From contig NZ_JAAGPD010000009.1 in NCBI RefSeq assembly GCF_017104565.1, positions 203,640-267,639 on the forward strand: DNA of 64,000 bases, given 5' to 3'. A model generated the notes under the pieces. It searched no databases and was not told the DNA's origin. It was given only the letters and a program-made list of their open reading frames with translations. Positions 1-64,000 of the stretch are shown piece after piece. The stretch comes from Paraburkholderia sp. Tr-20389 (GTDB taxonomy: Bacteria > Pseudomonadota > Gammaproteobacteria > Burkholderiales > Burkholderiaceae). The first letter of the stretch is position 1. Each line of letters starts with the position of its first letter. The position numbers were made by a program, and so were the translations under genes.

Positions 1-2
1 TC

Positions 3-650
3 GAAGCACTGCCCGTCGATACCGCAACGCATGAAGCGCTGCGTTTCCCGGTGCAATGGGTCGCGCGTCAGGACGGCAGCCAGGCCGACGACTTCCGCGG
101 CTACATGGGCCGCATCGAATCGGGCGAAGTGAAGCTCGGCGATTCGATCGCCGTGCTGCCGGCGAACCGTGCGGCGACTGTCGCTGAAATCATCGCGCCT
201 GTGCCGGGCGGCACGGCGCAGGTGGACCGCGCGTTCGCGGGCCAGACGGTGACGATCCGCCTCGCGGAAGACGTCGACGTCTCGCGCGGCGACACGTTCG
301 TGCTCGCTTCCACGCCCGTGCAGCCGGCGAAGAAGCTCGAAGCGGACCTGTGCTGGTTCGACGAGACGCCGCTGTCGACGGCTCGCAAGTATCTGCTGAA
401 GCAGACCACGAACACGGTGTTCGCGCGCGTCGGCGGCATTCAGCAGGTGCTGGACGTGCATACGCTGTCGCACGCGACGGACCGCCACGAACTGGCGATG
501 AACGATATCGGCCGCGTGTCGCTGACGCTGCAAAAACCGATCGTCGCCGACGAGTACGACGCGCATCCGGGCACGGGCGCCTTCGTGCTGATCGACGAAG
601 CGACGCATCACACCGTCGCGGCGGGCATGATCCGTTCGGTTTCCGCCTGA
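3..650 (+). CDS. cysN: Sulfate adenylyltransferase subunit 1 (CysN), C-terminal part
   Basis: The gene enters the window already in frame and ends in a normal stop; about 215 C-terminal residues are present. They match the elongation-factor-like beta-barrel domains that follow the GTPase domain of CysN, including the family's NDIGRVSL stretch near residue 160 of the visible part. CysN is the GTP-hydrolysing partner of CysD and makes adenosine phosphosulfate from sulfate and ATP in the cytoplasm. The GTPase domain lies outside the window. The SUMT gene begins 35 bases downstream. That fits a sulfur-assimilation operon, because siroheme made through SUMT is the cofactor of sulfite reductase. 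Confidence 0.93.
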   Translation, partial: EALPVDTATHEALRFPVQWVARQDGSQADDFRGYMGRIESGEVKLGDSIAVLPANRAATVAEIIAPVPGGTAQVDRAFAGQTVTIRLAEDVDVSRGDTFVLASTPVQPAKKLEADLCWFDETPLSTARKYLLKQTTNTVFARVGGIQQVLDVHTLSHATDRHELAMNDIGRVSLTLQKPIVADEYDAHPGTGAFVLIDEATHHTVAAGMIRSVSA

Positions 651-685
651 AGCGTTTGAAGTTCGCAGCGGAACGGAGCCAGCAA

Positions 686-1450
686 ATGGGTAAGGTGTAT
701 CTGATCGGCGCGGGGCCGGGTGCGGCGGACCTCATCACGGTTCGCGGCGCGCGGCTGCTGGAACGCGCCGATGTCGTGCTGCACGATGCGCTCGTCGAGC
801 CGGCGATGCTCGACTACGCGCCGCATGCGCGCAAGATCGCGGTGGGCAAGCGCTGCGGCAAGCGATCGACGGCGCAGCACTTCATCAACAAGCAGATCGT
901 CGATGCCGCGCGCGAGCATGACGTCGTCGTGCGGTTGAAGGGCGGCGATCCGATGCTGTTCGGTCGCGCCGACGAAGAAATGCGTGCGCTCGAAGCTGCG
1001 GGCATTGAATACGAAGTCGTGCCGGGCATCACGGCGGCGCTGGCGAGCGCGGCTTCGCTGCGCCGCTCGTTGACGCTGCGTGGCGTGTCGCGCAGCGTCG
1101 CGCTTGCGACTCATAGCCGTGCGCCGGATTCCGCCGAGATTCGCGAGCAGGTGAATGCCGACTCGCTGGTGTTCTACATGGGCCGCGACAGCGCGCCTGA
1201 GATCGCGCAGCAGTTGATCGACGCGGGCCGTGCCGGGTCGACGCCCGTGGCGATCGTCGAAGCCTGTTCGACGCCGCGCGAGCGCATGCTGACGCTGACG
1301 CTCGATGGTCTTGCAGCGGGCGAGGCACAGTTGTGGCTCGATCCGTCGCAACCTTCGCTTCTGATGATCGGCGAGGCGTTTGCGGAGAGAGTGGCGGCTG
1401 GCCAGTCGCACACCGGTGAGCACGACGAGGCTGCGTTACGAGTTGCCTGA
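686..1450 (+). CDS. cobA: Uroporphyrinogen-III C-methyltransferase (SUMT)
   Basis: A 254-residue protein, normal for single-domain SUMT. It methylates uroporphyrinogen III at C2 and C7 with S-adenosylmethionine, giving precorrin-2 for siroheme and cobalamin. Family motifs are visible: GAGPG at residues 8-12, RLKGGDP at 83-89 and VVPGITAA at 111-118. There is no N-terminal CysG dehydrogenase/chelatase domain. The ATG at 686 is preferred over upstream starts because a GGAG ribosome site sits 7 bases before it. The gene follows cysN closely and ends at a strong hairpin, so it is probably the last gene of the cys transcript. It could equally be named cysG-C; the biochemical role is secure. Confidence 0.93.
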   Translation: MGKVYLIGAGPGAADLITVRGARLLERADVVLHDALVEPAMLDYAPHARKIAVGKRCGKRSTAQHFINKQIVDAAREHDVVVRLKGGDPMLFGRADEEMRALEAAGIEYEVVPGITAALASAASLRRSLTLRGVSRSVALATHSRAPDSAEIREQVNADSLVFYMGRDSAPEIAQQLIDAGRAGSTPVAIVEACSTPRERMLTLTLDGLAAGEAQLWLDPSQPSLLMIGEAFAERVAAGQSHTGEHDEAALRVA

Positions 1451-1470
1451 GTCGTCGCGGTCTCTACTAG

Positions 1471-1510
1471 ATCGGCCGCATTCGCGCGAGTGAATGCGGC
1501 CGATTGTCTT
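1471..1510 (+). terminator. Intrinsic terminator-like hairpin after SUMT gene
   Basis: A perfect 13-bp inverted repeat (1471-1483 with 1492-1504) with an 8-base loop lies 21 bases after the SUMT stop codon. A T-rich stretch follows. It separates the cys transcript from the beta-lactamase gene. Confidence 0.7.
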
Positions 1511-1580
1511 TGGTCGATCTGTGGGCCGGGCACGTGCATTGCGTTAAGCTTTCCTTTCGCTTTGCATTCAGCCTTTGCTC

Positions 1581-2477
1581 ATGTCTTTTTCTTCCTTGCG
1601 TCGTTCGCTGTTGATTGCGCTTGCGGCTGGTCCGATGATCGGCGCGCGTGCGCAGCCTGCTTCTTCCGTATCGATCAATCTTGCTGCGCGCGAGCGGTTC
1701 GAACAGCTGGAGGCGTCGAGTGGCGGCCGCCTGGGCGTCGCGGCGCTCAGAACGTCGGACGGTGCGTATGTCGGCTATCGGGAGTCGGAGCGTTTTCCGA
1801 TGTGCAGCACCTTCAAGCTGCTGGCCGTCGCATTGATCCTGAAGCGCAGCATGGCCGAACGCGGCTTGCTCGACGAGCGCATCCGATACGGCGATGCGGA
1901 ACTCGTCGCCAATTCCCCAGTGACGAAGGGGCGCTCAGGCGAGGGGATGACGATAGGCGAGTTGAGCGCGGCGGCGCTCCAGCACAGCGACAACACGGCG
2001 GCCAATCTGTTGCTGACGGCGCTTGGCGGGCCGGAGGTGTTGAACCAGTTTGCGCTGTCGATCGGCGATACGTGGTTCGATCTCGTACGCAAAGAAACCG
2101 AAGTGAATACATCGGTGCCGGGCGACATGCGCGACACCACTTCACCGCGCGCGATGATGCTCGACGCGCAGAAACTGCTGCTCGCAGACGACGTGCTGGG
2201 TTCGCGCGAGCGCGAGCAGTTGAAGGCGTGGATGTTGGGCAATACGACGGGCGCAACGCGCATCCGCGCGGCCGTGCCGAATTCAGGTTGGCAGGTTGCG
2301 GACAAAACGGGGAGTGGAGATTACGGCACGGCGAACGACGTTGCGGTGGTGTATCCGCCATCGTCGGCGCCGTTGGTCGTCGCGATCTACTTCACGGGCG
2401 TGACGCCGAAGGAAACGCCGCCGCAGGACGAAATCGTGGATGAGGCAGCGCGGATCGTCTTCGATGCTTTGCGGTGA
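1581..2477 (+). CDS. Class A beta-lactamase (Pen-like)
   Basis: A 298-residue periplasmic serine beta-lactamase. The catalytic motifs are all present: STFK (nucleophile Ser76), SDN at 136-138, the omega-loop Glu172 with Asn176 in ETEVN, and KTG at 242-244. A cysteine directly precedes the nucleophile, as in several broad-spectrum class A enzymes. The N-terminus is a signal peptide with paired arginines (SLRRSLL) that could suit Tat export. The ATG at 1581 was chosen over a TTG two codons earlier. No LysR-type regulator of the PenR/AmpR kind is adjacent. A chromosomal Pen-like enzyme is typical of Burkholderiaceae; its substrate range cannot be read from sequence. Confidence 0.93.
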   Translation: MSFSSLRRSLLIALAAGPMIGARAQPASSVSINLAARERFEQLEASSGGRLGVAALRTSDGAYVGYRESERFPMCSTFKLLAVALILKRSMAERGLLDERIRYGDAELVANSPVTKGRSGEGMTIGELSAAALQHSDNTAANLLLTALGGPEVLNQFALSIGDTWFDLVRKETEVNTSVPGDMRDTTSPRAMMLDAQKLLLADDVLGSREREQLKAWMLGNTTGATRIRAAVPNSGWQVADKTGSGDYGTANDVAVVYPPSSAPLVVAIYFTGVTPKETPPQDEIVDEAARIVFDALR

Positions 2478-2607
2478 TTCGGGGATATGCGGCGGCAATG
2501 GCGGCGCGACAACTTGCACACGGTTTGCGGCAAGAGGTCCGGCGCGAGCGATGACACAATCCGCTGGAGCAGCGGGTCAAGCGGGTGGGGCGATGGTTAG
2601 AGCGCGG

Positions 2608-2795
2608 GCAACGGACAAAGACAAGCACGTTGCCGCATGAAGGGTGGGGACGTCGAGAGCCCTTGGGAAAACGTCAAGCACTGGCGGTGTGAGCGGCTTT
2701 CTTTTGCCTACTTTTCTTTGCCGCTGCAAAGAAAAGTAGGTGCCGCCCCGCACAGGGGCAACGCATGAAGTACGAAGGCATAGCGCGGATGCCAT
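2608..2795 (+). repeat. Solo copy (one arm) of the Burkholderiaceae palindromic intergenic element
   Basis: This fills most of the 351-base gap between the convergent beta-lactamase and cbiX genes. From about 2679 it is nearly identical to the right arm of the element at 13.3 kb. Its hallmark is a 15-bp perfect stem (2707-2721 with 2726-2740, loop CGCT), followed by a CCGCCCCGCACAGGGGCAACG block. The part before 2679 is a diverged version of the same arm. Short reading frames across it are repeat by-products, not genes. Confidence 0.8.
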
Positions 2796-2828
2796 CGACA
2801 ACACAACGCTGATGCCGGCGAAAAAAAC

Positions 2829-3209
2829 TCAGAAAGCCTGCCGCAGGCAATAAGCAGCAATCGCCTCGATGACGTCGTCATCTTCGCCGACGGCAGTCGA
2901 ACACCGAATGTCTAGAGAAGGATGCGCGGCGCGACACTCATCGAGAATGACGGGCAAGTCACGCCGGATATGCCCGCCTTGTCCGAAGAAAACCGGCACG
3001 ACGGTAACGACAGAAACGCCATTGGCGACCTGCGCCGCCACTGCCGTAGGCAAATCCGGCGTCATGAGTTCGAGAAACGCGAGGGAGACGGGCCCCGCAG
3101 AGGCCCCCCGCAACGCGACAAGACGCGCGGAGAGCCGCTCAAAGGGCTCAGCCCAGCGAGCATCGCGGGCCCCATGCGCGAACAGCACGATTCCATGAGA
3201 TCCCATCAT
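2829..3209 (-). CDS. cbiX: Sirohydrochlorin chelatase, short CbiX/SirB type
   Basis: A 126-residue single-domain chelatase. Members insert cobalt, iron or nickel into sirohydrochlorin; several short family members work as homodimers. His12 in the FAHGARD motif and His80 in GQGGH are the expected metal/substrate residues. The ATG at 3209 is preferred to a TTG five codons upstream because a GGGGC site is suitably placed. The gene lies 26 bases after lptG on the same strand, so it may be co-transcribed with lptFG. With the SUMT gene 2 kb away it supplies siroheme or cobalt-sirohydrochlorin. The metal cannot be assigned from sequence. Confidence 0.86.
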   Translation of the reverse strand: MMGSHGIVLFAHGARDARWAEPFERLSARLVALRGASAGPVSLAFLELMTPDLPTAVAAQVANGVSVVTVVPVFFGQGGHIRRDLPVILDECRAAHPSLDIRCSTAVGEDDDVIEAIAAYCLRQAF

Positions 3210-3235
3210 CCGAGCGCCCCGCAAAGAAGAAAAAG

Positions 3236-4384
3236 CTAGTGCCGATCAACCCACTTCAGCCCGACCAGGCCGAGCACGAGATAGATCAAAGCCGGCGTCG
3301 CGGCCGTCAACGGCGCAGGCCAGGTATTCAGATTACCGATATGCGAGAACAGCGTATTGAACAGCTGAAAGCTCATCCCCAGCATGATCCCGCCGAACAC
3401 CTTCATGCCGACCACGCCGGCACGCGTATGCAGATACGCGAACGGCAGCGACAGCACCAGCATCACGAACACCGCGAACGGATACAGCAGCTTGCGCCAC
3501 AACGCGATCTCGTAGCGCTGCGTGTCCTGATGATTCTCGGTCAGATGCTGGATGTAGCGGAACAGGTTGAACATCGACATCCGTTCCGGCGCGACCAGCA
3601 GCACCGACAGAATCTGCGGCGTGAGTTCCGAGCGCAGCGAATATTCCGGCAACGTCACCTGCTTCGCGCGATACACCGGGTTCAACGCATCGGCGGGTTT
3701 GCTGGCGTCCTGCGCGACGTCGATCAACTGCGTGTCGGTGACGTCCGTCAGCAGCCAGTGGCCGGGCGGCTGATACTTGCCCGACTTCGCGATGCGCACG
3801 TTCGACAGGCGGAACTTCGAATCGAATTCGTAGATGCGCACGTTCGAGATCGTCGCGTCGGGCTGCAACTGTCCGACGTTCACGAAGCGCGTCACCTGCT
3901 CGCCGTCGGCACGCGCCGTCAGCGTGTCCTTCACCCAGACGCCCGACTCGAAGTTGCTCGACACCGACGAGCCCAGCGCCTCGAGACGTACGCGCTCCGA
4001 CAGCTGGTCCGTGTACGGTCCGACCACTTCGCCGATCAGGTACGTCAGGAACACGAGCGGAATGCCGATCTTCAGCAGCGAACGCAGCGCCTGATTCGTC
4101 GCGAGACCGGACACGCGGAAAATCGTGTACTCGGAATTCGCCGCCATCTGCGCGAACACGTAGATCGCGCTGATCAGCGCGGCGACGGGGATGATTTCGT
4201 AGAAGCGCGACGGTGTCTGCAGCGCGACGCGCAGCACCGCGTACTGGAACTTGTAGTTGCCGTGGCCGACCGAGTTCAGTTCGTTGATCAGGTCGAAGAA
4301 GAAGAACAGACCTGAAAACGCGAACAGAATGAAAACGAACGTGAGGTAGACCTGACGCGCGAAATACTTTTCATAGATGCGCAT
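3236..4384 (-). CDS. lptG: LPS export ABC transporter permease LptG
   Basis: A 382-residue inner-membrane permease of the LptB2FG complex, which extracts lipopolysaccharide from the inner membrane into the LptC-LptA bridge. The family layout is visible: three N-terminal transmembrane segments, a periplasmic beta-jellyroll domain (about residues 130-260) and three C-terminal transmembrane segments. The N-terminus MRIYEKYFARQ is typical of LptG. It begins 3 bases after the lptF stop codon, so translation is probably coupled. Confidence 0.95.
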   Translation of the reverse strand: MRIYEKYFARQVYLTFVFILFAFSGLFFFFDLINELNSVGHGNYKFQYAVLRVALQTPSRFYEIIPVAALISAIYVFAQMAANSEYTIFRVSGLATNQALRSLLKIGIPLVFLTYLIGEVVGPYTDQLSERVRLEALGSSVSSNFESGVWVKDTLTARADGEQVTRFVNVGQLQPDATISNVRIYEFDSKFRLSNVRIAKSGKYQPPGHWLLTDVTDTQLIDVAQDASKPADALNPVYRAKQVTLPEYSLRSELTPQILSVLLVAPERMSMFNLFRYIQHLTENHQDTQRYEIALWRKLLYPFAVFVMLVLSLPFAYLHTRAGVVGMKVFGGIMLGMSFQLFNTLFSHIGNLNTWPAPLTAATPALIYLVLGLVGLKWVDRH

Positions 4385-4387
4385 CGG

Positions 4388-5500
4388 TTACGCCCCCTGC
4401 GTCGAGCGGTCAGCCGAGCGGCTGAACATGGCTCGCGTGAAGAGCGGCCGGTTGCGTACCCGCAGCCAGAAAATGAACACCACGATCAGCGAGACGAGAA
4501 TATGCAGTCCCACGAGACCCACGCCGAACGACATCTTGCCCTGCTCGATCCACGACTGCACGACGTTCAGCAGGTTCGAATAGGTCAGATAGATCAGCAC
4601 GGCCATCACGAGGTTGATCGTGCGGCTGCGGCGCGGATTCTGGTGCGCGAGGGGAATGGCGAGCAGCATCAGGTTGATCGCGATCAGCGGCAGACCCGCG
4701 CGCCATGCGAACTCGGCGAGATTCTGGCGGGTCGGGTCGCGGAACAGATCGAGCGTCGGCGTGCCCGTCGTGGTCGGCGTGCTGACCACCGGCTGGCTCT
4801 GGATCTTCACGCCGTAGCGCTCGAACTCCATGATGCGGAAGTCGGGATGGCCCGGTTCGCCGTCATAGCGGCGGCCGTTTTCGAGCACGACGAAGCGGTC
4901 GCCGTTCTTGTGCGTTTCCGTGTGGCCGTTCTTCGACACGACCACGTTCAGCTTGCCGTTCTCGGTGCTGGTGACGAACACGTTTTCGACGTGGCCCTGG
5001 TCGGGCGACATCTTCTCGATGAAGAACACACGATGGCTCGTAGCCGATTCGCGGAACTGGCCCGGCGCGAGCAGCGAGACCTCGTCGCGCTGCTGGAAGC
5101 GCGCGCGGATCAGCTTGCTCTGCTGGTTCGACCACGGCCAGCCGACGAACACGAAGAATGCGATCAGAATGATGATGGGCGTCGCGAACAGACCGATTGG
5201 CTTGATGAAGCGCGCGAGGCTCACGCCCGAGGCGAGCCACACGACCATTTCGGAATCCTTGTACCAGCGCGTGAGCACGAACAGGATCGACACGAACAGC
5301 GTCGCGACCAGCATGATCGCGAGATAGCCGATGACCGTCAGGCCGATCAGCACGAGCACGTCGCGCGGGTCGATTTCACCTGACGCCGCGAAGCCGACGA
5401 TGCGGATCATCATCGTCGTCAGAACCAGCGTGAGCAAAACCATGAACACGGCACCAGCCGTGTACGCCAGTTCGCGCTGGAGAGAGCGTTCAAAAATCAT
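4388..5500 (-). CDS. lptF: LPS export ABC transporter permease LptF
   Basis: A 370-residue partner of LptG with the same six-transmembrane plus periplasmic jellyroll design. The [19 protein letters not shown] start is characteristic. It is the first gene of the minus-strand lptF-lptG(-cbiX) unit and is divergent from pepA across 137 bases, an arrangement conserved in many proteobacteria. The shared spacer must hold both promoters. Confidence 0.95.
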
Positions 5501-5637
5501 GGTTGATGAAGAGAGGGCGCGCTCCGGTAGACGGCGGGGTTGGGCCCCATCACGCCTTTCGTGCAGCCGCCGCGGGAAAAATAGCGGATAATTGCGGCTT
5601 TCATCCTAAGCCCAGATTTTATCCGAGGACAAGCGCG

Positions 5638-7149
5638 ATGGACTTTAGCATAAAAGCCTGTGATTGGAGCAAAGGCTCGACCAACGGGTTCCTTACCGGC
5701 AAATCGGATTGCATCGTGATCGGCGTCTTCGAATCGCAGACGCTGTCGGGCGCGGCGCTGGAAATCGACGCTGCCACCAAGGGACTGCTCACGCGCATCA
5801 TCAAGGCGGGCGACATGGACGGGAAGACGGGCAGCACGGTCTTCCTGCATGAGGTGCAGGGCATCGGCGCGTCGCGCGTGCTGCTCGTCGGCCTTGGCAA
5901 GCAGGATTCGTTCACACAGAAGGTCTACGGCGACGCCGTGCGCGCCGCGTGGCGCGCGATCCTCGGCACGAAGGTCGCACAGGTCACCTTCACGCTGGCG
6001 CAGGCGCCCGTCAAGGAGCGTTCGTCCGACTGGGCGGTGCGCGCCGCGATCCTCGCGCTGCGCGAGTTGACCTACAAGTTCACGCAGATGAAGAGCAAGC
6101 CCGACACCAGCACGCGTGCGCTGAAGCGCATCGTGTTCAGTGTCGACGCGGCGGACGAGAAGCTCGCGAAGGTTGCCGTCAAGCAGGGCGTCGCGCTCGC
6201 GAACGGCATGGATCTCACGAAAGATCTGGGCAATCTGCCGGGCAACGTCTGTACGCCCACCTATCTCGGCAACACCGCGAAGAAGCTCGCGAAAGACTGG
6301 AAGCTGAAGGTCGAGGTGCTCGGCCAGAAGCAGATCGAAGCGCTGAAGATGGGCTCGTTCCTCGCGGTCACTCAGGGTTCCGTCGAGCCGCCTCAATTCA
6401 TCGTCCTCCAGTATCAGGGCGGCGCCGCGAAGGCCGCGCCCGTCGTGCTGGTCGGCAAGGGCATCACGTTCGACACGGGTGGCATTTCGCTGAAACCCGG
6501 CGACAGCATGGACGAGATGAAGTACGACATGTGCGGCGCGGGCTCGGTGCTCGGCACGCTGCGCGCGGTCGCCGAAATGGGCCTGAAGCTGAACGTGGTC
6601 GGCATCATTCCGACCTGCGAGAACATGCCCGCGGGCAACGCAACCAAGCCGGGCGACATCGTCGCCAGCATGAAGGGCCTGACGATCGAAGTGCTGAACA
6701 CGGACGCGGAGGGGCGCCTGATTTTGTGCGACGCGCTCACCTACGCCGAGCGCTTCAAGCCGGCCGCCGTGATCGACATCGCGACGCTGACGGGCGCCTG
6801 CATCATCGCGCTCGGCCATCACAACAGCGGCCTGTTCTCGAAGGACGACGCGCTTGCGGGCGAACTGCTCGACGCTTCGAAGGAAGCGTCCGACCCGGCA
6901 TGGCGCCTGCCCCTCGACGACGAGTACCAGGATCAGCTCAAGTCGAATTTCGCTGACATCGGGAACATCGGCGGCCGTCCGGCGGGTAGCGTGACGGCGG
7001 CGTGCTTCCTGTCGCGCTTCACGGAAGCGTATCCGTGGGCGCACCTCGACATCGCGGGCACCGCGTGGAAGAGCGGCGCTGCGAAGGGTGCGACGGGCCG
7101 TCCCGTGCCGCTGCTCGCGCAGTTCCTGATCGACCGCGCCGCACAATGA
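5638..7149 (+). CDS. pepA: Leucyl (cytosol) aminopeptidase PepA
   Basis: A 503-residue M17 metalloaminopeptidase, the normal size. The C-terminal catalytic half carries the metal/substrate block [10 protein letters not shown] (near 271-281) and the signature NTDAEGRL (near 354-361). It releases N-terminal residues from peptides in the cytoplasm; the E. coli protein also binds DNA in plasmid resolution and carAB control. The ATG at 5638 follows a GAGG site at a 9-base spacing; upstream in-frame codons look non-coding. A GATAAT sequence at 5587-5592 could be the -10 box. It is followed by holC, as in many proteobacteria. Confidence 0.95.
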
Positions 7150-7195
7150 CGCATCGCAGTTCGATCGTACGTAAGGTAGTGAACCAGGATCGCCG

Positions 7196-7612
7196 ATGAC
7201 CCGAATCGACTTTCATTCGAACGTCGGCGATTCGCTGGTGTATGCATGCCGTCTCGTGCGCAAGGCGTATCAGGCCGGCCAGCCGCTCGTCGTGCTGGCC
7301 GAGCCGCCGCGTCTGCGCGCGTTTGACGAGCAGTTGTGGACTTTTTCCGCACTCGATTTCATCCCGCACTGCCTCGCGGCGAGTCCTCTCGCGGCGCAAA
7401 CGCCCATCGTGCTGGCGTCGTCGCTCGACGACGTGCCGCATCATCAGATACTGTTGAATCTGAGCGCGACCGTGCCGCCGCAGTTCGCGCGCTTCGAGCG
7501 CCTGCTGGAAATCGTCGGCAACGCGCCCGACGAACTGGCTGCGGGGCGCGACCGCTATCGCTTCTATCGCGATCGCGGCTATGCTTTGAACAACTACAAG
7601 CAGGGCGCCTGA
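7196..7612 (+). CDS. holC: DNA polymerase III chi subunit (HolC)
   Basis: A 138-residue protein of the DNA polymerase III clamp-loader accessory subunit chi, which links the loader to single-strand-binding protein. The DRYRFYRDRGY ending is typical of the family. It lies 46 bases downstream of pepA, the usual neighbour, and is followed by the DUF2486 gene. Confidence 0.9.
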   Translation: MTRIDFHSNVGDSLVYACRLVRKAYQAGQPLVVLAEPPRLRAFDEQLWTFSALDFIPHCLAASPLAAQTPIVLASSLDDVPHHQILLNLSATVPPQFARFERLLEIVGNAPDELAAGRDRYRFYRDRGYALNNYKQGA

Positions 7613-7705
7613 CCGGTTCCTGTTCGCTCGATGCGCGGTGTTGTCCCGCGGTCTTGTCCGATAGGTGCAGAACCGGCGTGTCCGATCTTTAAAGGGAGTG
7701 TTTTC

Positions 7706-8416
7706 GTGTCCCAATCTTCCGATCCTTCCGATCAAGACATCCCCCTTCTGACCGACGTGATGGAGGCGGGGCACGACCCGCATGCGAAAACGAAGCGCCA
7801 CAAGCGCAGCGGCTCGCATGAGCATGAGGGTTCGCATGCGCGCAAGCATCGGGCGGGGCATGAAGCGGCGCATGAAGCGGCCCATGACGCGCACGAGTCG
7901 GCACAAGTCGAACCGGCAGCGCCGCCCGCCGACGATGACGACGTGCCCGTGCTCGATTCCGTCTACGAGTCGCCCGAAGTCCCGAGTGGCCACGCGCTGC
8001 AGTCCGACGAACCCGTCGCCCAGCCCTTGCACGAAGCGCCGCATGCGCCGGCGCGCGAGCCTGCACAGTTCGTACCGGGCGAAGCGGAATTCACGTCGGG
8101 CTCGACGGCCGAGCGCTACGTCGCGCCGCCCGCTCCGGATTCGGCGCCGGAGCAGCCCGCAAGCGTGCCCGCTGCCACATCCGACTACGACGCCGACGTA
8201 CTGGCCGAGCGCCTGCGCGGCCGTTTCGCGACGTATCTGAAAGGAGATGGAAGGAATCTGATCGAGGCGCGTTGTCGTGATGCCTTCCAGGATCACACGA
8301 TCTGGCTCGTCAATCAGATCACCCGCGAAGTTGCGCTCGCGCTGGAAACGGAGATGCTTAGCTGGGTGCGCGAAGCGATTCGCGAAGAACTCGGCAACTC
8401 GACGACGGGCAAGTAA
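7706..8416 (+). CDS. DUF2486-type protein with a histidine-rich segment
   Basis: A 236-residue protein of unknown function, resembling the DUF2486 family that follows holC in Burkholderia. The GTG at 7706 is chosen because a strong AAAGGGAG site precedes it; the upstream extension looks non-coding. Residues 23-63 contain 11 histidines among charged residues. A short motif occurs twice (IPLLTDV near 12-18, VPVLDSV near 77-83). The middle is Pro/Ala-rich and probably disordered. The last 70 residues form a likely amphipathic helical domain beginning DVLAERLRGRF. No signal peptide or membrane segment is seen. An 11-bp tandem repeat begins over the stop codon. The His-rich part might bind metal, but that is only inference. 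Confidence 0.75.
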   Translation: MSQSSDPSDQDIPLLTDVMEAGHDPHAKTKRHKRSGSHEHEGSHARKHRAGHEAAHEAAHDAHESAQVEPAAPPADDDDVPVLDSVYESPEVPSGHALQSDEPVAQPLHEAPHAPAREPAQFVPGEAEFTSGSTAERYVAPPAPDSAPEQPASVPAATSDYDADVLAERLRGRFATYLKGDGRNLIEARCRDAFQDHTIWLVNQITREVALALETEMLSWVREAIREELGNSTTGK

Positions 8417-8461
8417 CGGGCAAGTAACGAGCAAGTAACGAGCAAGTAACGAGCAACTAAG
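8407..8461 (+). repeat. Five tandem 11-bp repeats at the end of the DUF2486 gene
   Basis: Five consecutive copies of an 11-base unit (consensus GRGCAAGTAAC) run from 8407 to 8461. The first copy holds the stop codon of the upstream gene. Because 11 is not a multiple of 3, the array places TAA in all three forward frames. It lies 10 bases from the stop codon of the convergent cytochrome gene. Confidence 0.9.
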
Positions 8462-8471
8462 CGGCGCGCGG

Positions 8472-8798
8472 TTATTTGAGCGTCAGGATCCAGCTTGCCA
8501 GCGAGGTGGCTTCGTCCGGCGTGAGCTGGGTGTTCGCGGGCATCGGCACCGGGCCCCAGACGCCTGCGCTGCCTTCGAGAATCTTGTGCGTGAGGTAATG
8601 AACGGCGTCGCTGCGCGACGCGTATTTCGCGGCGACATCGTGCAGCGACGGTCCCATGAATTGCCGCGTCACCGAATGGCAACTCATGCAGTTCTGCTTC
8701 TGTGCCAGCGCAAGCCCCTGAGCCGGCTCAGCGCGCGCCGCGCCCGTGAATGCCAAAGTGCCTGCCAGCACGCATGCTGCATACGACTTCGATTTCAT
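8472..8798 (-). CDS. Small periplasmic c-type cytochrome (class I)
   Basis: A 108-residue exported monohaem cytochrome. The signal peptide ends near Ala23 (GAARAE). The haem motif CMSCH lies at 37-41 and the likely sixth ligand is Met86 in GPVPMPANT. The size and pattern resemble the cytochrome c551/c552 group, which shuttles electrons to terminal oxidases or peroxidases. A GGAG site precedes the ATG by 7 bases. The redox partner is unknown, and no oxidase or reductase gene adjoins it. Confidence 0.9.
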   Translation of the reverse strand: MKSKSYAACVLAGTLAFTGAARAEPAQGLALAQKQNCMSCHSVTRQFMGPSLHDVAAKYASRSDAVHYLTHKILEGSAGVWGPVPMPANTQLTPDEATSLASWILTLK

Positions 8799-8840
8799 TG
8801 TGGTCTCCGCCGGTGACTATGGCCGGCTCGTGGTGGACGC

Positions 8841-8846
8841 ATTATA
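8841..8846 (-). promoter_or_regulatory. Probable -10 box for the cytochrome c gene
   Basis: A consensus TATAAT reads toward the cytochrome gene, 43 bases before its start codon. It abuts the ilvD terminator. No convincing -35 box is seen at the usual distance. Confidence 0.5.
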
Positions 8847-8848
8847 AG

Positions 8849-8884
8849 AGCAAAGGGGCACACGGCGATCCGTGTGCCCCTTCG
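8849..8884 (-). terminator. Intrinsic terminator of ilvD
   Basis: A perfect 13-bp stem (8853-8865 with 8870-8882) with a 4-base loop sits about 70 bases past the ilvD stop. On the minus strand it is followed by a T-rich tract that merges with the cytochrome promoter. Confidence 0.75.
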
Positions 8885-8955
8885 TCAATCGAAGCATGGC
8901 TTGTCGGCTGGCGATGCTGCGCCGCGTCAGTGACGCGACGCTTCCCGTCGATGCG

Positions 8956-10629
8956 TCAGCCCGTGACGGCGCCCTTGTTGGCCGGTTTCGCGAGCGCCGC
9001 GAACTTGGCCAGCACGCCGCGCGTGTAGCGCGGCGCGGGCTGCTTCCATGCGGCGCGGCGGCGCTGCAGTTCGCCGTCGTCGACGTTCAACTGCAACAGC
9101 AGCTTGTGTGCGTCGATCGTGATCGAATCGCCTTCCTGAACGAGCGCGATCGTGCCGCCGACGAATGCTTCCGGCGCGACGTGTCCCACCACCATGCCCC
9201 ACGTGCCGCCCGAGAAACGGCCATCCGTGATGAGGCCGACCGACTCGCCCAGTCCCTTGCCGATGATCGCCGATGTCGGCGCGAGCATTTCCGGCATGCC
9301 GGGGCCGCCTTGCGGGCCGAGATAGCGCAGCACGACCACGTCGCCCGCCTTGATCTTGTCGGCGAGGATGGCTTCCATCGCGCTTTGCTCGTCGTCGAAT
9401 ACGCGCGCCGGCCCTGTGATGACGGGGTTCTTCAGCCCGGTGATCTTCGCGACCGCGCCGTCTTCCGCGAGATTGCCCTTGAGAATGGCCAGATGGCCTT
9501 CGCTGTAGAGCGCCTGGTCGATCGGATAGATCACCTTCTGGTCCGCGCGCGGCTTGGCCGGCACGTCCTTCAGTTCTTCGGCGATCGTCTTGCCCGTGAT
9601 CGTCATGCAGTCGCCGTGCAGCATGCCCGCATCGAGCAGCAGCTTGAGTACCTGCGGGATGCCGCCGGCCTTGTGCAGATCGGTGGCGACGTACTTGCCC
9701 GACGGCTTCAGATCGCAGATGACGGGCACCTTCTTGCGCATGCGCTCGAAGTCTTCGATGCTCCATTCCACTTCCGCCGCGTGCGCGATGGCCAGATAGT
9801 GCAGCACGGCGTTGGTCGAGCCGCCCGTCGCCATGATCAGCGCGACGGCGTTTTCGATCGATTTCTTCGTGATGATGTCGCGCGGCTTGAGATCCTGCTT
9901 GACGGCTTCGACCAGCACGCGCGCCGACTCGGCCGCCGAATCGACTTTCTCCTGATCCGGGTTCGCCATGGTCGACGAATACATCAGCGACATGCCGAGC
10001 GCTTCGAATGACGAACTCATCGTGTTGGCCGTATACATGCCGCCGCACGAGCCCGTGGTCGGGCAGGCGTTCTGCTCGACCCCTTCGAAATCTTCCTGCG
10101 ACATGCGGCCCGCGGTGAACTCGCCCACTGCCTCGAAGGACGACACGATGGTCAGGTCGGTGCCTTTCCAGTTGCCCGGCTTGATGGTGCCGCCGTACAC
10201 GTAAATACCCGGCACGTTCATCCGCGCGAGGCCGATCATGCCGCCCGGCATGTTCTTGTCGCAGCCGCCGATCACGACGACGCCGTCCATCCACTGACCC
10301 TGCACACAGGTCTCGATGCAGTCGGCGATCACTTCGCGTGACACGAGCGAGTACTTCATGCCTTCCGTGCCCATCGACATGCCGTCCGAAATGGTCGGCG
10401 TGCCGAACGTCTGCGGATTCGCGTCGCTGCGCTTGACGGCTTCGACGGCGGCGTCGGCGAGGCGTTGCAGGCCCGCGTTGCACGGCGTGATGGTCGAGTG
10501 GCCGTTGGCGACGCCGATCATCGGCTTGTCGAAGTCTGCCTTCTGGTAGCCGAGCGCGTAATACATCGAGCGGTTCGGCGAACGCGCGACGCCTTGCGTG
10601 ATGTTCTTCGAACGACGGTTGTACGGCAT
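8956..10629 (-). CDS. ilvD: Dihydroxy-acid dehydratase
   Basis: A 557-residue enzyme that dehydrates 2,3-dihydroxy-isovalerate and its methyl homologue to 2-keto acids in valine, leucine, isoleucine and pantothenate synthesis. The Fe-S ligand motifs [10 protein letters not shown] and [13 protein letters not shown] are intact. The ATG at 10629 is preferred to one four codons upstream because a GGAG site is correctly spaced before it. The length fits the shorter ilvD/EDD subgroup. It is divergent from a LysR gene, which may regulate it. Confidence 0.94.
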
Positions 10630-10742
10630 GGGGAGCTCCATCCAGTTGTTTTGTGATGCGCCGCCGTGCTCGCGGTCCGCGTGCGGCGCAACGGCCTCAC
10701 GCGGGTTCCGGCGCAGTTCTCTAGTCTAGTTCGGGCGGCGCG

Positions 10743-10779
10743 TTGGACAAGAATGGAGTGCGGGGAAAAGAATGTCCAA
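10743..10779. promoter_or_regulatory. Spaced inverted repeat in the ilvD/lysR divergent spacer
   Basis: A perfect 7-bp inverted repeat, TTGGACA (10743-10749) and TGTCCAA (10773-10779), is separated by 23 bases. It lies just before a TATTAT sequence (10782-10787) that could be the lysR -10 box. It could be a regulator-binding pair; chance is also possible at this length. Confidence 0.3.
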
Positions 10780-10817
10780 TATATTATTCATGGGTGATTA
10801 GGTCGTAAAATGTATCA

Positions 10818-11771
10818 ATGAGCCTGCCATCGATGCCTGACCTGCGCCAGCTGCGCTACTTCGTGACCGTCGCCGAAGAGAAGCACTTCGGACGCGCGGC
10901 GGCGCGGCTATCGATGACGCAGCCGCCGCTGTCGCAGGCGATCCGTGCGCTCGAAGACACGCTCGGCGTCGAGTTGTTCGCGCGCACGAAGCGCTCGGTC
11001 GAGCTGACGCCCGTCGGCGCGGACCTGTTGCCCGAGGTGAGGCGTTTGCTCGCGGGCGCGGAAGGGTTGCGGCCGTTCGCGCAGAGTCTGGCTCGCGGCG
11101 AGGCGGGCGTGTTGTCGCTGGCGTTCGTGTCGACGGCGGACTACGGGCTGCTGCCGCCGCTGTTACGCGAATTCGGCACGCGTTATTCGCGCGTGCGGCT
11201 CGAACTGCTCGAAGCGACCAGCGACGTGCAGATCGACGAACTGGTCGCGGGCCGCATCGACGCGGGCCTCGTGATCGGGCCGCTGCCGCCGCGCTATGCA
11301 TCGCAACTGTCGTGGCTGCCGCTCGCGCGCGAGCCGCTGGTGATCGCGATGTCGACGGAGATGGCGGCGCGCATCGAGGGCGCTGACGAGGGTGCTGCCG
11401 AATGGCGTGATGAACCGTTGAGCCTCGCGCAAGCGGGCGATGTGCCCCTCGTGGTCTTCCCAAGGCGTCTGGCCCCAGGCTTTTATGACATCATTATGGA
11501 TTGCTACGGCGCGGCCGGTCTCACGCCGCGGGTCGGCCAGGAAGCGATCCAGATGCAGACGATCGTGAGTCTCGTGTCGGCGGGCATGGGCGTCGCACTG
11601 GTGCCGCAATCGCTGCGTAACCTGCGGCGCACGGGTGTCGTGTATCGTCCGTTGCGCGAGGCGGTGCCTGCCGTGGTCACGGGGCTCGTGTGGCGCGCGG
11701 CGGAAGCGAGTCCCGTGCTGGCCGGTTTCATCGACATCGTGCGTGCGCATGCCGATGTGCTCGCCGTCTAG
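10818..11771 (+). CDS. LysR-family transcriptional regulator
   Basis: A 317-residue regulator with the standard plan: winged helix-turn-helix at about residues 8-65 (LRQLRYFVTVAEEKHFGRAA region) and a two-lobed co-inducer domain after residue 95. It is transcribed away from ilvD, the classical arrangement for a LysR protein controlling its neighbour. The effector cannot be named. lgt follows 70 bases later and is unlikely to be functionally linked. Confidence 0.9.
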   Translation: MSLPSMPDLRQLRYFVTVAEEKHFGRAAARLSMTQPPLSQAIRALEDTLGVELFARTKRSVELTPVGADLLPEVRRLLAGAEGLRPFAQSLARGEAGVLSLAFVSTADYGLLPPLLREFGTRYSRVRLELLEATSDVQIDELVAGRIDAGLVIGPLPPRYASQLSWLPLAREPLVIAMSTEMAARIEGADEGAAEWRDEPLSLAQAGDVPLVVFPRRLAPGFYDIIMDCYGAAGLTPRVGQEAIQMQTIVSLVSAGMGVALVPQSLRNLRRTGVVYRPLREAVPAVVTGLVWRAAEASPVLAGFIDIVRAHADVLAV

Positions 11772-11841
11772 CGAACGCTTTGCTGTTGCATGCGTCCAAT
11801 GCGCTTGAGTCTCAGATTTCCCGAACCCCTATAACGATACG

Positions 11842-12744
11842 ATGCACATCCACCCGAATTTCGATCCCGTCGCCATCCATCTGGGGCCGCTCGCCGTCCG
11901 CTGGTACGGCCTGATGTATCTGGTCGCCTTTGTCATGGCGATCGTCGTGGGCCGGCTGCGGCTGCGTCTGCCGCACGTCGCCGCGCAAGGCTGGACGCCG
12001 AAGGACATCGACGACATGCTGTTTTACGGCGTGCTCGGCACGATCCTCGGCGGGCGCCTGGGCTACGTGCTGTTCTACAAGGCGAGTTGGTACTTCGCGC
12101 ATCCTCTCGATGTCTTCAAGGTCTGGGAAGGCGGCATGTCGTTTCACGGCGGCTTTCTCGGCGTGACGCTCGCGATGATTCTGTTTGCATGGCAGCGCAA
12201 GCGCACGTGGCTGCAGGTGACGGACTTCGTCGCACCGATGGTGCCGACGGGTCTTGCGGCGGGGCGCCTCGGCAACTTCATCAATGGCGAGTTGTGGGGG
12301 CGTGTGACTTCGCCCGATGCGCCGTGGGCGATGCTGTTCCCGGGCGCCGCGAACGAAGACGCGGGCTGGCTTGCTGCGCATCCGGCGCAGGCTGCGCAAT
12401 GGCATCTCGCCGATGTATTCGCGCAATATCACATGTTGCCGCGACATCCGTCGCAGTTGTATGAGATCGCACTCGAAGGTGTCGTGCTGTTTCTTGTGCT
12501 GTGGTTCTTTTCGCGGAAGCCGCGGCCTGTAGGTGCTGCATCGGCCGTGTTTCTGATTGGGTATGGGCTTGCGCGGTTTACCGTCGAGTTCGCTCGGGAG
12601 CCGGATGATTTTCTTGGGTTGCTGGCGCTTGGGTTGTCGATGGGGCAATGGCTTTCGCTGCCGATGATCATCGGCGGTGTCGTTATGTTGTTGTGGGCGT
12701 ATCGGAGGAATGGGCGCTCGGCCGCGCAGGTTGCCGGTGTTTAG
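11842..12744 (+). CDS. lgt: Prolipoprotein diacylglyceryl transferase
   Basis: A 300-residue polytopic inner-membrane enzyme that transfers diacylglycerol to the lipobox cysteine of prolipoproteins. The conserved MSFHGGFLG segment and the family signature [14 protein letters not shown] (about 137-150) are intact. Several lipoproteins in this window (OmpA-like, SodC-like, CsgG-like, DUF4810, DUF799) would be its substrates. A short hairpin with a T tract follows the stop codon. Confidence 0.95.
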
Positions 12745-12751
12745 TTTGTCT

Positions 12752-12782
12752 GCGACGCTAGTCGCTCTGTTTAGGTTTTTTT
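12752..12782 (+). terminator. Terminator-like hairpin after lgt
   Basis: A 5-bp stem GCGAC/GTCGC with loop GCTA (12752-12765) is followed by a run of eight Ts at 12775-12782. The same hairpin occurs in reverse at 13456-13469, so both may belong to the ends of the palindromic element between them. The stem is short and the T run begins about 9 bases later, so termination strength is uncertain. Confidence 0.45.
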
Positions 12783-13043
12783 TGAGGCTGGCGTCCGCGT
12801 GATGCCTCTGGTTCGCTAGTGTTGCCCCTGTGCGGGGCGGCACTTACTTTCTTTGCCGCCGCAAAGAAAGTAAGCAAAGAAAGCGGGCTCACACCGCCAA
12901 TCCTTGTTGTTGCCTGCGGGCCCCCAACTGTTCTTACGCTTCACGCGGCAACGTGCTCGCTTGCGCCCGTTGCCAGCGTGCTAACTGGACGCATCACGCG
13001 CTTCACATTCCCGCGTCACGGCCTGCCTTACCAAGCGTTCACC

Positions 13044-13179
13044 GCCGCCCAGGTGGCAAACTGTGTGTAGGCTGTCGCACCGTATGCGTTCGCGTTCCTA
13101 CGACACCGATCCCGTTTTTTCGTCCGGAGTGGTGCATCTACGTCGCGATGGCCTACACATAGTTTGCCACCTGGGCGGC
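13044..13179 (+). repeat. Central module with 29-bp inverted repeats, 13-kb copy
   Basis: Inverted repeats 13044-13072 and 13151-13179 match at 28 of 29 positions and enclose 78 bases. This centre matches the centre of the 59-kb element only after reverse complementation (about 66 of 78 positions by eye). The arms outside match in the same orientation. Confidence 0.85.
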
Positions 13180-13455
13180 GCAGATGAATCGCTGCCGCTG
13201 GCTGCACTGTGGGTGATTGGAGAGGGTGATGCGCCTGTTCAAGGCGCTGGCAACGGGCGCAAAACGATGGGTTGCCGTGTGGAGTGCGGGACCGGTTGGG
13301 GGCCCGCAGGCAAGTACAAAAGCTGGCGGTGTGAGCGGCTTTCTTTTGCCTACTTTTCTTTGCCGCTGCAAAGAAAAGTAGGTGCCGCCCCGCACAGGGG
13401 CAACGCATGAAGTACGAAGGCACAACGCGGATGCCAGCAAAAAAACCCCAAAACG

Positions 13456-13469
13456 GCGACTAGCGTCGC
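13456..13469 (-). terminator. Terminator-like hairpin after the SIMPL gene
   Basis: A GCGAC/GTCGC stem with loop TAGC is followed on the minus strand by T-rich sequence (CGTTTT, then seven Ts). It mirrors the hairpin after lgt and marks the right end of the palindromic element. Confidence 0.45.
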
Positions 13470-13482
13470 AGACATAAAAACA

Positions 13483-14205
13483 TCACTTCATCTGCACGGA
13501 CCCAGACACGTTAACGGTCACAGTCGAAGTCCCACCCTCGACAGGCACAGGAGCAGCGGCCTTAGCGCTCACATCCGACCGCATGCTCATCATCATCACG
13601 GGCCGCGGCGGTACGCCGCCGCTATGCCCGACGCTCACTTCGCGGATCGTATAGCCGCTGTAGCCAAACGCCTGCGCCGACGCCGTCGCCTGCTGTTTGA
13701 AGGAAGCGATTGCCTGACCCGTCAGCTTCTGCTCGGCAGCACGCTGCGCCTCCGGCGACAAAGAGAACTGCACATTGCCAACCTGCATGATCGAAGCAAT
13801 CTGTCCCGCGAGCTTCGACGCCGCCGCGAAGTCGTGCGACTCCAGCACGATCTCCGTGCGGCCGCGCCACGCGGAAATGCGTCCATCGCGATCCGTCGAC
13901 GGATAGATCGAGAACGACCCCGTGCGCGCCGTCACGCCGCTCACGCCCTTGGCCTTTTGCAACGCCTGGTCGGCATGCTGGTTCAGCGTGCCCGTCAACG
14001 ACGACGGATCGCTCGCTTCCTGTTCGTAGAACAGCGTGATGTCGACGACGTCCTGCGGCACTTCGGCGCTAGCCTGCGCGTTCAGCGACAGCACACCGGC
14101 CGGCTGATACTGCTGCACAACGGTTTGCGCATTGGCCGCAGCGGCCGTGAGCGCGAGTGCGAGCGGCGCCGCGAGCGTCCACACGAGCGCGGATTTTTTC
14201 GTCAT
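13483..14205 (-). CDS. SIMPL-domain (DUF541) periplasmic protein
   Basis: A 240-residue exported protein with a cleavable signal peptide ending near ANAQ (about residue 26). The rest is a SIMPL/DUF541 domain, including the TARTGSFSIYP and GYTIREVSVG stretches seen in this family. The ATG at 14205 follows an AAGGAG site at an 8-base spacing, so longer starts are rejected. SIMPL proteins are envelope proteins of poorly defined role; some are linked to oxidative stress. It stands alone between the repeat element and the EVE gene. Confidence 0.82.
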   Translation of the reverse strand: MTKKSALVWTLAAPLALALTAAAANAQTVVQQYQPAGVLSLNAQASAEVPQDVVDITLFYEQEASDPSSLTGTLNQHADQALQKAKGVSGVTARTGSFSIYPSTDRDGRISAWRGRTEIVLESHDFAAASKLAGQIASIMQVGNVQFSLSPEAQRAAEQKLTGQAIASFKQQATASAQAFGYSGYTIREVSVGHSGGVPPRPVMMMSMRSDVSAKAAAPVPVEGGTSTVTVNVSGSVQMK

Positions 14206-14402
14206 TGTTCGACTCCTTCGTTGAGCAGGTTGTGCGTGCATGCATCGGCGCATACGTTTGCCGCCGGGTTCGCTCGGCGCGAGTGGCATGACGCTTGCGA
14301 GGCGATTAGGCGCCTGAAAGGGTCGTCTGGTTCCCCGAGTCTCTCTTCAAATCTCGCTCGAAACTAATTGTCATGCGCCGAGCGAAAACGCTCATCGCGC
14401 AT

Positions 14403-14873
14403 TCATGCTGCGCGCTTCGCGAGCCGCTTCGTGATGAACGCCCATTCGGCTTCCGTGACGGGCGTGATCGACAGACGGTTGCCCTTCGCGAGCACGCGCA
14501 TGTCGGCGAGTTCGGGATGCTCGCGCAACTCGGCCAGCGGGATCAGCGCGATCTTCTTCTGGAACACGACGTCGACGAGCGTCCAGCGCGGCGTTTCCCG
14601 GTTCGATTTCTCGTCGTAGTACGGGCTCTTCGGATCGAACTGGGTCGGGTCGGGGTAGGGCGTGGACGACACCTCGGCGATGCCCGCGATGCCCGGCTCC
14701 GGGCAGCTCGAGTGATAGAACAGCACGCCGTCGCCGACCTTCATGATGTCGCGCATGAAGTTGCGCGCCTGATAGTTGCGCACGCCCGTCCACGGCAGCG
14801 TGCGCTGCGGCGCGTTCGCGAGATCGTCGATGCTTGCTTCGTCCGGTTCGGACTTCATCAGCCAGTAGCGCAT
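14403..14873 (-). CDS. EVE-domain protein
   Basis: A 156-residue single-domain protein of the EVE (PUA-like) fold, related to thymocyte nuclear protein 1. The YWLMKSEPDEASIDDL start and the GVRNYQARNFMR and LFYHSSCPEPGI segments are typical. EVE domains recognise modified bases in nucleic acids. It sits downstream of zapA and 6S RNA on the same strand, an order I recall as common in Burkholderiaceae. Its ligand here is unknown. Confidence 0.88.
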   Translation of the reverse strand: MRYWLMKSEPDEASIDDLANAPQRTLPWTGVRNYQARNFMRDIMKVGDGVLFYHSSCPEPGIAGIAEVSSTPYPDPTQFDPKSPYYDEKSNRETPRWTLVDVVFQKKIALIPLAELREHPELADMRVLAKGNRLSITPVTEAEWAFITKRLAKRAA

Positions 14874-14977
14874 GAGTCGATTGAACGTGAGGGAGAGGAA
14901 AGTGATCGGGGAACAGTCAACTGCTTGTCACACGGCGCACGACGCTTGCATGAAGCGCAGGCGAACGGACAAAGAAA

Positions 14978-15005
14978 AACGGCATCGGACGTGGTCCGAT
15001 GCCGT
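14978..15005 (-). terminator. Intrinsic terminator of the 6S RNA transcript
   Basis: On the minus strand a stem CGGCATCGGAC/GTCCGATGCCG with loop CAC is followed by five Ts. It ends the 6S RNA region before the EVE gene. Confidence 0.75.
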
Positions 15006-15200
15006 TCGTATAGGTCCCCGCCTTAGCCGCTAGGTCGGCATCCTGAACCTGAGGTTCAGAATTGGTCGCAGTTAGCAGCACTTCGGGTACATCAGACTGA
15101 GTGACGCGCACGCCCGTGCTACAAATTTCCGCAACCGTGCATATAGCATTGGTTCAAGGAATATATGACCTTGGCGAACCAGGCAGGGAAGCTGAAAAAC
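15005..15200 (-). ncRNA. ssrS: 6S RNA (ssrS)
   Basis: The minus strand downstream of zapA carries the 3' half characteristic of 6S RNA: AACTGCGACC, then TGAACCTCAGGTTCA, then GATGCCGACCTAGCGGC. It aligns in order with the E. coli AACTGCGACG...TTGAACCAAGGGTTCAAG...CGGCGGCATC region. A 5' segment GGTTCGCC can pair with GGCGGGGACC near the 3' end to close the long hairpin. 6S RNA mimics an open promoter and holds sigma-70 RNA polymerase in stationary phase. The zapA-ssrS linkage is conserved in proteobacteria. The 5' end is estimated to within about 15 bases. Confidence 0.8.
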
Positions 15201-15256
15201 GTTTGCTCTACAACATGGGCCCGACTGCCAACCAATCAAGCCCGTCAGAATTCTAT

Positions 15257-15571
15257 TTACTGCACGCTGTACTGTTGAATCACAGTGCCCAGCTGCTCAT
15301 TCATCTGGTGCATTGTACGCCGGATTTCTTCGGCGGGAAATGATTCTCCATGTCGCACGCTGGCTTGCAGCCTAAGCAGTTCCGATGCCAGCGACAACGC
15401 CGCCATCACTGCGATACGGTCCTGACCGCGCACGTTGCTGTTGGCGCGGATCCGGTTCATCTCGGCGTCGACACGTGCCACCGCTTCGAGCAGCGCCGCT
15501 TCCGTTTCCGGCGAGCAGGCGAGACGATACGGCTGGCCAAGGATCGACACTTCGATCTGCTTCGTGGTCAT
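15257..15571 (-). CDS. zapA: Cell division protein ZapA
   Basis: A 104-residue ZapA that bundles FtsZ filaments at midcell. The start MTTKQIEVSILGQPYRLAC is the family beta-hairpin, followed by a long C-terminal helix from about residue 50. The ATG at 15571 overlaps the stop of the upstream coiled-coil gene by 4 bases and has a GGAG site; the longer open frame upstream is antisense shadow. It precedes 6S RNA on the same strand. Confidence 0.92.
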   Translation of the reverse strand: MTTKQIEVSILGQPYRLACSPETEAALLEAVARVDAEMNRIRANSNVRGQDRIAVMAALSLASELLRLQASVRHGESFPAEEIRRTMHQMNEQLGTVIQQYSVQ

Positions 15572-15930
15572 ACGTTTTCTCCGTGGCGGGTCGCGTCGTT
15601 GTTCGCGTCGTGATTGGCCTGCGCCTGCTGTTCGGGTGCAAGGAGATCGAGTTGATTGTCGGCTTCGTGAGCGCGAGCGCGCGGCAGTTTCTCGAGGATG
15701 GCGTTGAGGCGCACCTGGGCGTCGTCGATTTTCGCGGACAGCGCATCGCGCTCCGCCTGCAATGCGTTGCGTTCTTCGCGGGTCTGTTCGAGTTCTACGC
15801 GGGTGGCTTCGCACTCGGCTCGCGCCTGGGCGAGCTGTTCTTCGAGCGCGATGCGCGCTTCGTTATAGCGCTGGCTGATCTCGATCAGCCGGCCGATGTT
15901 CTGTGACAGTGTTTCGAGTTCGGTGAGCAT
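15568..15930 (-). CDS. ZapB-like coiled-coil protein (TIGR02449-like)
   Basis: A 120-residue protein, almost wholly predicted coiled coil over residues 1-85 with heptad-rich Glu/Arg/Leu content, then a charged Asn/His-rich tail. It overlaps zapA by 4 bases (ATGA), so the two are translationally coupled. Small coiled-coil proteins beside zapA are commonly annotated as TIGR02449 or ZapB-like, suggesting a divisome role. True orthology to enterobacterial ZapB is not shown. Confidence 0.75.
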   Translation of the reverse strand: MLTELETLSQNIGRLIEISQRYNEARIALEEQLAQARAECEATRVELEQTREERNALQAERDALSAKIDDAQVRLNAILEKLPRARAHEADNQLDLLAPEQQAQANHDANNDATRHGENV

Positions 15931-16169
15931 GTGCTGCGTCCTCTAAAGACATGGCATTCTAGCGCGGAATGTCGCACGCTCGGACATTTGTCTCGTTTCG
16001 AGACGTAACAGTAGCGCTTTAACGCGGCATTATCCAGTGCGTTGCCCGGATGCGGGATCACGATCCACGCATTTTTACCCTTTAAAAAGGGGCTTTTTTA
16101 ACAGACGTCCGTCGGGATGCGGATGATGAATCCCGTTTCTTGACGCGTCTACTCGCCACTTCTACACTT

Positions 16170-16400
16170 GCGGCACTTTGGTGCCCGCACGCGGTATCGC
16201 ACCGCGCGCAGTTAAACGGGAAGCAGGGAGCGAAGTCCGCCCGGACGAGCCAACCTGCGCTGTCCTCGCAACGGTACAACGATGCAAGTCGATCCATGCA
16301 CGTGTCGAGCCGCCCATCGGCCGATACCGTGCGACACACGCCACTGCGCATGATGCGCGGGAAGGCGGATCGGCCAGTCGTCAGCCCGGATACCGGCCAG
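16170..16400 (+). promoter_or_regulatory. Cobalamin (AdoCbl-class) riboswitch
   Basis: The 549-base leader before btuB carries the ordered motifs of a B12 riboswitch: TTGGTGCC at 16178-16185, AAACGGGAAGCAGGG near 16214-16228, CCTGCGCTGTCCTCGCAACGGTA near 16254-16275, GCCACTG at 16340-16346, GGGAAGGC at 16360-16367 and the B12 box AGCCCGGATACCGGCC at 16383-16398. Binding of adenosylcobalamin normally represses the downstream gene. From 15931 to 16169 only divergent promoter space is seen. Confidence 0.92.
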
Positions 16401-16403
16401 AGC

Positions 16404-16471
16404 CGGGAAGCATGGCGCTTCCCGAACAGGCATCGGCCCACGAGGAGCGGGCCGCGCACAGGCCCACAGGA
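16404..16471 (+). promoter_or_regulatory. btuB: Expression platform of the btuB riboswitch
   Basis: After the B12 box an 8-bp perfect hairpin (16404-16411 with 16417-16424) appears. GGGCC at 16449-16453 can then pair either upstream with GGCCC (16435-16439) or downstream with GGCCC (16461-16465), next to the AGGA ribosome site at 16468-16471. These mutually exclusive pairings suggest translational control. No T run follows, so this is not a clear terminator. Confidence 0.5.
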
Positions 16472-16479
16472 TTCTTTCG

Positions 16480-18474
16480 ATGCTGACCCCGCTGTTCGTT
16501 CATCCGGCGTATTCGCGTCCGGTGTTTTCGCGCCCGCATGCGCCGCGCCTGCCCGTCGCGCCGCTCGCCGCGCTCGCCATCCTGGCCTATGCGTGCGTGC
16601 CGCTCGCTGCGCACGCGCAAACTGACGACACCGCGAACCCATCCGCCACATCTACGGATCGATCGGACAACGCGTCGAATCGTCCGCGGACGGCCGCGTC
16701 CTCTTCGCAGGATACGGCGACGCTGTCGCCCATCGTCGTGACGGCGGACCGCGGCGCGCAGCGTCTTGCCGACGCGATTCCGCAGACCACGCTGTTCGAC
16801 GCGCAGGACATCGCGGACACGACTGCACGCGATTTGCCAGGCCTGCTGCAGTTCGCGCCCGGCGCACAGATCGTGCGCAACGGCGGTCCCGGCTCGACGT
16901 CGAGTCTCTTTCTGCGCGGCGCATCGGCAACGCAGTCGCTGGTGCTGATCGACGGCGTGCGGGTCGATTCGGTAAGTCAGGGGGCCGCGCAGCTCGAGCA
17001 GATTCCGCTCGACCAGATCGATCATGTCGAAGTCGTGAACGGCAATGTCTCGGCGTTATACGGGTCGGGTGCGATTGGCGGCGTCGTGCAGGTGTTCACG
17101 AAGGACGGCGGCAATCATCCGCCGCGTTTTCATTTCGAGGTCGAGTACGGCAGCTATCGCACGCAGCGTCAGGCGGCGGGTGTCGACGGCGCGCTCGACA
17201 AAGACGGCAGAACGACCTTCAGCGTTACGTTCGCGCGCGCGAAGACAGATGGCTTCTCGTCGATCGATCCGGCGCTCGCGCCAGTCAATCCGAACGCGAA
17301 CGGCTACTTCAACGAGAGCGTGAGCGCGTCGCTGCGTCACAAGCTCAACGACAGATGGGACATTGGCTTGCGCTACTTCCAGTCGAACGGCAACGACAGC
17401 TTCGACAATCCGTTCAGTCTGCCCACCGATCTCAACAACTTGCACAGCAAGGTTCAGACCGCGTCGGCCTTCGCGAACGGCAAGCTCGCCGACTGGTGGA
17501 CCACGCACGTCGTCGTCGCGACGGGCAACGATCGCAGCAACACGTCGCTCAATGGCGACTACCTTTACCGCTACGATTCGGACAACCGGCAATACACGTG
17601 GCAGAACGATTTCACATTGGCGCGCAACCAGAAGCTGCAACTCGGCTATGAGCATCTCGACCAGACGCTCGATTCCAACCAGTACAGCGCGCCCGACCGT
17701 CACGTGAACTCTGCTTTCGGGGGCTACACGGCACGCTTCGGCAACAGCCAGATCCAGGCGAATCTGCGGCGCGACCAGTACTCGGATTTCGGCGGCGCCA
17801 ACAGTTACTATCTCGGCTATGGCTACGATTTCGACGAACACTGGAAGGCGACTGCAAGCTGGTCGGATGCGTTTCGCGCGCCGAGCTTCAACGACCTGTA
17901 CTACCCGTATAGCGGCAATCCGCTGATCCAGCCGGAGCGCAGTCATTCCGTCGAAGCGGCGCTGCAATACGCATCGGATGCGCTCGGCCTGATGAAGCTA
18001 ACCGCGTTCCAGACGCGCTATACGAACCTGATCGACTATGTGCAGACGACGCCCGGCATCTATGTCGCGGAGAACGTGGGGCATGCGAAGGTGCAGGGCA
18101 TCGAGGGATCGTGGGCGGGCCATGTCGGCAAGACGGACGTGCGCGCGGCCGTGACGTTTCAGAATCCCGTCGACGAAGACACGCACACGGAGCTGAACCG
18201 GCGCGCGCGTCATTTCGCGTCGTTCTCAGCGAATCGCAACATCGGCGGCTGGCGTGTGGGCGGCGAGTGGATCGTGAGCGGCGAGCGCGACGACAGCGGC
18301 ACGCCGCTCGGCGGATACGGCGTCGTGAACCTGTCCGCGCGCTACAACATCACGAAGGCCTGGTACGTGGCCGCGCAAATCCAGAATCTCTTCGACAAGG
18401 ACTATGAACTCGCCTACACGTACAACACGCCGCGACGCGGCGCGTACCTCACGCTGGGCTGGCAGCAGCCGTAG
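16480..18474 (+). CDS. btuB: TonB-dependent vitamin B12 receptor BtuB
   Basis: A 664-residue outer-membrane transporter. The signal peptide ends near AAHAQ (about residue 47). A TonB-box-like LSPIVVTA lies near 81-88, followed by the plug domain (LPGLLQFAPGAQI to about 210) and a 22-strand barrel ending in an aromatic-rich C-terminus. The riboswitch upstream and the btuCD genes immediately downstream support cobalamin as substrate. It lies 6 bases before btuC. Confidence 0.93.
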   Translation: MLTPLFVHPAYSRPVFSRPHAPRLPVAPLAALAILAYACVPLAAHAQTDDTANPSATSTDRSDNASNRPRTAASSSQDTATLSPIVVTADRGAQRLADAIPQTTLFDAQDIADTTARDLPGLLQFAPGAQIVRNGGPGSTSSLFLRGASATQSLVLIDGVRVDSVSQGAAQLEQIPLDQIDHVEVVNGNVSALYGSGAIGGVVQVFTKDGGNHPPRFHFEVEYGSYRTQRQAAGVDGALDKDGRTTFSVTFARAKTDGFSSIDPALAPVNPNANGYFNESVSASLRHKLNDRWDIGLRYFQSNGNDSFDNPFSLPTDLNNLHSKVQTASAFANGKLADWWTTHVVVATGNDRSNTSLNGDYLYRYDSDNRQYTWQNDFTLARNQKLQLGYEHLDQTLDSNQYSAPDRHVNSAFGGYTARFGNSQIQANLRRDQYSDFGGANSYYLGYGYDFDEHWKATASWSDAFRAPSFNDLYYPYSGNPLIQPERSHSVEAALQYASDALGLMKLTAFQTRYTNLIDYVQTTPGIYVAENVGHAKVQGIEGSWAGHVGKTDVRAAVTFQNPVDEDTHTELNRRARHFASFSANRNIGGWRVGGEWIVSGERDDSGTPLGGYGVVNLSARYNITKAWYVAAQIQNLFDKDYELAYTYNTPRRGAYLTLGWQQP

Positions 18475-18480
18475 CAGGCG

Positions 18481-19530
18481 ATGAACGGGGTCGTGCAACA
18501 TCAACGGATGCGGCCCGCGCGCGGCATGAGCGCGAAGCGCGCACTGGCCATCTGGGCCGCCCTCGCGTTTGCTGCGCTCGCCGTGTTCGTCGCATCGCTT
18601 GCATTGGGCAGCGTGAGCGTTGCGCCGCTGCAGGTGTTCGATGCGCTGCTGCCGTCGCATGACGGATCGTCCGATCTCGCCGTGCAGATCGTGCGCACGC
18701 TGCGCCTGCCGCGCGCGCTCGCAGGCTTCGGCTGCGGCGCGCTGCTTGCGCTGGCGGGCGCGTTGCTACAGGTGTTGCTGCGCAATCCGCTTGCGGAGCC
18801 GTATGTACTCGGCGTATCGGGCGGCGCGGCGAGTTTCGAGCTCGTCGCGATGATCGCGGGCTGCGCGTGGTGGCTCGTCGATGCATCCGCGTTCGCGGGT
18901 GCGTTCGTGTCGATTCTTCTTGTGCTGGGTCTTGCGCGCGGTGCGCTGTGGCGCGGCGAGCCGCAGGATGCATCGCCGCGTCTGTTGCTGACGGGTGCCG
19001 TCATCGCGGCCGGGTGGGGCGCCGTCATCACCTTGCTGCTGACGGTCGCACCCGAGAGCCGCTTGCGCGGCATGCTGTTCTGGCTGACGGGCGATCTGAA
19101 CGGCGGCGGCATGCCGTGGCTCGCGCTCGCGGCGTTGTGTGTGGCGTTGATCGCGATCGTGCCCGTCGCGCCGCAACTGAATGTGCTGCTGCGCGGCGAC
19201 GCCGCGGCGCAGGCGCTCGGCGTGCAGGTGACGCGCACGAGGCTGCGTGTCTATCTGGTCGCGTCGCTCGCGGCGGCGGCGGCCGTGACGACGGGCGGCA
19301 CGATCGGCTTCGTCGGACTGGTGGTGCCGCACATGCTGCGCCTCGCGTTCGGCAACGATCAACGGATGCTGCTGCCTGCGGCGGCGCTCGGTGGCGGCGT
19401 CGCGGTGATGGGCGCCGATCTGGTTGCGCGCACCGTGATCGCGCCGGCGCAGTTGCCCGTCGGCGTGATCACCGCGCTGATCGGCGTGCCTGTGTTCCTG
19501 TGGATGCTGCTGCGTCGGAGGCACGCATGA
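18481..19530 (+). CDS. btuC: Cobalamin ABC transporter permease BtuC
   Basis: A 349-residue FecCD-family inner-membrane permease with about ten transmembrane helices. Family landmarks are visible, including RNPLAEPYVLGVSGGA near residue 100 and GTIGFVGLVVPHMLR near 275. A second possible start 15 codons in (MSAKRAL) would remove a basic N-terminus. It overlaps btuD by 4 bases (ATGA). The context makes B12 the substrate rather than iron-siderophore, which the family also transports. Confidence 0.9.
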   Translation: MNGVVQHQRMRPARGMSAKRALAIWAALAFAALAVFVASLALGSVSVAPLQVFDALLPSHDGSSDLAVQIVRTLRLPRALAGFGCGALLALAGALLQVLLRNPLAEPYVLGVSGGAASFELVAMIAGCAWWLVDASAFAGAFVSILLVLGLARGALWRGEPQDASPRLLLTGAVIAAGWGAVITLLLTVAPESRLRGMLFWLTGDLNGGGMPWLALAALCVALIAIVPVAPQLNVLLRGDAAAQALGVQVTRTRLRVYLVASLAAAAAVTTGGTIGFVGLVVPHMLRLAFGNDQRMLLPAAALGGGVAVMGADLVARTVIAPAQLPVGVITALIGVPVFLWMLLRRRHA

Positions 19531-20336
19531 CCGCCCGTGCCTCCAACGGCATCACGCTGCATGCCGATCAACTCACGCTGCGCGCAGGCTTGCGCACGTT
19601 GCTCGACGACTTCACGCATACGTTCTACCCAGGCGAAGTCTGGTGCATCGCGGGGCCGAACGGTGCGGGCAAGACGACGTTCATCTCGACGCTAGCCGGT
19701 CTGTTGCGCCCAGCCAAAGGGCACATCGAACTCGACGGACGGCGCGTGAACGAATGGCCGCTTGCGCGTCTCGCGCAGCGCCGCGCATTGATGCCGCAAG
19801 CGTCGCACGATGCCTTCAGCGCGAGCGTGCTCGACATCGTGCTGCTGAACCGCTTTCCGCATCTGGCCGGCTGGGGCTGGGAGCGCGACGAAGACCGCAG
19901 GGCCGCGCACGCGGCGCTCGACACGCTCGGTCTCGCGGATTTCGCGTCGCGCGACGTGCTGTCGCTGTCGGGCGGCGAGCGGCAGCGCGTCGCGCTCGCG
20001 GCCGTGCTGTGCCAGGACGCGCCGCTGCTGTTGCTCGACGAGCCGCTTGCGCATCTGGATCTGCACCATCAGATCGATTGCCTCGAGGCGTTGAATCGAT
20101 GGACACGCGGCGCCGGGCGTACAGTGATGTTCTCGTGCCACGATCTGAACCTGGCGCGGCGTTTCGCGACGCATGCGCTGCTGCTGGAAGGCAACGGCGT
20201 CGCGCATGCGGGACGCGCGCGCGACGTGCTGACGCCCGAACTCGCCAGTCGCGCATTCGGCTATCCGCTCGTGCTGATTCGCGACGGCGACGATGAGGCG
20301 CTGATTCCTGCATCGCGCCCGCCGGCTCACCCCTGA
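19527..20336 (+). CDS. btuD: Cobalamin ABC transporter ATP-binding protein BtuD
   Basis: A 269-residue ATPase. Walker A GPNGAGKTT (43-51), the signature LSGGERQR (near 147-154) and Walker B LLLLDEP followed by the D-loop region HLDLHH are all intact. It powers import through BtuC from the periplasmic binding protein BtuF, encoded 3 kb downstream on the other strand. It overlaps the end of btuC. Confidence 0.92.
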   Translation: MTARASNGITLHADQLTLRAGLRTLLDDFTHTFYPGEVWCIAGPNGAGKTTFISTLAGLLRPAKGHIELDGRRVNEWPLARLAQRRALMPQASHDAFSASVLDIVLLNRFPHLAGWGWERDEDRRAAHAALDTLGLADFASRDVLSLSGGERQRVALAAVLCQDAPLLLLDEPLAHLDLHHQIDCLEALNRWTRGAGRTVMFSCHDLNLARRFATHALLLEGNGVAHAGRARDVLTPELASRAFGYPLVLIRDGDDEALIPASRPPAHP

Positions 20337-20342
20337 ACACGC

Positions 20343-21425
20343 ATGAACCGAACCATTCAAGCAGATACCAACATGACCACTTCGCATTCCCTGCCTCACG
20401 TCGCGCCGCTCGAACAGTCGCTGCGCGCCGACTTGCAACGCATCATCGATCTGAAGACCAAGCCGCCCGGCAGCCTCGGTCAGCTCGAAACGCTCGCGCG
20501 TCAGATGGGCATGATCCAGCGGACGACGCAGCCGTCCGTCACGCGGCCTGCGATGATCGTCTTCGCCGCCGATCACGGCATTGCGAACGCGGGCGTCAGT
20601 CCGTATCCGCAAGCGGTGACGGCGCAGATGGTGCTCAACTTTCTGGCGGGCGGCGCGGCGATCAATGCATTCAGCCGCGTCGCGGGCCTCGAACTCGAAG
20701 TGGTGAATGCGGGTGTCGCGCATGATTTCGAACCGCACGACAGGCTCGTCGATATTCCTCTGGGTAAGGGCACGCGCAACTTCGCGCAAGCGCCCGCGAT
20801 GACGCGCGACGAAGCGCTCGCCGCGATGCGTGCGGGCGCCGAACGCGTGCGGCATCACGCTGCGCTCGGCACCAACGTGATCGGCTTCGGCGAGATGGGC
20901 ATTGCGAACACGTCGTCGGCGGCATGCCTGATGAGCCGGCTGTGCAGCGTGCCCATCGACGATTGCGTCGGGCGCGGCACGGGGCTCGATAACGCGGGCC
21001 TCGTGAAGAAGCGCAACGTGCTGGCGGCGGCGCTCGCCCATCACCCGGCGTCGGACGATCCGCTCGATGTGCTCGCAACCTTCGGCGGCTTCGAGATCGC
21101 CATGATGGCGGGCGCGTATCTCGCGGCGGCGGAGGCGCGCATGACGATCGTCGTCGACGGTTTCATCGCGACTTCCGCGCTGCTGGTCGCCGATGCGTTC
21201 GCGCCCGCCGTGCGCGACTACTGCGTGTTTGCGCATGCATCGCACGAGGCGGGGCATCGGCGCATGCTCGATTATTTCGGCGCGGTGCCGCTGCTCGCAC
21301 TCGATCTGCGTCTCGGCGAAGGCACGGGCGCGGCGCTTGCTATGCCGCTGCTGCGCGCGGCTGTCGCGTTCGTCAACGAGATGGCGAGCTTCGAGTCGGC
21401 AGGCGTCGCGCAACGCGATGCATGA
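20343..21425 (+). CDS. cobT: Nicotinate-nucleotide--dimethylbenzimidazole phosphoribosyltransferase CobT
   Basis: A 360-residue enzyme that makes alpha-ribazole phosphate from dimethylbenzimidazole and nicotinate mononucleotide for the cobalamin lower ligand. Conserved segments include KPPGSLGQLE near 39-48, FAADHGIA near 75-82, and the catalytic glutamate region RLGEGTGAAL near 322-331. A second start ten codons in (MTTSHS) is possible. It begins 6 bases after btuD in the same direction. Confidence 0.94.
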   Translation: MNRTIQADTNMTTSHSLPHVAPLEQSLRADLQRIIDLKTKPPGSLGQLETLARQMGMIQRTTQPSVTRPAMIVFAADHGIANAGVSPYPQAVTAQMVLNFLAGGAAINAFSRVAGLELEVVNAGVAHDFEPHDRLVDIPLGKGTRNFAQAPAMTRDEALAAMRAGAERVRHHAALGTNVIGFGEMGIANTSSAACLMSRLCSVPIDDCVGRGTGLDNAGLVKKRNVLAAALAHHPASDDPLDVLATFGGFEIAMMAGAYLAAAEARMTIVVDGFIATSALLVADAFAPAVRDYCVFAHASHEAGHRRMLDYFGAVPLLALDLRLGEGTGAALAMPLLRAAVAFVNEMASFESAGVAQRDA

Positions 21426-21514
21426 TGCTTCGCGTGCACATCAAAACAGACGTTTGACCGTGATAGAACAGCGTTGACAACAGACAGTGAATCGACGGCG
21501 ATGAGTAGATCACG

Positions 21515-22264
21515 ATGAATGAGCTGCGTTATTTCTTCACGGCGCTCGGTTACTTCACGCGCGTGCCCGTGCCGCGCTGGGTCGGCTACGAGCCGCATTA
21601 TCTGAACGCGGCGGCGCGTTACTTCCCACTGGTCGGCGCGCTGGTCGGCGCAGCAGGCGCGATCGTATACATGGCGGCCTTGCGCATCTTTCCGGCGGGC
21701 GTCGCCGTACTGCTGTCGATGGCGACGACGCTGCTGATCACGGGTGCATTCCACGAAGACGGGCTGGCCGATTGCGTCGATGCATTCGGCGGAGCCTATA
21801 CGCGCGACGATGCGCTGCGCATCATGCACGACTCGCGCATCGGTGCATTCGGCGCGATTGCGCTGCTTGTCGCGCTCGCGCTGAAGTGGCAAACGCTCGC
21901 TGCGTTGCCGCCGCTGCGCGCGGCATGGCTGATGATCGCGGCGCATGCCGCGAGCCGCGCATGCGCAATCAGCTATCTGGTCACGCTCGACTACGTGCGC
22001 GCGGAAGGCAAGGCCAAGCCCGTTGCACAACGCATGTCACGCAATGCGTTCGGCTGCGCTATCTTTCTGGGTATGCCGTGGCTTTTCTGGCCGCAGTGGC
22101 GCGCCGGCTGCGTCACGCTGCTCGTGCTGATCGCGTTGCGCTTCATGCTGGGCCGCTATTTCGTCAGACGCATCGGCGGCTATACGGGTGACTGTCTGGG
22201 TTTTGCGCAGCAGATTTTCGAACTGGCCATCTATCTGGTGGGACTCGCATGGATATCGTTCTGA
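21515..22264 (+). CDS. cobS: Adenosylcobinamide-GDP ribazoletransferase (cobalamin synthase) CobS
   Basis: A 249-residue inner-membrane enzyme joining adenosylcobinamide-GDP and alpha-ribazole (phosphate). The Asp-rich family motif FHEDGLADCVDAFGG lies near residues 80-94. Six or seven hydrophobic helices are evident. It follows cobT by 89 bases and overlaps cobC by 16 bases. Confidence 0.94.
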   Translation: MNELRYFFTALGYFTRVPVPRWVGYEPHYLNAAARYFPLVGALVGAAGAIVYMAALRIFPAGVAVLLSMATTLLITGAFHEDGLADCVDAFGGAYTRDDALRIMHDSRIGAFGAIALLVALALKWQTLAALPPLRAAWLMIAAHAASRACAISYLVTLDYVRAEGKAKPVAQRMSRNAFGCAIFLGMPWLFWPQWRAGCVTLLVLIALRFMLGRYFVRRIGGYTGDCLGFAQQIFELAIYLVGLAWISF

Positions 22265-22839
22265 TCCGTCACCCGGCCGTCTCCGTCGATGCAGGCGTGT
22301 GCTATGGGCAAAGCGACGTGGCGCTTACGGACGCGCCAGAAACGTCGGCGGCCGCGCTCGCTGTGCGTCTCGCGACCTTGCAGGTGCCCGCGCCGCGCGT
22401 GCTGCTGTCGAGTCCACTCACACGCTGTGCGACGGTCGCGGCTGCGCTCGCGGCGAACTTCGGTTGCGCCTACAGCACCGACGACAGTCTGAAGGAAATG
22501 GACTTCGGCACGTGGGAACTGCAACGTTGGGACGATATCGATCGCGCGTTGCTCGATGCATGGGCCGAAGATTTCACAGGCGCTCGCTCGCATGGCGGCG
22601 AAAGCGTCGAGCAGTTCATGACGCGCGTGCGCGCCTGGTTCGACGCGTTCCAGCAAACGCGCGAACTGACGCCTGCCTACGTCGTCACGCATGCGGGCGT
22701 GATGCGGTTGATCGCGGCGACGGTACTCGGACTGCCTGTCGAGCGATGTCTGAAGTGGTCGATCGATATGGCGGGTTGCGTCTGGTTGCGACGCGACGAC
22801 ACCAGCCAGGAGTGGTCGGTCGTCCGCTGGAACGCGTGA
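22249..22839 (+). CDS. cobC: Alpha-ribazole phosphatase CobC (histidine phosphatase)
   Basis: A 196-residue member of the histidine phosphatase superfamily. The nucleophilic histidine is in LIRHP near residue 8, and the second catalytic histidine is in VVTHAGVMR near 145-153. Its position overlapping cobS points to removal of the phosphate from alpha-ribazole phosphate or adenosylcobalamin phosphate. It ends 4 bases before the convergent btuF stop, so the two opposing operons have virtually no spacer. Confidence 0.88.
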   Translation: MDIVLIRHPAVSVDAGVCYGQSDVALTDAPETSAAALAVRLATLQVPAPRVLLSSPLTRCATVAAALAANFGCAYSTDDSLKEMDFGTWELQRWDDIDRALLDAWAEDFTGARSHGGESVEQFMTRVRAWFDAFQQTRELTPAYVVTHAGVMRLIAATVLGLPVERCLKWSIDMAGCVWLRRDDTSQEWSVVRWNA

Positions 22840-22843
22840 TGTC

Positions 22844-23755
22844 CTAGTGGCCTGCGCGGCGTGCGCGCGCTGTGTCGAGGTCCGCGCACAGTTGCGCCGC
22901 GCCTTGCGCGATACGCGGTGCAGGGCGATTGATCAGATCGCCGTCGATCGCGAACAGGTTGTTGCGCGCCACGGCCGTCATCGCGGGCCACGCCATCCAT
23001 TTATCGAGCGACGGCAACGGGCGGCCGGGTTGCGTGGCGCCGGGCGCGGCCGTGACGATGGCTTCGGGATTGGTGGCCAGCACCGCTTCAGTCGAGACCG
23101 TCGGCACCAGCGGTTCGAGCTTTGCGAACACATTGCGGCCGCCGCACAGCGCGATCACATCGCTGATCATGTGTTCGCCGTTGAGCGTCATCAGCGGCTC
23201 GTCCCACACCTGATAGAACACGCTCACCAAGGGCTGCTTCGCGTAGCGTTCGCGCAGCCCCGCAATCTGCTGGCGAAAGTCGCGTGCCGCTGCATCGGCG
23301 GAAGGAGACGTGCCGAGCAGCACGCCGAGTTTCGTCAACGACGCGGCGATATCGTCGAGACGATGCGGCTCGCTGAAGTAGAGGGGGATGTGCAGCTCGC
23401 GCAGGCGGTCGGTTTGCCGCTGCGCATTGCCATGCCGCCACACGACGATCAGATCGGGCTTCAACGCGACGATGCGTTCGAGATCGAGCGCCTTGTTGTC
23501 GCCGACGCGCGGCACCTGTTTCGCCTCGGGCGGATAGTCGCTGTACGTGACCGCGCCGACGAGCTTCGCACCGCCGCCGGCCGCATAGATCATTTCCGTC
23601 ACGTGCGGCGCGAGGCTGATCACGCGTTGAGCGGGCTGCGCGAGCGTGACCTGCGCGCCCGTGTCGTCGACGGCGGTGACGGCCGCGTGCGCATGCAAGG
23701 TGAGGGCGAGGGCGCATGCCGTGGCGAGCGCGCGAAGCGATGGGCAGCGTTGCAT
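22844..23755 (-). CDS. btuF: Periplasmic cobalamin-binding protein BtuF
   Basis: A 303-residue class III substrate-binding protein with a signal peptide ending near LHAHA (about residue 24). The helical-backbone layout and blocks such as RVISLAPHVTEMIYAAGGG and GDNKALDLERIVALKPDLI are typical of BtuF/FecB-like proteins. The ATG overlaps the cobD stop codon (TAATG), showing translational coupling. It would deliver B12 to BtuCD, encoded on the opposite strand. Confidence 0.9.
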   Translation of the reverse strand: MQRCPSLRALATACALALTLHAHAAVTAVDDTGAQVTLAQPAQRVISLAPHVTEMIYAAGGGAKLVGAVTYSDYPPEAKQVPRVGDNKALDLERIVALKPDLIVVWRHGNAQRQTDRLRELHIPLYFSEPHRLDDIAASLTKLGVLLGTSPSADAAARDFRQQIAGLRERYAKQPLVSVFYQVWDEPLMTLNGEHMISDVIALCGGRNVFAKLEPLVPTVSTEAVLATNPEAIVTAAPGATQPGRPLPSLDKWMAWPAMTAVARNNLFAIDGDLINRPAPRIAQGAAQLCADLDTARARRAGH

Positions 23756-24762
23756 TATTTCTGGAGCATCGTCATCGCGTGATGCAGCGCGGCCTCGAAG
23801 CGGGTCCACTCGCCGTCGGTTGCGGGCAGGCCGAAACGCACGCTCGCGGGACTGGCGAAGAAGCGCGTCCAGACGCCTTGCGTGGCGAGCGCGTGATGCA
23901 AATGCGCAGCGCGTGGGTCGGCGATCCATGCGAACAGCGGCGTCGAATGCGCCGTGAAGCGATGGGCGTGCAGAAGCGCGACGAGCCGCGCGCCGTCGCT
24001 CACGAGTTGCGCGCGCATGGCTGCTTGCCACGCCGGGTCGGCGAAGGCTGCGCTGACGGCATGACGGGCAGGCCCGCTGACGGTCCACGCACCCAGCGTT
24101 TCATCGAGCGATTGGAGTAGTCGCGGACACGCCAGCACGAAGCCGGCACGCACGCCGGCGAGACCGAAGAACTTGCCCGGCGAGCGCAGCACGACGAGGC
24201 CTTCGCGATGTGTGTGCGCAGCGATCGATTGAGACGGCAGCACGTCGGCGAACGCTTCGTCGACGATCAACGTGCCGCCGCGCGCGCTGAGCGTCGCATG
24301 CCATTGCAGCAGTGTCGAAGCGCTCAGATGTTCGGCTGTCGGATTGTTCGGATTGACGACCACGACATGCATGATCTCGTCGGGCAACAACGCGCACGTG
24401 ACGTCGAGCGTCGTCACGCGATGTCCCGCGCGCGCGAACGCAGGCGCGTATTCGCCATACGTCAGCGGCGCGATGCCGACCGTGCCGCGCGGGAGCAGCA
24501 GCGGCAGCGCGCGGATTGCCGCCTGGCTTCCCGCGACGGGCAGCACATGCGATGCATCCGGCGCGCCGTAGTAGCGCGCTGCGCGTTCCGCGAAACCATC
24601 GCCGTTGTCGGGCAGACGACGCCATGCATCGGCGGGAACGGGCGGCACCGGGTAGCCGTGCGGATTGATGCCCGTCGACAGATCGAGCCACGCATCGTAA
24701 GGAATGCCGTAGCGGCGTGCCGCTTCGTGCAGGTTACCGCCGTGCTGAATGATCGGCGTCAT
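23755..24762 (-). CDS. cobD: Threonine-phosphate decarboxylase CobD
   Basis: A 335-residue PLP enzyme of aminotransferase fold I that makes (R)-1-amino-2-propanol phosphate for the nucleotide-loop linker. The start IIQHGGNLHEAARRYG is diagnostic. The PLP lysine lies in SPGKFFGLAGVRAGF. In the aerobic nomenclature the same gene is called cobC. It sits between cbiB and btuF with 3-base and overlapping junctions. Confidence 0.9.
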   Translation of the reverse strand: MTPIIQHGGNLHEAARRYGIPYDAWLDLSTGINPHGYPVPPVPADAWRRLPDNGDGFAERAARYYGAPDASHVLPVAGSQAAIRALPLLLPRGTVGIAPLTYGEYAPAFARAGHRVTTLDVTCALLPDEIMHVVVVNPNNPTAEHLSASTLLQWHATLSARGGTLIVDEAFADVLPSQSIAAHTHREGLVVLRSPGKFFGLAGVRAGFVLACPRLLQSLDETLGAWTVSGPARHAVSAAFADPAWQAAMRAQLVSDGARLVALLHAHRFTAHSTPLFAWIADPRAAHLHHALATQGVWTRFFASPASVRFGLPATDGEWTRFEAALHHAMTMLQK

Positions 24763-24765
24763 CGG

Positions 24766-25707
24766 CTAGCTCTGGAACGGCACGCTCAGCAGCGCGAGCG
24801 CGATAAACGCGGCGAGCCACAGAATCACGCTCCGCTCGACCAGTATCAATGCCGCCTCGACATGCCGCGCGCTCGCCGTGTGACCTGCGCCGAGCATCGG
24901 ACGCTGTTCTATCACGCCGTGATAGACGGCGGCGCCGCCGAGCAGCACGTTGAGGCTGCCCGCGCCGGATGCCATCACGGGCCCCGCGTTCGGGCTGTCC
25001 CAACGCGGCGCCTGATCGCGCCAGCATTGCAGCGCGGTGCGTGTATCGCCGAGCAGCGCATAGCTGAGCGCCGTCAGGCGTGCAGGCACGTAGTTGAGCG
25101 CGTCGTCGAAGCGCGCGGCCGCCCAGCCGAAGCGCAGGTAGCGCGGCGTGCGATAACCCCACATCGCATCGAGCGTATTCGCGAGACGAAAGGCCAGCGC
25201 GCCCGGGCCGCCGAAAATCGCGAACCAGAACAGCGCGCCGAAGATCGCATCGTTGCCGTTCTCGAGAGCGGATTCGACGGCGGCACGCGACAGCGCGCCT
25301 TCATCGGCATGCGAGGTTTCGCGCGACACGATGCGCGCCGTCAAGATGCGCGCCTGCGCGAGATCGCGCTTCGCGAGCGCACGGCCGATCGGCTCGATGT
25401 GATCGTGCAGACTGCGTGCGCCGAGCGCGAAGTAGAGCAGCGCGACGTGCACGGCGCACGCCAACACGAACGGCAGCACGAATACGAGCCATGTCGCGAC
25501 CAGCACGGGCGGCGCGACGGCGAGCAGCCACGCGAGGATGCCCAGCAGCCGGCCTCGCCGCCCGGTGTTCAGCGCGGCTTCGATTTTTGCCGCCAGCTTG
25601 CCGAACCCGACGAGGGGATGCCCGCGTTCCGGCTCGCCGAGCCATCGGTCCACGGCGACGGCTGCCGTGGCGAGTGTCGCGACGAACGGCAGGGACAGCA
25701 GCATCAT
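24766..25707 (-). CDS. cbiB: Adenosylcobinamide-phosphate synthase CbiB
   Basis: A 313-residue integral membrane enzyme that attaches aminopropanol (phosphate) to adenosylcobyric acid. The family block DRWLGEPERGHPLVGFGK is at about 20-37, followed by several transmembrane helices. Two ATG codons are adjacent at the start. The first overlaps the cobU stop (ATGA). The product feeds CobU. The aerobic name is cobD, which should not be confused with the neighbouring decarboxylase. Confidence 0.92.
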   Translation of the reverse strand: MMLLSLPFVATLATAAVAVDRWLGEPERGHPLVGFGKLAAKIEAALNTGRRGRLLGILAWLLAVAPPVLVATWLVFVLPFVLACAVHVALLYFALGARSLHDHIEPIGRALAKRDLAQARILTARIVSRETSHADEGALSRAAVESALENGNDAIFGALFWFAIFGGPGALAFRLANTLDAMWGYRTPRYLRFGWAAARFDDALNYVPARLTALSYALLGDTRTALQCWRDQAPRWDSPNAGPVMASGAGSLNVLLGGAAVYHGVIEQRPMLGAGHTASARHVEAALILVERSVILWLAAFIALALLSVPFQS

Positions 25708-26252
25708 GCGCGGCTCGCCGGTTTGAGTTGCAGCGGGAGGCCCGCCACCATCATCGTGGCCTGCGTACTGATGGCCGCGATGCGTTGATTGAGGCGTCCC
25801 AGTTCGTCGACATAAAGGCGCGTCGCTGCGCCCATCGGCACCACGCCGAGACCGATCTCGTTACTGACGACGATGATCTTCGAGCGCGCCTGCGCGAGCG
25901 TCGTTTCGAGCGCGGCGAAGCGGTCGAGGTAATCGGCAAGCGGCGGCGAACCATCGGCAGGGCAGAGCAGGTTGGCGAGCCACAGCGTCAGGCAGTCGAT
26001 CAGGATGCAGTGTTCCGGACGGTCGATCGACGCGATCGCTTGCGGCAGATCGAGCGGCGCTTCGAGCAGAGCCCAATGCGCGGGCCGCCGCTCGCGATGA
26101 CGTGCGATGCGCGCTGCGAATTCGTCGTCGCCGATTCGTGCGGTTGCGACATAGGTGACGGGCCAGGCGCTCGCGCTCGCGAGTTCTTCGGCATGCAGGC
26201 TTTTGCCCGAGCGTGCGCCGCCGAGGACGAAGGTGAGGTCGCGGGAAATCAT
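25704..26252 (-). CDS. cobU: Bifunctional adenosylcobinamide kinase / guanylyltransferase CobU
   Basis: A 182-residue CobU/CobP enzyme that phosphorylates adenosylcobinamide and attaches GMP. The P-loop GGARSGKS is at residues 9-16, and the guanylylated histidine is expected in the RIARHRERRP region. The later VVSNEIGLGVVP block is also typical. The ATG at 26252 is chosen because the upstream extension lacks family similarity. It is the first gene of the cobU-cbiB-cobD-btuF unit and is divergent from cobQ across 100 bases. Confidence 0.93.
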   Translation of the reverse strand: MISRDLTFVLGGARSGKSLHAEELASASAWPVTYVATARIGDDEFAARIARHRERRPAHWALLEAPLDLPQAIASIDRPEHCILIDCLTLWLANLLCPADGSPPLADYLDRFAALETTLAQARSKIIVVSNEIGLGVVPMGAATRLYVDELGRLNQRIAAISTQATMMVAGLPLQLKPASRA

Positions 26253-26352
26253 CGCGTGATTGTACCGGCTGTGCACGCCCGCGCCGCCGCATAGCGCGTG
26301 GACTCGGGTGCGATGGGATAATGCGGGCTTCCCCATTTTGCCCTTCGCGCAC

Positions 26353-27873
26353 GTGGCCACTGTGTCCGCTTCACTCAACGCTTCGCCTGATTCCCTGGAC
26401 GTGCCGCGCGGCACACTGATGATTCAAGGCACGACTTCCGACGCGGGCAAGAGCACGCTCGTCGCCGGTCTGTGCCGCCTCGCGCGGCGCGCAGGCGTGC
26501 GGGTCGCGCCGTTCAAGCCGCAGAACATGGCGCTCAACAGCGCGGTGACCGTCGACGGCGGCGAGATCGGCCGCGCGCAGGCGTTGCAGGCGGTGGCCGC
26601 CGGCATCGACGCGCATACCGACCTGAACCCTGTGCTGCTCAAGCCGACCAGCGACCGGGGCGCGCAGGTGATCATCCACGGCAAGGCGCGCATGAATCTC
26701 GACGCGCGCGCGTATCACGACTACAAGCCCGTCGCGTTCGAGGCCGTGCTGGCGTCGTATGCGCGGCTGAAGGCGTCGTACGACACGATCTTCGTCGAAG
26801 GCGCAGGCAGTCCCGCCGAAATCAATCTGCGCGAGCGCGACATCGCGAACATGGGCTTTGCGGAGGCGGTGGACTGCCCCGTCGTGCTCGTCGCCGACAT
26901 CGATCGCGGCGGCGTGTTCGCGCATCTGACGGGCACGCTCGCGTGTCTGTCCGACAGCGAACAGGCGCGCGTGCGCGGCTTCGTGATCAATCGCTTTCGC
27001 GGCGACGTGAGCCTGTTGCAGCCGGGGCTCGACTGGCTCGAGGCGAAGACGGGCAAGCCCGTGCTCGGCGTCGTGCCGTATCTGCACGGCCTCACGCTCG
27101 ATGCCGAAGACATGCTGCCGCGCGAGCTGCGCGCCGCGCAGGCCAGCGCGGACGCGCTGCGCGTCGTCGTGCCCGCGCTGCCGCATATCAGCAATCACAC
27201 CGATTTCGACGCGCTGCGCGCACATCCGCAAGTCGACTTCCACTACGTGCGCGCGGGCAGCACGCCGCCGCCTGCCGATCTGATCATTTTGCCGGGCTCG
27301 AAGAACGTGCAGGGCGATCTTGCGTTCCTGCGCGCGCAGGGCTGGGACGCGGTGTTGCAACGGCATCTGCGCTACGGCGGACGTGTGATCGGCATTTGCG
27401 GCGGTATGCAGATGCTCGGCCGCGAAGTGGCCGACCCGTATGGCGTGGAAGGTCCGCCCGCGACAGTCGCCGGCCTCGGCTGGCTCGACTTCTCGACGAC
27501 GCTCACGCGCGACAAGACGCTGAAGAACGTGACGGGGCGCCTGGCGACGGACGCCGCCGACATCGCGGGCTACGAGATTCACATGGGAGAAACGCACGGG
27601 CCCGCGCTCGACGCGCCCGCGCTGCTGCTCGCCGACGAAGGGGGCGGCGTGCGCCCCGACGGCGCCCGTTCCGCCGATGGCCAGATTCTCGCAACCTACG
27701 TGCACGGTCTGTTCGACACGCCCGCCGCGTGCGCGTCGCTGCTCGCGTGGGCCGGGCTGAAAGACGCCGGGGCGATCGACTATCCGGCGCTGCGAGAAGC
27801 GTCGCTGGAGCGGCTCGCCGACACGCTCGCCGAACACCTCGATCTGAAGCGTCTATGGGCGGCTGTCTGCTGA
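26353..27873 (+). CDS. cobQ: Adenosylcobyric acid synthase CobQ (glutamine-hydrolysing)
   Basis: A protein of about 506 residues that amidates four corrin side chains. The N-terminal ATPase domain has [11 protein letters not shown] and the KPQNMALNS block. The C-terminal class I glutamine amidotransferase domain carries the nucleophilic cysteine in ICGGMQMLG and a histidine in TYVHGLF. The start is uncertain. GTG at 26353 or 26362, or the ATG at 26419 before IQGTTS, are all in frame. Longer starts overlap cobU promoter space. Confidence 0.92.
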
Positions 27874-27996
27874 TTCGTTCTCGATAGGAATTAATCTAAG
27901 TCAATAGGGCGGTTTTTCCCGCGCAGTGGTTCGAATACAGTCCGTTCCATCGACGACGCAACCGGCGCCGTCAAACCTGATCTCTGAGGAACCGAC

Positions 27997-28431
27997 ATGA
28001 ACCCGACCGCAAGCAACCAAGCCGATCTTGCCGCCACCATCCTGCGCGTCGCGCTAGGCGTGCTGTACCTCGCGCACAGCCTGCAAAAAATCTTCGTCTT
28101 CACGCTGCCGGGCACGGCGCAGTTCTTCCAGTCGATCGGCTTTCCGGGCTGGCTCGGCTATCTGACCGCGTTCGTCGAACTGGCTGGCGGGATCGCACTG
28201 CTGCTCGGCGTGCAGGTCCGCTGGGTCGCGCTGGTGCTGGTGCCGTTCATGCTCGGCGCGCTGTCCGTGCATCTGCCGAACGGCTGGGGCTTCGCGTCGC
28301 CGCACGGCGGCTGGGAATATCCGGCGTTCTGGGCTGTCACGCTCGTCGTGCAGTCGCTGCTGGGTAACGGCCTGTTTGCGGTGAGCGGCGCGAAGGCGGC
28401 GCCCGTTGCCCAGGCTCGCAACGCGGCCTGA
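27997..28431 (+). CDS. DoxX family membrane protein
   Basis: A 144-residue protein with four predicted transmembrane helices and the DoxX pattern: LRVALGVLYLAHSLQK near the start, GFPGWLGYLTAFVELAGGIALLLG in the middle. A GAGGA ribosome site precedes the ATG. DoxX proteins are small membrane proteins of uncertain role, some linked to thiol or redox stress. It stands alone, so context does not refine the function. Confidence 0.85.
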   Translation: MNPTASNQADLAATILRVALGVLYLAHSLQKIFVFTLPGTAQFFQSIGFPGWLGYLTAFVELAGGIALLLGVQVRWVALVLVPFMLGALSVHLPNGWGFASPHGGWEYPAFWAVTLVVQSLLGNGLFAVSGAKAAPVAQARNAA

Positions 28432-28525
28432 TCCGGATGGGCGGCGGGTGAGCGGGCTTCTTGCGCCTGGCTTGCCCGCTCGATCGCCTCCGCTTGCTTA
28501 CTTCCGCTCGTTCACTTCTGCGCGA

Positions 28526-30196
28526 TCACCTCGGCCATTGCCGTAACGCATCCGCCATGCGTTCAGCCACTTCTTCCCAATCGCGCGCGGCCGATTGCCT
28601 GAACAGGCGCATCACGCCCGGATACCACGGCGAATCGTCGCGTTCGAGCAGCCAGCGCCAGTCGGTCCAGTCATGCGGCAGCATCAGCCAGCACGGTTTG
28701 CCGAGCGCGCCCGCGACGTGCGCCGCAGCCGTGTCGACGGCGATCAGCAAGTCCAGTTGCGTGATGATGGCCGCCGTATCCGCGAAATCCTCGATCGCCG
28801 AGCCGAAATCCACGATGGGCTGCCCGGCGGGCGGCGCGGCCGCTTCGTCCTCCCCCTGGCCTTTCTGCAGGCTGAAGAACGTTATGTCGGGCACGCTCCA
28901 CAGCGGCGCGAGCGGCGCGAGGCCGGGAAGCGAGCGCGTCGCGTCGTGCTGGTTTCCGGCGAAGCCTTTCCACACGAGTCCGACTTTCAGGCCACGCCCC
29001 GTCGGCAGACGGGCGCGCCAGCGCTCGATGCGTTCCGGCGAGGCGTGCAGATAAGGCAGCGCGGCGGGAAGGGTATCGAGGGTCGTGCCGAACCGCAACG
29101 GCAGGCTCAATGGATACACCCAGAAGTCGTGCCGGCCGATCTGGCCGCTGTGCGTCTTGACCTCGTCGACGCTATCCAGCGTTTTCATCAGCGGTTCGAG
29201 GGGCGCGGGACACATCAGCGTCAGATGCCGCACGCCGAGCGTCTTCAAAAGCGGCGCGTAGCGCGCGAACTGCACACAGTCGCCGTAGCCTTGCTCGTGC
29301 CACAACACGAGCGTCTTTCCGTCGAGCGATTCGCCTTGCCACTGCGGCGTCCCGGCCGGTGGCGGGACGTCCTTCGGACAGCGTTGCGGCGCATAGCGCG
29401 CTTCCGCGTGCGGCCAGCCTTCTGCGAGGCGGCCTTGGGTGAGCAGGAGAACGGCGAGGTTCCAGTGGGCGTCGGCGAAATCCGGCGCAAGCGCGAGGGT
29501 CTGACGATAGACGGCCTCCGCTTCGTCGTAGCGGCGGGTGAGCTTGAGGGCCGTGCCCAGATTGTGCAACGCGTCGCGGTGATCGGGCTGCACGGCAAGT
29601 GCCCGCCGGAACACCGTCTCTGCTTCCGCGGGCTGCACGCTGCGCAGCAACGCCATGCCGAGGTTGTACAGCGCGTGGACATAAGTCCCGTCGATTTCGA
29701 GCGCCGCGCGGAACATGGCGACGGATTCGTCCAGACGGCTTTCTTCCATCAGCAGGTTGCCGAGATTGTTGCGGGCGGCGAGGAGCTTCGGTTCGAATTC
29801 GATCGCCCGGCGATAGGCCGCTTCGGCTTCACGCGCACGCGATGTTTTCGTCAGCGTTTCAGCCAGGTAGAAATGCGCCAGCCCGCAGCGCGGGTCGAGT
29901 TCGAGAGCCCGAAGGCAGGTTGCTTCGGCCTCCTGCGTTCGCTGGCGCCGCAGCAGCATCTCACCGAGATTGGCGAGAAAATGCGCGTCTTCACGCAACG
30001 CGATGGCGCGGCGCAGCAGCGCTTCGGCTTCGATCCACACGCCTCGCGCCGACAGCACGACGCCGAGCAGATGCAGTGCGTCGGCGTGATGCGGGTCGTG
30101 TTCGAGCGTGGCGCGATAGCCGCGTTCGGCTTCGTCGAGACGGCCGGCAAGGTGGGCTTCGAAGGCGGCCTGGAAGTTCGGAGATACAGTGGGCAT
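28526..30196 (-). CDS. TPR protein fused to a GT9-like glycosyltransferase domain
   Basis: A 556-residue cytoplasmic protein. Residues 1-290 are about eight tetratricopeptide repeats, recognisable by recurring A-x-x-x-Y-R, P-x-x-A-x-A-H-x-N-L-G patterns. The C-terminal 260 residues resemble the ADP-heptose:LPS heptosyltransferase (GT9) fold, with GLKVGLVWKGFAGN, a LITQLDLLIAVDTAAAHVAGALGKPCW block and a final DWRWLL segment. Such fusions occur in Burkholderiaceae. Substrate and acceptor are unknown. No flagellar or LPS gene is adjacent. Confidence 0.8.
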   Translation of the reverse strand: MPTVSPNFQAAFEAHLAGRLDEAERGYRATLEHDPHHADALHLLGVVLSARGVWIEAEALLRRAIALREDAHFLANLGEMLLRRQRTQEAEATCLRALELDPRCGLAHFYLAETLTKTSRAREAEAAYRRAIEFEPKLLAARNNLGNLLMEESRLDESVAMFRAALEIDGTYVHALYNLGMALLRSVQPAEAETVFRRALAVQPDHRDALHNLGTALKLTRRYDEAEAVYRQTLALAPDFADAHWNLAVLLLTQGRLAEGWPHAEARYAPQRCPKDVPPPAGTPQWQGESLDGKTLVLWHEQGYGDCVQFARYAPLLKTLGVRHLTLMCPAPLEPLMKTLDSVDEVKTHSGQIGRHDFWVYPLSLPLRFGTTLDTLPAALPYLHASPERIERWRARLPTGRGLKVGLVWKGFAGNQHDATRSLPGLAPLAPLWSVPDITFFSLQKGQGEDEAAAPPAGQPIVDFGSAIEDFADTAAIITQLDLLIAVDTAAAHVAGALGKPCWLMLPHDWTDWRWLLERDDSPWYPGVMRLFRQSAARDWEEVAERMADALRQWPR

Positions 30197-30333
30197 GGTG
30201 CAGCCGCAGCGAAAGCTGCGGCAGAAATCGCAGTGGAATCGCCTATCTTAATCGCCCGATGTTCGGGAGTGCTCGCCAGATTTGTCGTAAATCGTCATAT
30301 CCGTGCGAGCCTCTGCGCTGCCCGTTCGAGCCT

Positions 30334-30759
30334 TCAGTACAGCACGATCTGCGTACAGCGGAACAGCGCCATCGTCTTGCCGTTGGGATCGGTGACGGTC
30401 GCATCCCACACCTGCGTGCTGCGCCCCAGGTGCACGGCTTTGGCGACGGTGCGGATCGTCCCATCCCGCGAGGTGCCGAGGAAGTTGCTCTTCAGTTCGA
30501 TCGTCGTGAAGTTGGTCGCGTTGTCGGGCAGATGCGCGAGACACGCATAGCCGCACGCCGTATCGGCGAGACCGATCACGGTGGCCGCATGCAGAAAGCC
30601 GTTCGGCGCCAGCAGTTCGCTGCGCACGGTCAGCTCGGCCGTCAGCGTGCCCTCGTCGAGCGCGATGACGCGCACGCCCAGCAGGCCCGGGAGCGAGCCC
30701 TTCTGGCGTTCGTGAAGCCGGTCGATCGTGTAGTCGCTGCGAAGTTTGCTCATGGTCAT
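30334..30759 (-). CDS. PaaI-type hotdog thioesterase
   Basis: A 141-residue single hotdog-fold protein. The block NGFLHAATVIGLADTACGYA holds the usual active-site region of PaaI-like acyl-CoA thioesterases. Later strands (NFTTIELKSNFLG, TQVWDATVTDPNGK) also fit. The ATG at 30759 is favoured over a TTG three codons upstream; another ATG two codons further in is possible. The acyl substrate is unknown. Confidence 0.85.
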   Translation of the reverse strand: MTMSKLRSDYTIDRLHERQKGSLPGLLGVRVIALDEGTLTAELTVRSELLAPNGFLHAATVIGLADTACGYACLAHLPDNATNFTTIELKSNFLGTSRDGTIRTVAKAVHLGRSTQVWDATVTDPNGKTMALFRCTQIVLY

Positions 30760-30979
30760 GGTTCTCAAAAAAAGGGGCTGGAAGCGTCCTTCAAGCGTGT
30801 AGGGGCTTCGGCCTGACAGGTTTTGCCGATATTATCAACGCCTGGAACGAATGGGCCACGCCGCGCGCACGGGCATCGGCAGCAGGAGCCGCCGACTCAG
30901 CGAACCGCCGCGCGCGGGCGGGCCGGAAGTCGAGCGGCAAACCGGCTGGCCAGCGCCAGCCATCTTCCCGGGAGAATTC

Positions 30980-31699
30980 ATGACGGTGATCGTGGTGGCG
31001 AATCCAAAAGGCGGCGTGGGCAAGAGCACGCTGTCGACCAATCTGGCTGGCTACTTTGCGGCTGAAGGCCAATGGGTCGCGCTCGCCGATCTGGACCGGC
31101 AGCAGTCCGCGCACGCATGGCTCGATCTGCGTCCGGAAACCTTGCCGGCCATCGAAACCTGGCAGGTCGACCCGGACGCGCCGGCGAAGCCGCCCAAGGG
31201 CCTCGAGCAGGCCGTGATCGATACGCCTGCCGGCCTGCATGGCAACCGGCTGAACGTCGCGCTGTCGCTGGCCGACAAGGTGATCGTGCCGCTACAGCCG
31301 TCCATCTTCGATATTCTCGCGACCAAGGAATTTCTCGAGCGGCTCGCGAAGGAAAAGGCCGTGCGCAAGGGCGCGATCGAGATCGGCGTGGTCGGCATGC
31401 GGGTAGATGCACGCACGAAGTCGGCGGACCAGCTGCATCGCTTCGTCGAGGGGCTCGATCTGCCCGTCCTCGGCTATCTGCGCGACACGCAGAACTACGT
31501 GCAGCTGGCGGCGCATGGCCTGACGCTGTGGGACGTCGCGAAAAGCCGCGTCGAGAAGGATCTGGAGCAGTGGGAGTCGATTACCGCGTGGGTCGACGGG
31601 AAGGGCCACGGCGTCAAAGCCGGGAGCGGGAAAGCCGAAGGCGGGAAAGCCGAAAACGGCAAGGCCGCGAACGGGAAGGGCGCAAATAAAAAGGGCTGA
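30980..31699 (+). CDS. ParA family ATPase with a low-complexity Lys/Gly tail
   Basis: A 239-residue ParA/MinD-type ATPase. The deviant Walker A motif NPKGGVGKST is at residues 8-17. Switch II PAGLHGNRLN lies near 81-90. An ATG with a GGAG site immediately upstream fixes the start. No parB is beside it, so it is an orphan ParA. The last ~27 residues are repetitive Gly-Lys-Ala/Glu-Asn and end in NKKG. This tail coincides with DNA that also encodes the panD terminator on the other strand. The cargo is unknown. Confidence 0.85.
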   Translation: MTVIVVANPKGGVGKSTLSTNLAGYFAAEGQWVALADLDRQQSAHAWLDLRPETLPAIETWQVDPDAPAKPPKGLEQAVIDTPAGLHGNRLNVALSLADKVIVPLQPSIFDILATKEFLERLAKEKAVRKGAIEIGVVGMRVDARTKSADQLHRFVEGLDLPVLGYLRDTQNYVQLAAHGLTLWDVAKSRVEKDLEQWESITAWVDGKGHGVKAGSGKAEGGKAENGKAANGKGANKKG

Positions 31700-31725
31700 A
31701 GGCGCGTCTCGCGCATCTTCAGCCC
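31683..31725 (-). terminator. Intrinsic terminator of the panC-panD unit, overlapping the parA end
   Basis: A 9-bp stem (31693-31701 with 31717-31725), extended by an inner GCGCG/CGCGC pairing, is followed on the minus strand by TTTTTATTT. It serves panD, whose stop is 35 bases away. The hairpin and T run include the last codons and stop of parA on the plus strand. Confidence 0.75.
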
Positions 31726-31759
31726 GTCTGCAGCTCCGGCGGCCCGACGGCCGCGGTGC

Positions 31760-32146
31760 TCAGGTCCAGCTTTGCGTCGGCACGTGATCGCGGCTGCCCT
31801 TGATCGCGTTGTTCTCGTCGACGAACACCAGATCCGGCTTCCAGCCCGCCTTGAGTTCTTCCTCGTCGACGTTCGCGAACGCCGCGATGATCACCAGATC
31901 GCCCAGTTGCGCGCGCCGTGCCGCCGAGCCGTTCAGCGAGATCATGCCGCTGCCGCGCTCGCCCTTGATCGCATACGTCGAAAAGCGCTCGCCGTTGTTG
32001 ATGTTCCAGATGTCGATGCGCTCGTTCTCGACGATATTCGCCGCTTCGAGCAGGTTCTCGTCGATCGCGCACGATCCTTCGTAGTGCAGTTCGCAGTGCG
32101 TGACCACCGCGCGGTGAATCTTCGACTTCAGCATGTTGCGTTGCAT
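31760..32146 (-). CDS. panD: Aspartate 1-decarboxylase PanD
   Basis: A 128-residue pyruvoyl-dependent enzyme that makes beta-alanine for pantothenate. The self-cleavage site Gly24-Ser25 lies in EGSCAID, intact. The N-terminus [13 protein letters not shown] is typical. It is 17 bases downstream of panC, which uses the beta-alanine. Confidence 0.95.
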
Positions 32147-32163
32147 GGCTAATCCTTCCGGCG

Positions 32164-33246
<1,083 letters not shown>

Positions 33247-34119
33247 TCAGGCGGGCAGGTAGGCCAGCCGCACGTAAATTGGCGCGAAGGGCTCGGCCTG
33301 CGTGATCTCGACCAGCGATTCACGCGACAGTTCGAGCATCGCAATGAAGTTCACGACCACGACGGGTACGCCGCGCGTCGTGTCGAACAGCTCGGAAAAC
33401 TCCATGAAGCGCGCGTTCTGCAGCCTGCGCAGGATCACGCTCATGTGTTCGCGCACGGACAGTTCCTCGCGCGAAATCTTGTGATGCTGAACCAGCTTGG
33501 CGCGCTTGATCACGTCGGCCCACGCGGAACGCAGGTCGTCCGTGTTCACATCCGGAAAGCGCGGCGTGATGCTCTGCTCGATGTACACCTCGGCGCGCAG
33601 GAAATCGCGCCCGAGTTGCGGCAACTGGTCGAGGCGCTGCGCGGCGAGCTTCATCTGCTCGTATTCGAGCAGACGGCGCACCAGTTCGGCGCGCGGGTCT
33701 TCCGCTTCCTCGCCCGTGTCCGCCTTCTTCACGGGCAGCAGCATGCGTGACTTGATCTCGATCAGCATCGCGGCCATCAGCAGATATTCGGCGGCGAGTT
33801 CGAGATTGGTCTTGCGCAGTTGTTCGACATAGCCGAGGTACTGGGCCGTCACATCGGCCATCGGAATGTCGAGCACGTTGAAGTTCTGCTTGCGGATCAG
33901 GTACAGCAACAGATCCAGCGGGCCTTCGAAAGTCTCCAGAAAGACTTCGAGCGCGTCGGGCGGAATGTACAGGTCCTGCGGCAGCTTGAAGAGCGGCTCG
34001 CCGTACAGGCGAGCGAAAGCAATGCCGTCGACGGTGTTGGTCGTCGAATCGGTGGCGGGCGCGGCGAGCGCTGCGTCGGACTGTTCCGATGCGGCGCGGG
34101 CCTCGTCGGCGGTGGTCAC
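33247..34119 (-). CDS. scpA: Segregation and condensation protein ScpA
   Basis: A 290-residue kleisin of the SMC-ScpAB complex. The conserved core FEGPLDLLLYLIRKQNFNVLDIPM is near residues 64-87. The C-terminal winged helix includes RLQNARFMEFSELFD. The gene starts with GTG directly at the end of the DUF3460 stop codon. No scpB or smc gene is visible nearby. Confidence 0.93.
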   Translation of the reverse strand: MTTADEARAASEQSDAALAAPATDSTTNTVDGIAFARLYGEPLFKLPQDLYIPPDALEVFLETFEGPLDLLLYLIRKQNFNVLDIPMADVTAQYLGYVEQLRKTNLELAAEYLLMAAMLIEIKSRMLLPVKKADTGEEAEDPRAELVRRLLEYEQMKLAAQRLDQLPQLGRDFLRAEVYIEQSITPRFPDVNTDDLRSAWADVIKRAKLVQHHKISREELSVREHMSVILRRLQNARFMEFSELFDTTRGVPVVVVNFIAMLELSRESLVEITQAEPFAPIYVRLAYLPA

Positions 34120-34305
34120 TTAAAAGTTCTGGTAGTAGACGTACGAGGTCTGGTTCACGCGTGCAGCCTGATTGGACGCGCGTTCGTCGAGGTCGATAGG
34201 CTGCTTGTCCCACAGCAGCGCGCGGCCGCGGCGCTGCTCGTCTTCCAGAGAGGGCTTTTGCTGCTTCAGTTGATTCAGGAACTGCGTGATATCCGATTGA
34301 TACAT
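34120..34305 (-). CDS. DUF3460 small protein
   Basis: A 61-residue protein of unknown function matching my recollection of the DUF3460 family in Burkholderiales: MYQSDITQFLNQLKQQKP at the start and a tyrosine-rich end. It has no signal peptide or membrane segment. It abuts scpA (stop immediately before the GTG), suggesting coupled translation and a possible link to the condensin, though this is inference. Confidence 0.8.
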   Translation of the reverse strand: MYQSDITQFLNQLKQQKPSLEDEQRRGRALLWDKQPIDLDERASNQAARVNQTSYVYYQNF

Positions 34306-34666
34306 GGCTCGACGTCCGTGAATGAAGATGACGGCGCCCGGAAGGTGGGTCTGATGCGGGGCCGCTGGTGCAGAACAGGATTTTACCGCAAGCCTGCGCG
34401 AGCCAAGTGAAAAGTCAGCGGAACCGCGAGCGGTGGGCGGCGTCCAAGGCGGGCAACCGGTCTGCCAGGTCGGCGCCGCGCGCCGCTATCCCGGCGGCTA
34501 TCCCGTTAATGGCGTGCTGCCGCCGATGTGTTCAAATAGCGCCGTTCCCCTGTGCCGCGACGGCGCCGGGTGTCGGCAGTGTTCAACAAATCGTCAAAAG
34601 AGCCGGAGGTCGTGTTTGGCGGGGTGGGCCATCGAGCGATCGCGCGAGCGCCGCAGCGAAAACACA
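34306..34666. other. Intergenic spacer between DUF3460 and tamA
   Basis: These 361 bases separate divergent genes and should hold both promoters. I see no RNA gene, repeat or terminator. Some of it may code if tamA starts earlier, but the upstream frame lacks a signal peptide pattern. Confidence 0.4.
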
Positions 34667-36463
34667 GTGACGGACGGTCGCGCCGGGCGGCGCGCATCGT
34701 TGGCGGCGATGCTGCTGCGCGCCTGTCTGTCGTGCGGCTTCTGCGCGCTGCTGCTGGCGACGACGCACGCCCACGCCGCGCGCGCGAAGCCGACTTACAA
34801 GGTCGACGTCGAGGTGGAGCCGCGCTCGCTGCGCAAGCTGCTCGAAGAACATCTCGACATTTCCCGCTTCGCGAAACGCGACGACATCAGCCCCGAGCAG
34901 TTCGAGTTTCTCGTGACGGCGACGCCGCAGCAGGTGCGCGATCTGGCGTCGACGGAAGGCTATTTCACGCCCGTCGTGCGGACCGACGTGCGCACGATCG
35001 ACGACAAGAGAGTTGTGCGCGTGTCCGTCGATCCCGGTCCGCGCACCACCATATCGTCGATTTCACTGTCGTTTCGCGGCCCCGTGCTGACGGAAGACCC
35101 CGAGCAGGAGAACAAGACCCGCTTCGCGTTCTCGCTGCACGAGGGCGATCCATTCACCCAAGGCAACTGGGACGATGCGAAGGAAGCGGCGCTCAAGGCG
35201 CTGCAGTCGCGCCGCTATCTGGGCGCGAAGATCGCGCGTTCGGAAGCACGGGTCGATCCGCGTACGCACGACGCGCAGCTGTCCGTCACCTTCGACAGCG
35301 GTCCCACGTTCACGATGGGCAAGCTCGACGTGTCGGGCCCGAGGCGCTATCCGGAACGCATCATCGAGAACGTGAATCCGATTTCGCCGGGCGAAGTCTA
35401 CGACGTGCAGCGCGTGACCGAACTGCAGCGTCAGTTGCAGAACACACCGTACTACGCGAGCGTCGCGATCGACGTCGGCAACGACACGGAAAAGCCGCTC
35501 GAAACGCCGATGCACGTGAAGGTGAGCGAGTATCCGTACAACAGCGTGCGCGGCGGCGTCGGCTATTCGACGGACACGGGCGCGCATATCCAGGGCTCGT
35601 ATTCGTATCTCGACACGTTCGGCGCAGCCTGGCCGTTCACCGTCGCCGGCCGGCTCGACCAGATCCAGCAGTACGGCCAGGTGACGCTCGCGATGCCGCC
35701 CGGCCTGCGCGGCTGGACCAACAGCGCGCTCGTGTCGTACACGAGCACCGATGTGTCCGACACGCGTATCTACAGCTTGCGGGCGGGCTTGCAGCGCGCC
35801 CGCACGTCGCAGTACATCGACTACGCGTATTCGCTCCTCTACTACCAGGACAGGCTGGACCAGAACACCCAGGCACCGACCACGAGCCGCGCGCTCGTGC
35901 CCGGCTGGTCGTGGACGCGCCGCAATACCGACGACCCGCTGTTTCCGCGCTCGGGCAACCTGATTCACGTCGAGGCAGGCTTTGCCGTGAAAGGCGCGCT
36001 GACCGATCAGACCTTCATCCGCGGCTATGCGCGCGGCCAGCAATACTTGCCCGTCGGCGCGCGCGACCTGGTTCTGTTTCGCGCGGAACTGGGCGGCGTG
36101 TTCACGAGCGGGCCGTCGAGCGGCGTGCCGGCGTCGCTGCTGTTCCGCGCGGGCGGCTCGAATTCGGTGCGCGGCTACGGGTATCAGAGTATCGGTAACA
36201 ACGTCGGCGGCTCGATTCTGCCGACCAAGTACCTCGTGACGGGCACTTCCGAATATCAGCACTGGTTCAACCGGGACTGGGGCGCCGCCGTGTTCTTCGA
36301 TATCGGCACGGCTACCGATACCTGGGGCGAAAAGATTTTCTATCCGGGCGTCGGCCTGGGCGCGCGCTGGCGCAGCCCCGTCGGCCCGGTGAACATCGAT
36401 CTCGCATACGGCACGCGCAACCGCAGTGTGCGGCCGTATCTGACGCTCGGCATTGCGTTCTGA
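34667..36463 (+). CDS. tamA: Outer-membrane assembly factor TamA (BamA/Omp85 family)
   Basis: About 598 residues: an N-terminal signal sequence (LLRACLSCGFCALLLATTHA), three POTRA-like domains up to about residue 290 and a 16-strand Omp85 barrel. The lid-loop VRGYGYQSIG motif and a terminal phenylalanine (LGIAF) are visible. It works with TamB in autotransporter insertion and phospholipid transport. The start is uncertain: GTG at 34667 or ATG at 34709. It ends 15 bases before tamB. Confidence 0.9.
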   Translation: MTDGRAGRRASLAAMLLRACLSCGFCALLLATTHAHAARAKPTYKVDVEVEPRSLRKLLEEHLDISRFAKRDDISPEQFEFLVTATPQQVRDLASTEGYFTPVVRTDVRTIDDKRVVRVSVDPGPRTTISSISLSFRGPVLTEDPEQENKTRFAFSLHEGDPFTQGNWDDAKEAALKALQSRRYLGAKIARSEARVDPRTHDAQLSVTFDSGPTFTMGKLDVSGPRRYPERIIENVNPISPGEVYDVQRVTELQRQLQNTPYYASVAIDVGNDTEKPLETPMHVKVSEYPYNSVRGGVGYSTDTGAHIQGSYSYLDTFGAAWPFTVAGRLDQIQQYGQVTLAMPPGLRGWTNSALVSYTSTDVSDTRIYSLRAGLQRARTSQYIDYAYSLLYYQDRLDQNTQAPTTSRALVPGWSWTRRNTDDPLFPRSGNLIHVEAGFAVKGALTDQTFIRGYARGQQYLPVGARDLVLFRAELGGVFTSGPSSGVPASLLFRAGGSNSVRGYGYQSIGNNVGGSILPTKYLVTGTSEYQHWFNRDWGAAVFFDIGTATDTWGEKIFYPGVGLGARWRSPVGPVNIDLAYGTRNRSVRPYLTLGIAF

Positions 36464-36478
36464 CATCACACTTTGAGC

Positions 36479-39400
36479 ATGACGACGGATCCATCCGCGA
36501 ATTCATCCGGGAACACGCCTGACGGTACGCCGCCGGACGGCGCGCCGCCGCGCGGTCCGGACGGTCCGGACACGCCGCCGCCCGCCCGCAAGCCGCGGCG
36601 CCGGCTGTGGAAGGTGATCGCGTGGGCGATCTTCGCGCCGCTGATGATCGTCGCGCTCATCGGCGGCTTGCTGTACGGCGTCGTGGTGACCGAGCGCGGC
36701 ACCGCGTACGCGTGGCAGACGGCCGTGAAGCTGCTGCACGGCCAGCTCGAAGGCAAGCTCGACGGCGGCTCGATTGCAACGGGGCTGCACATGCGCGATG
36801 TGCGCTGGCGCAGCCTCGACGGCAGCGGCACGGACATCCGTGTCGACCGGATCGACGCGCGATGGGCGCTCGACGACAAGCCGTGGCGCTTCGTCGTCGA
36901 TTACCTGCACGTGGGCACGGTCGACGCGCGCATCGCGCCGTCCACGTCGAAGTCCGAGCCGATGAGCCTGCCGAAGGATTTGCGGCTGCCGCTGCAACTG
37001 GCTGTGCGCGATCTGAGCGTCGAGAAGCTGGTGTTGCACGAAGGCGCGTCGACGAATGAATATTCCCGCCTGCTGTTCCACGGACGCAGCGACGGCCGTC
37101 ATCACGAGGCTTCCGTCGATCGCCTCGATACGCCGTTCGGCGCGGTGACGGCCGCGGCGAAGCTCGACGGCATGCGGCCGTTTCCGCTGACGGGCGACGC
37201 AGGCTACTCCGGCAAGGTCAACAACGAAGCCGTGCAGGTGAGTGCGCACCTGTCGGGCTCGCTCGAAACGCTGATCGCCGAACTCGACGCGACGGGGATG
37301 AAGCTGACGGGCCACGCGCGCGTCGAGGCGACGCCGTTTGCGGACGTGCCGCTGCAGCGGGCAACGCTGACCTTCGATCACGTCAACCCGCAGGCCTTCG
37401 CGCCGGGCGCACCGCTGGCGGATCTCGCCGTGCGCGCGGAACTGCACCCGGTGCAGCGCGATGCGTCAGGGCAGGGCATGACGGGTGCGCCCGACGCGGC
37501 GAGCATCGCCAGCGCCGTGATTGCCGCCAGTGCAGCGTCAGGGGCCAGCGCCGGGAGCCAGGCGAAATCCGCGCGTTCGGCCAGTTCTGCCGGCGCGACG
37601 AAAGCGGGCCGCGCGGCCAGCGGCCCGGTCCTCGCGAGCGCGGCCAGTCTGGCCAGCGCGCCCCTCGCTACGCCGACAGCCGACGCGGGTGCCGACCACC
37701 GCCCGCCGGGCTTTGCGGTGCAAGGTGAGGTGTCCATCGTGAACGCGAAGCCGGGCTCGATCGACGAACATCTGCTGCCGCTGATCGACGCGCGCGCCGA
37801 CGTTCAGCTCGATGCAAAGGCGCAGCGCATTTCGAATCTCAACGTGCGTCTCGTCAAGGACGCGACGATCACGGGCGGCGGCGCGCTGATGGGCAAGCGC
37901 GGCCAGTTCGACCTGCAGGTCGCGAAGCTGGATCTGAACGCGCTGCAGTCGAGCGTGCGGCCGACCCAGTTCGGCGGTCCCGTGTCGATTCGCCTGAACG
38001 ACGACGTACAAAGCGTGACGCTCGATCTGAACGATCCGAAGGCGGCGCTGCGTGCGCAGGGCAAGATCACGCTCGATCGCGCGCGCACGAGCTTCAACGA
38101 CGTGCGCGTGAGCGCCGGTAAGGGACGCATCGACCTCAACGGTGCGATCAAGCGCGATGCCAGTTCGACGTACAACCTCAAGGCGACGCTGACGGATTTC
38201 GATCCCTTGTTGCTGACGACGCAAACGCCTTCGCGCTCGGCGGCGCCTGCCCACGCGGGTGCTGCAGGCGGAAAAGGCAAGCGTGCTACCAACGCAAGCG
38301 AACCGAAACCAGCGCCGAAACCCCCCGCGAAAACGTCAACGAAAGCGCCTGCGTCACGCAAGATCGAAGCACGCGTGAACGGCACGCTGACGGCGGCGGG
38401 CGTGCTTGCACCAACCTTCACGACCAAAGCCGAATTCCGTCTCGGCGAAAGCGTCTACGACGGCCTGCCGATGACGGGCAGCGGCACCATCCAGCTGGCC
38501 GGCTCGCGCATCCTGCCGAGCCGCGCGAACCTGTCGGTGGCGGGCAATCAGGTCGATCTGCAGGGCAGCTTCGGCGCACGCGGCGATCGCCTGCGTTTTC
38601 ACGTCGACGCGCCGGAACTGGAGCGGCTCGGCTTCGGCCTTGCCGGTCTGGTGGCGGCGCAGGGCGATGTGACGGGCACCTTCGAGCATCCGAACGTCGC
38701 GCTCGACTACAAGGCGGAGAATGTCGTCTTCGGCGCGAACACGATCGGTCACGCCGAAGGTCACGCCGAACTGCGCGACGGCGCCAACGGCGCGATGGTC
38801 TTCACGACGGACGCGCGCAACGTCAGCACGGCGGGCGTCGAGCTGAACACGCTCACTGCGCGCCTGAACGGCACGCGCGCGAAGCACACACTCGATGCCG
38901 CCGCGACGGGCACGCTGCAGGGCCGCCCGCTCGATCTGGCCGTCGCCGCGAACGGCAAGCTCACCGACGCGCGCGACGGCACCCACTGGGACGGCACGGT
39001 GACGCGCCTGTCGAACAAGGGCACGCCCGCGCTGAACATGGAGGCGCCGCTCACCGTCAGCGCGGGCGGCGGCCGCTTGACGCTCGGCCCGACGAGGCTC
39101 GCGCTCGAAGGCGCGGTGCTCGACCTGAAGTCGTTCGCGCTCGATCGCGGGCGCATCCGCTCGGCGGGCACGCTGACTGGGGTGTCGGTGGCGCGCATGC
39201 TCGAATTGCGTCAGGAATTCACGGGCGTGCCGTCGACGCTCAAGACCGACCTCATCTTCGACGGCAACTGGGATTTCGCGCTCGGCGAGACGGCGACGGG
39301 CCATATCGAGCTGAAGCGGCGCGGCGGCGACATCACGATCGAAGTGGGGCGCGGCTTTGCGCCGCTCGGCATCACCGACGTCGCCGCACGCACGGACTTC

Positions 39401-40834
39401 AGCGGCGGCAATCAGCTGAACGTGACCGCGCATGCGCAGGCGAGCCGGATCGGTGTGATCGATGTGTCGGCGCACACGACGCTCGTGCCGCGCGACGGCG
39501 TGCTGACCGTCAACGACGAAGGTCCGCTGACGGGCACGATCAACGCGAACGTGCCGTCGCTGAAGACGACGGGCGGCCTGTTCGGGCCGAGCTACCTGCT
39601 CGACGGCCATCTGGCGCTGAAGCTCGCGCTCGGCGGTACGGTCGCGAAGCCGAACCTGTCGGGATCGCTGGTCGGCGACGATATTTCCGCGACGCTCGTC
39701 GATCTCGGCGTGCAGCTGAAGGACGGCATCGTGCGGATTGCGTTGTCCGAGAATCTCGTCGATTTCCAGCAGGTCGAGTTTCACGGCGCGACGGGCACGC
39801 TGCGCGCGACGGGCCGCGTGCGCCTCGACAACGCCGAGCCCGATCTGACGGCGAGCATCGTCGCCGACAAGCTCGAACTGTTCGCGTCGCCGGACCGGCA
39901 ACTGACGATGTCGGGCAGCGCGAGCATCGCGAACGCGGGCACGCAGGGTGGCCTCGCGATCAACGGCAAGTTCGTCATCGATCACGCGCTCTTCGACATG
40001 CCCGACAAGTCCGAGCCGCGTCTGGGCGACGATGTCGTGGTCGTGCGTCCGGATGGATCGGTGGCGGGCGGCAAGCCGCAGGAAGTCGGCAACTCGAACA
40101 AGCCGGTCGGCCGGTTCGCGCCGCGCGCCAATATCGATATCGATCTTGGACAGAAATTCCGTTTCCGCGGACAGGGCGCGGATGTCGGCCTGCGCGGCAC
40201 GATCACCGCGCTGAGCGCGCCCAACATGCCGCTGCGCGCCGTGGGCAACGTGCGCGTGACGGAAGGCTCGACCTATACGGCTTTTGGCCGCAAGCTCGGC
40301 ATCGAAAATGGCTTCTTCACCTTCAACGGGCCGGTCGCGAATCCCGGCATCAATATTCTCGCGATGCGGCGCAACCAGCAGGTCGAAGCGGGCGTGCAGG
40401 TGACGGGCACGATCCAGTCGCCCGTCGCGAAGCTGGTGTCGGAACCGAGCGTGCCGGACAACGAAAAGTTGTCCTGGCTGCTGTTCGGCCACGGCACCGA
40501 CCAGGGCAACAACGTCGGTCAGCAAAGCACGATGACGACGGCGCTGGCGCTGCTTGGCAGCGCCAGCGGCAAGCGCATCGCGCAAGAGTTCGGACTCGAC
40601 GAATTCTCGATCGGGCGCAGCGAAGTGGGTCTGACCGACCCACAGGTCGTGATGGTGTCGAAGGCGATCAGCGAGTGGCTCGTGATCGGCTACGAACAGG
40701 GATTGCAGTCGGCCAGCAACGCGATCAAGGCGACGGTGAACCTGACGCGCTACTGGTCGGTGGCCGTGTACGGCGGCACCTTCCAGGGGATGGATCTGCA
40801 ATACACGCGGCGCTTCGACCGGTTGCGGTGGTGA
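36479..40834 (+). CDS. tamB: TamB, inner-membrane component of the TAM complex
   Basis: A 1451-residue AsmA/bridge-type protein. A Pro/Gly-rich cytoplasmic start precedes one transmembrane helix (about residues 45-70). A very long periplasmic beta-groove follows, and the C-terminal DUF490 domain ends in LQYTRRFDRLRW. A low-complexity Ala/Ser-rich insertion lies near 340-410 and a second Ala/Pro/Lys-rich one near 580-625. It pairs with TamA immediately upstream. The ATG at 36479 is preferred to a TTG two codons earlier. Confidence 0.92.
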   Translation: MTTDPSANSSGNTPDGTPPDGAPPRGPDGPDTPPPARKPRRRLWKVIAWAIFAPLMIVALIGGLLYGVVVTERGTAYAWQTAVKLLHGQLEGKLDGGSIATGLHMRDVRWRSLDGSGTDIRVDRIDARWALDDKPWRFVVDYLHVGTVDARIAPSTSKSEPMSLPKDLRLPLQLAVRDLSVEKLVLHEGASTNEYSRLLFHGRSDGRHHEASVDRLDTPFGAVTAAAKLDGMRPFPLTGDAGYSGKVNNEAVQVSAHLSGSLETLIAELDATGMKLTGHARVEATPFADVPLQRATLTFDHVNPQAFAPGAPLADLAVRAELHPVQRDASGQGMTGAPDAASIASAVIAASAASGASAGSQAKSARSASSAGATKAGRAASGPVLASAASLASAPLATPTADAGADHRPPGFAVQGEVSIVNAKPGSIDEHLLPLIDARADVQLDAKAQRISNLNVRLVKDATITGGGALMGKRGQFDLQVAKLDLNALQSSVRPTQFGGPVSIRLNDDVQSVTLDLNDPKAALRAQGKITLDRARTSFNDVRVSAGKGRIDLNGAIKRDASSTYNLKATLTDFDPLLLTTQTPSRSAAPAHAGAAGGKGKRATNASEPKPAPKPPAKTSTKAPASRKIEARVNGTLTAAGVLAPTFTTKAEFRLGESVYDGLPMTGSGTIQLAGSRILPSRANLSVAGNQVDLQGSFGARGDRLRFHVDAPELERLGFGLAGLVAAQGDVTGTFEHPNVALDYKAENVVFGANTIGHAEGHAELRDGANGAMVFTTDARNVSTAGVELNTLTARLNGTRAKHTLDAAATGTLQGRPLDLAVAANGKLTDARDGTHWDGTVTRLSNKGTPALNMEAPLTVSAGGGRLTLGPTRLALEGAVLDLKSFALDRGRIRSAGTLTGVSVARMLELRQEFTGVPSTLKTDLIFDGNWDFALGETATGHIELKRRGGDITIEVGRGFAPLGITDVAARTDFSGGNQLNVTAHAQASRIGVIDVSAHTTLVPRDGVLTVNDEGPLTGTINANVPSLKTTGGLFGPSYLLDGHLALKLALGGTVAKPNLSGSLVGDDISATLVDLGVQLKDGIVRIALSENLVDFQQVEFHGATGTLRATGRVRLDNAEPDLTASIVADKLELFASPDRQLTMSGSASIANAGTQGGLAINGKFVIDHALFDMPDKSEPRLGDDVVVVRPDGSVAGGKPQEVGNSNKPVGRFAPRANIDIDLGQKFRFRGQGADVGLRGTITALSAPNMPLRAVGNVRVTEGSTYTAFGRKLGIENGFFTFNGPVANPGINILAMRRNQQVEAGVQVTGTIQSPVAKLVSEPSVPDNEKLSWLLFGHGTDQGNNVGQQSTMTTALALLGSASGKRIAQEFGLDEFSIGRSEVGLTDPQVVMVSKAISEWLVIGYEQGLQSASNAIKATVNLTRYWSVAVYGGTFQGMDLQYTRRFDRLRW

Positions 40835-40849
40835 CTTTCAAAACGACGT

Positions 40850-40884
40850 AAAAAAACCGGCGGGCGTCTCGCGCCTCGCCGGTT
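40850..40884 (-). terminator. Intrinsic terminator of the GT41 glycosyltransferase gene
   Basis: An 8-bp stem AACCGGCG/CGCCGGTT (40855-40862 with 40877-40884) is followed on the minus strand by a T run. It sits in the 73-base convergent gap with tamB. Confidence 0.7.
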
Positions 40885-40907
40885 CGTCTGCTGACTGCAG
40901 AAACGCG

Positions 40908-42842
40908 TTACTTCGATTTCGCCCGCGATTTGCTGCTCTTCCTCGTATCGGACCGCGGCTTCGCGTGGTCTTGCGCCTGCGCGTTGACCAGCGCGAGCAC
41001 ATGCCGGCCGAACGCTTCAGGCCGGCCTTCGAAAATCCGCTCGACGGCCTTCTTCTCGATCATCTGACGGCGCAAGGCTTCACGCTCATCGTGTTGGGTG
41101 GCGAGGCGCACGGCTGCGCGCACGTACTCGTCGATCGAATGCGCCGTCAGCCACGCGGGCATGCCGGCGCGTTCGAACAGACCGCTGTCGATGTGCTCGA
41201 ACACCTCGGGGCCGCACAGATTCACACCGGGCAAGCCGAGCGTGAATGCGTCGACGATTCCGTTCGTATTGCCGAACGGGAATGGGCTCACGAACATGTC
41301 CATGACGTTGATGACCTTCAGATACGTGCTGTAGCTCAATCCGCCGTACACCAGCACGTTGCTGCGCGGTAGCGCGGACTCCACCAGCTTGCGCACATAG
41401 GCGATGTCGAGGCCTTCGGACCACGACGTCATGAAGTGGAAGCACACGCGAACCCCGGCCGTTTCGATGATCTGCCGGCACGCGTCGAGGAAGCGCGGAT
41501 TGAGCTTCATCGCGCTCGCGGTCACGGCGATGTTCAGATATGCGCCGCGCTCGGGAACGCTCGGGGTGATGTCGGTCAGCAGCTTGGACGGCACATACGG
41601 CTGGCCGTCCTTCGGCAGACGCATCAGCTTCTCGCTGAAGCACGCCGGGTCGCCGACGAAATCTTCCTCGACGCTCACATAGTCGATGCACTCGGCGTGC
41701 ATCGTCGCGGGATGGCCGAGCGCGGCGATCTGTAGCGGCGCAACGCGCACGTTCGTCATGAAGATGGTGTGCGGGAACATGCCGACGCTCGGCATGTAGA
41801 GCACGGCGGGCGGGTTCTCCCGCGCGAAGTTCTGGATCTGGCGAACGATCTCGCCGACATACTCAGGATGCTCGAACGGAATAAAGCGGTCGAACACCTC
41901 GCGTCCCGCGGCGTCCACATGTTGCGCTTCACCGAACGCGACGACTTCGAAGCGCTCGCGTGCCGCGAGCATCGTGCGCGAATGCGTGCGGTAGATCGAA
42001 TGGCCGCCGTTGAACCATTCGAGCACGACGATCATCAGCGGCTTGCGGGCAGCGCCGTTTTCACGCTTTCCGGCGTTGTCAGGCAGGACGGCGCGTCCGG
42101 CTTCGGCTTCGTGCGCGAGCAGGCCGAGTTCGCCCAGCTTTCTGCGTACGAGCTGGCTGATGCCGCGCTTCATCGCGTGCCGGTTCGGCAGGTCCGAGTA
42201 GCTGCAATGCATGTAGGCGCCGCAGACGGCCGGGCCCGGCAAGTCGTCGAGATCCTGGATGGATTCGAGCGCATGCGGCAGCCACTCGATCAGACGTTCA
42301 CGCTTCTCATGCGCAGCCGGTGAGATCACCACGGCGGAACTGACGACCGACATGCCGAGGCTCGTTGCCAGTACCGGCTCGCTTTTCGCGAGATCGGCGA
42401 GGTCGATGTCGTATTCGGATTCGACCGTGTACAGCACGATCTGTTTTCTGATCAACGCCTTTGCGGCTTCGGGATCGTCTGGTTGGGGCGAGTGCGCGAG
42501 CAACGCGTGCAGGATGTGATCCATGCTGCCGTACGACGATGCGACGAATAGCATGTTGAGCCAGTGGCGGCTCGAGAAAAGCTGATTGAACTGCAGGTCA
42601 TTCAGTCGGAAGTGCGGATCGGCGAGGAGGGCGGTGATTGCGTCGGCGATGCGCTGCAGCGTCGAGGTGCCTTCTTCGCTTATCGGGCGAGTGGGATCGG
42701 CGAAGGCCAGGTCGACGCCCGGCAGCCGGCTGCGGTTCGAGATGAACGTATTGATCAGCACGACCAGCGCTTCATGCGCTGCTTCGTAGTCGCGCGCGGC
42801 GACGAGGGTTTCGAACTGCTCCAGGGAAAATTCAGTGCTCAT
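40908..42842 (-). CDS. HMW1C/NGT-type cytoplasmic N-glycosyltransferase (GT41)
   Basis: A 644-residue soluble protein that aligns by eye, from end to end, with Haemophilus HMW1C and Actinobacillus NGT. These transfer glucose or galactose to Asn in N-X-S/T sequons of exported adhesins. Shared blocks include AYMHCSYSDLPNRHAMKR (about 209-226), GGHSIYRTHS (279-288), GHPATMH (376-382), MKLNPRF with the nucleotide-binding lysine (Lys446), and FPFGNTNGIVDAFTLG (521-536). An extra Lys/Ser-rich tail (622-644) is not in those relatives. No adhesin gene is beside it. The nearest neighbours are tamA-tamB, convergent. Annotation pipelines may call it a plain 'glycosyltransferase'. Acceptor and sugar are unproven. 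Confidence 0.85.
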   Translation of the reverse strand: MSTEFSLEQFETLVAARDYEAAHEALVVLINTFISNRSRLPGVDLAFADPTRPISEEGTSTLQRIADAITALLADPHFRLNDLQFNQLFSSRHWLNMLFVASSYGSMDHILHALLAHSPQPDDPEAAKALIRKQIVLYTVESEYDIDLADLAKSEPVLATSLGMSVVSSAVVISPAAHEKRERLIEWLPHALESIQDLDDLPGPAVCGAYMHCSYSDLPNRHAMKRGISQLVRRKLGELGLLAHEAEAGRAVLPDNAGKRENGAARKPLMIVVLEWFNGGHSIYRTHSRTMLAARERFEVVAFGEAQHVDAAGREVFDRFIPFEHPEYVGEIVRQIQNFARENPPAVLYMPSVGMFPHTIFMTNVRVAPLQIAALGHPATMHAECIDYVSVEEDFVGDPACFSEKLMRLPKDGQPYVPSKLLTDITPSVPERGAYLNIAVTASAMKLNPRFLDACRQIIETAGVRVCFHFMTSWSEGLDIAYVRKLVESALPRSNVLVYGGLSYSTYLKVINVMDMFVSPFPFGNTNGIVDAFTLGLPGVNLCGPEVFEHIDSGLFERAGMPAWLTAHSIDEYVRAAVRLATQHDEREALRRQMIEKKAVERIFEGRPEAFGRHVLALVNAQAQDHAKPRSDTRKSSKSRAKSK

Positions 42843-43097
42843 GTCGGTAATCGAGTGAAGGCGGCCCGGGTCTGGTCGGGCGCGTCGTGTCAACATGGGG
42901 AAGCGGGCGAGACCTGGCGGCGTGTGGGAGCGCCGTCGATACATCCGCCGTGATGTCCGTGTCGTCAGCGAAGGGGCTCGCTGACGCGCGTGTCACAAAC
43001 AGGTCTCAATTTTCAAAGAATTCGTGCCGAATGAATCTAGGAGCAGTCTTATTTTGAGAGAGGAGCGACTCGCCGGAGCGCGGTTCGAGACGAAAAA
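42843..43097. other. Spacer upstream of the GT41 gene
   Basis: Between the GT41 start codon and the metG terminator I see no gene, repeat or RNA. It must contain the GT41 promoter on the minus strand. Confidence 0.4.
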
Positions 43098-43121
43098 AAA
43101 GCACGTCCGAAGACGTGCTTT
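43093..43121 (-). terminator. Intrinsic terminator of metG
   Basis: A 10-bp stem (43098-43107 with 43112-43121) with a 4-base loop is followed by a T run on the minus strand, 40 bases past the metG stop codon. Confidence 0.8.
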
Positions 43122-43160
43122 CTGGTTGGCGACGAGTGCGCCGGTAGATCGATGCGAGCG

Positions 43161-45341
43161 TTACTTGACGCGCATGCCCGGCTTCGCGCCGCTGTCCGGT
43201 TCGAGCACGTAGATGCCCGGTTCGGCCTTCTCGTCAGCCGCCGATGCCGCGAGCACCATGCCTTCCGACAAGCCGAACTTCATCTTGCGCGGCGCGAGGT
43301 TCGCGACCATGACGGTCAGCTTGCCGACCAGTTGCTCCGGCTGATACGCCGACTTGATGCCGGAGAACACGTTGCGCGTCTTTTCTTCGCCGACGTCGAG
43401 CGTCAGTTGCAGCAGCTTGTCCGAGCCCTCGACCGCTTTGCAATCGACGATCTTCGCAATGCGCAGATCGATCTTCGCGAAGTCGTCGATCGAGATGATG
43501 CCGCTGTCGTCGGGCTTTGCCGCTGCATCGCCGTGGGTGGCGGCCGTCGCTTTCGCGTGCGCCTTGGCTTTGGCCTTGGCGTCGGCCGATTGTGCTTCGG
43601 CGGATGCGGCCGGTTGCAGCGAACCGCGGTTTGCGGCGAGCAATGCTTCGATCTGCTTCGGATCGACGCGCGTCATCAGATGCTTGTACGCGTTGATCGC
43701 GTGCGTCGAGCTGAGCGGCGCATCGGCGTCCGTCCACTTGAGCGGCTCGATGCCGAGGAACGCCTCGGCCGCTTCCGCGACCTTCGGCAGCACCGGCTTG
43801 AGCGCCAGCGACAGCAGACGGAACGCCTCCAGCGACACGCTGCACGTTTCGTGCAGCGCGACTGCGTTGGCGGGATCTTTCGCCTGATCCCACGGCTTGG
43901 CCGTGTCGACGTATGCATTGACGGAATCCGCGAGTTCCATCGTCAGGCGTAGTGCGCGGCCGTAGTCGCGTGCCTCGTAGTGCGCGGCGATCTGCGGAAT
44001 CGCATTGCGCAGCGAGGCGAGCAGCGGATGCTGCATCGCGCTGTCCTGCACGCGGCCGTCGAAGCGCTTGATCAGGAAACCCGCCGCGCGGCTCGCGATG
44101 TTCACGTACTTGCCGACGAGGTCGCTGTTCACACGCGCCTGGAAGTCCTCGAGGTTCAGGTCGATGTCTTCCATCGTGCTGTTCAGCTTGGCCGCGAAGT
44201 AGTAGCGCAGCCATTCGGGGTTCATGCCCGTTTCGATCACGCTGTTGGCCGTGATGAATGTGCCGCGCGACTTGGACATCTTCGCGCCGTCGACGGTCAG
44301 GAAGCCGTGCGCGAACACGTTGGTCGGCGTGCGATGACCCGAGAATTCGAGCATCGCCGGCCAGAACAGCGTGTGGAAGTACAGGATGTCCTTGCCGATG
44401 AAGTGGTACTGCTCGGTCGTTGCGCCTTGCTTCGTCCACGCGTCGAAATCGAGGCCGCGCTTTTCGGCGAGGTTGCGGAAGCTCGCGTAATAGCCGACGG
44501 GCGCATCCAGCCACACGTAGAAGTACTTGCCCGGCGCGCCCGGAATCTCGAAGCCGAAATAGGGCGCGTCGCGCGAGATGTCCCAGTCGGCAAGCTTCGC
44601 TTCGCCTGCGTCGCCGAGCCATTCGCGCATCTTGTTGGTCGCTTCCTGCTGCGCGAGACCGCCCACCCAGCCGCGCAGGAAATTCTCGCAGCGCGGGTCG
44701 GACAGCTTGAAGAAGTAGTGCGTCGACGTCTTCTTGATAGGCGTCGCGCCCGACACGACGGAGTACGGGTTGATCAGTTCAGTCGGCTGATAGGTCGAGC
44801 CGCACACTTCGCAGTTGTCGCCGTACTGGTCCTTCGCGTGGCACTTCGGACATTCGCCCTTGATGAAGCGGTCCGGCAGGAACATCTCCCTGACGGGGTC
44901 GTACGCCTGCTCGATGTCGCGTGCCTCGATCAGGCCGGCTGCCTGCAACGACGTGTAGATCGACTCGGAGAGCACGCGGTTCTCTTCGGAGTCGGTCGAG
45001 TAGTAGTTGTCGAACGAAATGCCGAAGTTGTCGAAGTCGCGCTTGTGTTCCTGCCACACGCGGTCGATCAGCTGCTTGGGCGTGATGCCTTCCTGCTCCG
45101 CCTTCAGCATGATCGGGGTGCCGTGCGTGTCGTCGGCGCCGACGTAGTAGACCTCGTGCCCGTGCATTCGCAGCGCGCGGACCCAGATGTCCGTCTGGAT
45201 ATATTCGACCAGATGGCCGATATGGATTTGCCCGTTCGCGTACGGCAGGGCAGACGTGACGAGGATCTGGCGGCGGGCCTTCGGCGCGCCGGCGGCGGTG
45301 AGGTCCGCGGATTGAACCGCGGTGGCGTCGGTTGCTGACAT
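43161..45341 (-). CDS. metG: Methionyl-tRNA synthetase
   Basis: A 726-residue class I synthetase. The HIGH motif is within [11 protein letters not shown], the zinc site is [17 protein letters not shown], and KMSKS is present in KMSKSRGT. An Ala/Lys-rich linker (near 595-615) connects to a C-terminal EMAPII-like tRNA-binding domain ([18 protein letters not shown] onward), giving a dimeric long form. The ATG at 45341 is chosen over a longer frame. It is divergent from the ompA-like/apbC side, as in other Burkholderiaceae. Confidence 0.95.
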
Positions 45342-45687
45342 GTGGGTTCTGTGGACTGGCGCAAGGTACGGGCGGCTGTCCGTCACGACGTTCGACGTCG
45401 GTGGACGGCGCTGTGCCCAGGACCGCACGGGCGGGGATGTCCGCTCATGCAGCTCGGGTTGTCGAACGCGGCGGCGCTGACTTTCGTCGCGGGAAACCGG
45501 CCCGAACCGCTGATTTTACCAGCGTGATTCATCGAAGGCAGCGCGTATGCGTTGTGCAAGCACCCGTGTGCGTGTCACGCCGCATTCATATTGGCCACGC
45601 GGTGAAAGAGGAAGAGGGATGTGTTGCTGGAGGAATGCACGCTGAAGCGGTCGAAACGCGGTCACGCAGCAGGCAAAAACAGCAGGC
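45342..45687. other. metG upstream spacer
   Basis: A 346-base region before metG. It ends at the strong minus-strand terminator at 45688-45714. I see no gene; the metG promoter must be here. Confidence 0.4.
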
Positions 45688-45714
45688 AAAAAAAACCGGG
45701 GCTATGGGCCCCGG
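45688..45714 (-). terminator. Strong intrinsic terminator downstream of the OmpA-like gene
   Basis: A perfect 7-bp GC stem CCGGGGC/GCCCCGG (45696-45702 with 45708-45714) is followed by eight Ts on the minus strand. It lies 240 bases beyond the OmpA-like stop codon. Confidence 0.85.
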
Positions 45715-45955
45715 AGCAACAACGACAAGAGGAGAATGGTGACGCGGCGGCATCGCCGCACACGTACCGTAAAGACAGACCATGGATTTTCACAAGAGTT
45801 CGAAAATTTTTTCGATTGCTTGTGAGACTTGCCGCACGGTGGATCGCGAGGCAGTCGGGGGCTTCCGGCTGAGCCGCCGTCTCGCGATCATGTCTGTCGA
45901 ACGGTCTTCGCAGGCTTGCCGCGAAGACCCGTCCATCTCCCAAACGTTACTGCGG
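45715..45955 (-). ncRNA. Candidate structured 3' UTR or small RNA after the OmpA-like gene
   Basis: The minus strand between the OmpA-like stop and the terminator can fold into successive hairpins: a 9-bp stem at 45903-45911/45921-45929, a 9-bp stem at 45842-45850/45881-45889, an interrupted long stem at 45790-45825 (TCACAAG/CTTGTGA plus TCGAAAA/TTTTCGA), and a 6-bp stem at 45744-45749/45754-45759. No convincing coding frame is seen. It could be a long 3' UTR, a processed small RNA or an independent transcript. Confidence 0.4.
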
Positions 45956-46606
45956 TTACTGCGCGTGCTGTGCCGTTGCGCGCAGGTAGATCTCCACGCG
46001 ACGGTTCTGCGCACGGCCTGCTTCCGTGTTGTTGTCGGCGATCGGCTGGTTCGCGCCCATGCCCGTAGCGGACAGGCGCTGAGCCGCGACGCCGTCCGTC
46101 GCGAGCTGCTGCGCCACGCTCTGCGCGCGGTTGACCGACAGCGTCTGGTTGTAAGCGGGCTGACCCGTGCTATCCGTGTGGCCCACGACTTGCGCCACCA
46201 CTTCCGGGTTCTGGTTCAGCGTTTGCGCAACTTGCGACAGAACCGGCGCGAACGACGGCTTGATTGCGTAGCTGTTGGTGTCGAACGTGACCGAACTCGG
46301 GATGTTCAGCTTGAGCGAGCCGTCCGGCTGCTCGGTGATCTGCGTGCCCGTACCCTTCGTCGCGCCGCCCAGCTTGTTCTTGATGTTCTGCCAGTTGTAG
46401 CCGGTCACGCCGCCGACTGCCGCGCCGACGCCTGCGCCGATCGCAGCGCCCTTGCCGCCGCCGAAGATCGCGCCCAGCGCAGCGCCCGTGCCGGCGCCGA
46501 CGCCCGTGCCGACGGCCGTGTTCGTGCCTTGTTCAGTCGCGCAGCCGCCGAGCAGCGCGCCGACGACAGCCAGTACCGACAGGCGGGTCATGATTTTTGC
46601 ATTCAT
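45956..46606 (-). CDS. OmpA-family lipoprotein with glycine-zipper region
   Basis: A 216-residue lipoprotein: the lipobox is LLGGC (Cys22), then a Gly-rich glycine-zipper stretch (about 30-75), then a C-terminal OmpA domain. The domain shows GHTDSTGQ, NQTLSVNRAQSV and GRAQNRRVEI, so peptidoglycan binding is expected. The layout resembles E. coli YiaD. It is divergent from apbC. Its product needs Lgt for lipidation. Confidence 0.9.
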   Translation of the reverse strand: MNAKIMTRLSVLAVVGALLGGCATEQGTNTAVGTGVGAGTGAALGAIFGGGKGAAIGAGVGAAVGGVTGYNWQNIKNKLGGATKGTGTQITEQPDGSLKLNIPSSVTFDTNSYAIKPSFAPVLSQVAQTLNQNPEVVAQVVGHTDSTGQPAYNQTLSVNRAQSVAQQLATDGVAAQRLSATGMGANQPIADNNTEAGRAQNRRVEIYLRATAQHAQ

Positions 46607-46874
46607 CGTAATGGGTCCTCTCTTGAATAAACGGTCGATGCATGGGCTCGCGAAGCGCGCCGACAGCCGGAAAGGGTCTTCCGGCAGGCCCGGGCGTCAG
46701 CCACTACAATGACGACTAGGCAGGCGGCGATTCGGCCCTATTGCAAAACTTGCGCGGCAAGCGTGCCAATGAGACAGGTTTTAGGCAATGCCGGCTAACA
46801 ATTTCTTTCAATATTTCAGGCGCGTGGCGGAGACTTCGATCGCGCACCGCGCCCAGCGTTCCCACGGAGACTCA

Positions 46875-47963
46875 ATGAGCATCGATCGGGCTTTGGTCGA
46901 CGCGGCCCTCGCGGCCATCACCGACCCCAACACCCAGCGGCCCTTCGCAGCAGCGAAGAACTTCAGGAACGTGAACGTCGATGGTGCCACGGTCAGCGTC
47001 GACGTGGTACTCGGCTATCCGGCCAAACGCCAGTTCGACGCGATTCGCGCGCTGGTCGAGAATGCGCTGCGCGCGGTGCCCGGTGTCGCCGGCACGCGCG
47101 TGCAGGTCTCGCAGGACATCGCCGCGCATACGGTGCAACGCGGCGTGAAACTGTTGCCGAACGTGAAGAATATCGTCGCTGTCGCGTCGGGCAAGGGCGG
47201 CGTCGGCAAGAGCACGACGGCCGTGAACCTGGCGCTTGCGCTCGCGAGCGAGGGTGCGTCGGTGGGCATTCTCGACGCGGACATCTACGGTCCGTCGCTG
47301 CCGATGATGCTGGGCATCGAAGGCCGCCCCGAGTCGCCCGACGGCCAGTCGATGAACCCGATGACAGGCCACGGCGTGCAGGCGAATTCAATCGGTTTTC
47401 TGATCGAACAGGACAACCCGATGGTGTGGCGCGGCCCGATGGCGACCTCGGCGCTCGAGCAGCTCCTGCGGCAGACCAACTGGAAGGACCTCGACTACCT
47501 GATCGTCGACATGCCGCCGGGCACGGGCGACATCCAGCTCACGCTGTCGCAGCGCGTGCCCGTGACGGGCGCCGTGATCGTCACGACGCCGCAGGACATC
47601 GCGCTGCTCGACGCGAAGAAGGGCTTGAAGATGTTCGAGAAGGTGGGCATTCCGATTCTCGGCATCGTCGAGAACATGGGCCTGCATATCTGTTCGAACT
47701 GCGGCCACGAGGAGCACATCTTCGGCACGGGTGGGGCGGAGCGCATGTCGAAGGAATATGGCGTCGACGTGCTGGGCAGTCTGCCGCTCGATATCTCGAT
47801 CCGCGAGCAGGCCGACTCGGGCCAGCCGACGGTCGTCGCGGATCCGGACGGCCGCGTCGCGGAGATCTATCGGTCGATTGCGCGCAAGGTCGCGATTCAT
47901 ATCGCCGAACGCTCGCGCGACATGAGTTCGAAGTTCCCGACCATCGTCGTGCAGAACACGTAA
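46875..47963 (+). CDS. apbC: Iron-sulfur cluster carrier protein ApbC (Mrp/NBP35 ATPase)
   Basis: A 362-residue P-loop protein that carries and transfers Fe-S clusters. An N-terminal MIP18-like domain (about 1-85) precedes the ATPase with KGGVGKST (near 107-114). The cluster-binding CxxC is in ICSNCGHEEH near 275-284. The ATG at 46875 has a GGAG site; an upstream in-frame ATG gives an unlikely extension. Position opposite metG is conserved. Confidence 0.93.
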   Translation: MSIDRALVDAALAAITDPNTQRPFAAAKNFRNVNVDGATVSVDVVLGYPAKRQFDAIRALVENALRAVPGVAGTRVQVSQDIAAHTVQRGVKLLPNVKNIVAVASGKGGVGKSTTAVNLALALASEGASVGILDADIYGPSLPMMLGIEGRPESPDGQSMNPMTGHGVQANSIGFLIEQDNPMVWRGPMATSALEQLLRQTNWKDLDYLIVDMPPGTGDIQLTLSQRVPVTGAVIVTTPQDIALLDAKKGLKMFEKVGIPILGIVENMGLHICSNCGHEEHIFGTGGAERMSKEYGVDVLGSLPLDISIREQADSGQPTVVADPDGRVAEIYRSIARKVAIHIAERSRDMSSKFPTIVVQNT

Positions 47964-48153
47964 CACGCAACATGCGGCACCGCTGCGCAGGCCCGGAAGC
48001 GTCTGTGCAGCGAGCCGCACGCGATAACCGAACAACTCCTCAGGGGGCGGGTAGAAAGGGGCCTGAATGGAGCCCTGCTCGCGGTATCATGTCGGCTTCA
48101 TCAGGTCCGGCAACGCGGTCGCGGGGACGGCCGGCGCTCGACAAGAGGATCGC

Positions 48154-48687
48154 ATGAGAAAACGAATCGGCGGCGAGGCGATCAAGACCATCGTCGTCCT
48201 GGCTGCGACCAGCGCCTTGCTGTCAGGGTGCATGGGTTTCCTGAAGCCACAGGAGAAGCGCGCAGACGCGCAAATGGTGCCGACGCTGGGCAACCAGGCG
48301 CGCGGCATGGTCACGTTCATCGAACGTGCGGACGGTGTTCAGGTCACCTACAACCTCACGGGCCTGCCGCCGAACAGCGATCACGCGCTGCAGGTTCACG
48401 AGCGCGGCGATTGCAATTCCGCCGATGGTTCGGGCGCGGGCGCCGTGTTCGCACCGGCTGCCGAACGCATGAAGTCGGGCGCGCGCGTCGAAGGCGATCT
48501 TGGCAATATTCACGCTGATGCAGCGGGCGTGGCAGCGGGTTTCATCGTCGCGCCGGACGTGTCGCTCGACGGCGTGCGCTCCGTGTTGCAGCGCGCCGTG
48601 CTGTTGCATCGCGAACCTTCCGATCCCTATGCCTATCCGCAACATGGCGCCGGCTCTGCGCTCGCGTGCGGGCTGATCCGTCAGTAA
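48154..48687 (+). CDS. SodC-like (Cu/Zn superoxide dismutase family) lipoprotein lacking most metal ligands
   Basis: A 177-residue lipoprotein with lipobox LLSGC (Cys26) and a Cu,Zn-SOD beta-barrel recognisable from GLPPNSDHALQVHERGDC, EGDLGN and SALACGLI. The disulfide cysteines (87 and 172) remain. Of the usual ligands, the first copper histidine is Gln80, the bridging histidine is about Val98, and the two zinc histidines of the loop are absent. Only His82, His152 and Asp115 match ligand positions. Dismutase activity is therefore doubtful. Start chosen at the ATG after AAGAGGA. Confidence 0.85.
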   Translation: MRKRIGGEAIKTIVVLAATSALLSGCMGFLKPQEKRADAQMVPTLGNQARGMVTFIERADGVQVTYNLTGLPPNSDHALQVHERGDCNSADGSGAGAVFAPAAERMKSGARVEGDLGNIHADAAGVAAGFIVAPDVSLDGVRSVLQRAVLLHREPSDPYAYPQHGAGSALACGLIRQ

Positions 48688-48694
48688 GACCGTT

Positions 48695-48715
48695 CCCTCA
48701 CGAGCTGAGGGTTTT
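48695..48715 (+). terminator. Terminator after the SodC-like gene
   Basis: A 6-bp stem CCCTCA/TGAGGG with loop CGAGC is followed by TTTT, 8 bases after the stop codon. Confidence 0.6.
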
Positions 48716-48998
48716 CCGGTCGCGAATCCCGTCTGCCAATCGTTTGCGTGCCGCGCAAACGCCTGTTTATCCCTGTGTTTCCGCTTCGGTTTCCGCGCTC
48801 ATTCGCTTTGCATCGTCGAGCGATACTGCACCGTGTTCGCCGCTCATGCGGTGCGTGCGCGAACGCGATTCGAGCCGCATCGGGCACGGCCGCCGTGTTC
48901 GCGTAAAATAAGCGCCTTTCGTCCGGCGGCATGCGTTGCGAAAGCAGCGCGCAAGCGTCAGCCGGCCCGATTTCACCTCCCGTCAGCAGCGTTCACCT
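48716..48998 (+). promoter_or_regulatory. dcd upstream region
   Basis: A 283-base spacer with no gene. A 7-bp hairpin GTTTGCG/CGCAAAC sits at 48742-48760. A TAAAAT at 48904-48909 may be the dcd -10 box; no clear -35 is visible. Confidence 0.35.
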
Positions 48999-49568
48999 AT
49001 GAGCATCAAATCCGACAAGTGGATCCGGCGCATGGCCGAAGAGCACAACATGATCGAGCCGTTCGCGCCGAATCAGGTGCGCGCGACGGAAGACGGTCGC
49101 AAGATCGTCAGCTACGGCACCTCGAGCTACGGCTACGACATCCGCTGTGCCGACGAATTCAAGATCTTCACGAACATCAACTCGACCATCGTCGATCCGA
49201 AGAACTTTGACGAGAAATCGTTTGTCGATTTCAAGGGCGACGTCTGCATCATTCCGCCGAATTCGTTCGCGCTCGCGCGCACGGTCGAATATTTCCGCAT
49301 TCCGCGCAGCGTGCTGACGGTGTGCCTGGGCAAGTCGACGTATGCGCGCTGCGGCATCATCGTCAACGTGACGCCGTTCGAGCCTGAATGGGAAGGGCAC
49401 GTTACGCTCGAATTCTCAAATACGACACCTTTGCCTGCGAAAATCTACGCGAACGAAGGCGTCGCGCAGGTGCTGTTCTTCGAAAGCGACGAGATCTGCG
49501 ACGTGTCGTACGCGGATCGCGGCGGCAAGTACCAGGGCCAGCACGGCGTGACGTTACCGAAGACGTAA
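48999..49568 (+). CDS. dcd: dCTP deaminase
   Basis: A 189-residue trimeric enzyme that deaminates dCTP to dUTP for thymidylate synthesis. The start [13 protein letters not shown], the SSYGYDIRC block and the catalytic region [16 protein letters not shown] are typical of the proteobacterial enzyme. The ATG at 48999 was chosen over a longer frame. It ends before a clear terminator. Confidence 0.94.
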
Positions 49569-49603
49569 CGCAAAACGCGCATTGAATCACCAGCTATCCG
49601 GGT

Positions 49604-49640
49604 GACCGCTGCGCATCATCGAGCAGCGGTCGTTCTTTTT
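49604..49640 (+). terminator. Terminator hairpin between dcd and the decarboxylase
   Basis: A 9-bp stem GACCGCTGC/GCAGCGGTC (49604-49612 with 49623-49631) with a 10-base loop is followed by GTTCTTTTT. The T run ends exactly where the GGAG ribosome site of the next gene begins (49641-49644). Confidence 0.75.
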
Positions 49641-49652
49641 GGAGAATCGTCC

Positions 49653-51935
49653 ATGAAGTTTCGTTTTCCCGTCGTCATCATCGACGAAGATTTCCGCTCC
49701 GAGAACATCTCGGGTTCAGGCATCCGTGCGCTTGCCGAGGCCATTGAAAAAGAAGGCGCGGAAGTGCTGGGTCTCACGAGCTATGGCGATCTGACGTCGT
49801 TCGCGCAGCAGTCGAGCCGCGCGTCGTGCTTCATCCTGTCGATCGACGACGACGAACTGCTGCCTTACGTCGAGAACAACGACGGCGAGGCACCCGACAT
49901 CGCGCCCGCGATCGTCGACCTGCGTGCGTTCGTCGAAGCAGTGCGCAAGCGCAACGCGGACATCCCGATCTTCCTGTACGGCGAAACGCGCACCTCGCGT
50001 CACCTGCCGAACGACATCCTGCGCGAACTGCACGGCTTCATCCACATGTTCGAGGACACGCCGGAATTCGTCGCGCGGCACATCATCCGCGAGGCGAAGG
50101 TGTATCTGGATTCGCTCGCGCCGCCGTTCTTCAAGGAACTGGTGCAGTACGCGGACGAAGGCTCGTACTCGTGGCACTGCCCCGGTCACTCGGGCGGCGT
50201 CGCGTTCCTGAAGAATCCGCTCGGCCAGATGTTCCACCAGTTCTTCGGCGAGAACATGCTGCGCGCGGACGTCTGCAATGCCGTCGACGAACTCGGCCAG
50301 TTGCTCGACCATACGGGTCCGGTCGCGGCATCCGAGCGCAACGCCGCGCGCATCTTCAGCGCGGACCATCTGTTCTTCGTGACGAACGGCACGTCCACGT
50401 CCAACAAGATCGTCTGGCACGCAACGGTCGCGCCGGGCGACATCGTGCTGGTGGACCGCAACTGCCACAAGTCGATCCTGCACGCGATCACGATGACGCA
50501 TGCGATCCCCGTGTTCCTCACGCCGACGCGCAATCACTTCGGCATCATCGGACCGATCCCGCGCGACGAGTTCAAGCCGGAAAACATCCGCAAGAAGATC
50601 GAGGCGAATCCGTTCGCGCGCGAAGCGCTCGCGAAGAACCCGAACCTCAAGCCGCGCATTCTGACGATCACGCAAAGCACGTATGACGGCGTGATCTACA
50701 ACGTCGAGATGATCAAGGATCTGCTCGGCGATCTGCTCGACACGCTGCATTTCGACGAAGCGTGGCTGCCGCACGCCGAATTCCACGAGTTCTATCAGGA
50801 CATGCACGCGATCGGCGCGGGCCGTCCGCGCACGGGCGCGCTGGTGTTCGCGACGCACTCCACGCACAAGCTGCTCGCGGGCATTTCGCAGGCTTCGCAG
50901 ATCGTCGTGCAGGACAGCGAGAACAGCACGTTCGACCGCCATCGCTTCAACGAGGCGTATCTGATGCACACGTCGACGAGCCCGCAGTACGCGATCATCG
51001 CGTCGTGCGACGTGGCCGCCGCGATGATGGAGCCGCCGGGCGGCACGGCGCTGGTCGAAGAATCGATCGCCGAGGCACTCGATTTCCGCCGCGCGATGCG
51101 CAAGGTCGACGCCGAATACGGCGACGACTGGTTCTTCAAGGTCTGGGGCCCGGAAGAGCTGGCGGAAGAGGGCATCGGCTCGCGCGACGACTGGATGCTG
51201 CGTCCGAACGACCGCTGGCACGGCTTCGGCCCGTTGGCCGACGGCTTCAACATGCTCGACCCGATCAAGGCGACGATCATCACGCCGGGCCTCGATGTCG
51301 ACGGCGAATTCGGCGAGACGGGCATTCCCGCCGCGATCGTCACGAAGTATCTGGCCGAGCACGGCATCATCGTCGAGAAGACGGGTCTGTACTCGTTCTT
51401 CATCATGTTCACGATCGGCATCACGAAGGGCCGCTGGAACTCGATGGTCACGGAACTCCAGCAGTTCAAGGACGACTACGACAACAATCAGCCGCTGTGG
51501 CGCGTGCTGCCCGAGTTCGTTGCGCAGCATCCGGCGTACGAGCGCATCGGCTTGCGCGATCTGTGCGAGCAGATCCACAGCGTCTATCGTGCGAACGACA
51601 TCGCGCGTCTGACGACGGAGATGTACCTGTCGAGCATGGAACCGGCGATGAAGCCGTCCGACGCATTCGCAAAGCTCGCGCACCGCGAGATCGACCGCGT
51701 ACCCATCGACGAACTGGAAGGCCGCGTCACGTCGATCCTGTTGACGCCGTATCCGCCGGGCATTCCGCTGCTGATTCCGGGCGAGCGCTTCAACAAGACC
51801 ATCGTCAGCTATCTGCGTTTCGCGCGCGAGTTCAACGAGCGCTTCCCGGGCTTCCACACGGATATCCACGGGCTGGTCGGCGAAACGATCAACGGACGCA
51901 TCGAGTATTTCGTCGATTGCGTGCGCGATTCGTGA
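49653..51935 (+). CDS. Arginine/lysine/ornithine decarboxylase (PLP fold type I, AdiA-like)
   Basis: A 760-residue enzyme of the large inducible decarboxylase family. An N-terminal response-regulator-like wing domain (1-130) precedes the PLP domain. The PLP lysine is in ATHSTHKLLAG near residue 410 and the substrate region is SWHCPGHSGG near 175. A C-terminal domain follows. The size and blocks fit biodegradative arginine decarboxylase best, but lysine or ornithine specificity cannot be excluded. A GGAG site fixes the ATG. No antiporter gene is beside it. Confidence 0.9.
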   Translation: MKFRFPVVIIDEDFRSENISGSGIRALAEAIEKEGAEVLGLTSYGDLTSFAQQSSRASCFILSIDDDELLPYVENNDGEAPDIAPAIVDLRAFVEAVRKRNADIPIFLYGETRTSRHLPNDILRELHGFIHMFEDTPEFVARHIIREAKVYLDSLAPPFFKELVQYADEGSYSWHCPGHSGGVAFLKNPLGQMFHQFFGENMLRADVCNAVDELGQLLDHTGPVAASERNAARIFSADHLFFVTNGTSTSNKIVWHATVAPGDIVLVDRNCHKSILHAITMTHAIPVFLTPTRNHFGIIGPIPRDEFKPENIRKKIEANPFAREALAKNPNLKPRILTITQSTYDGVIYNVEMIKDLLGDLLDTLHFDEAWLPHAEFHEFYQDMHAIGAGRPRTGALVFATHSTHKLLAGISQASQIVVQDSENSTFDRHRFNEAYLMHTSTSPQYAIIASCDVAAAMMEPPGGTALVEESIAEALDFRRAMRKVDAEYGDDWFFKVWGPEELAEEGIGSRDDWMLRPNDRWHGFGPLADGFNMLDPIKATIITPGLDVDGEFGETGIPAAIVTKYLAEHGIIVEKTGLYSFFIMFTIGITKGRWNSMVTELQQFKDDYDNNQPLWRVLPEFVAQHPAYERIGLRDLCEQIHSVYRANDIARLTTEMYLSSMEPAMKPSDAFAKLAHREIDRVPIDELEGRVTSILLTPYPPGIPLLIPGERFNKTIVSYLRFAREFNERFPGFHTDIHGLVGETINGRIEYFVDCVRDS

Positions 51936-52678
51936 TGCTGACGGCATTGCGCTTGCGGCTCGCGCACCGCGCCCGTGAGGGTGCGGCGATGCTGTGCGCG
52001 GTCGCTTCGTCAGTCGCGATGACGGCAGCGCTGCTGGGCGCGCCCGTCGCGGCGCACGCCGAAGTCGCCGCCGCCGATCCCATCGACGCGTCGATGCGCA
52101 CGTGTCTCGCGCGCGCGGACATGTCGTCGACGGTCGGCCAGGTGCAGTGCATGGATACGGCGCGGCTTGCGTGGCAGGCGTCGATGGATCAATCGTTCCA
52201 GCAGATGCAGTCGCAGCTGCCCGACGCATCGCGCAAGAAGTGGGACGAGAGCCAGAAGCGCTGGAAGGCCTGGCGCGAAGCCGACGGCAAGCTGCTTGCC
52301 GCCGTACTCGCGACGACGCACGGCACGTCGTATCAACTGTCGGGCGCCGACATGCAGCTGCAGCCCGTGCGCGACCGCGCGCTCGCGCTGCGTGCCGTGG
52401 CGGCGCAGGCGGGCAAACCCGACCCGAAGACGCGCCCGCGCGCCTGTTCGTTCGACGCGCAGTGCGAGCACGCGGCGTTCGACCTGAACCGCTATTACCG
52501 CCGCCTGCACGCGAAGCTGCCGGCGCACTCGCGCCCCGTGCTCTCGCGCGCTGAACGCTCGTGGACTGCCTACCGCGACGCGACCGTTCCGCTGATGGAC
52601 GCGCGCTCGCAGGTCGATATCGTCGGTGCGCGCGTCGCGCAACTCAAGCGTATGGGCGATACAGCCGGCAACGACTGA
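51935..52678 (+). CDS. Exported protein with two LprI-like (DUF1311) repeats
   Basis: A 247-residue periplasmic protein. Its ATG overlaps the decarboxylase stop (TGATG). The signal peptide runs to about AAHAE (residue 42). Two LprI-like modules follow. The first has CLARADMSSTVGQVQC and RWKAWREADG; the second has CSFDAQCEHAAFDLNRYYRRLH and RSWTAYRDA. LprI domains inhibit lysozyme in some bacteria. The overlap suggests co-transcription with the decarboxylase, though the functional link is unclear. Confidence 0.72.
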   Translation: MLTALRLRLAHRAREGAAMLCAVASSVAMTAALLGAPVAAHAEVAAADPIDASMRTCLARADMSSTVGQVQCMDTARLAWQASMDQSFQQMQSQLPDASRKKWDESQKRWKAWREADGKLLAAVLATTHGTSYQLSGADMQLQPVRDRALALRAVAAQAGKPDPKTRPRACSFDAQCEHAAFDLNRYYRRLHAKLPAHSRPVLSRAERSWTAYRDATVPLMDARSQVDIVGARVAQLKRMGDTAGND

Positions 52679-52801
52679 GCCGCGCATCTCCTCATCCCGA
52701 AAGTAGCAACACGGCCGCACGGCCACTTTCATGCGCGCGGCATAAACTGCCGCGTTGCATGAGGATTTCTTAAAGTCGCGCCAATACCTGCCGATATCTT
52801 A

Positions 52802-52820
52802 CATTCCGTTACCCGGAATG
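52802..52820. promoter_or_regulatory. Possible operator palindrome upstream of the CsgG-like operon
   Basis: A perfect inverted repeat CATTCCG/CGGAATG with a 5-base centre lies about 50 bases before the first lipoprotein gene. It could be a regulator site or a leader hairpin. Confidence 0.35.
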
Positions 52821-52871
52821 CCGGATGGAAGCGCGGGCTGCAGTACACCCGATTCAAAAGGCCTCCGGGAC

Positions 52872-53579
52872 ATGGGCCAATCTTTGAACGGGAAAATAAT
52901 CTTGAGAGTAAAAACACCTTCCGTACTGCTCGTCGCTGCGCTCGTTGCAGCGGGACTGAGCGGATGCGCGACGGAGACGTCGCACGCATTGCCGACGCCT
53001 GAAGTCAGCAGCGCACATGTACCGTATGCCGGCAAGCTCGTCCCTGTCGCCGTCGGCAAGTTCGACAACCGTTCGAGCTATATGCGCGGCATCTTCTCCG
53101 ACGGCATCGACCGCGTCGGCAGCCAGGCCAAGACCATTCTCGTCACCACGTTGCAGCAGAGCCGCCGTTTCTCCGTGCTCGAACGCGACAACCTCGGCGA
53201 GATCAAGCAGGAAGCCGCAATCGCCAACAAGACGCAAAAGCTCAAGGGCGCGAACTACGTGATCACGGGTGACGTGACCGAGTTCGGCCGCAAGGAAGTC
53301 GGCGATCAGCAACTGTTCGGCATTCTGGGCCGCGGCAAGAGTCAGGTCGCGTACGCGAAGGTCAGCCTGAATATCGTCGATACGACGACCTCGGAAGTGA
53401 TCGCGTCGAGCCAGGGCGCGGGCGAATACAGCCTGTCGAACCGCGAGATCATCGGCTTCGGCGGCACGGCTTCGTACGACTCCACGCTCAACGGCAAGGT
53501 GCTCGACCTCGCCATCAAGGAAGCCGTCAACCATCTCGTCGAGCAGGTCGACGCAGGCGCGTTGCAGGCCGCGAACTAA
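52872..53579 (+). CDS. CsgG/HfaB-family lipoprotein
   Basis: About 235 residues. A signal sequence ends in the lipobox GLSGC. The body matches the CsgG/HfaB group, with VAVGKFDNRSSYMRGIFSDG, TTLQQSRRFSVLERDNL and ANYVITGDVTEFG. CsgG forms an outer-membrane secretion channel for curli; HfaB serves the Caulobacter holdfast. No curli or holdfast subunits are nearby. The start is uncertain: ATG at 52872 or a TTG at 52902 after GGGAAA. It leads a three-lipoprotein operon. Confidence 0.85.
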   Translation: MGQSLNGKIILRVKTPSVLLVAALVAAGLSGCATETSHALPTPEVSSAHVPYAGKLVPVAVGKFDNRSSYMRGIFSDGIDRVGSQAKTILVTTLQQSRRFSVLERDNLGEIKQEAAIANKTQKLKGANYVITGDVTEFGRKEVGDQQLFGILGRGKSQVAYAKVSLNIVDTTTSEVIASSQGAGEYSLSNREIIGFGGTASYDSTLNGKVLDLAIKEAVNHLVEQVDAGALQAAN

Positions 53580-53605
53580 CAACAACACTTCGAAACCACA
53601 AGACC

Positions 53606-53971
53606 ATGTCGAACATCAAGAACAGGCTGACGGGCCTCGCGCTGCCCGTCGCGGCAGCGTGCGCGCTGCTGTCGGGGTGCGCGAACACGAAGACGGCTTC
53701 GCTGTATCAATGGGACGGCTATCAGCCGCAGGTCTACGAATACTTCAAGGGGCAAAAGAGTCCGCTCGAGCAGATCGACGCGCTCGAAAAGGCGCGCCAG
53801 CAGATGCTCGCGAAGAACGCCTCGGCGCCGCCGGGATTCCATGCGCATCTCGGGATGCTGTACGCGAGCGTCGGCAAGGATCAGGAAGCCAAACAGGAAC
53901 TGCTCGCCGAGAAGCAGTCGTTTCCTGAATCGTCGACTTACATGGACTTTCTGCTGAGCAAATTCCAATGA
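53606..53971 (+). CDS. DUF4810 lipoprotein
   Basis: A 121-residue predicted lipoprotein with lipobox ALLSGC. The mature part is helical with the YQWDGYQPQVYEYFKG start and a TPR-like GMLYASVGKDQEAKQELLAEK segment. This matches the DUF4810 family as I recall it, which accompanies CsgG-like and DUF799 genes. It overlaps the next gene by 4 bases. Its role is unknown. Confidence 0.82.
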   Translation: MSNIKNRLTGLALPVAAACALLSGCANTKTASLYQWDGYQPQVYEYFKGQKSPLEQIDALEKARQQMLAKNASAPPGFHAHLGMLYASVGKDQEAKQELLAEKQSFPESSTYMDFLLSKFQ

Positions 53972-54648
53972 CTATCTCCCGCTTCCTCTCATTGAAACTG
54001 ATCGCCGCGCTGGCCGTGCTGGTGTCGTTGACGGCGTGCGTTGCGCATGCGCCGCGTCAGGCCGACTACACCGCCTTTCGCAACAGCAAGCCGAAGACGA
54101 TTCTCGTGCTGCCGCCCGTCAACGAGACGGCGGATGTGAACGCGACCTACGGCATGCTGTCGCAAATGACGATGCCGCTCGCCGAAGGCGGCTATTACGT
54201 GGTGCCCGTCGTCGAGATGGAAGAGACCTTCCGTCACAACGGCCTGACCACGCCGACGGACATCCAGAACGTCGCGCCCGACAAGCTGCGCAGCATTTTC
54301 GGCGCGGACGCCGCCGTGTATACGCGGATCACGCAGTACGGTTCGAAGTACATGATCGTCGACAGCACGACGGTGGTGTCGGCGAGCGCGAAGCTCGTCG
54401 ACCTGCGTTCGGGCGATACGCTGTGGCAAGGTTCGTCGAGTGCGACGGGCAAGGAGCTGGGCGGCAACGTCAACGTCGGCGGCGGGCTGATCGGCGCGCT
54501 CGTGCAGGCCGCCGTGAAGCAGGTCGCGCACACGCTGACCGACGAGTCGCACGATGTGGCCGGGCTGACGAGCCGCAAGCTGCTGTCGAGCGGCGGCCCG
54601 AACGGCCTGATGTACGGTCCGCGCTCGCCGAAGTTCGGCACGGACTGA
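53968..54648 (+). CDS. DUF799 (GNA1162-like) lipoprotein
   Basis: A 226-residue lipoprotein with lipobox SLTAC. The body has KTILVLPPVNETADVNATYG and GADAAVYTRITQYGSKY, typical of the DUF799 family that includes the meningococcal antigen GNA1162. It is the last gene of the CsgG-DUF4810-DUF799 unit, overlapping DUF4810 by 4 bases. All three have non-Asp residues after the lipid cysteine, predicting outer-membrane sorting. Confidence 0.85.
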   Translation: MTISRFLSLKLIAALAVLVSLTACVAHAPRQADYTAFRNSKPKTILVLPPVNETADVNATYGMLSQMTMPLAEGGYYVVPVVEMEETFRHNGLTTPTDIQNVAPDKLRSIFGADAAVYTRITQYGSKYMIVDSTTVVSASAKLVDLRSGDTLWQGSSSATGKELGGNVNVGGGLIGALVQAAVKQVAHTLTDESHDVAGLTSRKLLSSGGPNGLMYGPRSPKFGTD

Positions 54649-54702
54649 TGCCTTCGCGACGCGTGCGCCGGGTCGGCCGGCGGCGCGCGCGTCGTGCTCG
54701 CA

Positions 54703-55623
54703 TCAGGTGAGCAGATAGCCGTCTTTCAGTTCTACCTTTTTCAGTTGCGGCTGCGCGAGCAGATCGCGCGCCGCATCTTCGATGAACGCGGACAGCGCAT
54801 CGAGCGCGAGATCGTTGTCGTCGGTGCCGAACGGCTCTTCGATCTGTGACGCGATCGCGTCGAGCGCCATGAACGTGTAGGCGACGAACACCGAGAACAG
54901 CGGCGCAAACGCGCCGACACTTTCCACCAGCCCGAACGGCAGCGCCGCGCAGAAGAAGTACACGGTGCGGTGGATCATCACCGAATACGCGAACGGCAGC
55001 GGCGTCGACAGGATCCGCTCGCAACCGCCCACCACATCCGACATCCCGTTCAGATTGCGGTCGATGGCCTGCACGGTCCATGCATCGAGCTTGCCGTCGC
55101 GTGCATGGCGCTGCACCCATTCGCCGAGCCACAGCATGATGGTTGCGGGCCGATAGCGCGACGCCATCACACGCTCGAAGAGCGCCGGGTCGAGCCGTGT
55201 CGACAGATCATGCGACGGATCCGTGCCGCGCAACTGATGCCGCAGCGCATGCGCGAACGCGCCCAGTGCGTACACGAAAGCTTGCGTATCGGCGGCGGCG
55301 ATGTGGCCCATCGGCATCGTCAGCACCTGACGCGTGAGCGAGCGCGTTTCGTTGAGCAGCCGTCCCCACAGTTTGCGTGCTTCCCAGTAGCGGTCGTAGC
55401 TCGCGCTGTTGCGAAAGCCGAGAAAGATCGCGAGCGCAATGCCGATCAGCGAGAACGGCGTGGTGCTGACGTTGACCGTAATCTTGAGGATGTGATCGTG
55501 CACGCCGAGTGCGACCAGCGAGATCAGCAGAATGAGGCAGAGGCGCGGCAGCAGCTCGGGCAGCACGGAGCCGCGCCAGGCGAGCAGCATGCGGAACCAG
55601 TGGAGTTGTGGGCGGATGATCAT
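54703..55623 (-). CDS. Bestrophin family (UPF0187, YneE-like) membrane protein
   Basis: A 306-residue membrane protein. The start IIRPQLHWFRMLLAWRGSVLP and the blocks GFRNSASYDRYWEARKLWGRL and EEPFGTDDNDLALDAL are diagnostic of bacterial bestrophins. Members form pentameric ion channels. It is convergent with the lipoprotein operon and downstream of argH on the same strand, with no evident functional link. Confidence 0.9.
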   Translation of the reverse strand: MIIRPQLHWFRMLLAWRGSVLPELLPRLCLILLISLVALGVHDHILKITVNVSTTPFSLIGIALAIFLGFRNSASYDRYWEARKLWGRLLNETRSLTRQVLTMPMGHIAAADTQAFVYALGAFAHALRHQLRGTDPSHDLSTRLDPALFERVMASRYRPATIMLWLGEWVQRHARDGKLDAWTVQAIDRNLNGMSDVVGGCERILSTPLPFAYSVMIHRTVYFFCAALPFGLVESVGAFAPLFSVFVAYTFMALDAIASQIEEPFGTDDNDLALDALSAFIEDAARDLLAQPQLKKVELKDGYLLT

Positions 55624-55730
55624 GAGCGTGAATGGTCAAAACGGATGGTTGCCTCGATAGTAGCCGACGTGCTGCGACAAACGGTGGAGGGCAGGGCGGC
55701 CGATCGTCGCTGCGCGTTCGCGGCGCAGAC

Positions 55731-55765
55731 AAAAAAGGCGGACCCTCGCAAAAGAGTCCGCCTTT
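55731..55765 (-). terminator. Intrinsic terminator of argH
   Basis: A 10-bp stem AAAGGCGGAC/GTCCGCCTTT (55734-55743 with 55756-55765) with a T run on the minus strand follows the argH stop codon by 21 bases. Confidence 0.85.
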
Positions 55766-55786
55766 CAGCCTGGGCAGGAAAACGCT

Positions 55787-57193
55787 TTAGCCGAGCGCAG
55801 CCCGTGCAGCAGCGATGGCAGCGCGCACCTGATCCGGCGCGGTGCCGCCCGGATGATTCCGGCTCGCAACCGATCCTTCGAGCGTCAGATAGCCGAACAC
55901 GTCGTCGCCCAGCAGCGTGGCGACGTTCGGCAGTTCGGCCTTCATTTCGTCGAGCGTCAGATCGGCGAGATCGCAGCCGCGATCGTCGCAAACCTTCACC
56001 GCATGCGCGACGGCTTCGTGCGCGTCGCGGAACGGCAGGCCGCGCTTGACGAGGTAGTCGGCGAGATCAGTTGCGGTCGAGAAGCCTTGCAGCGCAGCCG
56101 CGCGCATCGCTTGCGGCTTGACCGTGATGCCCGCGACCATTTCAGCGAAGATGCGCAGCGTATCGGCGACGGTGTCGACGGTATCGAACAGCGGTTCCTT
56201 GTCTTCCTGATTGTCCTTGTTGTACGCGAGCGGCTGGCCTTTCATCAGCGTGAGCAGCGCCATCAGGTGGCCGTTCACACGGCCCGTCTTGCCGCGCGCG
56301 AGTTCGGGCACGTCGGGGTTCTTCTTCTGCGGCATGATCGACGAGCCGGTGCAGAAGCGATCGGCGATATCGATGAAGCCGACGCGCGGGCTCATCCACA
56401 GCACGAGTTCTTCCGAGAAGCGCGACACGTGCGTCATCACGAGTGCCGAAGCGGCGGTGAATTCGATCGCGAAGTCGCGGTCGGACACGGCGTCGAGCGA
56501 GTTCGCGCAGATGCCGTCGAAGCCGAGCGTCTTCGCGACGGCGTGACGGTCGATCGGGTAGCTGGTGCCCGCGAGCGCCGCTGCGCCGAGGGGCAGGCGG
56601 TTCACGCGCTTGCGGGTGTCGAGCATGCGTTCGGCGTCGCGCGAGAACATTTCGACGTAGGCGAGCAGGTGATGGCCGAACGTCACGGGCTGCGCGACCT
56701 GCAGGTGCGTGAAGCCCGGCATGATCGTGTCCGCGTTCTTTTCCGCGAGGTCGAGCAGCGCGCCGCGCAGATCCTTCAGCAAATCGCCGATGCGGTCGAT
56801 CTCGCCGCGCAGCCACAGGCGGATGTCCGTCGCGACCTGGTCGTTGCGCGAGCGGCCCGTGTGCAGGCGCTTGCCCGCGTCGCCGATCAGGGCGGTGAGG
56901 CGCGCTTCGATGTTCAGGTGCACGTCTTCGAGATCGAGCTGCCACTCGAACTCGCCGCGCTCGATTTCACCCTTGATCTGCGCCATGCCGCGCTGGATCG
57001 CGGCGAGGTCGTCGGCGCTGATGATCTTTTGCGCGGCCAGCATCGACGCGTGCGCGAGCGAGCCTTCGATGTCGACGAACGCGAGACGCTTGTCGAAGAA
57101 AACCGACGACGTGTAGCGCTTGACGAGTTCCGACATCGGCTCGGAGAAGCGAGCCGACCAGGCTTCGCCTTTTTTATGCAGTTGGGACGTCAT
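55787..57193 (-). CDS. argH: Argininosuccinate lyase
   Basis: A 468-residue enzyme that splits argininosuccinate into arginine and fumarate. The fumarase-superfamily signature [12 protein letters not shown] is present near residues 282-293, and the [13 protein letters not shown] block near 110-122 is intact. It is the last step of arginine synthesis. It is monocistronic by its own terminator. Confidence 0.96.
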
Positions 57194-57319
57194 GGTGATG
57201 GGCAGTGTGCGAGGTGAAGACGCGGACGGCGCGGCACGGGTGCCTGGTGCTGCGCCGCCTTGAAGGAGACAACGATTTTAACACCCGCGGCGCGGGTGGC
57301 TTTCCGTCGACGCGCGCGA

Positions 57320-58132
57320 TCATTCGCGCACGAGCACGACGAGCTTCAGGTCTTCGCGGTGCGCGGGCTTGAAGGTGATCTGGTGATAGACGACGTGGCC
57401 GTCGCGCGGGTGGTCGAACTGGCGCTGGCCGCCTTCGCGCTCGTTGACGTCCTGCGACGCCCAGAAGCGCGCGAATTCGTCGCTGGCGGCGGAGAGCGAG
57501 TCGATCAGCGAGCGTGTGGGCGCGTCGTTCTGATGGCGGATCGAATCCGCGCGATATTCGGCGGCGAGGCGCCGCGCGCGGATTTCCCAGTCGACGATCA
57601 GACGGCGCGCTTCCGGCGACAGGAACGTGTAGCGCAGCAGATTGCGGTCGTGGTCGCCGTCGAGCCAGCCGACGAACAGGTCCGACGCCGGCGGGTTCCA
57701 CGCGAGCGCGGTGAACTGCCGGTCGAGCACGTATGCAGGCGCGTTCACGAGCTGGACGGTCTTGAGCAGCATCGCGGGGGCATCGGTGGCGGCGGGGTCG
57801 GGCTCGGCGGGATCGCGCTGCGCGGCCAGCTCGAACAGATACGCACGTTCGGCGCGCGAGAGCTGCAGCGCGACGGCGATGCGCGCGAGGGCCTCGGCGG
57901 AAGCGGACACGGGGCGCCCCTGTTCGATCCACGTGTACCAGGTCGGGCTCACGCCGCACAGCTGCGCGACTTCCTCGCGGCGCAGACCAGGTGTGCGGCG
58001 GCGCGGGCCGGGCGGCAGCCCGACGGCTTGCGGCGACAGACGCTCGCGATGTGCACGGATGAATTCGCCGAGCGCACGGGCGGGCGACGCGTCGAGCGGC
58101 GGGGTGGAATCTTCGGGAGGCAGCGTGGTCAT
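57320..58132 (-). CDS. XRE-family regulator with MmyB-like ligand domain
   Basis: A 270-residue regulator. An N-terminal Cro/CI helix-turn-helix (about 20-85, including LRREEVAQLCGVSPTWYTWIEQ) is followed by a PAS-like MmyB ligand domain (LNAPAYVLDRQFTALAWN-like block near 133-148). It is divergent from a SAM methyltransferase with a palindrome in the shared promoter, so it probably controls that gene and itself. Confidence 0.88.
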   Translation of the reverse strand: MTTLPPEDSTPPLDASPARALGEFIRAHRERLSPQAVGLPPGPRRRTPGLRREEVAQLCGVSPTWYTWIEQGRPVSASAEALARIAVALQLSRAERAYLFELAAQRDPAEPDPAATDAPAMLLKTVQLVNAPAYVLDRQFTALAWNPPASDLFVGWLDGDHDRNLLRYTFLSPEARRLIVDWEIRARRLAAEYRADSIRHQNDAPTRSLIDSLSAASDEFARFWASQDVNEREGGQRQFDHPRDGHVVYHQITFKPAHREDLKLVVLVRE

Positions 58133-58185
58133 GATGCGGGACGACGGTTGGCGGGTAATCGTGATACCAGAATAATTGCTTGACT

Positions 58186-58197
58186 TGTACCGGTACA
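58186..58197. promoter_or_regulatory. Perfect palindrome TGTACCGGTACA in the XRE/methyltransferase spacer
   Basis: A 12-bp perfect palindrome overlaps a plausible plus-strand -35 (TTGTAC, 58185-58190), paired with TATTGT at 58208-58213 at a 17-base spacing. This position suits an operator for the neighbouring XRE protein. Confidence 0.6.
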
Positions 58198-58302
58198 GAG
58201 CGGGCTCTATTGTAGCGACAGGAACGGCGCGTGCGAACAGGCGGGCCGCTTCGGGAATTCGACCTCACCTCACAAACGACCCAGAAAGGGCGGGAGCACA
58301 CG

Positions 58303-59055
58303 ATGAAGCATCACGATCAGGTAGCCGATGCATTCGGCTCGACGGCGGCCGCGTACTTGACGAGCCAGGTACACGCAACGGGGGCGGATTTGCAGACGCT
58401 GGCGGCGTCGGTGGCCGCGACGCCGGGCGCGGCGGTGCTCGACATGGGTTGCGGCGCGGGGCACGCCAGTTTTGCCGTGGCGCCGCATGCGGGGTCGGTC
58501 GTCGCATATGACATTGCGCAGCAGATGCTCGAGACGGTTGCCGGCGCCGCCGTGGAGCGCGGCTTTTCGAATATCCGTACGCAGCAGGGCGCGGCCGAGA
58601 AATTGCCGTTCGCGGATGCGTCGTTCGACTGGGTGATCAGCCGGATGAGTGCGCATCACTGGCACGACGTGCCGCTCGCGCTCGCCGAAGTGCGGCGCGT
58701 GTTGAAGCCGGGTGGGCGCGTGCTGTTCATCGACATTGCCGGGAGCGATCATCCGTTGCTCGATACGCATTTGCAGGCGGTCGAGGTTCTGCGCGATGGC
58801 TCGCATATTCGCGATTATCGCGGGGATGAGTGGATTTCATTTTTTGCTGCCGCAGGCTTTGAGGCTGTTGTGCGCGAGCGCTGGAGACTGGAGATCGAGT
58901 TCGCCTCGTGGGTGGCGCGGATGAAGACACCCGAGGCTCGTGTTGCTGCTATCCGGTCTTTATGGGCTTTTGCCCCGGATGAGGTTCGGGAGTATTTCGA
59001 TGTCTTGCCGGATGGGTCTTTCAAGCTCGATGCTTTGATGATCGAGGCTTCGTGA
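58303..59055 (+). CDS. Class I SAM-dependent methyltransferase (UbiE/Methyltransf_11 type)
   Basis: A 250-residue Rossmann methyltransferase. SAM motif I is VLDMGCGAGHASFAVA near residues 46-61. Later blocks AEKLPFADASFDWVISR and EVRRVLKPGGRVLFID are typical of the UbiE-like group. A GGGAG site precedes the ATG at 58303. The substrate is unknown. It is divergent from the XRE/MmyB regulator. Confidence 0.9.
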   Translation: MKHHDQVADAFGSTAAAYLTSQVHATGADLQTLAASVAATPGAAVLDMGCGAGHASFAVAPHAGSVVAYDIAQQMLETVAGAAVERGFSNIRTQQGAAEKLPFADASFDWVISRMSAHHWHDVPLALAEVRRVLKPGGRVLFIDIAGSDHPLLDTHLQAVEVLRDGSHIRDYRGDEWISFFAAAGFEAVVRERWRLEIEFASWVARMKTPEARVAAIRSLWAFAPDEVREYFDVLPDGSFKLDALMIEAS

Positions 59056-59087
59056 TCGGTTTTTGCCTGCGGCAGCGCCGTTTTTTT

Positions 59088-59760
59088 CTTTGCTGGCATC
59101 CGCGGTTTGCTTCTGGTTTGCTAGTGTTGCCCCTGTGCGGGGCGGCACTTACTTTCTTTGCCGCCGCAAAGAAAGTAAGCAAAGAAAGCGGGCTCACACC
59201 GCCAGTGCTTGTTCTTGCCTGCGGGCCCCCAACAGTTCTTACGCTCCACGCGGCATCGCGCTATTTCATGCGCGTTGCCAGCGTGCTCACTCACGCCTCA
59301 CCCACTTCGCACCCCCGCGCCACGGGCCGCGTTACCAGGCGTTCGCGGCCGCCCAGGTGGCAAACTGTGTGTAGGCCGTCGCGATCGAAGTGCACCACTC
59401 CGGACTGAAAAGCGGGATCGGTGTCGTAGGATCGCGAACGCATGCGGTGCGACGACCGACACACAGTTTGCCACCTGGGCGGCGGTAGACTTTCCGGTAA
59501 CGCGGAGCGTGACGCCGGAGTGGGAAGTGGGTGAGGCGTGCAGTTCGCACGCTGGCAACGCGCATGAAATAGCGCGATGCCGTGTGGAGTGCGGGACCCG
59601 TTGGGGGCCCGCAGGCAGGGACACGGGCTGGCGGTGTGAGCCCGCTTTCTTTGCTTACTTTCTTTGCGGCGGCAAAGAAAGTAAGTGCCGCCCCGCACAG
59701 GGGCAACGCCAGCAAACCCGAAGCAAAACGCGGATGCCACCGAGCGTGCAAAAGCAAAAC
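59088..59760. repeat. Composite palindromic element, copy at 59 kb
   Basis: Second full copy of the 13-kb element, between the convergent methyltransferase and ppc genes. It has the same ordered blocks in both arms: stem-loops at 59148-59179 and 59654-59685, the GGGCCCCCAAC blocks and the inner 29-bp repeats. Left-arm marker GTTCTTACGC and right-arm marker (reverse complement) GTCCCGCACTCC fall on the same sides as in the 13-kb copy. At its right end a ~31-bp unit (AAGCAAAACGCGG-type) is imperfectly duplicated at 59720-59783. No transposase is present. Confidence 0.85.
59348..59483 (-). repeat. Central module of the 59-kb element, inverted relative to the 13-kb copy
   Basis: Inverted repeats 59348-59376 and 59455-59483 (25 of the first 25 inner bases match, then diverge) enclose a 78-base centre. 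This centre aligns with the 13-kb centre only as its reverse complement, while the flanking arms are collinear. Confidence 0.85.
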
Positions 59761-59789
59761 GCGGGATGCCAGGCGAGAGTGCAAAAACA

Positions 59790-59836
59790 AAACGGGCGGC
59801 AAGCCCAAAACAACAGCAAGCCGCCCGCAGGGCAAA
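59790..59836 (-). terminator. Terminator-like hairpin after ppc
   Basis: On the minus strand GGGCGGC and GCCGCCC can pair across a T/G-rich loop, followed by GTTTTGTTTTT. It lies just past the ppc stop codon. Confidence 0.45.
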
Positions 59837-59839
59837 AAA

Positions 59840-62800
59840 TCAACCGGTATTCCTTAACCCAGCCGCAATCCCATTGATCGTCAAATGAATCCCGCGCCGC
59901 ACGCGCACATTCGTATCCCCACCGCGATGGCGCTTCAACAACTCCACCTGCAGGTGATTCAATGGATCGAGATAAGGAAAGCGATTCTTGATCGACCGCG
60001 CCAGCAACGGATTATCGGAAAGACGTTCTTTCTGCCCGGTAATCTCGGACAGCACATTCGACGTGCGCTCCCACTCGGCCACGATCCGTTCGAACACGTG
60101 CTTGCGCAGCTTCTTGTCAGTCACGAGCGCGGCATAGCGCGACGCCACCGCGAGGTCGGTCTTCGCCAGCACCATGTCCATGTTCGACAGCAGATTCGAG
60201 AAGAACGGCCACACCTTGTGCATCTTGCGCAACTGGTTCAAACGGCGTTCACGCTCGGTATTCGTATCCGCCGCATCGAGCCAGCCGGCGACCGCGCTGC
60301 CGAAGCCATACCAGCCCGTCAGCAGCAGACGGCATTGTCCCCATGAGAAGCCCCAAGGAATCGCGCGCAAATCCTCGATCTTGCGTTGCTTCGGATCCTG
60401 CAGCTTGCGCGAAGCGGGACGGCTGCCGATGTTCAGCTCGGCAATCTCCGCAATCGGCGTCGACGAGAAGAAGTAGTCGGTGAAGCCAGGCGTCTCGTAG
60501 ACGAGCGCACGGTACGACGCCATCGCCGCGTCGGACAACACCTGCATCGTTTCTTCGAACTCCGGAAGCTGCGATTTGGGCGCGCTGCCGTGCGGCAGCA
60601 GCGACGCTTCGAGCGTCGCGGCGACCACCGTCTCCAGATTGCGCCGGCCGATGTTCGGATTGCCGAACTTGCTCGCAATCACTTCGCCTTGCTCGGTCAG
60701 ACGGATCTGACCGTCGACGGTGCCGGGAGGCTGCGACAGGATCGCCTGATAGGTCGGGCCGCCGCCGCGTCCGACCGTGCCGCCACGCCCGTGGAACAGG
60801 CGCATCGTGATGCCCCGCTCGTTGAAGAGCGAGACGAGCGCCAGTTCCGACCGATACAGCTCCCAGTTCGACGTCAGGAAGCCGCCGTCCTTGTTGCTGT
60901 CCGAATAGCCGAGCATCACTTCCTGCTCGTTGCCCTGATTCTCGATGATGGCATCGATGCCCGGCAGCGCGAGCAGATCGCGCATGATGTGCGACGCGTT
61001 GCGCAAATCGGGAATCGTCTCGAAGAGCGGGATCACCATCAGGCCAGCGCGCGCCGGATCGGCCGTGCTGCCGAGCGAGCCTTGCAGCAGGCCCGCTTCC
61101 TTTTGCAGCAGCATCACTTCAACGAGATCGCTGACCGTCTCCGTGTGCGAAATGATGTAGTTGCGGACCGCGCGCGCACCGAACTTCTCGCGCGTCACGC
61201 GCGCCTGTTCGAGCACGCCCAGCTCGCTCTTCACAAGGTTCGAATAGGCGACGTACGGCGAGCGCAACAGGCGCGGCTGCGCGAGTTCCGCCATCAGCAC
61301 GCGCAGCTTCTCCGCTTCGGAGAGCGCCGCGTAATCGCTTTCGACGCCCGCGCGCTTCAGCAGCTCCGCGATCACGGCTTCATGAATGTCGGAGCTCTGG
61401 CGCAGATCGATGCTCGCGAGATGGAAGCCGAACACTTCGGCCGCGCGCGTCAGGGGCGACAGACGCGGCGTCGCGAGCGACGCGCCATGATGCTCGGCGA
61501 GCGAATCGATCAGCACGTGCAGGTCGCGCACGAACTCCGACGAATCTCCGTAGGGCACGGCGCGGATCGGCGGAATGCCGGGACCGGCGCTGCGCACGGG
61601 CACCACGCCTTCGCCGAGACGCACGCGCGCGCTCGCGGCAAGGCGCGTGTACATGCCGATCAGCGCGCGACGATACGGCTCGTCGGTGCGGTGCGGCGAG
61701 TGATCGGGCGACGCTTCGGCGAGCGCCTTCAACTCGTCGCTCGCGCCCGCCAGCAGATTCGACACCGACAGTTCGGCGCCGAGCTTGTGCACCTGCTCCA
61801 GATAATGTTCGAAGATCACCGCGGCCTGACGCGTGATCGCGTTTTCGAGTGTCTCGCCCGTTACGTTCGGATTGCCGTCGCGGTCGCCGCCGATCCAGCT
61901 GCCCATCTGGAAGAAGGGCGGCAGGCGCGCATCGAGGCCGTGCTCGACGAGCGCTTCTTCGATATCGGCGTAAAGCTGCGGAATTTCTTCGAGGAACGTG
62001 GCGCGGTAGTACGACAGCGCATTCTCGATTTCGTCGGCGACGGTCAGGCGCGAATCGCGCAGCATGCGCGTCTGCCATAGCGACGTCACGCGTGCGCGCA
62101 GCAGCGAGTCGTTCTGCAGATGCTCGCGCGCCGTCAATGGCTGGTCGCGTTCGGCGAGCAGGCGCGCGATGTCGTGCTGCGCGTCGAGAATGCTCTTGCG
62201 CTGCACTTCCGTCGGGTGCGCCGTCAGCACGGGGACGATCAGCGCGTCGTTGAAGAACTGCTGCAGCACGGGCGTGGCAGCCGCGTTCGCTTCGACCAGA
62301 CGGTCGAGCGCGTGCGCAATCGTGCCCGGTTGCGACAGCGAGCCGGCCAGATCGTGAATCCGGTGCCGGCGGTTGCGATGGCGGTCTTCCGCGATGTTCG
62401 CCAGATGCGAGAAGTAGCTGAACGCGCGCACGACGCTCACCGTCTGTTCGGGCGAGAGCGCGCGCAGTTTTTTGTCGAGCGCCTGTGCCGCGACGCTGTC
62501 GTCCTCGCGACGAAAGCGCACAGCCGTCTGACGAATCGTTTCGACGACGTCGAACACTTCGTCGCCTTCCTGCTCGCGCACCACGTCGCCGAGCAGCCGC
62601 CCCAGATAGCGGATGTCTTCGAAGAGCGGCTGATCCTTGTCCTCGCGCGTGCGGCCGTCGTCCTTCACGACGGCCGCTGCTTTGGCTTTCGACGCTTTAC
62701 CGCCCGCGTCCGCCTTGATCCGTTTCGAGGCGCCGTTGACGGGTGCCTTGGCTTTTATAGCCTTGGTCTTCGTGGATTTGCCGGTTTTGCCGGAGTCGAG

Positions 62801-62926
62801 GGCTTGCGTTGCTTTCAGGGCCTTCGCGGCCTTGGTGGCCTTGGCGGTGGAAGCAGCCGATGCGGGGGCGGCATCGGGCGAGGCAGTAGTGCGGCGGGCA
62901 GGGCGCGCCGATCCGGAAGACGTCAC
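59840..62926 (-). CDS. ppc: Phosphoenolpyruvate carboxylase with Ala/Lys-rich N-terminal extension
   Basis: A 1028-residue enzyme, against about 880 in E. coli. It carboxylates phosphoenolpyruvate to oxaloacetate. The catalytic regions [23 protein letters not shown] and [16 protein letters not shown] are intact, and the C-terminus ends in RNTG. Residues 1 to about 92 are low-complexity Ala/Lys/Thr-rich and lack PEPC similarity; the conserved part begins near [17 protein letters not shown]. No better internal start is evident. It is divergent from hemC. Confidence 0.93.
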
Positions 62927-63281
62927 GATGTTTCCTCAGGAAAGCCAGGGTCTAAAGAATGGTGAACTGCAACTGCGGTTACTGCGGAGAACTGCGCTCA
63001 AAGCCTGTCTACGATGCGGCGCGCGCGGCGGAGGAAGGGCCGGTTGCGCGTGTTGTGCCGCATCAAATCATCGCGCATGCGGCGCATCGACGCGCGAACG
63101 ACCGTGCTGGGGCTTCTGGCGGCCACGCAAGTCACGATCGATGCGGCTTCTGGACGGGCTCCGCCCACATGGAAGCGGCGGGCCTGTCTCCTCTGTCGAA
63201 CTGCTTCGGCATGGCCGTGCGGCCAGCGAGAGGTTGCCGAAGCGCGTGCTAACATTGTTTGTTATCACATCCCGTCGTTCA
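62927..63281. other. ppc/hemC divergent spacer
   Basis: A 355-base promoter region. I see no gene or repeat. The AT-rich stretch around 63249-63268 (TAACATTGTTTGTTATCA) is the most promoter-like part for hemC. Confidence 0.4.
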
Positions 63282-64000
63282 ATGACTCAAACAATGAATT
63301 CCGAGACGCTTGCGCCCACGCCGCCCGCCACGCTTGTGATCGCGTCGCGTGAGAGCCGGCTTGCAATGTGGCAGGCCGAGCACGTGCGGTGTGCGCTGCA
63401 CAAATTATATCCATCTTGTGACGTAAAAATCCTCGGAATGACGACGCGCGGCGATCAGATTCTCGATCGCACGCTGTCGAAGGTCGGCGGCAAAGGGTTG
63501 TTCGTGAAGGAACTGGAGAATGCGCTCGCTGACGGCCGCGCCGATCTCGCCGTCCATTCATTGAAAGACGTGCCGATGGAACTGCCCGAGGGCTTCGCGC
63601 TGTCGACCATCATGGAGCGCGAAGATCCGCGCGATGCGTTTGTTTCGAACCAGTACGACTCGCTGGCCGCGCTGCCGCCCGGCAGCGTGGTCGGCACGTC
63701 GAGCCTGCGCCGCGAAGCGATGCTGCGCGCGCGTTATCCCGAACTCGTTGTGAAACCGTTGCGCGGCAATCTCGACACGCGGCTCGGCAAGCTCGATCGC
63801 GGCGACTACGCTGCCATCATTCTCGCCGCGGCGGGCCTCAAGCGTCTGGGCCTCGGCGACCGTATCCGTTCGCTGCTCGATCCCGCGGACAGCCTTCCGG
63901 CGGCGGGCCAGGGCGCGCTCGGCATCGAGATTCGCGCCGGCCGCGCCGACCTCGCAGCGTGGCTCGCGCCGCTGCATCACGAACACACGGCGGCCGCCGT
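63282..64000 (+). CDS. hemC: Porphobilinogen deaminase (hydroxymethylbilane synthase), N-terminal part
   Basis: The gene runs off the window after about 239 codons. Domain I/II blocks are clear: [57 protein letters not shown] and [12 protein letters not shown]. The enzyme polymerises porphobilinogen into hydroxymethylbilane, precursor of haem, siroheme and cobalamin. The cofactor-binding cysteine lies beyond the window. Two in-frame ATGs (63282 and 63294) are possible starts. It is the common root of the pathway that SUMT branches from. Confidence 0.93.

Follow-up and report, generated by a model that had tools for sequence, protein, structure and literature searches.

A high-copy family of nested palindromes in Paraburkholderia whose interiors are inverted and replaced at largely stable addresses, probably by homologous recombination between their arms

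The analysed stretch of DNA (the window) comprises 64,000 nucleotides of the Paraburkholderia sp. Tr-20389 genome and contains two copies of a large nested palindrome. Both are flanked by convergent gene pairs, element 1 by lgt and a SIMPL/DUF541 gene and element 2 by a methyltransferase and a phosphoenolpyruvate carboxylase gene. The features are listed below in window coordinates.

11842..12744, + strand: lgt (prolipoprotein diacylglyceryl transferase; Pfam LGT PF01790), 3' end towards element 1
12746..13477, no strand: element 1 (12.7-kb copy), whole nested palindrome with reversed centre, delimited by inverted repeats, family consensus and arm alignment
12818..12844, + strand: element 1, left outer arm, inward terminator-like hairpin with T-rich tail (block conservation in the family 0.96-0.99)
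12930..12939, + strand: element 1, left-arm A marker GTTCTTACGC
12961..13042, + strand: element 1, left mid-arm module, A-type (L=AAA)
13044..13072, + strand: element 1, left inner inverted repeat
13073..13151, + strand: element 1, 79-bp centre, reversed relative to the usual arm phase (unreversed in the G020 ortholog)
13152..13180, - strand: element 1, right inner inverted repeat
13181..13262, - strand: element 1, right mid-arm module, B-type (R=BBB)
13281..13292, - strand: element 1, right-arm B marker GTCCCGCACTCC
13384..13404, - strand: element 1, right outer arm, inward terminator-like hairpin
13483..14289, - strand: SIMPL/DUF541 gene (Pfam SIMPL PF04402), 3' end towards element 1
58231..59055, + strand: methyltransferase gene (Pfam Methyltransf_11), 3' end towards element 2
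59088..59760, no strand: element 2 (59-kb copy), whole nested palindrome
59348..59376, + strand: element 2, left inner inverted repeat
59377..59455, - strand: element 2, centre, opposite to that of element 1 and the same as in its own G020 ortholog
59456..59483, - strand: element 2, right inner inverted repeat
59840..62926, - strand: phosphoenolpyruvate carboxylase gene (Pfam PEPcase), 3' end towards element 2

An earlier note on this DNA had described two nested palindromes here, with collinear outer arm markers and with centres matching only in opposite orientation, and all of this was recovered. The inverted-repeat search returned arms at both places: the inner arms of element 1 (13043-13084/13139-13180) were 88% complementary, and for element 2 the outer arms (59094-59291/59542-59739) and inner arms (59348-59382/59449-59483) were 91% and 94% complementary, respectively. 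The markers GTTCTTACGC and GTCCCGCACTCC were located in element 1, and the outer arm markers were collinear in both elements. The two centres (13073-13151 and 59377-59455) aligned at 70/81 positions when one was inverted and at 49/89 in direct orientation. As 500 shuffles gave 45.2 ± 2.2 matches with a maximum of 52, the inverted match was far above chance and the direct one within the shuffle range. No Pfam match at E <= 0.01 was obtained for the 131, 149 and 167 aa ORFs overlapping the elements. The predicted RNA folding energy of element 1 was -508 kcal/mol relative to a mean of -294 in 20 shuffles, a difference that any palindrome gives trivially.

The elements belong to a large family. 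The Tr-20389 genome (8,997,065 bases in 129 contigs) contained 116 + 117 matches to the inner repeat and 126 + 124 to the outer stem, corresponding to roughly 115-125 copies; 110 complete cores were read and 5 half-elements were left out. In G020, the nearest relative, 94 complete cores were obtained among the 100 listed of 118 matches. The family unit is about 650-800 bp long and has three nested levels. In the consensus of the 110 cores, the outer ~225 bp are nearly one sequence in both arms, followed inwards by a B or A module (~115 bp), the ~29-bp inner repeat and an asymmetric centre of 76-79 bp. The A and B modules differ at many positions. Conservation was highest in the outer stem (about 0.93-0.99) and the inner repeat (0.95-0.98), the arm modules and edges being more variable.

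The pairing of the two arms was not accompanied by covariation in the outer stem, where 0.309 of deviant left bases were matched on the right in comparison with 0.328 ± 0.039 for shuffled partners. None was seen in the next block either (0.245 vs. 0.253 shuffled), and in the inner module the value was lower than in shuffles (0.231 vs. 0.313), with slightly higher values for the outer edge (0.281 vs. 0.227) and the inner repeat (0.194 vs. 0.152). Because of the missing outer-stem covariation, pairing there is attributed to the uniformity of the pool and not by compensating changes within a copy.

Among the 118 genomes of the genus surveyed (Tr-20389 included), inner-repeat matches per strand numbered 114-181 in eight, 4-5 in one and a single match in three, with none in 106, a nearly all-or-none distribution. 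In P. caribensis and P. largidicola, 20-26 matches per strand were counted in each of five megaplasmid records, and plasmid records of Caballeronia and Burkholderia matched only parts of the element query. Two places in the Tr-20389 genome had closely spaced centres, ~600 bp apart on contig C115 (L104, ~168995-169597) and ~380 bp apart on C31 (L065, ~83639-84022), which suggests partial copies, tandem or nested. At one orthologous locus of two P. largidicola strains (PGU16 1722117/1722215 and F2 1654168/1654266), an additional inner repeat lay 98 bp from the next one.

The usual phase of centre and arms was set from all 110 copies, because the arm stretch beside the inner repeat of element 2 is A-type on both sides and this copy gives no clean reference. 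With every centre set to the orientation of element 1, 100 of the 110 copies carried B in the left arm and A in the right (the canonical phase), eight were reversed, element 1 included, and two had A/A arms, one of them being element 2. By this standard it is element 1, and not element 2, that is the reversed copy. The G020 copies among the matches listed were canonical in 90 of 94 cases and reversed in four, with no A/A arms. That the centre would change phase within the span of the inner repeats had been proposed earlier; it did so repeatedly in both genomes. The same note held that the idea would fail if centre orientation always followed arm identity, which was the case in 100 of the 110 copies and not overall.

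On trees from quick searches, read without support tests or shuffled labels, the eight reversed copies required 6 changes by centre and 7 by either arm, which suggests that the reversed phase arose several times. All eight had canonical partners in G020. Relative to these, the centre was opposite in four, including element 1, and in the other four the centre was the same and the arms opposite, as in the copy at C128:176288.

The lgt flanks were searched in forty genomes, Tr-20389 included, and 30 loci were returned, among which only those of Tr-20389, G020 and G001 held an element between lgt and the SIMPL gene. The G020 copy had the mid-arm modules on the same sides as element 1 and an inverted centre, i.e., the unreversed phase, so both centre orientations occur at one site. 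The centre of the G001 copy was diverged. The gap was empty in 21 genomes of the genus, and no target-site duplication could be called at this lgt locus.

On a genome-wide scale, flanks identified a G020 partner, among the 94 copies read, for 78 of the 110 copies (centre same in 47, opposite in 31); the 32 copies without a partner were left out of the ortholog counts. Removing five pairs with ambiguous partners, among them the reversed copy C41:60179 although its own match was good on both flanks, gave a clean set of 73 orthologs from 110 Tr-20389 and 94 G020 copies (among the matches listed), with flank identities of 83.3-96.9%. Arms and centre were both the same in 37 of these and both opposite in 25. 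The arms alone were opposite in six and the centre alone in four, with one other arrangement. For the 48 orthologs matched on two flanks, centre orientation agreed in 25 and differed in 23. Where canonical pairs were opposite, the 80 bp next to the inner repeat on its outer side were closer to the partner's other arm (~0.83 vs. 0.65), both sides were about equal at 80-300 bp and the same-side arm was closer beyond 300 bp. This pattern implies that the interior turned and not the flanks, and that the switch point lies inside the arms.

The interiors retained no trace of their address. Centre identity between Tr-20389 and G020 was 0.855 for orthologs in the same orientation (n = 38), 0.881 for those in the opposite one (n = 26) and 0.859 for other pairs (orthologous vs. 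other, p = 0.10), a comparison of 64 pairs of which two were doubtful single-flank orthologs. The mean rank of the true ortholog's centre among all G020 copies read was 0.49 (same) or 0.60 (opposite), and the A and B modules behaved alike, with ortholog ranks of 0.40-0.62. Opposite orthologs were even slightly more similar than those in the same orientation (centre, p = 0.024; B module, p = 0.031). Interiors therefore appear equally alike at the same and at different loci. Saturation could also erase locus memory between these two genomes, though not between strains.

Closer strains gave a finer view of the process. P. caribensis MWAP64 and 852011 were compared at 21 loci with 97.0-99.9% identical flanks; 21 of the 22 MWAP64 copies read had an 852011 partner. 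Their centres were at least 0.97 identical at 9 loci and 0.75-0.93 identical at 12, in comparison with 0.845 for unrelated copies. The interior was wholly opposite at 896053 and 2001705 and the arms alone were opposite at 1049147. Thus only 2 of the 12 changed centres were opposite, fewer than a coin toss would give. P. largidicola PGU16 and F2 shared 16 loci with 97.9-100% identical flanks, with 13 centres at least 0.97 identical (one of them, at 597659, inverted) and three at 0.81-0.93, one of which was inverted with the arms unchanged (1006561). Relative to MBA4, an opposite orientation was found at one of six MWAP64 loci and one of five 852011 loci, both being the same locus. In strains whose flanks are 97-100% identical, interiors have thus been replaced in patches. 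With 12 of the 21 P. caribensis centres differing by more than 5%, the data suggest that exchange is far faster than point mutation. As read from these alignments, the comparisons show addresses that are largely stable and interiors whose inversion and replacement far outpaced change in the flanks.

Three switched copies had long identical tracts in common with a copy elsewhere in the same genome. Exact tracts of at least 100 bp were found in 22 of 5995 pairs of non-orthologous Tr-20389 copies (maximum 335 bp), in 18 of 4371 pairs of the G020 copies among the matches listed (maximum 366 bp) and in one of 190 PGU16 pairs. The reversed C128:176288 and the canonical C48:40379 shared 135 identical bp running from repeat through centre to repeat. 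In PGU16, the copy at 1006561 shared 139 identical bp, repeat to repeat, with that at 1012762, 6.2 kb away. The inverted MWAP64 interior at 896053 shared 218 identical bp, in inverted orientation, with the copy at 787726. Such identity does not in itself establish which copy was the donor. These data have the two marks of gene conversion, namely long identical tracts between non-orthologous copies and orthologs no closer than paralogs. For the centre of element 1, the longest run shared with another copy was 46 bp, with no recent partner, and its reversal may have come about by inversion or by conversion alike.

Taken together, the genome comparisons document recurrent reversal of centres, arms and whole interiors at stable addresses, the replacement of interiors, and identical tracts at other loci. 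The reading considered likely is that these terminator-like repeats undergo homologous recombination through their arms, within and between copies, which moves interiors in either orientation with no need for an invertase. RecA-type recombination would act between the near-identical arms; an exchange within one element would leave the interior inverted, as seems to be the case at PGU16 597659, and an exchange between elements would copy it from locus to locus as gene conversion. Arms and inner repeats look the same whichever side they are read from, so that an interior or centre arriving from elsewhere could land either way. When both exchanges fall inside the inner repeats, the centre would change phase relative to the arms, as in element 1. 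Recombination would be frequent in the long outer arms and rare in the ~29-bp inner repeats, so that the centre would usually keep its phase. Breaks at the palindromes, by SbcCD-type cutting, may start the process. In PMC3315005, a 246-bp interrupted palindrome in E. coli is described as undergoing rearrangements when SbcCD and RecA are absent. That study shows that palindromes of this kind engage both proteins; it serves as an analogy and does not test the present family. Homologous recombination had been one of the routes offered in the earlier note, and it is the one that fits best, but it appears to act between copies too and not within one alone.

In-place inversion between inverted repeats with no exchange between loci, comparable to plastid hairpin-loop inversions, is unlikely as the whole explanation. 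It would suit the opposite centres in 23 of the 48 two-flank orthologs and PGU16 597659, whose centre was identical to that of F2 468899 at 124 of 127 positions when inverted (unrelated copies, 0.74). Its left arm module resembled the right one of F2, as turning in place would predict, and this copy looks like an in-place inversion, with its other arm changed. Replacement without a change of orientation was, however, commoner between strains, and neither the long identical tracts at separate loci nor the lack of locus memory follows from turning in place. As the sole process it is contradicted by PGU16 1006561, with its 139-bp identity 6.2 kb away, and by centres that changed with unchanged orientation.

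A dedicated site-specific invertase acting at the ~29-bp inner repeats, with the centre as a phase-variable switch, is considered quite unlikely; a site-specific recombinase had been another of the routes offered earlier. Centre-only switches bounded by the inner repeats do exist, these repeats are well conserved (0.95-0.98) and 30 of the 104 ends of shared tracts fell in repeat-edge bins. A mild excess at the repeat edges is nevertheless expected, because the repeats are conserved and the arms differ just beyond them. The remaining ends were scattered along the element, and only 3 of the 52 tracts of at least 100 bp (Tr-20389, G020, MWAP64 and 852011) ran from repeat to repeat, so breakpoints were not fixed, a pattern that suits homologous recombination better than cutting at one set position. 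Switching occurred at two nested levels, whole interiors being inverted in 25 of the 73 clean orthologs, and centres were replaced by other sequence and not just turned, something invertases do not do. Moreover, the reversed phase was a minority (8/110), and the ORFs overlapping the elements gave no Pfam match at the threshold above. On balance, the recombinase route is not supported.

An assembly artefact, in which similar arms mislead the assembler on the orientation or choice of the interior, is very unlikely. The Tr-20389 genome is a 129-contig draft, with outer stems ~100 bp or less from contig ends at C21, C36 and C57, but the pattern recurred in G020 as well as in megaplasmid records from four strains, the inner repeats are just ~29 bp long and the replaced interiors were unlike the ortholog and not merely flipped. 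Turnover by transposition, i.e., excision and re-insertion at the same hot sites with the differences being new insertions, would agree with high copy numbers seen in just a few species and with the near-even orientation at two-flank orthologous sites, yet is very improbable, as interiors changed while the outer arm edges stayed closer to the same-side ortholog, positions were largely common to two species, 21 of the 22 MWAP64 copies read had an 852011 partner, and the REP-associated transposase model NF047646 stayed below its cut-off in all 20 genomes, carriers and non-carriers. The earlier note had also named movement as a cruciform unit; the largely common positions (73 clean orthologs) speak against much recent transposition.

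Returning to the preferred reading of recombination through the arms, a bolder extension is that the palindrome is itself a mobility device, its arms attracting breaks and docking the interior of any sister copy, with conversion alone doing the work of a transposase or invertase. This is offered tentatively and is rather doubtful. If true, it would amount to genome-wide, orientation-blind shuffling of cassettes over a fixed set of more than 100 addresses, a system built on terminator elements in which centres compete as conversion-driven sequences.

The family is located mainly at gene 3' ends, and its members would probably serve as two-way transcription terminators. In element 1, each outer arm contains a hairpin that points inwards and runs into a T-rich stretch (12818-12844 on the + strand and 13404-13384 on the - strand) with interrupted T-runs. 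Five terminator-like sites were detected in 12650-13600, four of them inside element 1, relative to 1.3 in shuffles, and no promoter-like site was found in the same scanned region. In the 21 genomes of the genus whose lgt/SIMPL gap has no element, 18 had a two-way terminator-type hairpin there (at least 12 pairs, A-/T-rich ends), and the remaining three had none or a 7-pair stem under the strict search.

Crude frame calling assigned the genes flanking the 110 copies to convergent pairs in 46 cases, tandem pairs in 56 and divergent pairs in seven, with one undetermined (convergent vs. divergent, p = 4e-8). A crude control of non-coding gaps in the window was also convergent-rich (22/45), with few independent sites and with the elements included. 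By-eye counting of the F2 sites gave 12 convergent pairs of 20 (three of them next to an IS gene), with tandem pairs at 5 sites and divergent ones at 3, and the convergent share exceeded that of neighbouring gene pairs of one stretch (12/20 vs. 8/37, p = 2e-4, by eye).

The outer arm regions also matched the Rfam family Bp1_684 (RF02421) with scores of 32.8 and 28.5 bits (E 3e-5 and 4e-4). Both matches were below the gathering score of 44 and covered 98 and 95 bp alone; they lie at window positions 12759-12853 (-) and 13372-13469 (+), not listed here in order of score. In PMC3521395, Bp1_684 is a B. pseudomallei sRNA candidate from a set of RT-PCR-tested candidates. The outer arm may belong to a terminator or RNA element that is more widespread in the Burkholderiaceae. 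Matches to microRNA families were below their gathering scores and were read as chance matches to a long hairpin.

Among known repeats, the family is most reminiscent of REPs, BIMEs and REPINs, which are likewise high-copy intergenic palindromes with inverted pairing (as outlined in PMC3116915). An intergenic location at 3' ends, typical of that group, was also found here (110 copies, crude frame calling). Judging by titles cited in PMC2267715, REPs and BIMEs have been proposed to undergo gene conversion and to attenuate transcription. REPs are, however, 20-40 bp long or form short doublets, whereas the present units are ~650-800 bp with three nested levels. An association with RAYT proteins was looked for and not supported, as no NF047646 match was over the cut-off in any of 20 genomes and weak matches were similar in carriers and non-carriers. 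Its length, its three nested levels and the lack of any RAYT match over the cut-off place the family outside the REP group.

The neisserial intergenic mosaic elements (RS units and dRS3) also resemble the family as intergenic mosaic modules with inverted-end short repeats, and according to PMC3898611 these NIMEs form arrays of 200-2700 bp, are proposed recombination hubs and include one dRS3 type that is a phage integration site. NIMEs occur in arrays, whereas each locus here keeps one three-level palindrome, of which the contents change. No description of the present family was found in the open-access literature searched (subscription papers lay outside its scope), and the excerpts of PMC2267715 and PMC7186790 contained nothing on it. 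In its workings the family resembles intergenic repeats of the BIME or NIME type that undergo gene conversion.

Two further systems are useful for comparison. In chloroplast hairpin-loop small inversions, the sequence between short inverted repeats inverts in place; both systems invert, but here interiors also swap among more than 100 loci. In the concerted evolution of rRNA and tuf genes by ectopic gene conversion, dispersed copies overwrite each other by homologous recombination. In the present family, the symmetric arms make such exchange orientation-blind, so that conversion can also give inversions. A flipped segment between inverted repeats hence need not imply an invertase, since conversion from another copy looks identical. 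Most work on ectopic gene conversion among dispersed repeats uses a handful of rRNA or tuf copies. The family offers a natural test case for bacterial inter-repeat recombination, with more than 100 marked copies at stable addresses, a two-level orientation marker and close strains, which allow rate, tract length, homology requirement (~29 bp vs. ~225 bp) and orientation bias to be read off directly.

Insertion sequences were repeatedly seen at or inside the palindromes. A Mutator-family transposase gene was located beside the MWAP64 896053 copy (L240, 1525-2545), and a match crossed the same element/IS junction at four further places in G069 and one in G001. The palindromes look like preferred IS targets. 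In the G020 lgt copy (L225, 1859-2770), the right outer arm was broken and adjoined by an rve-integrase gene.
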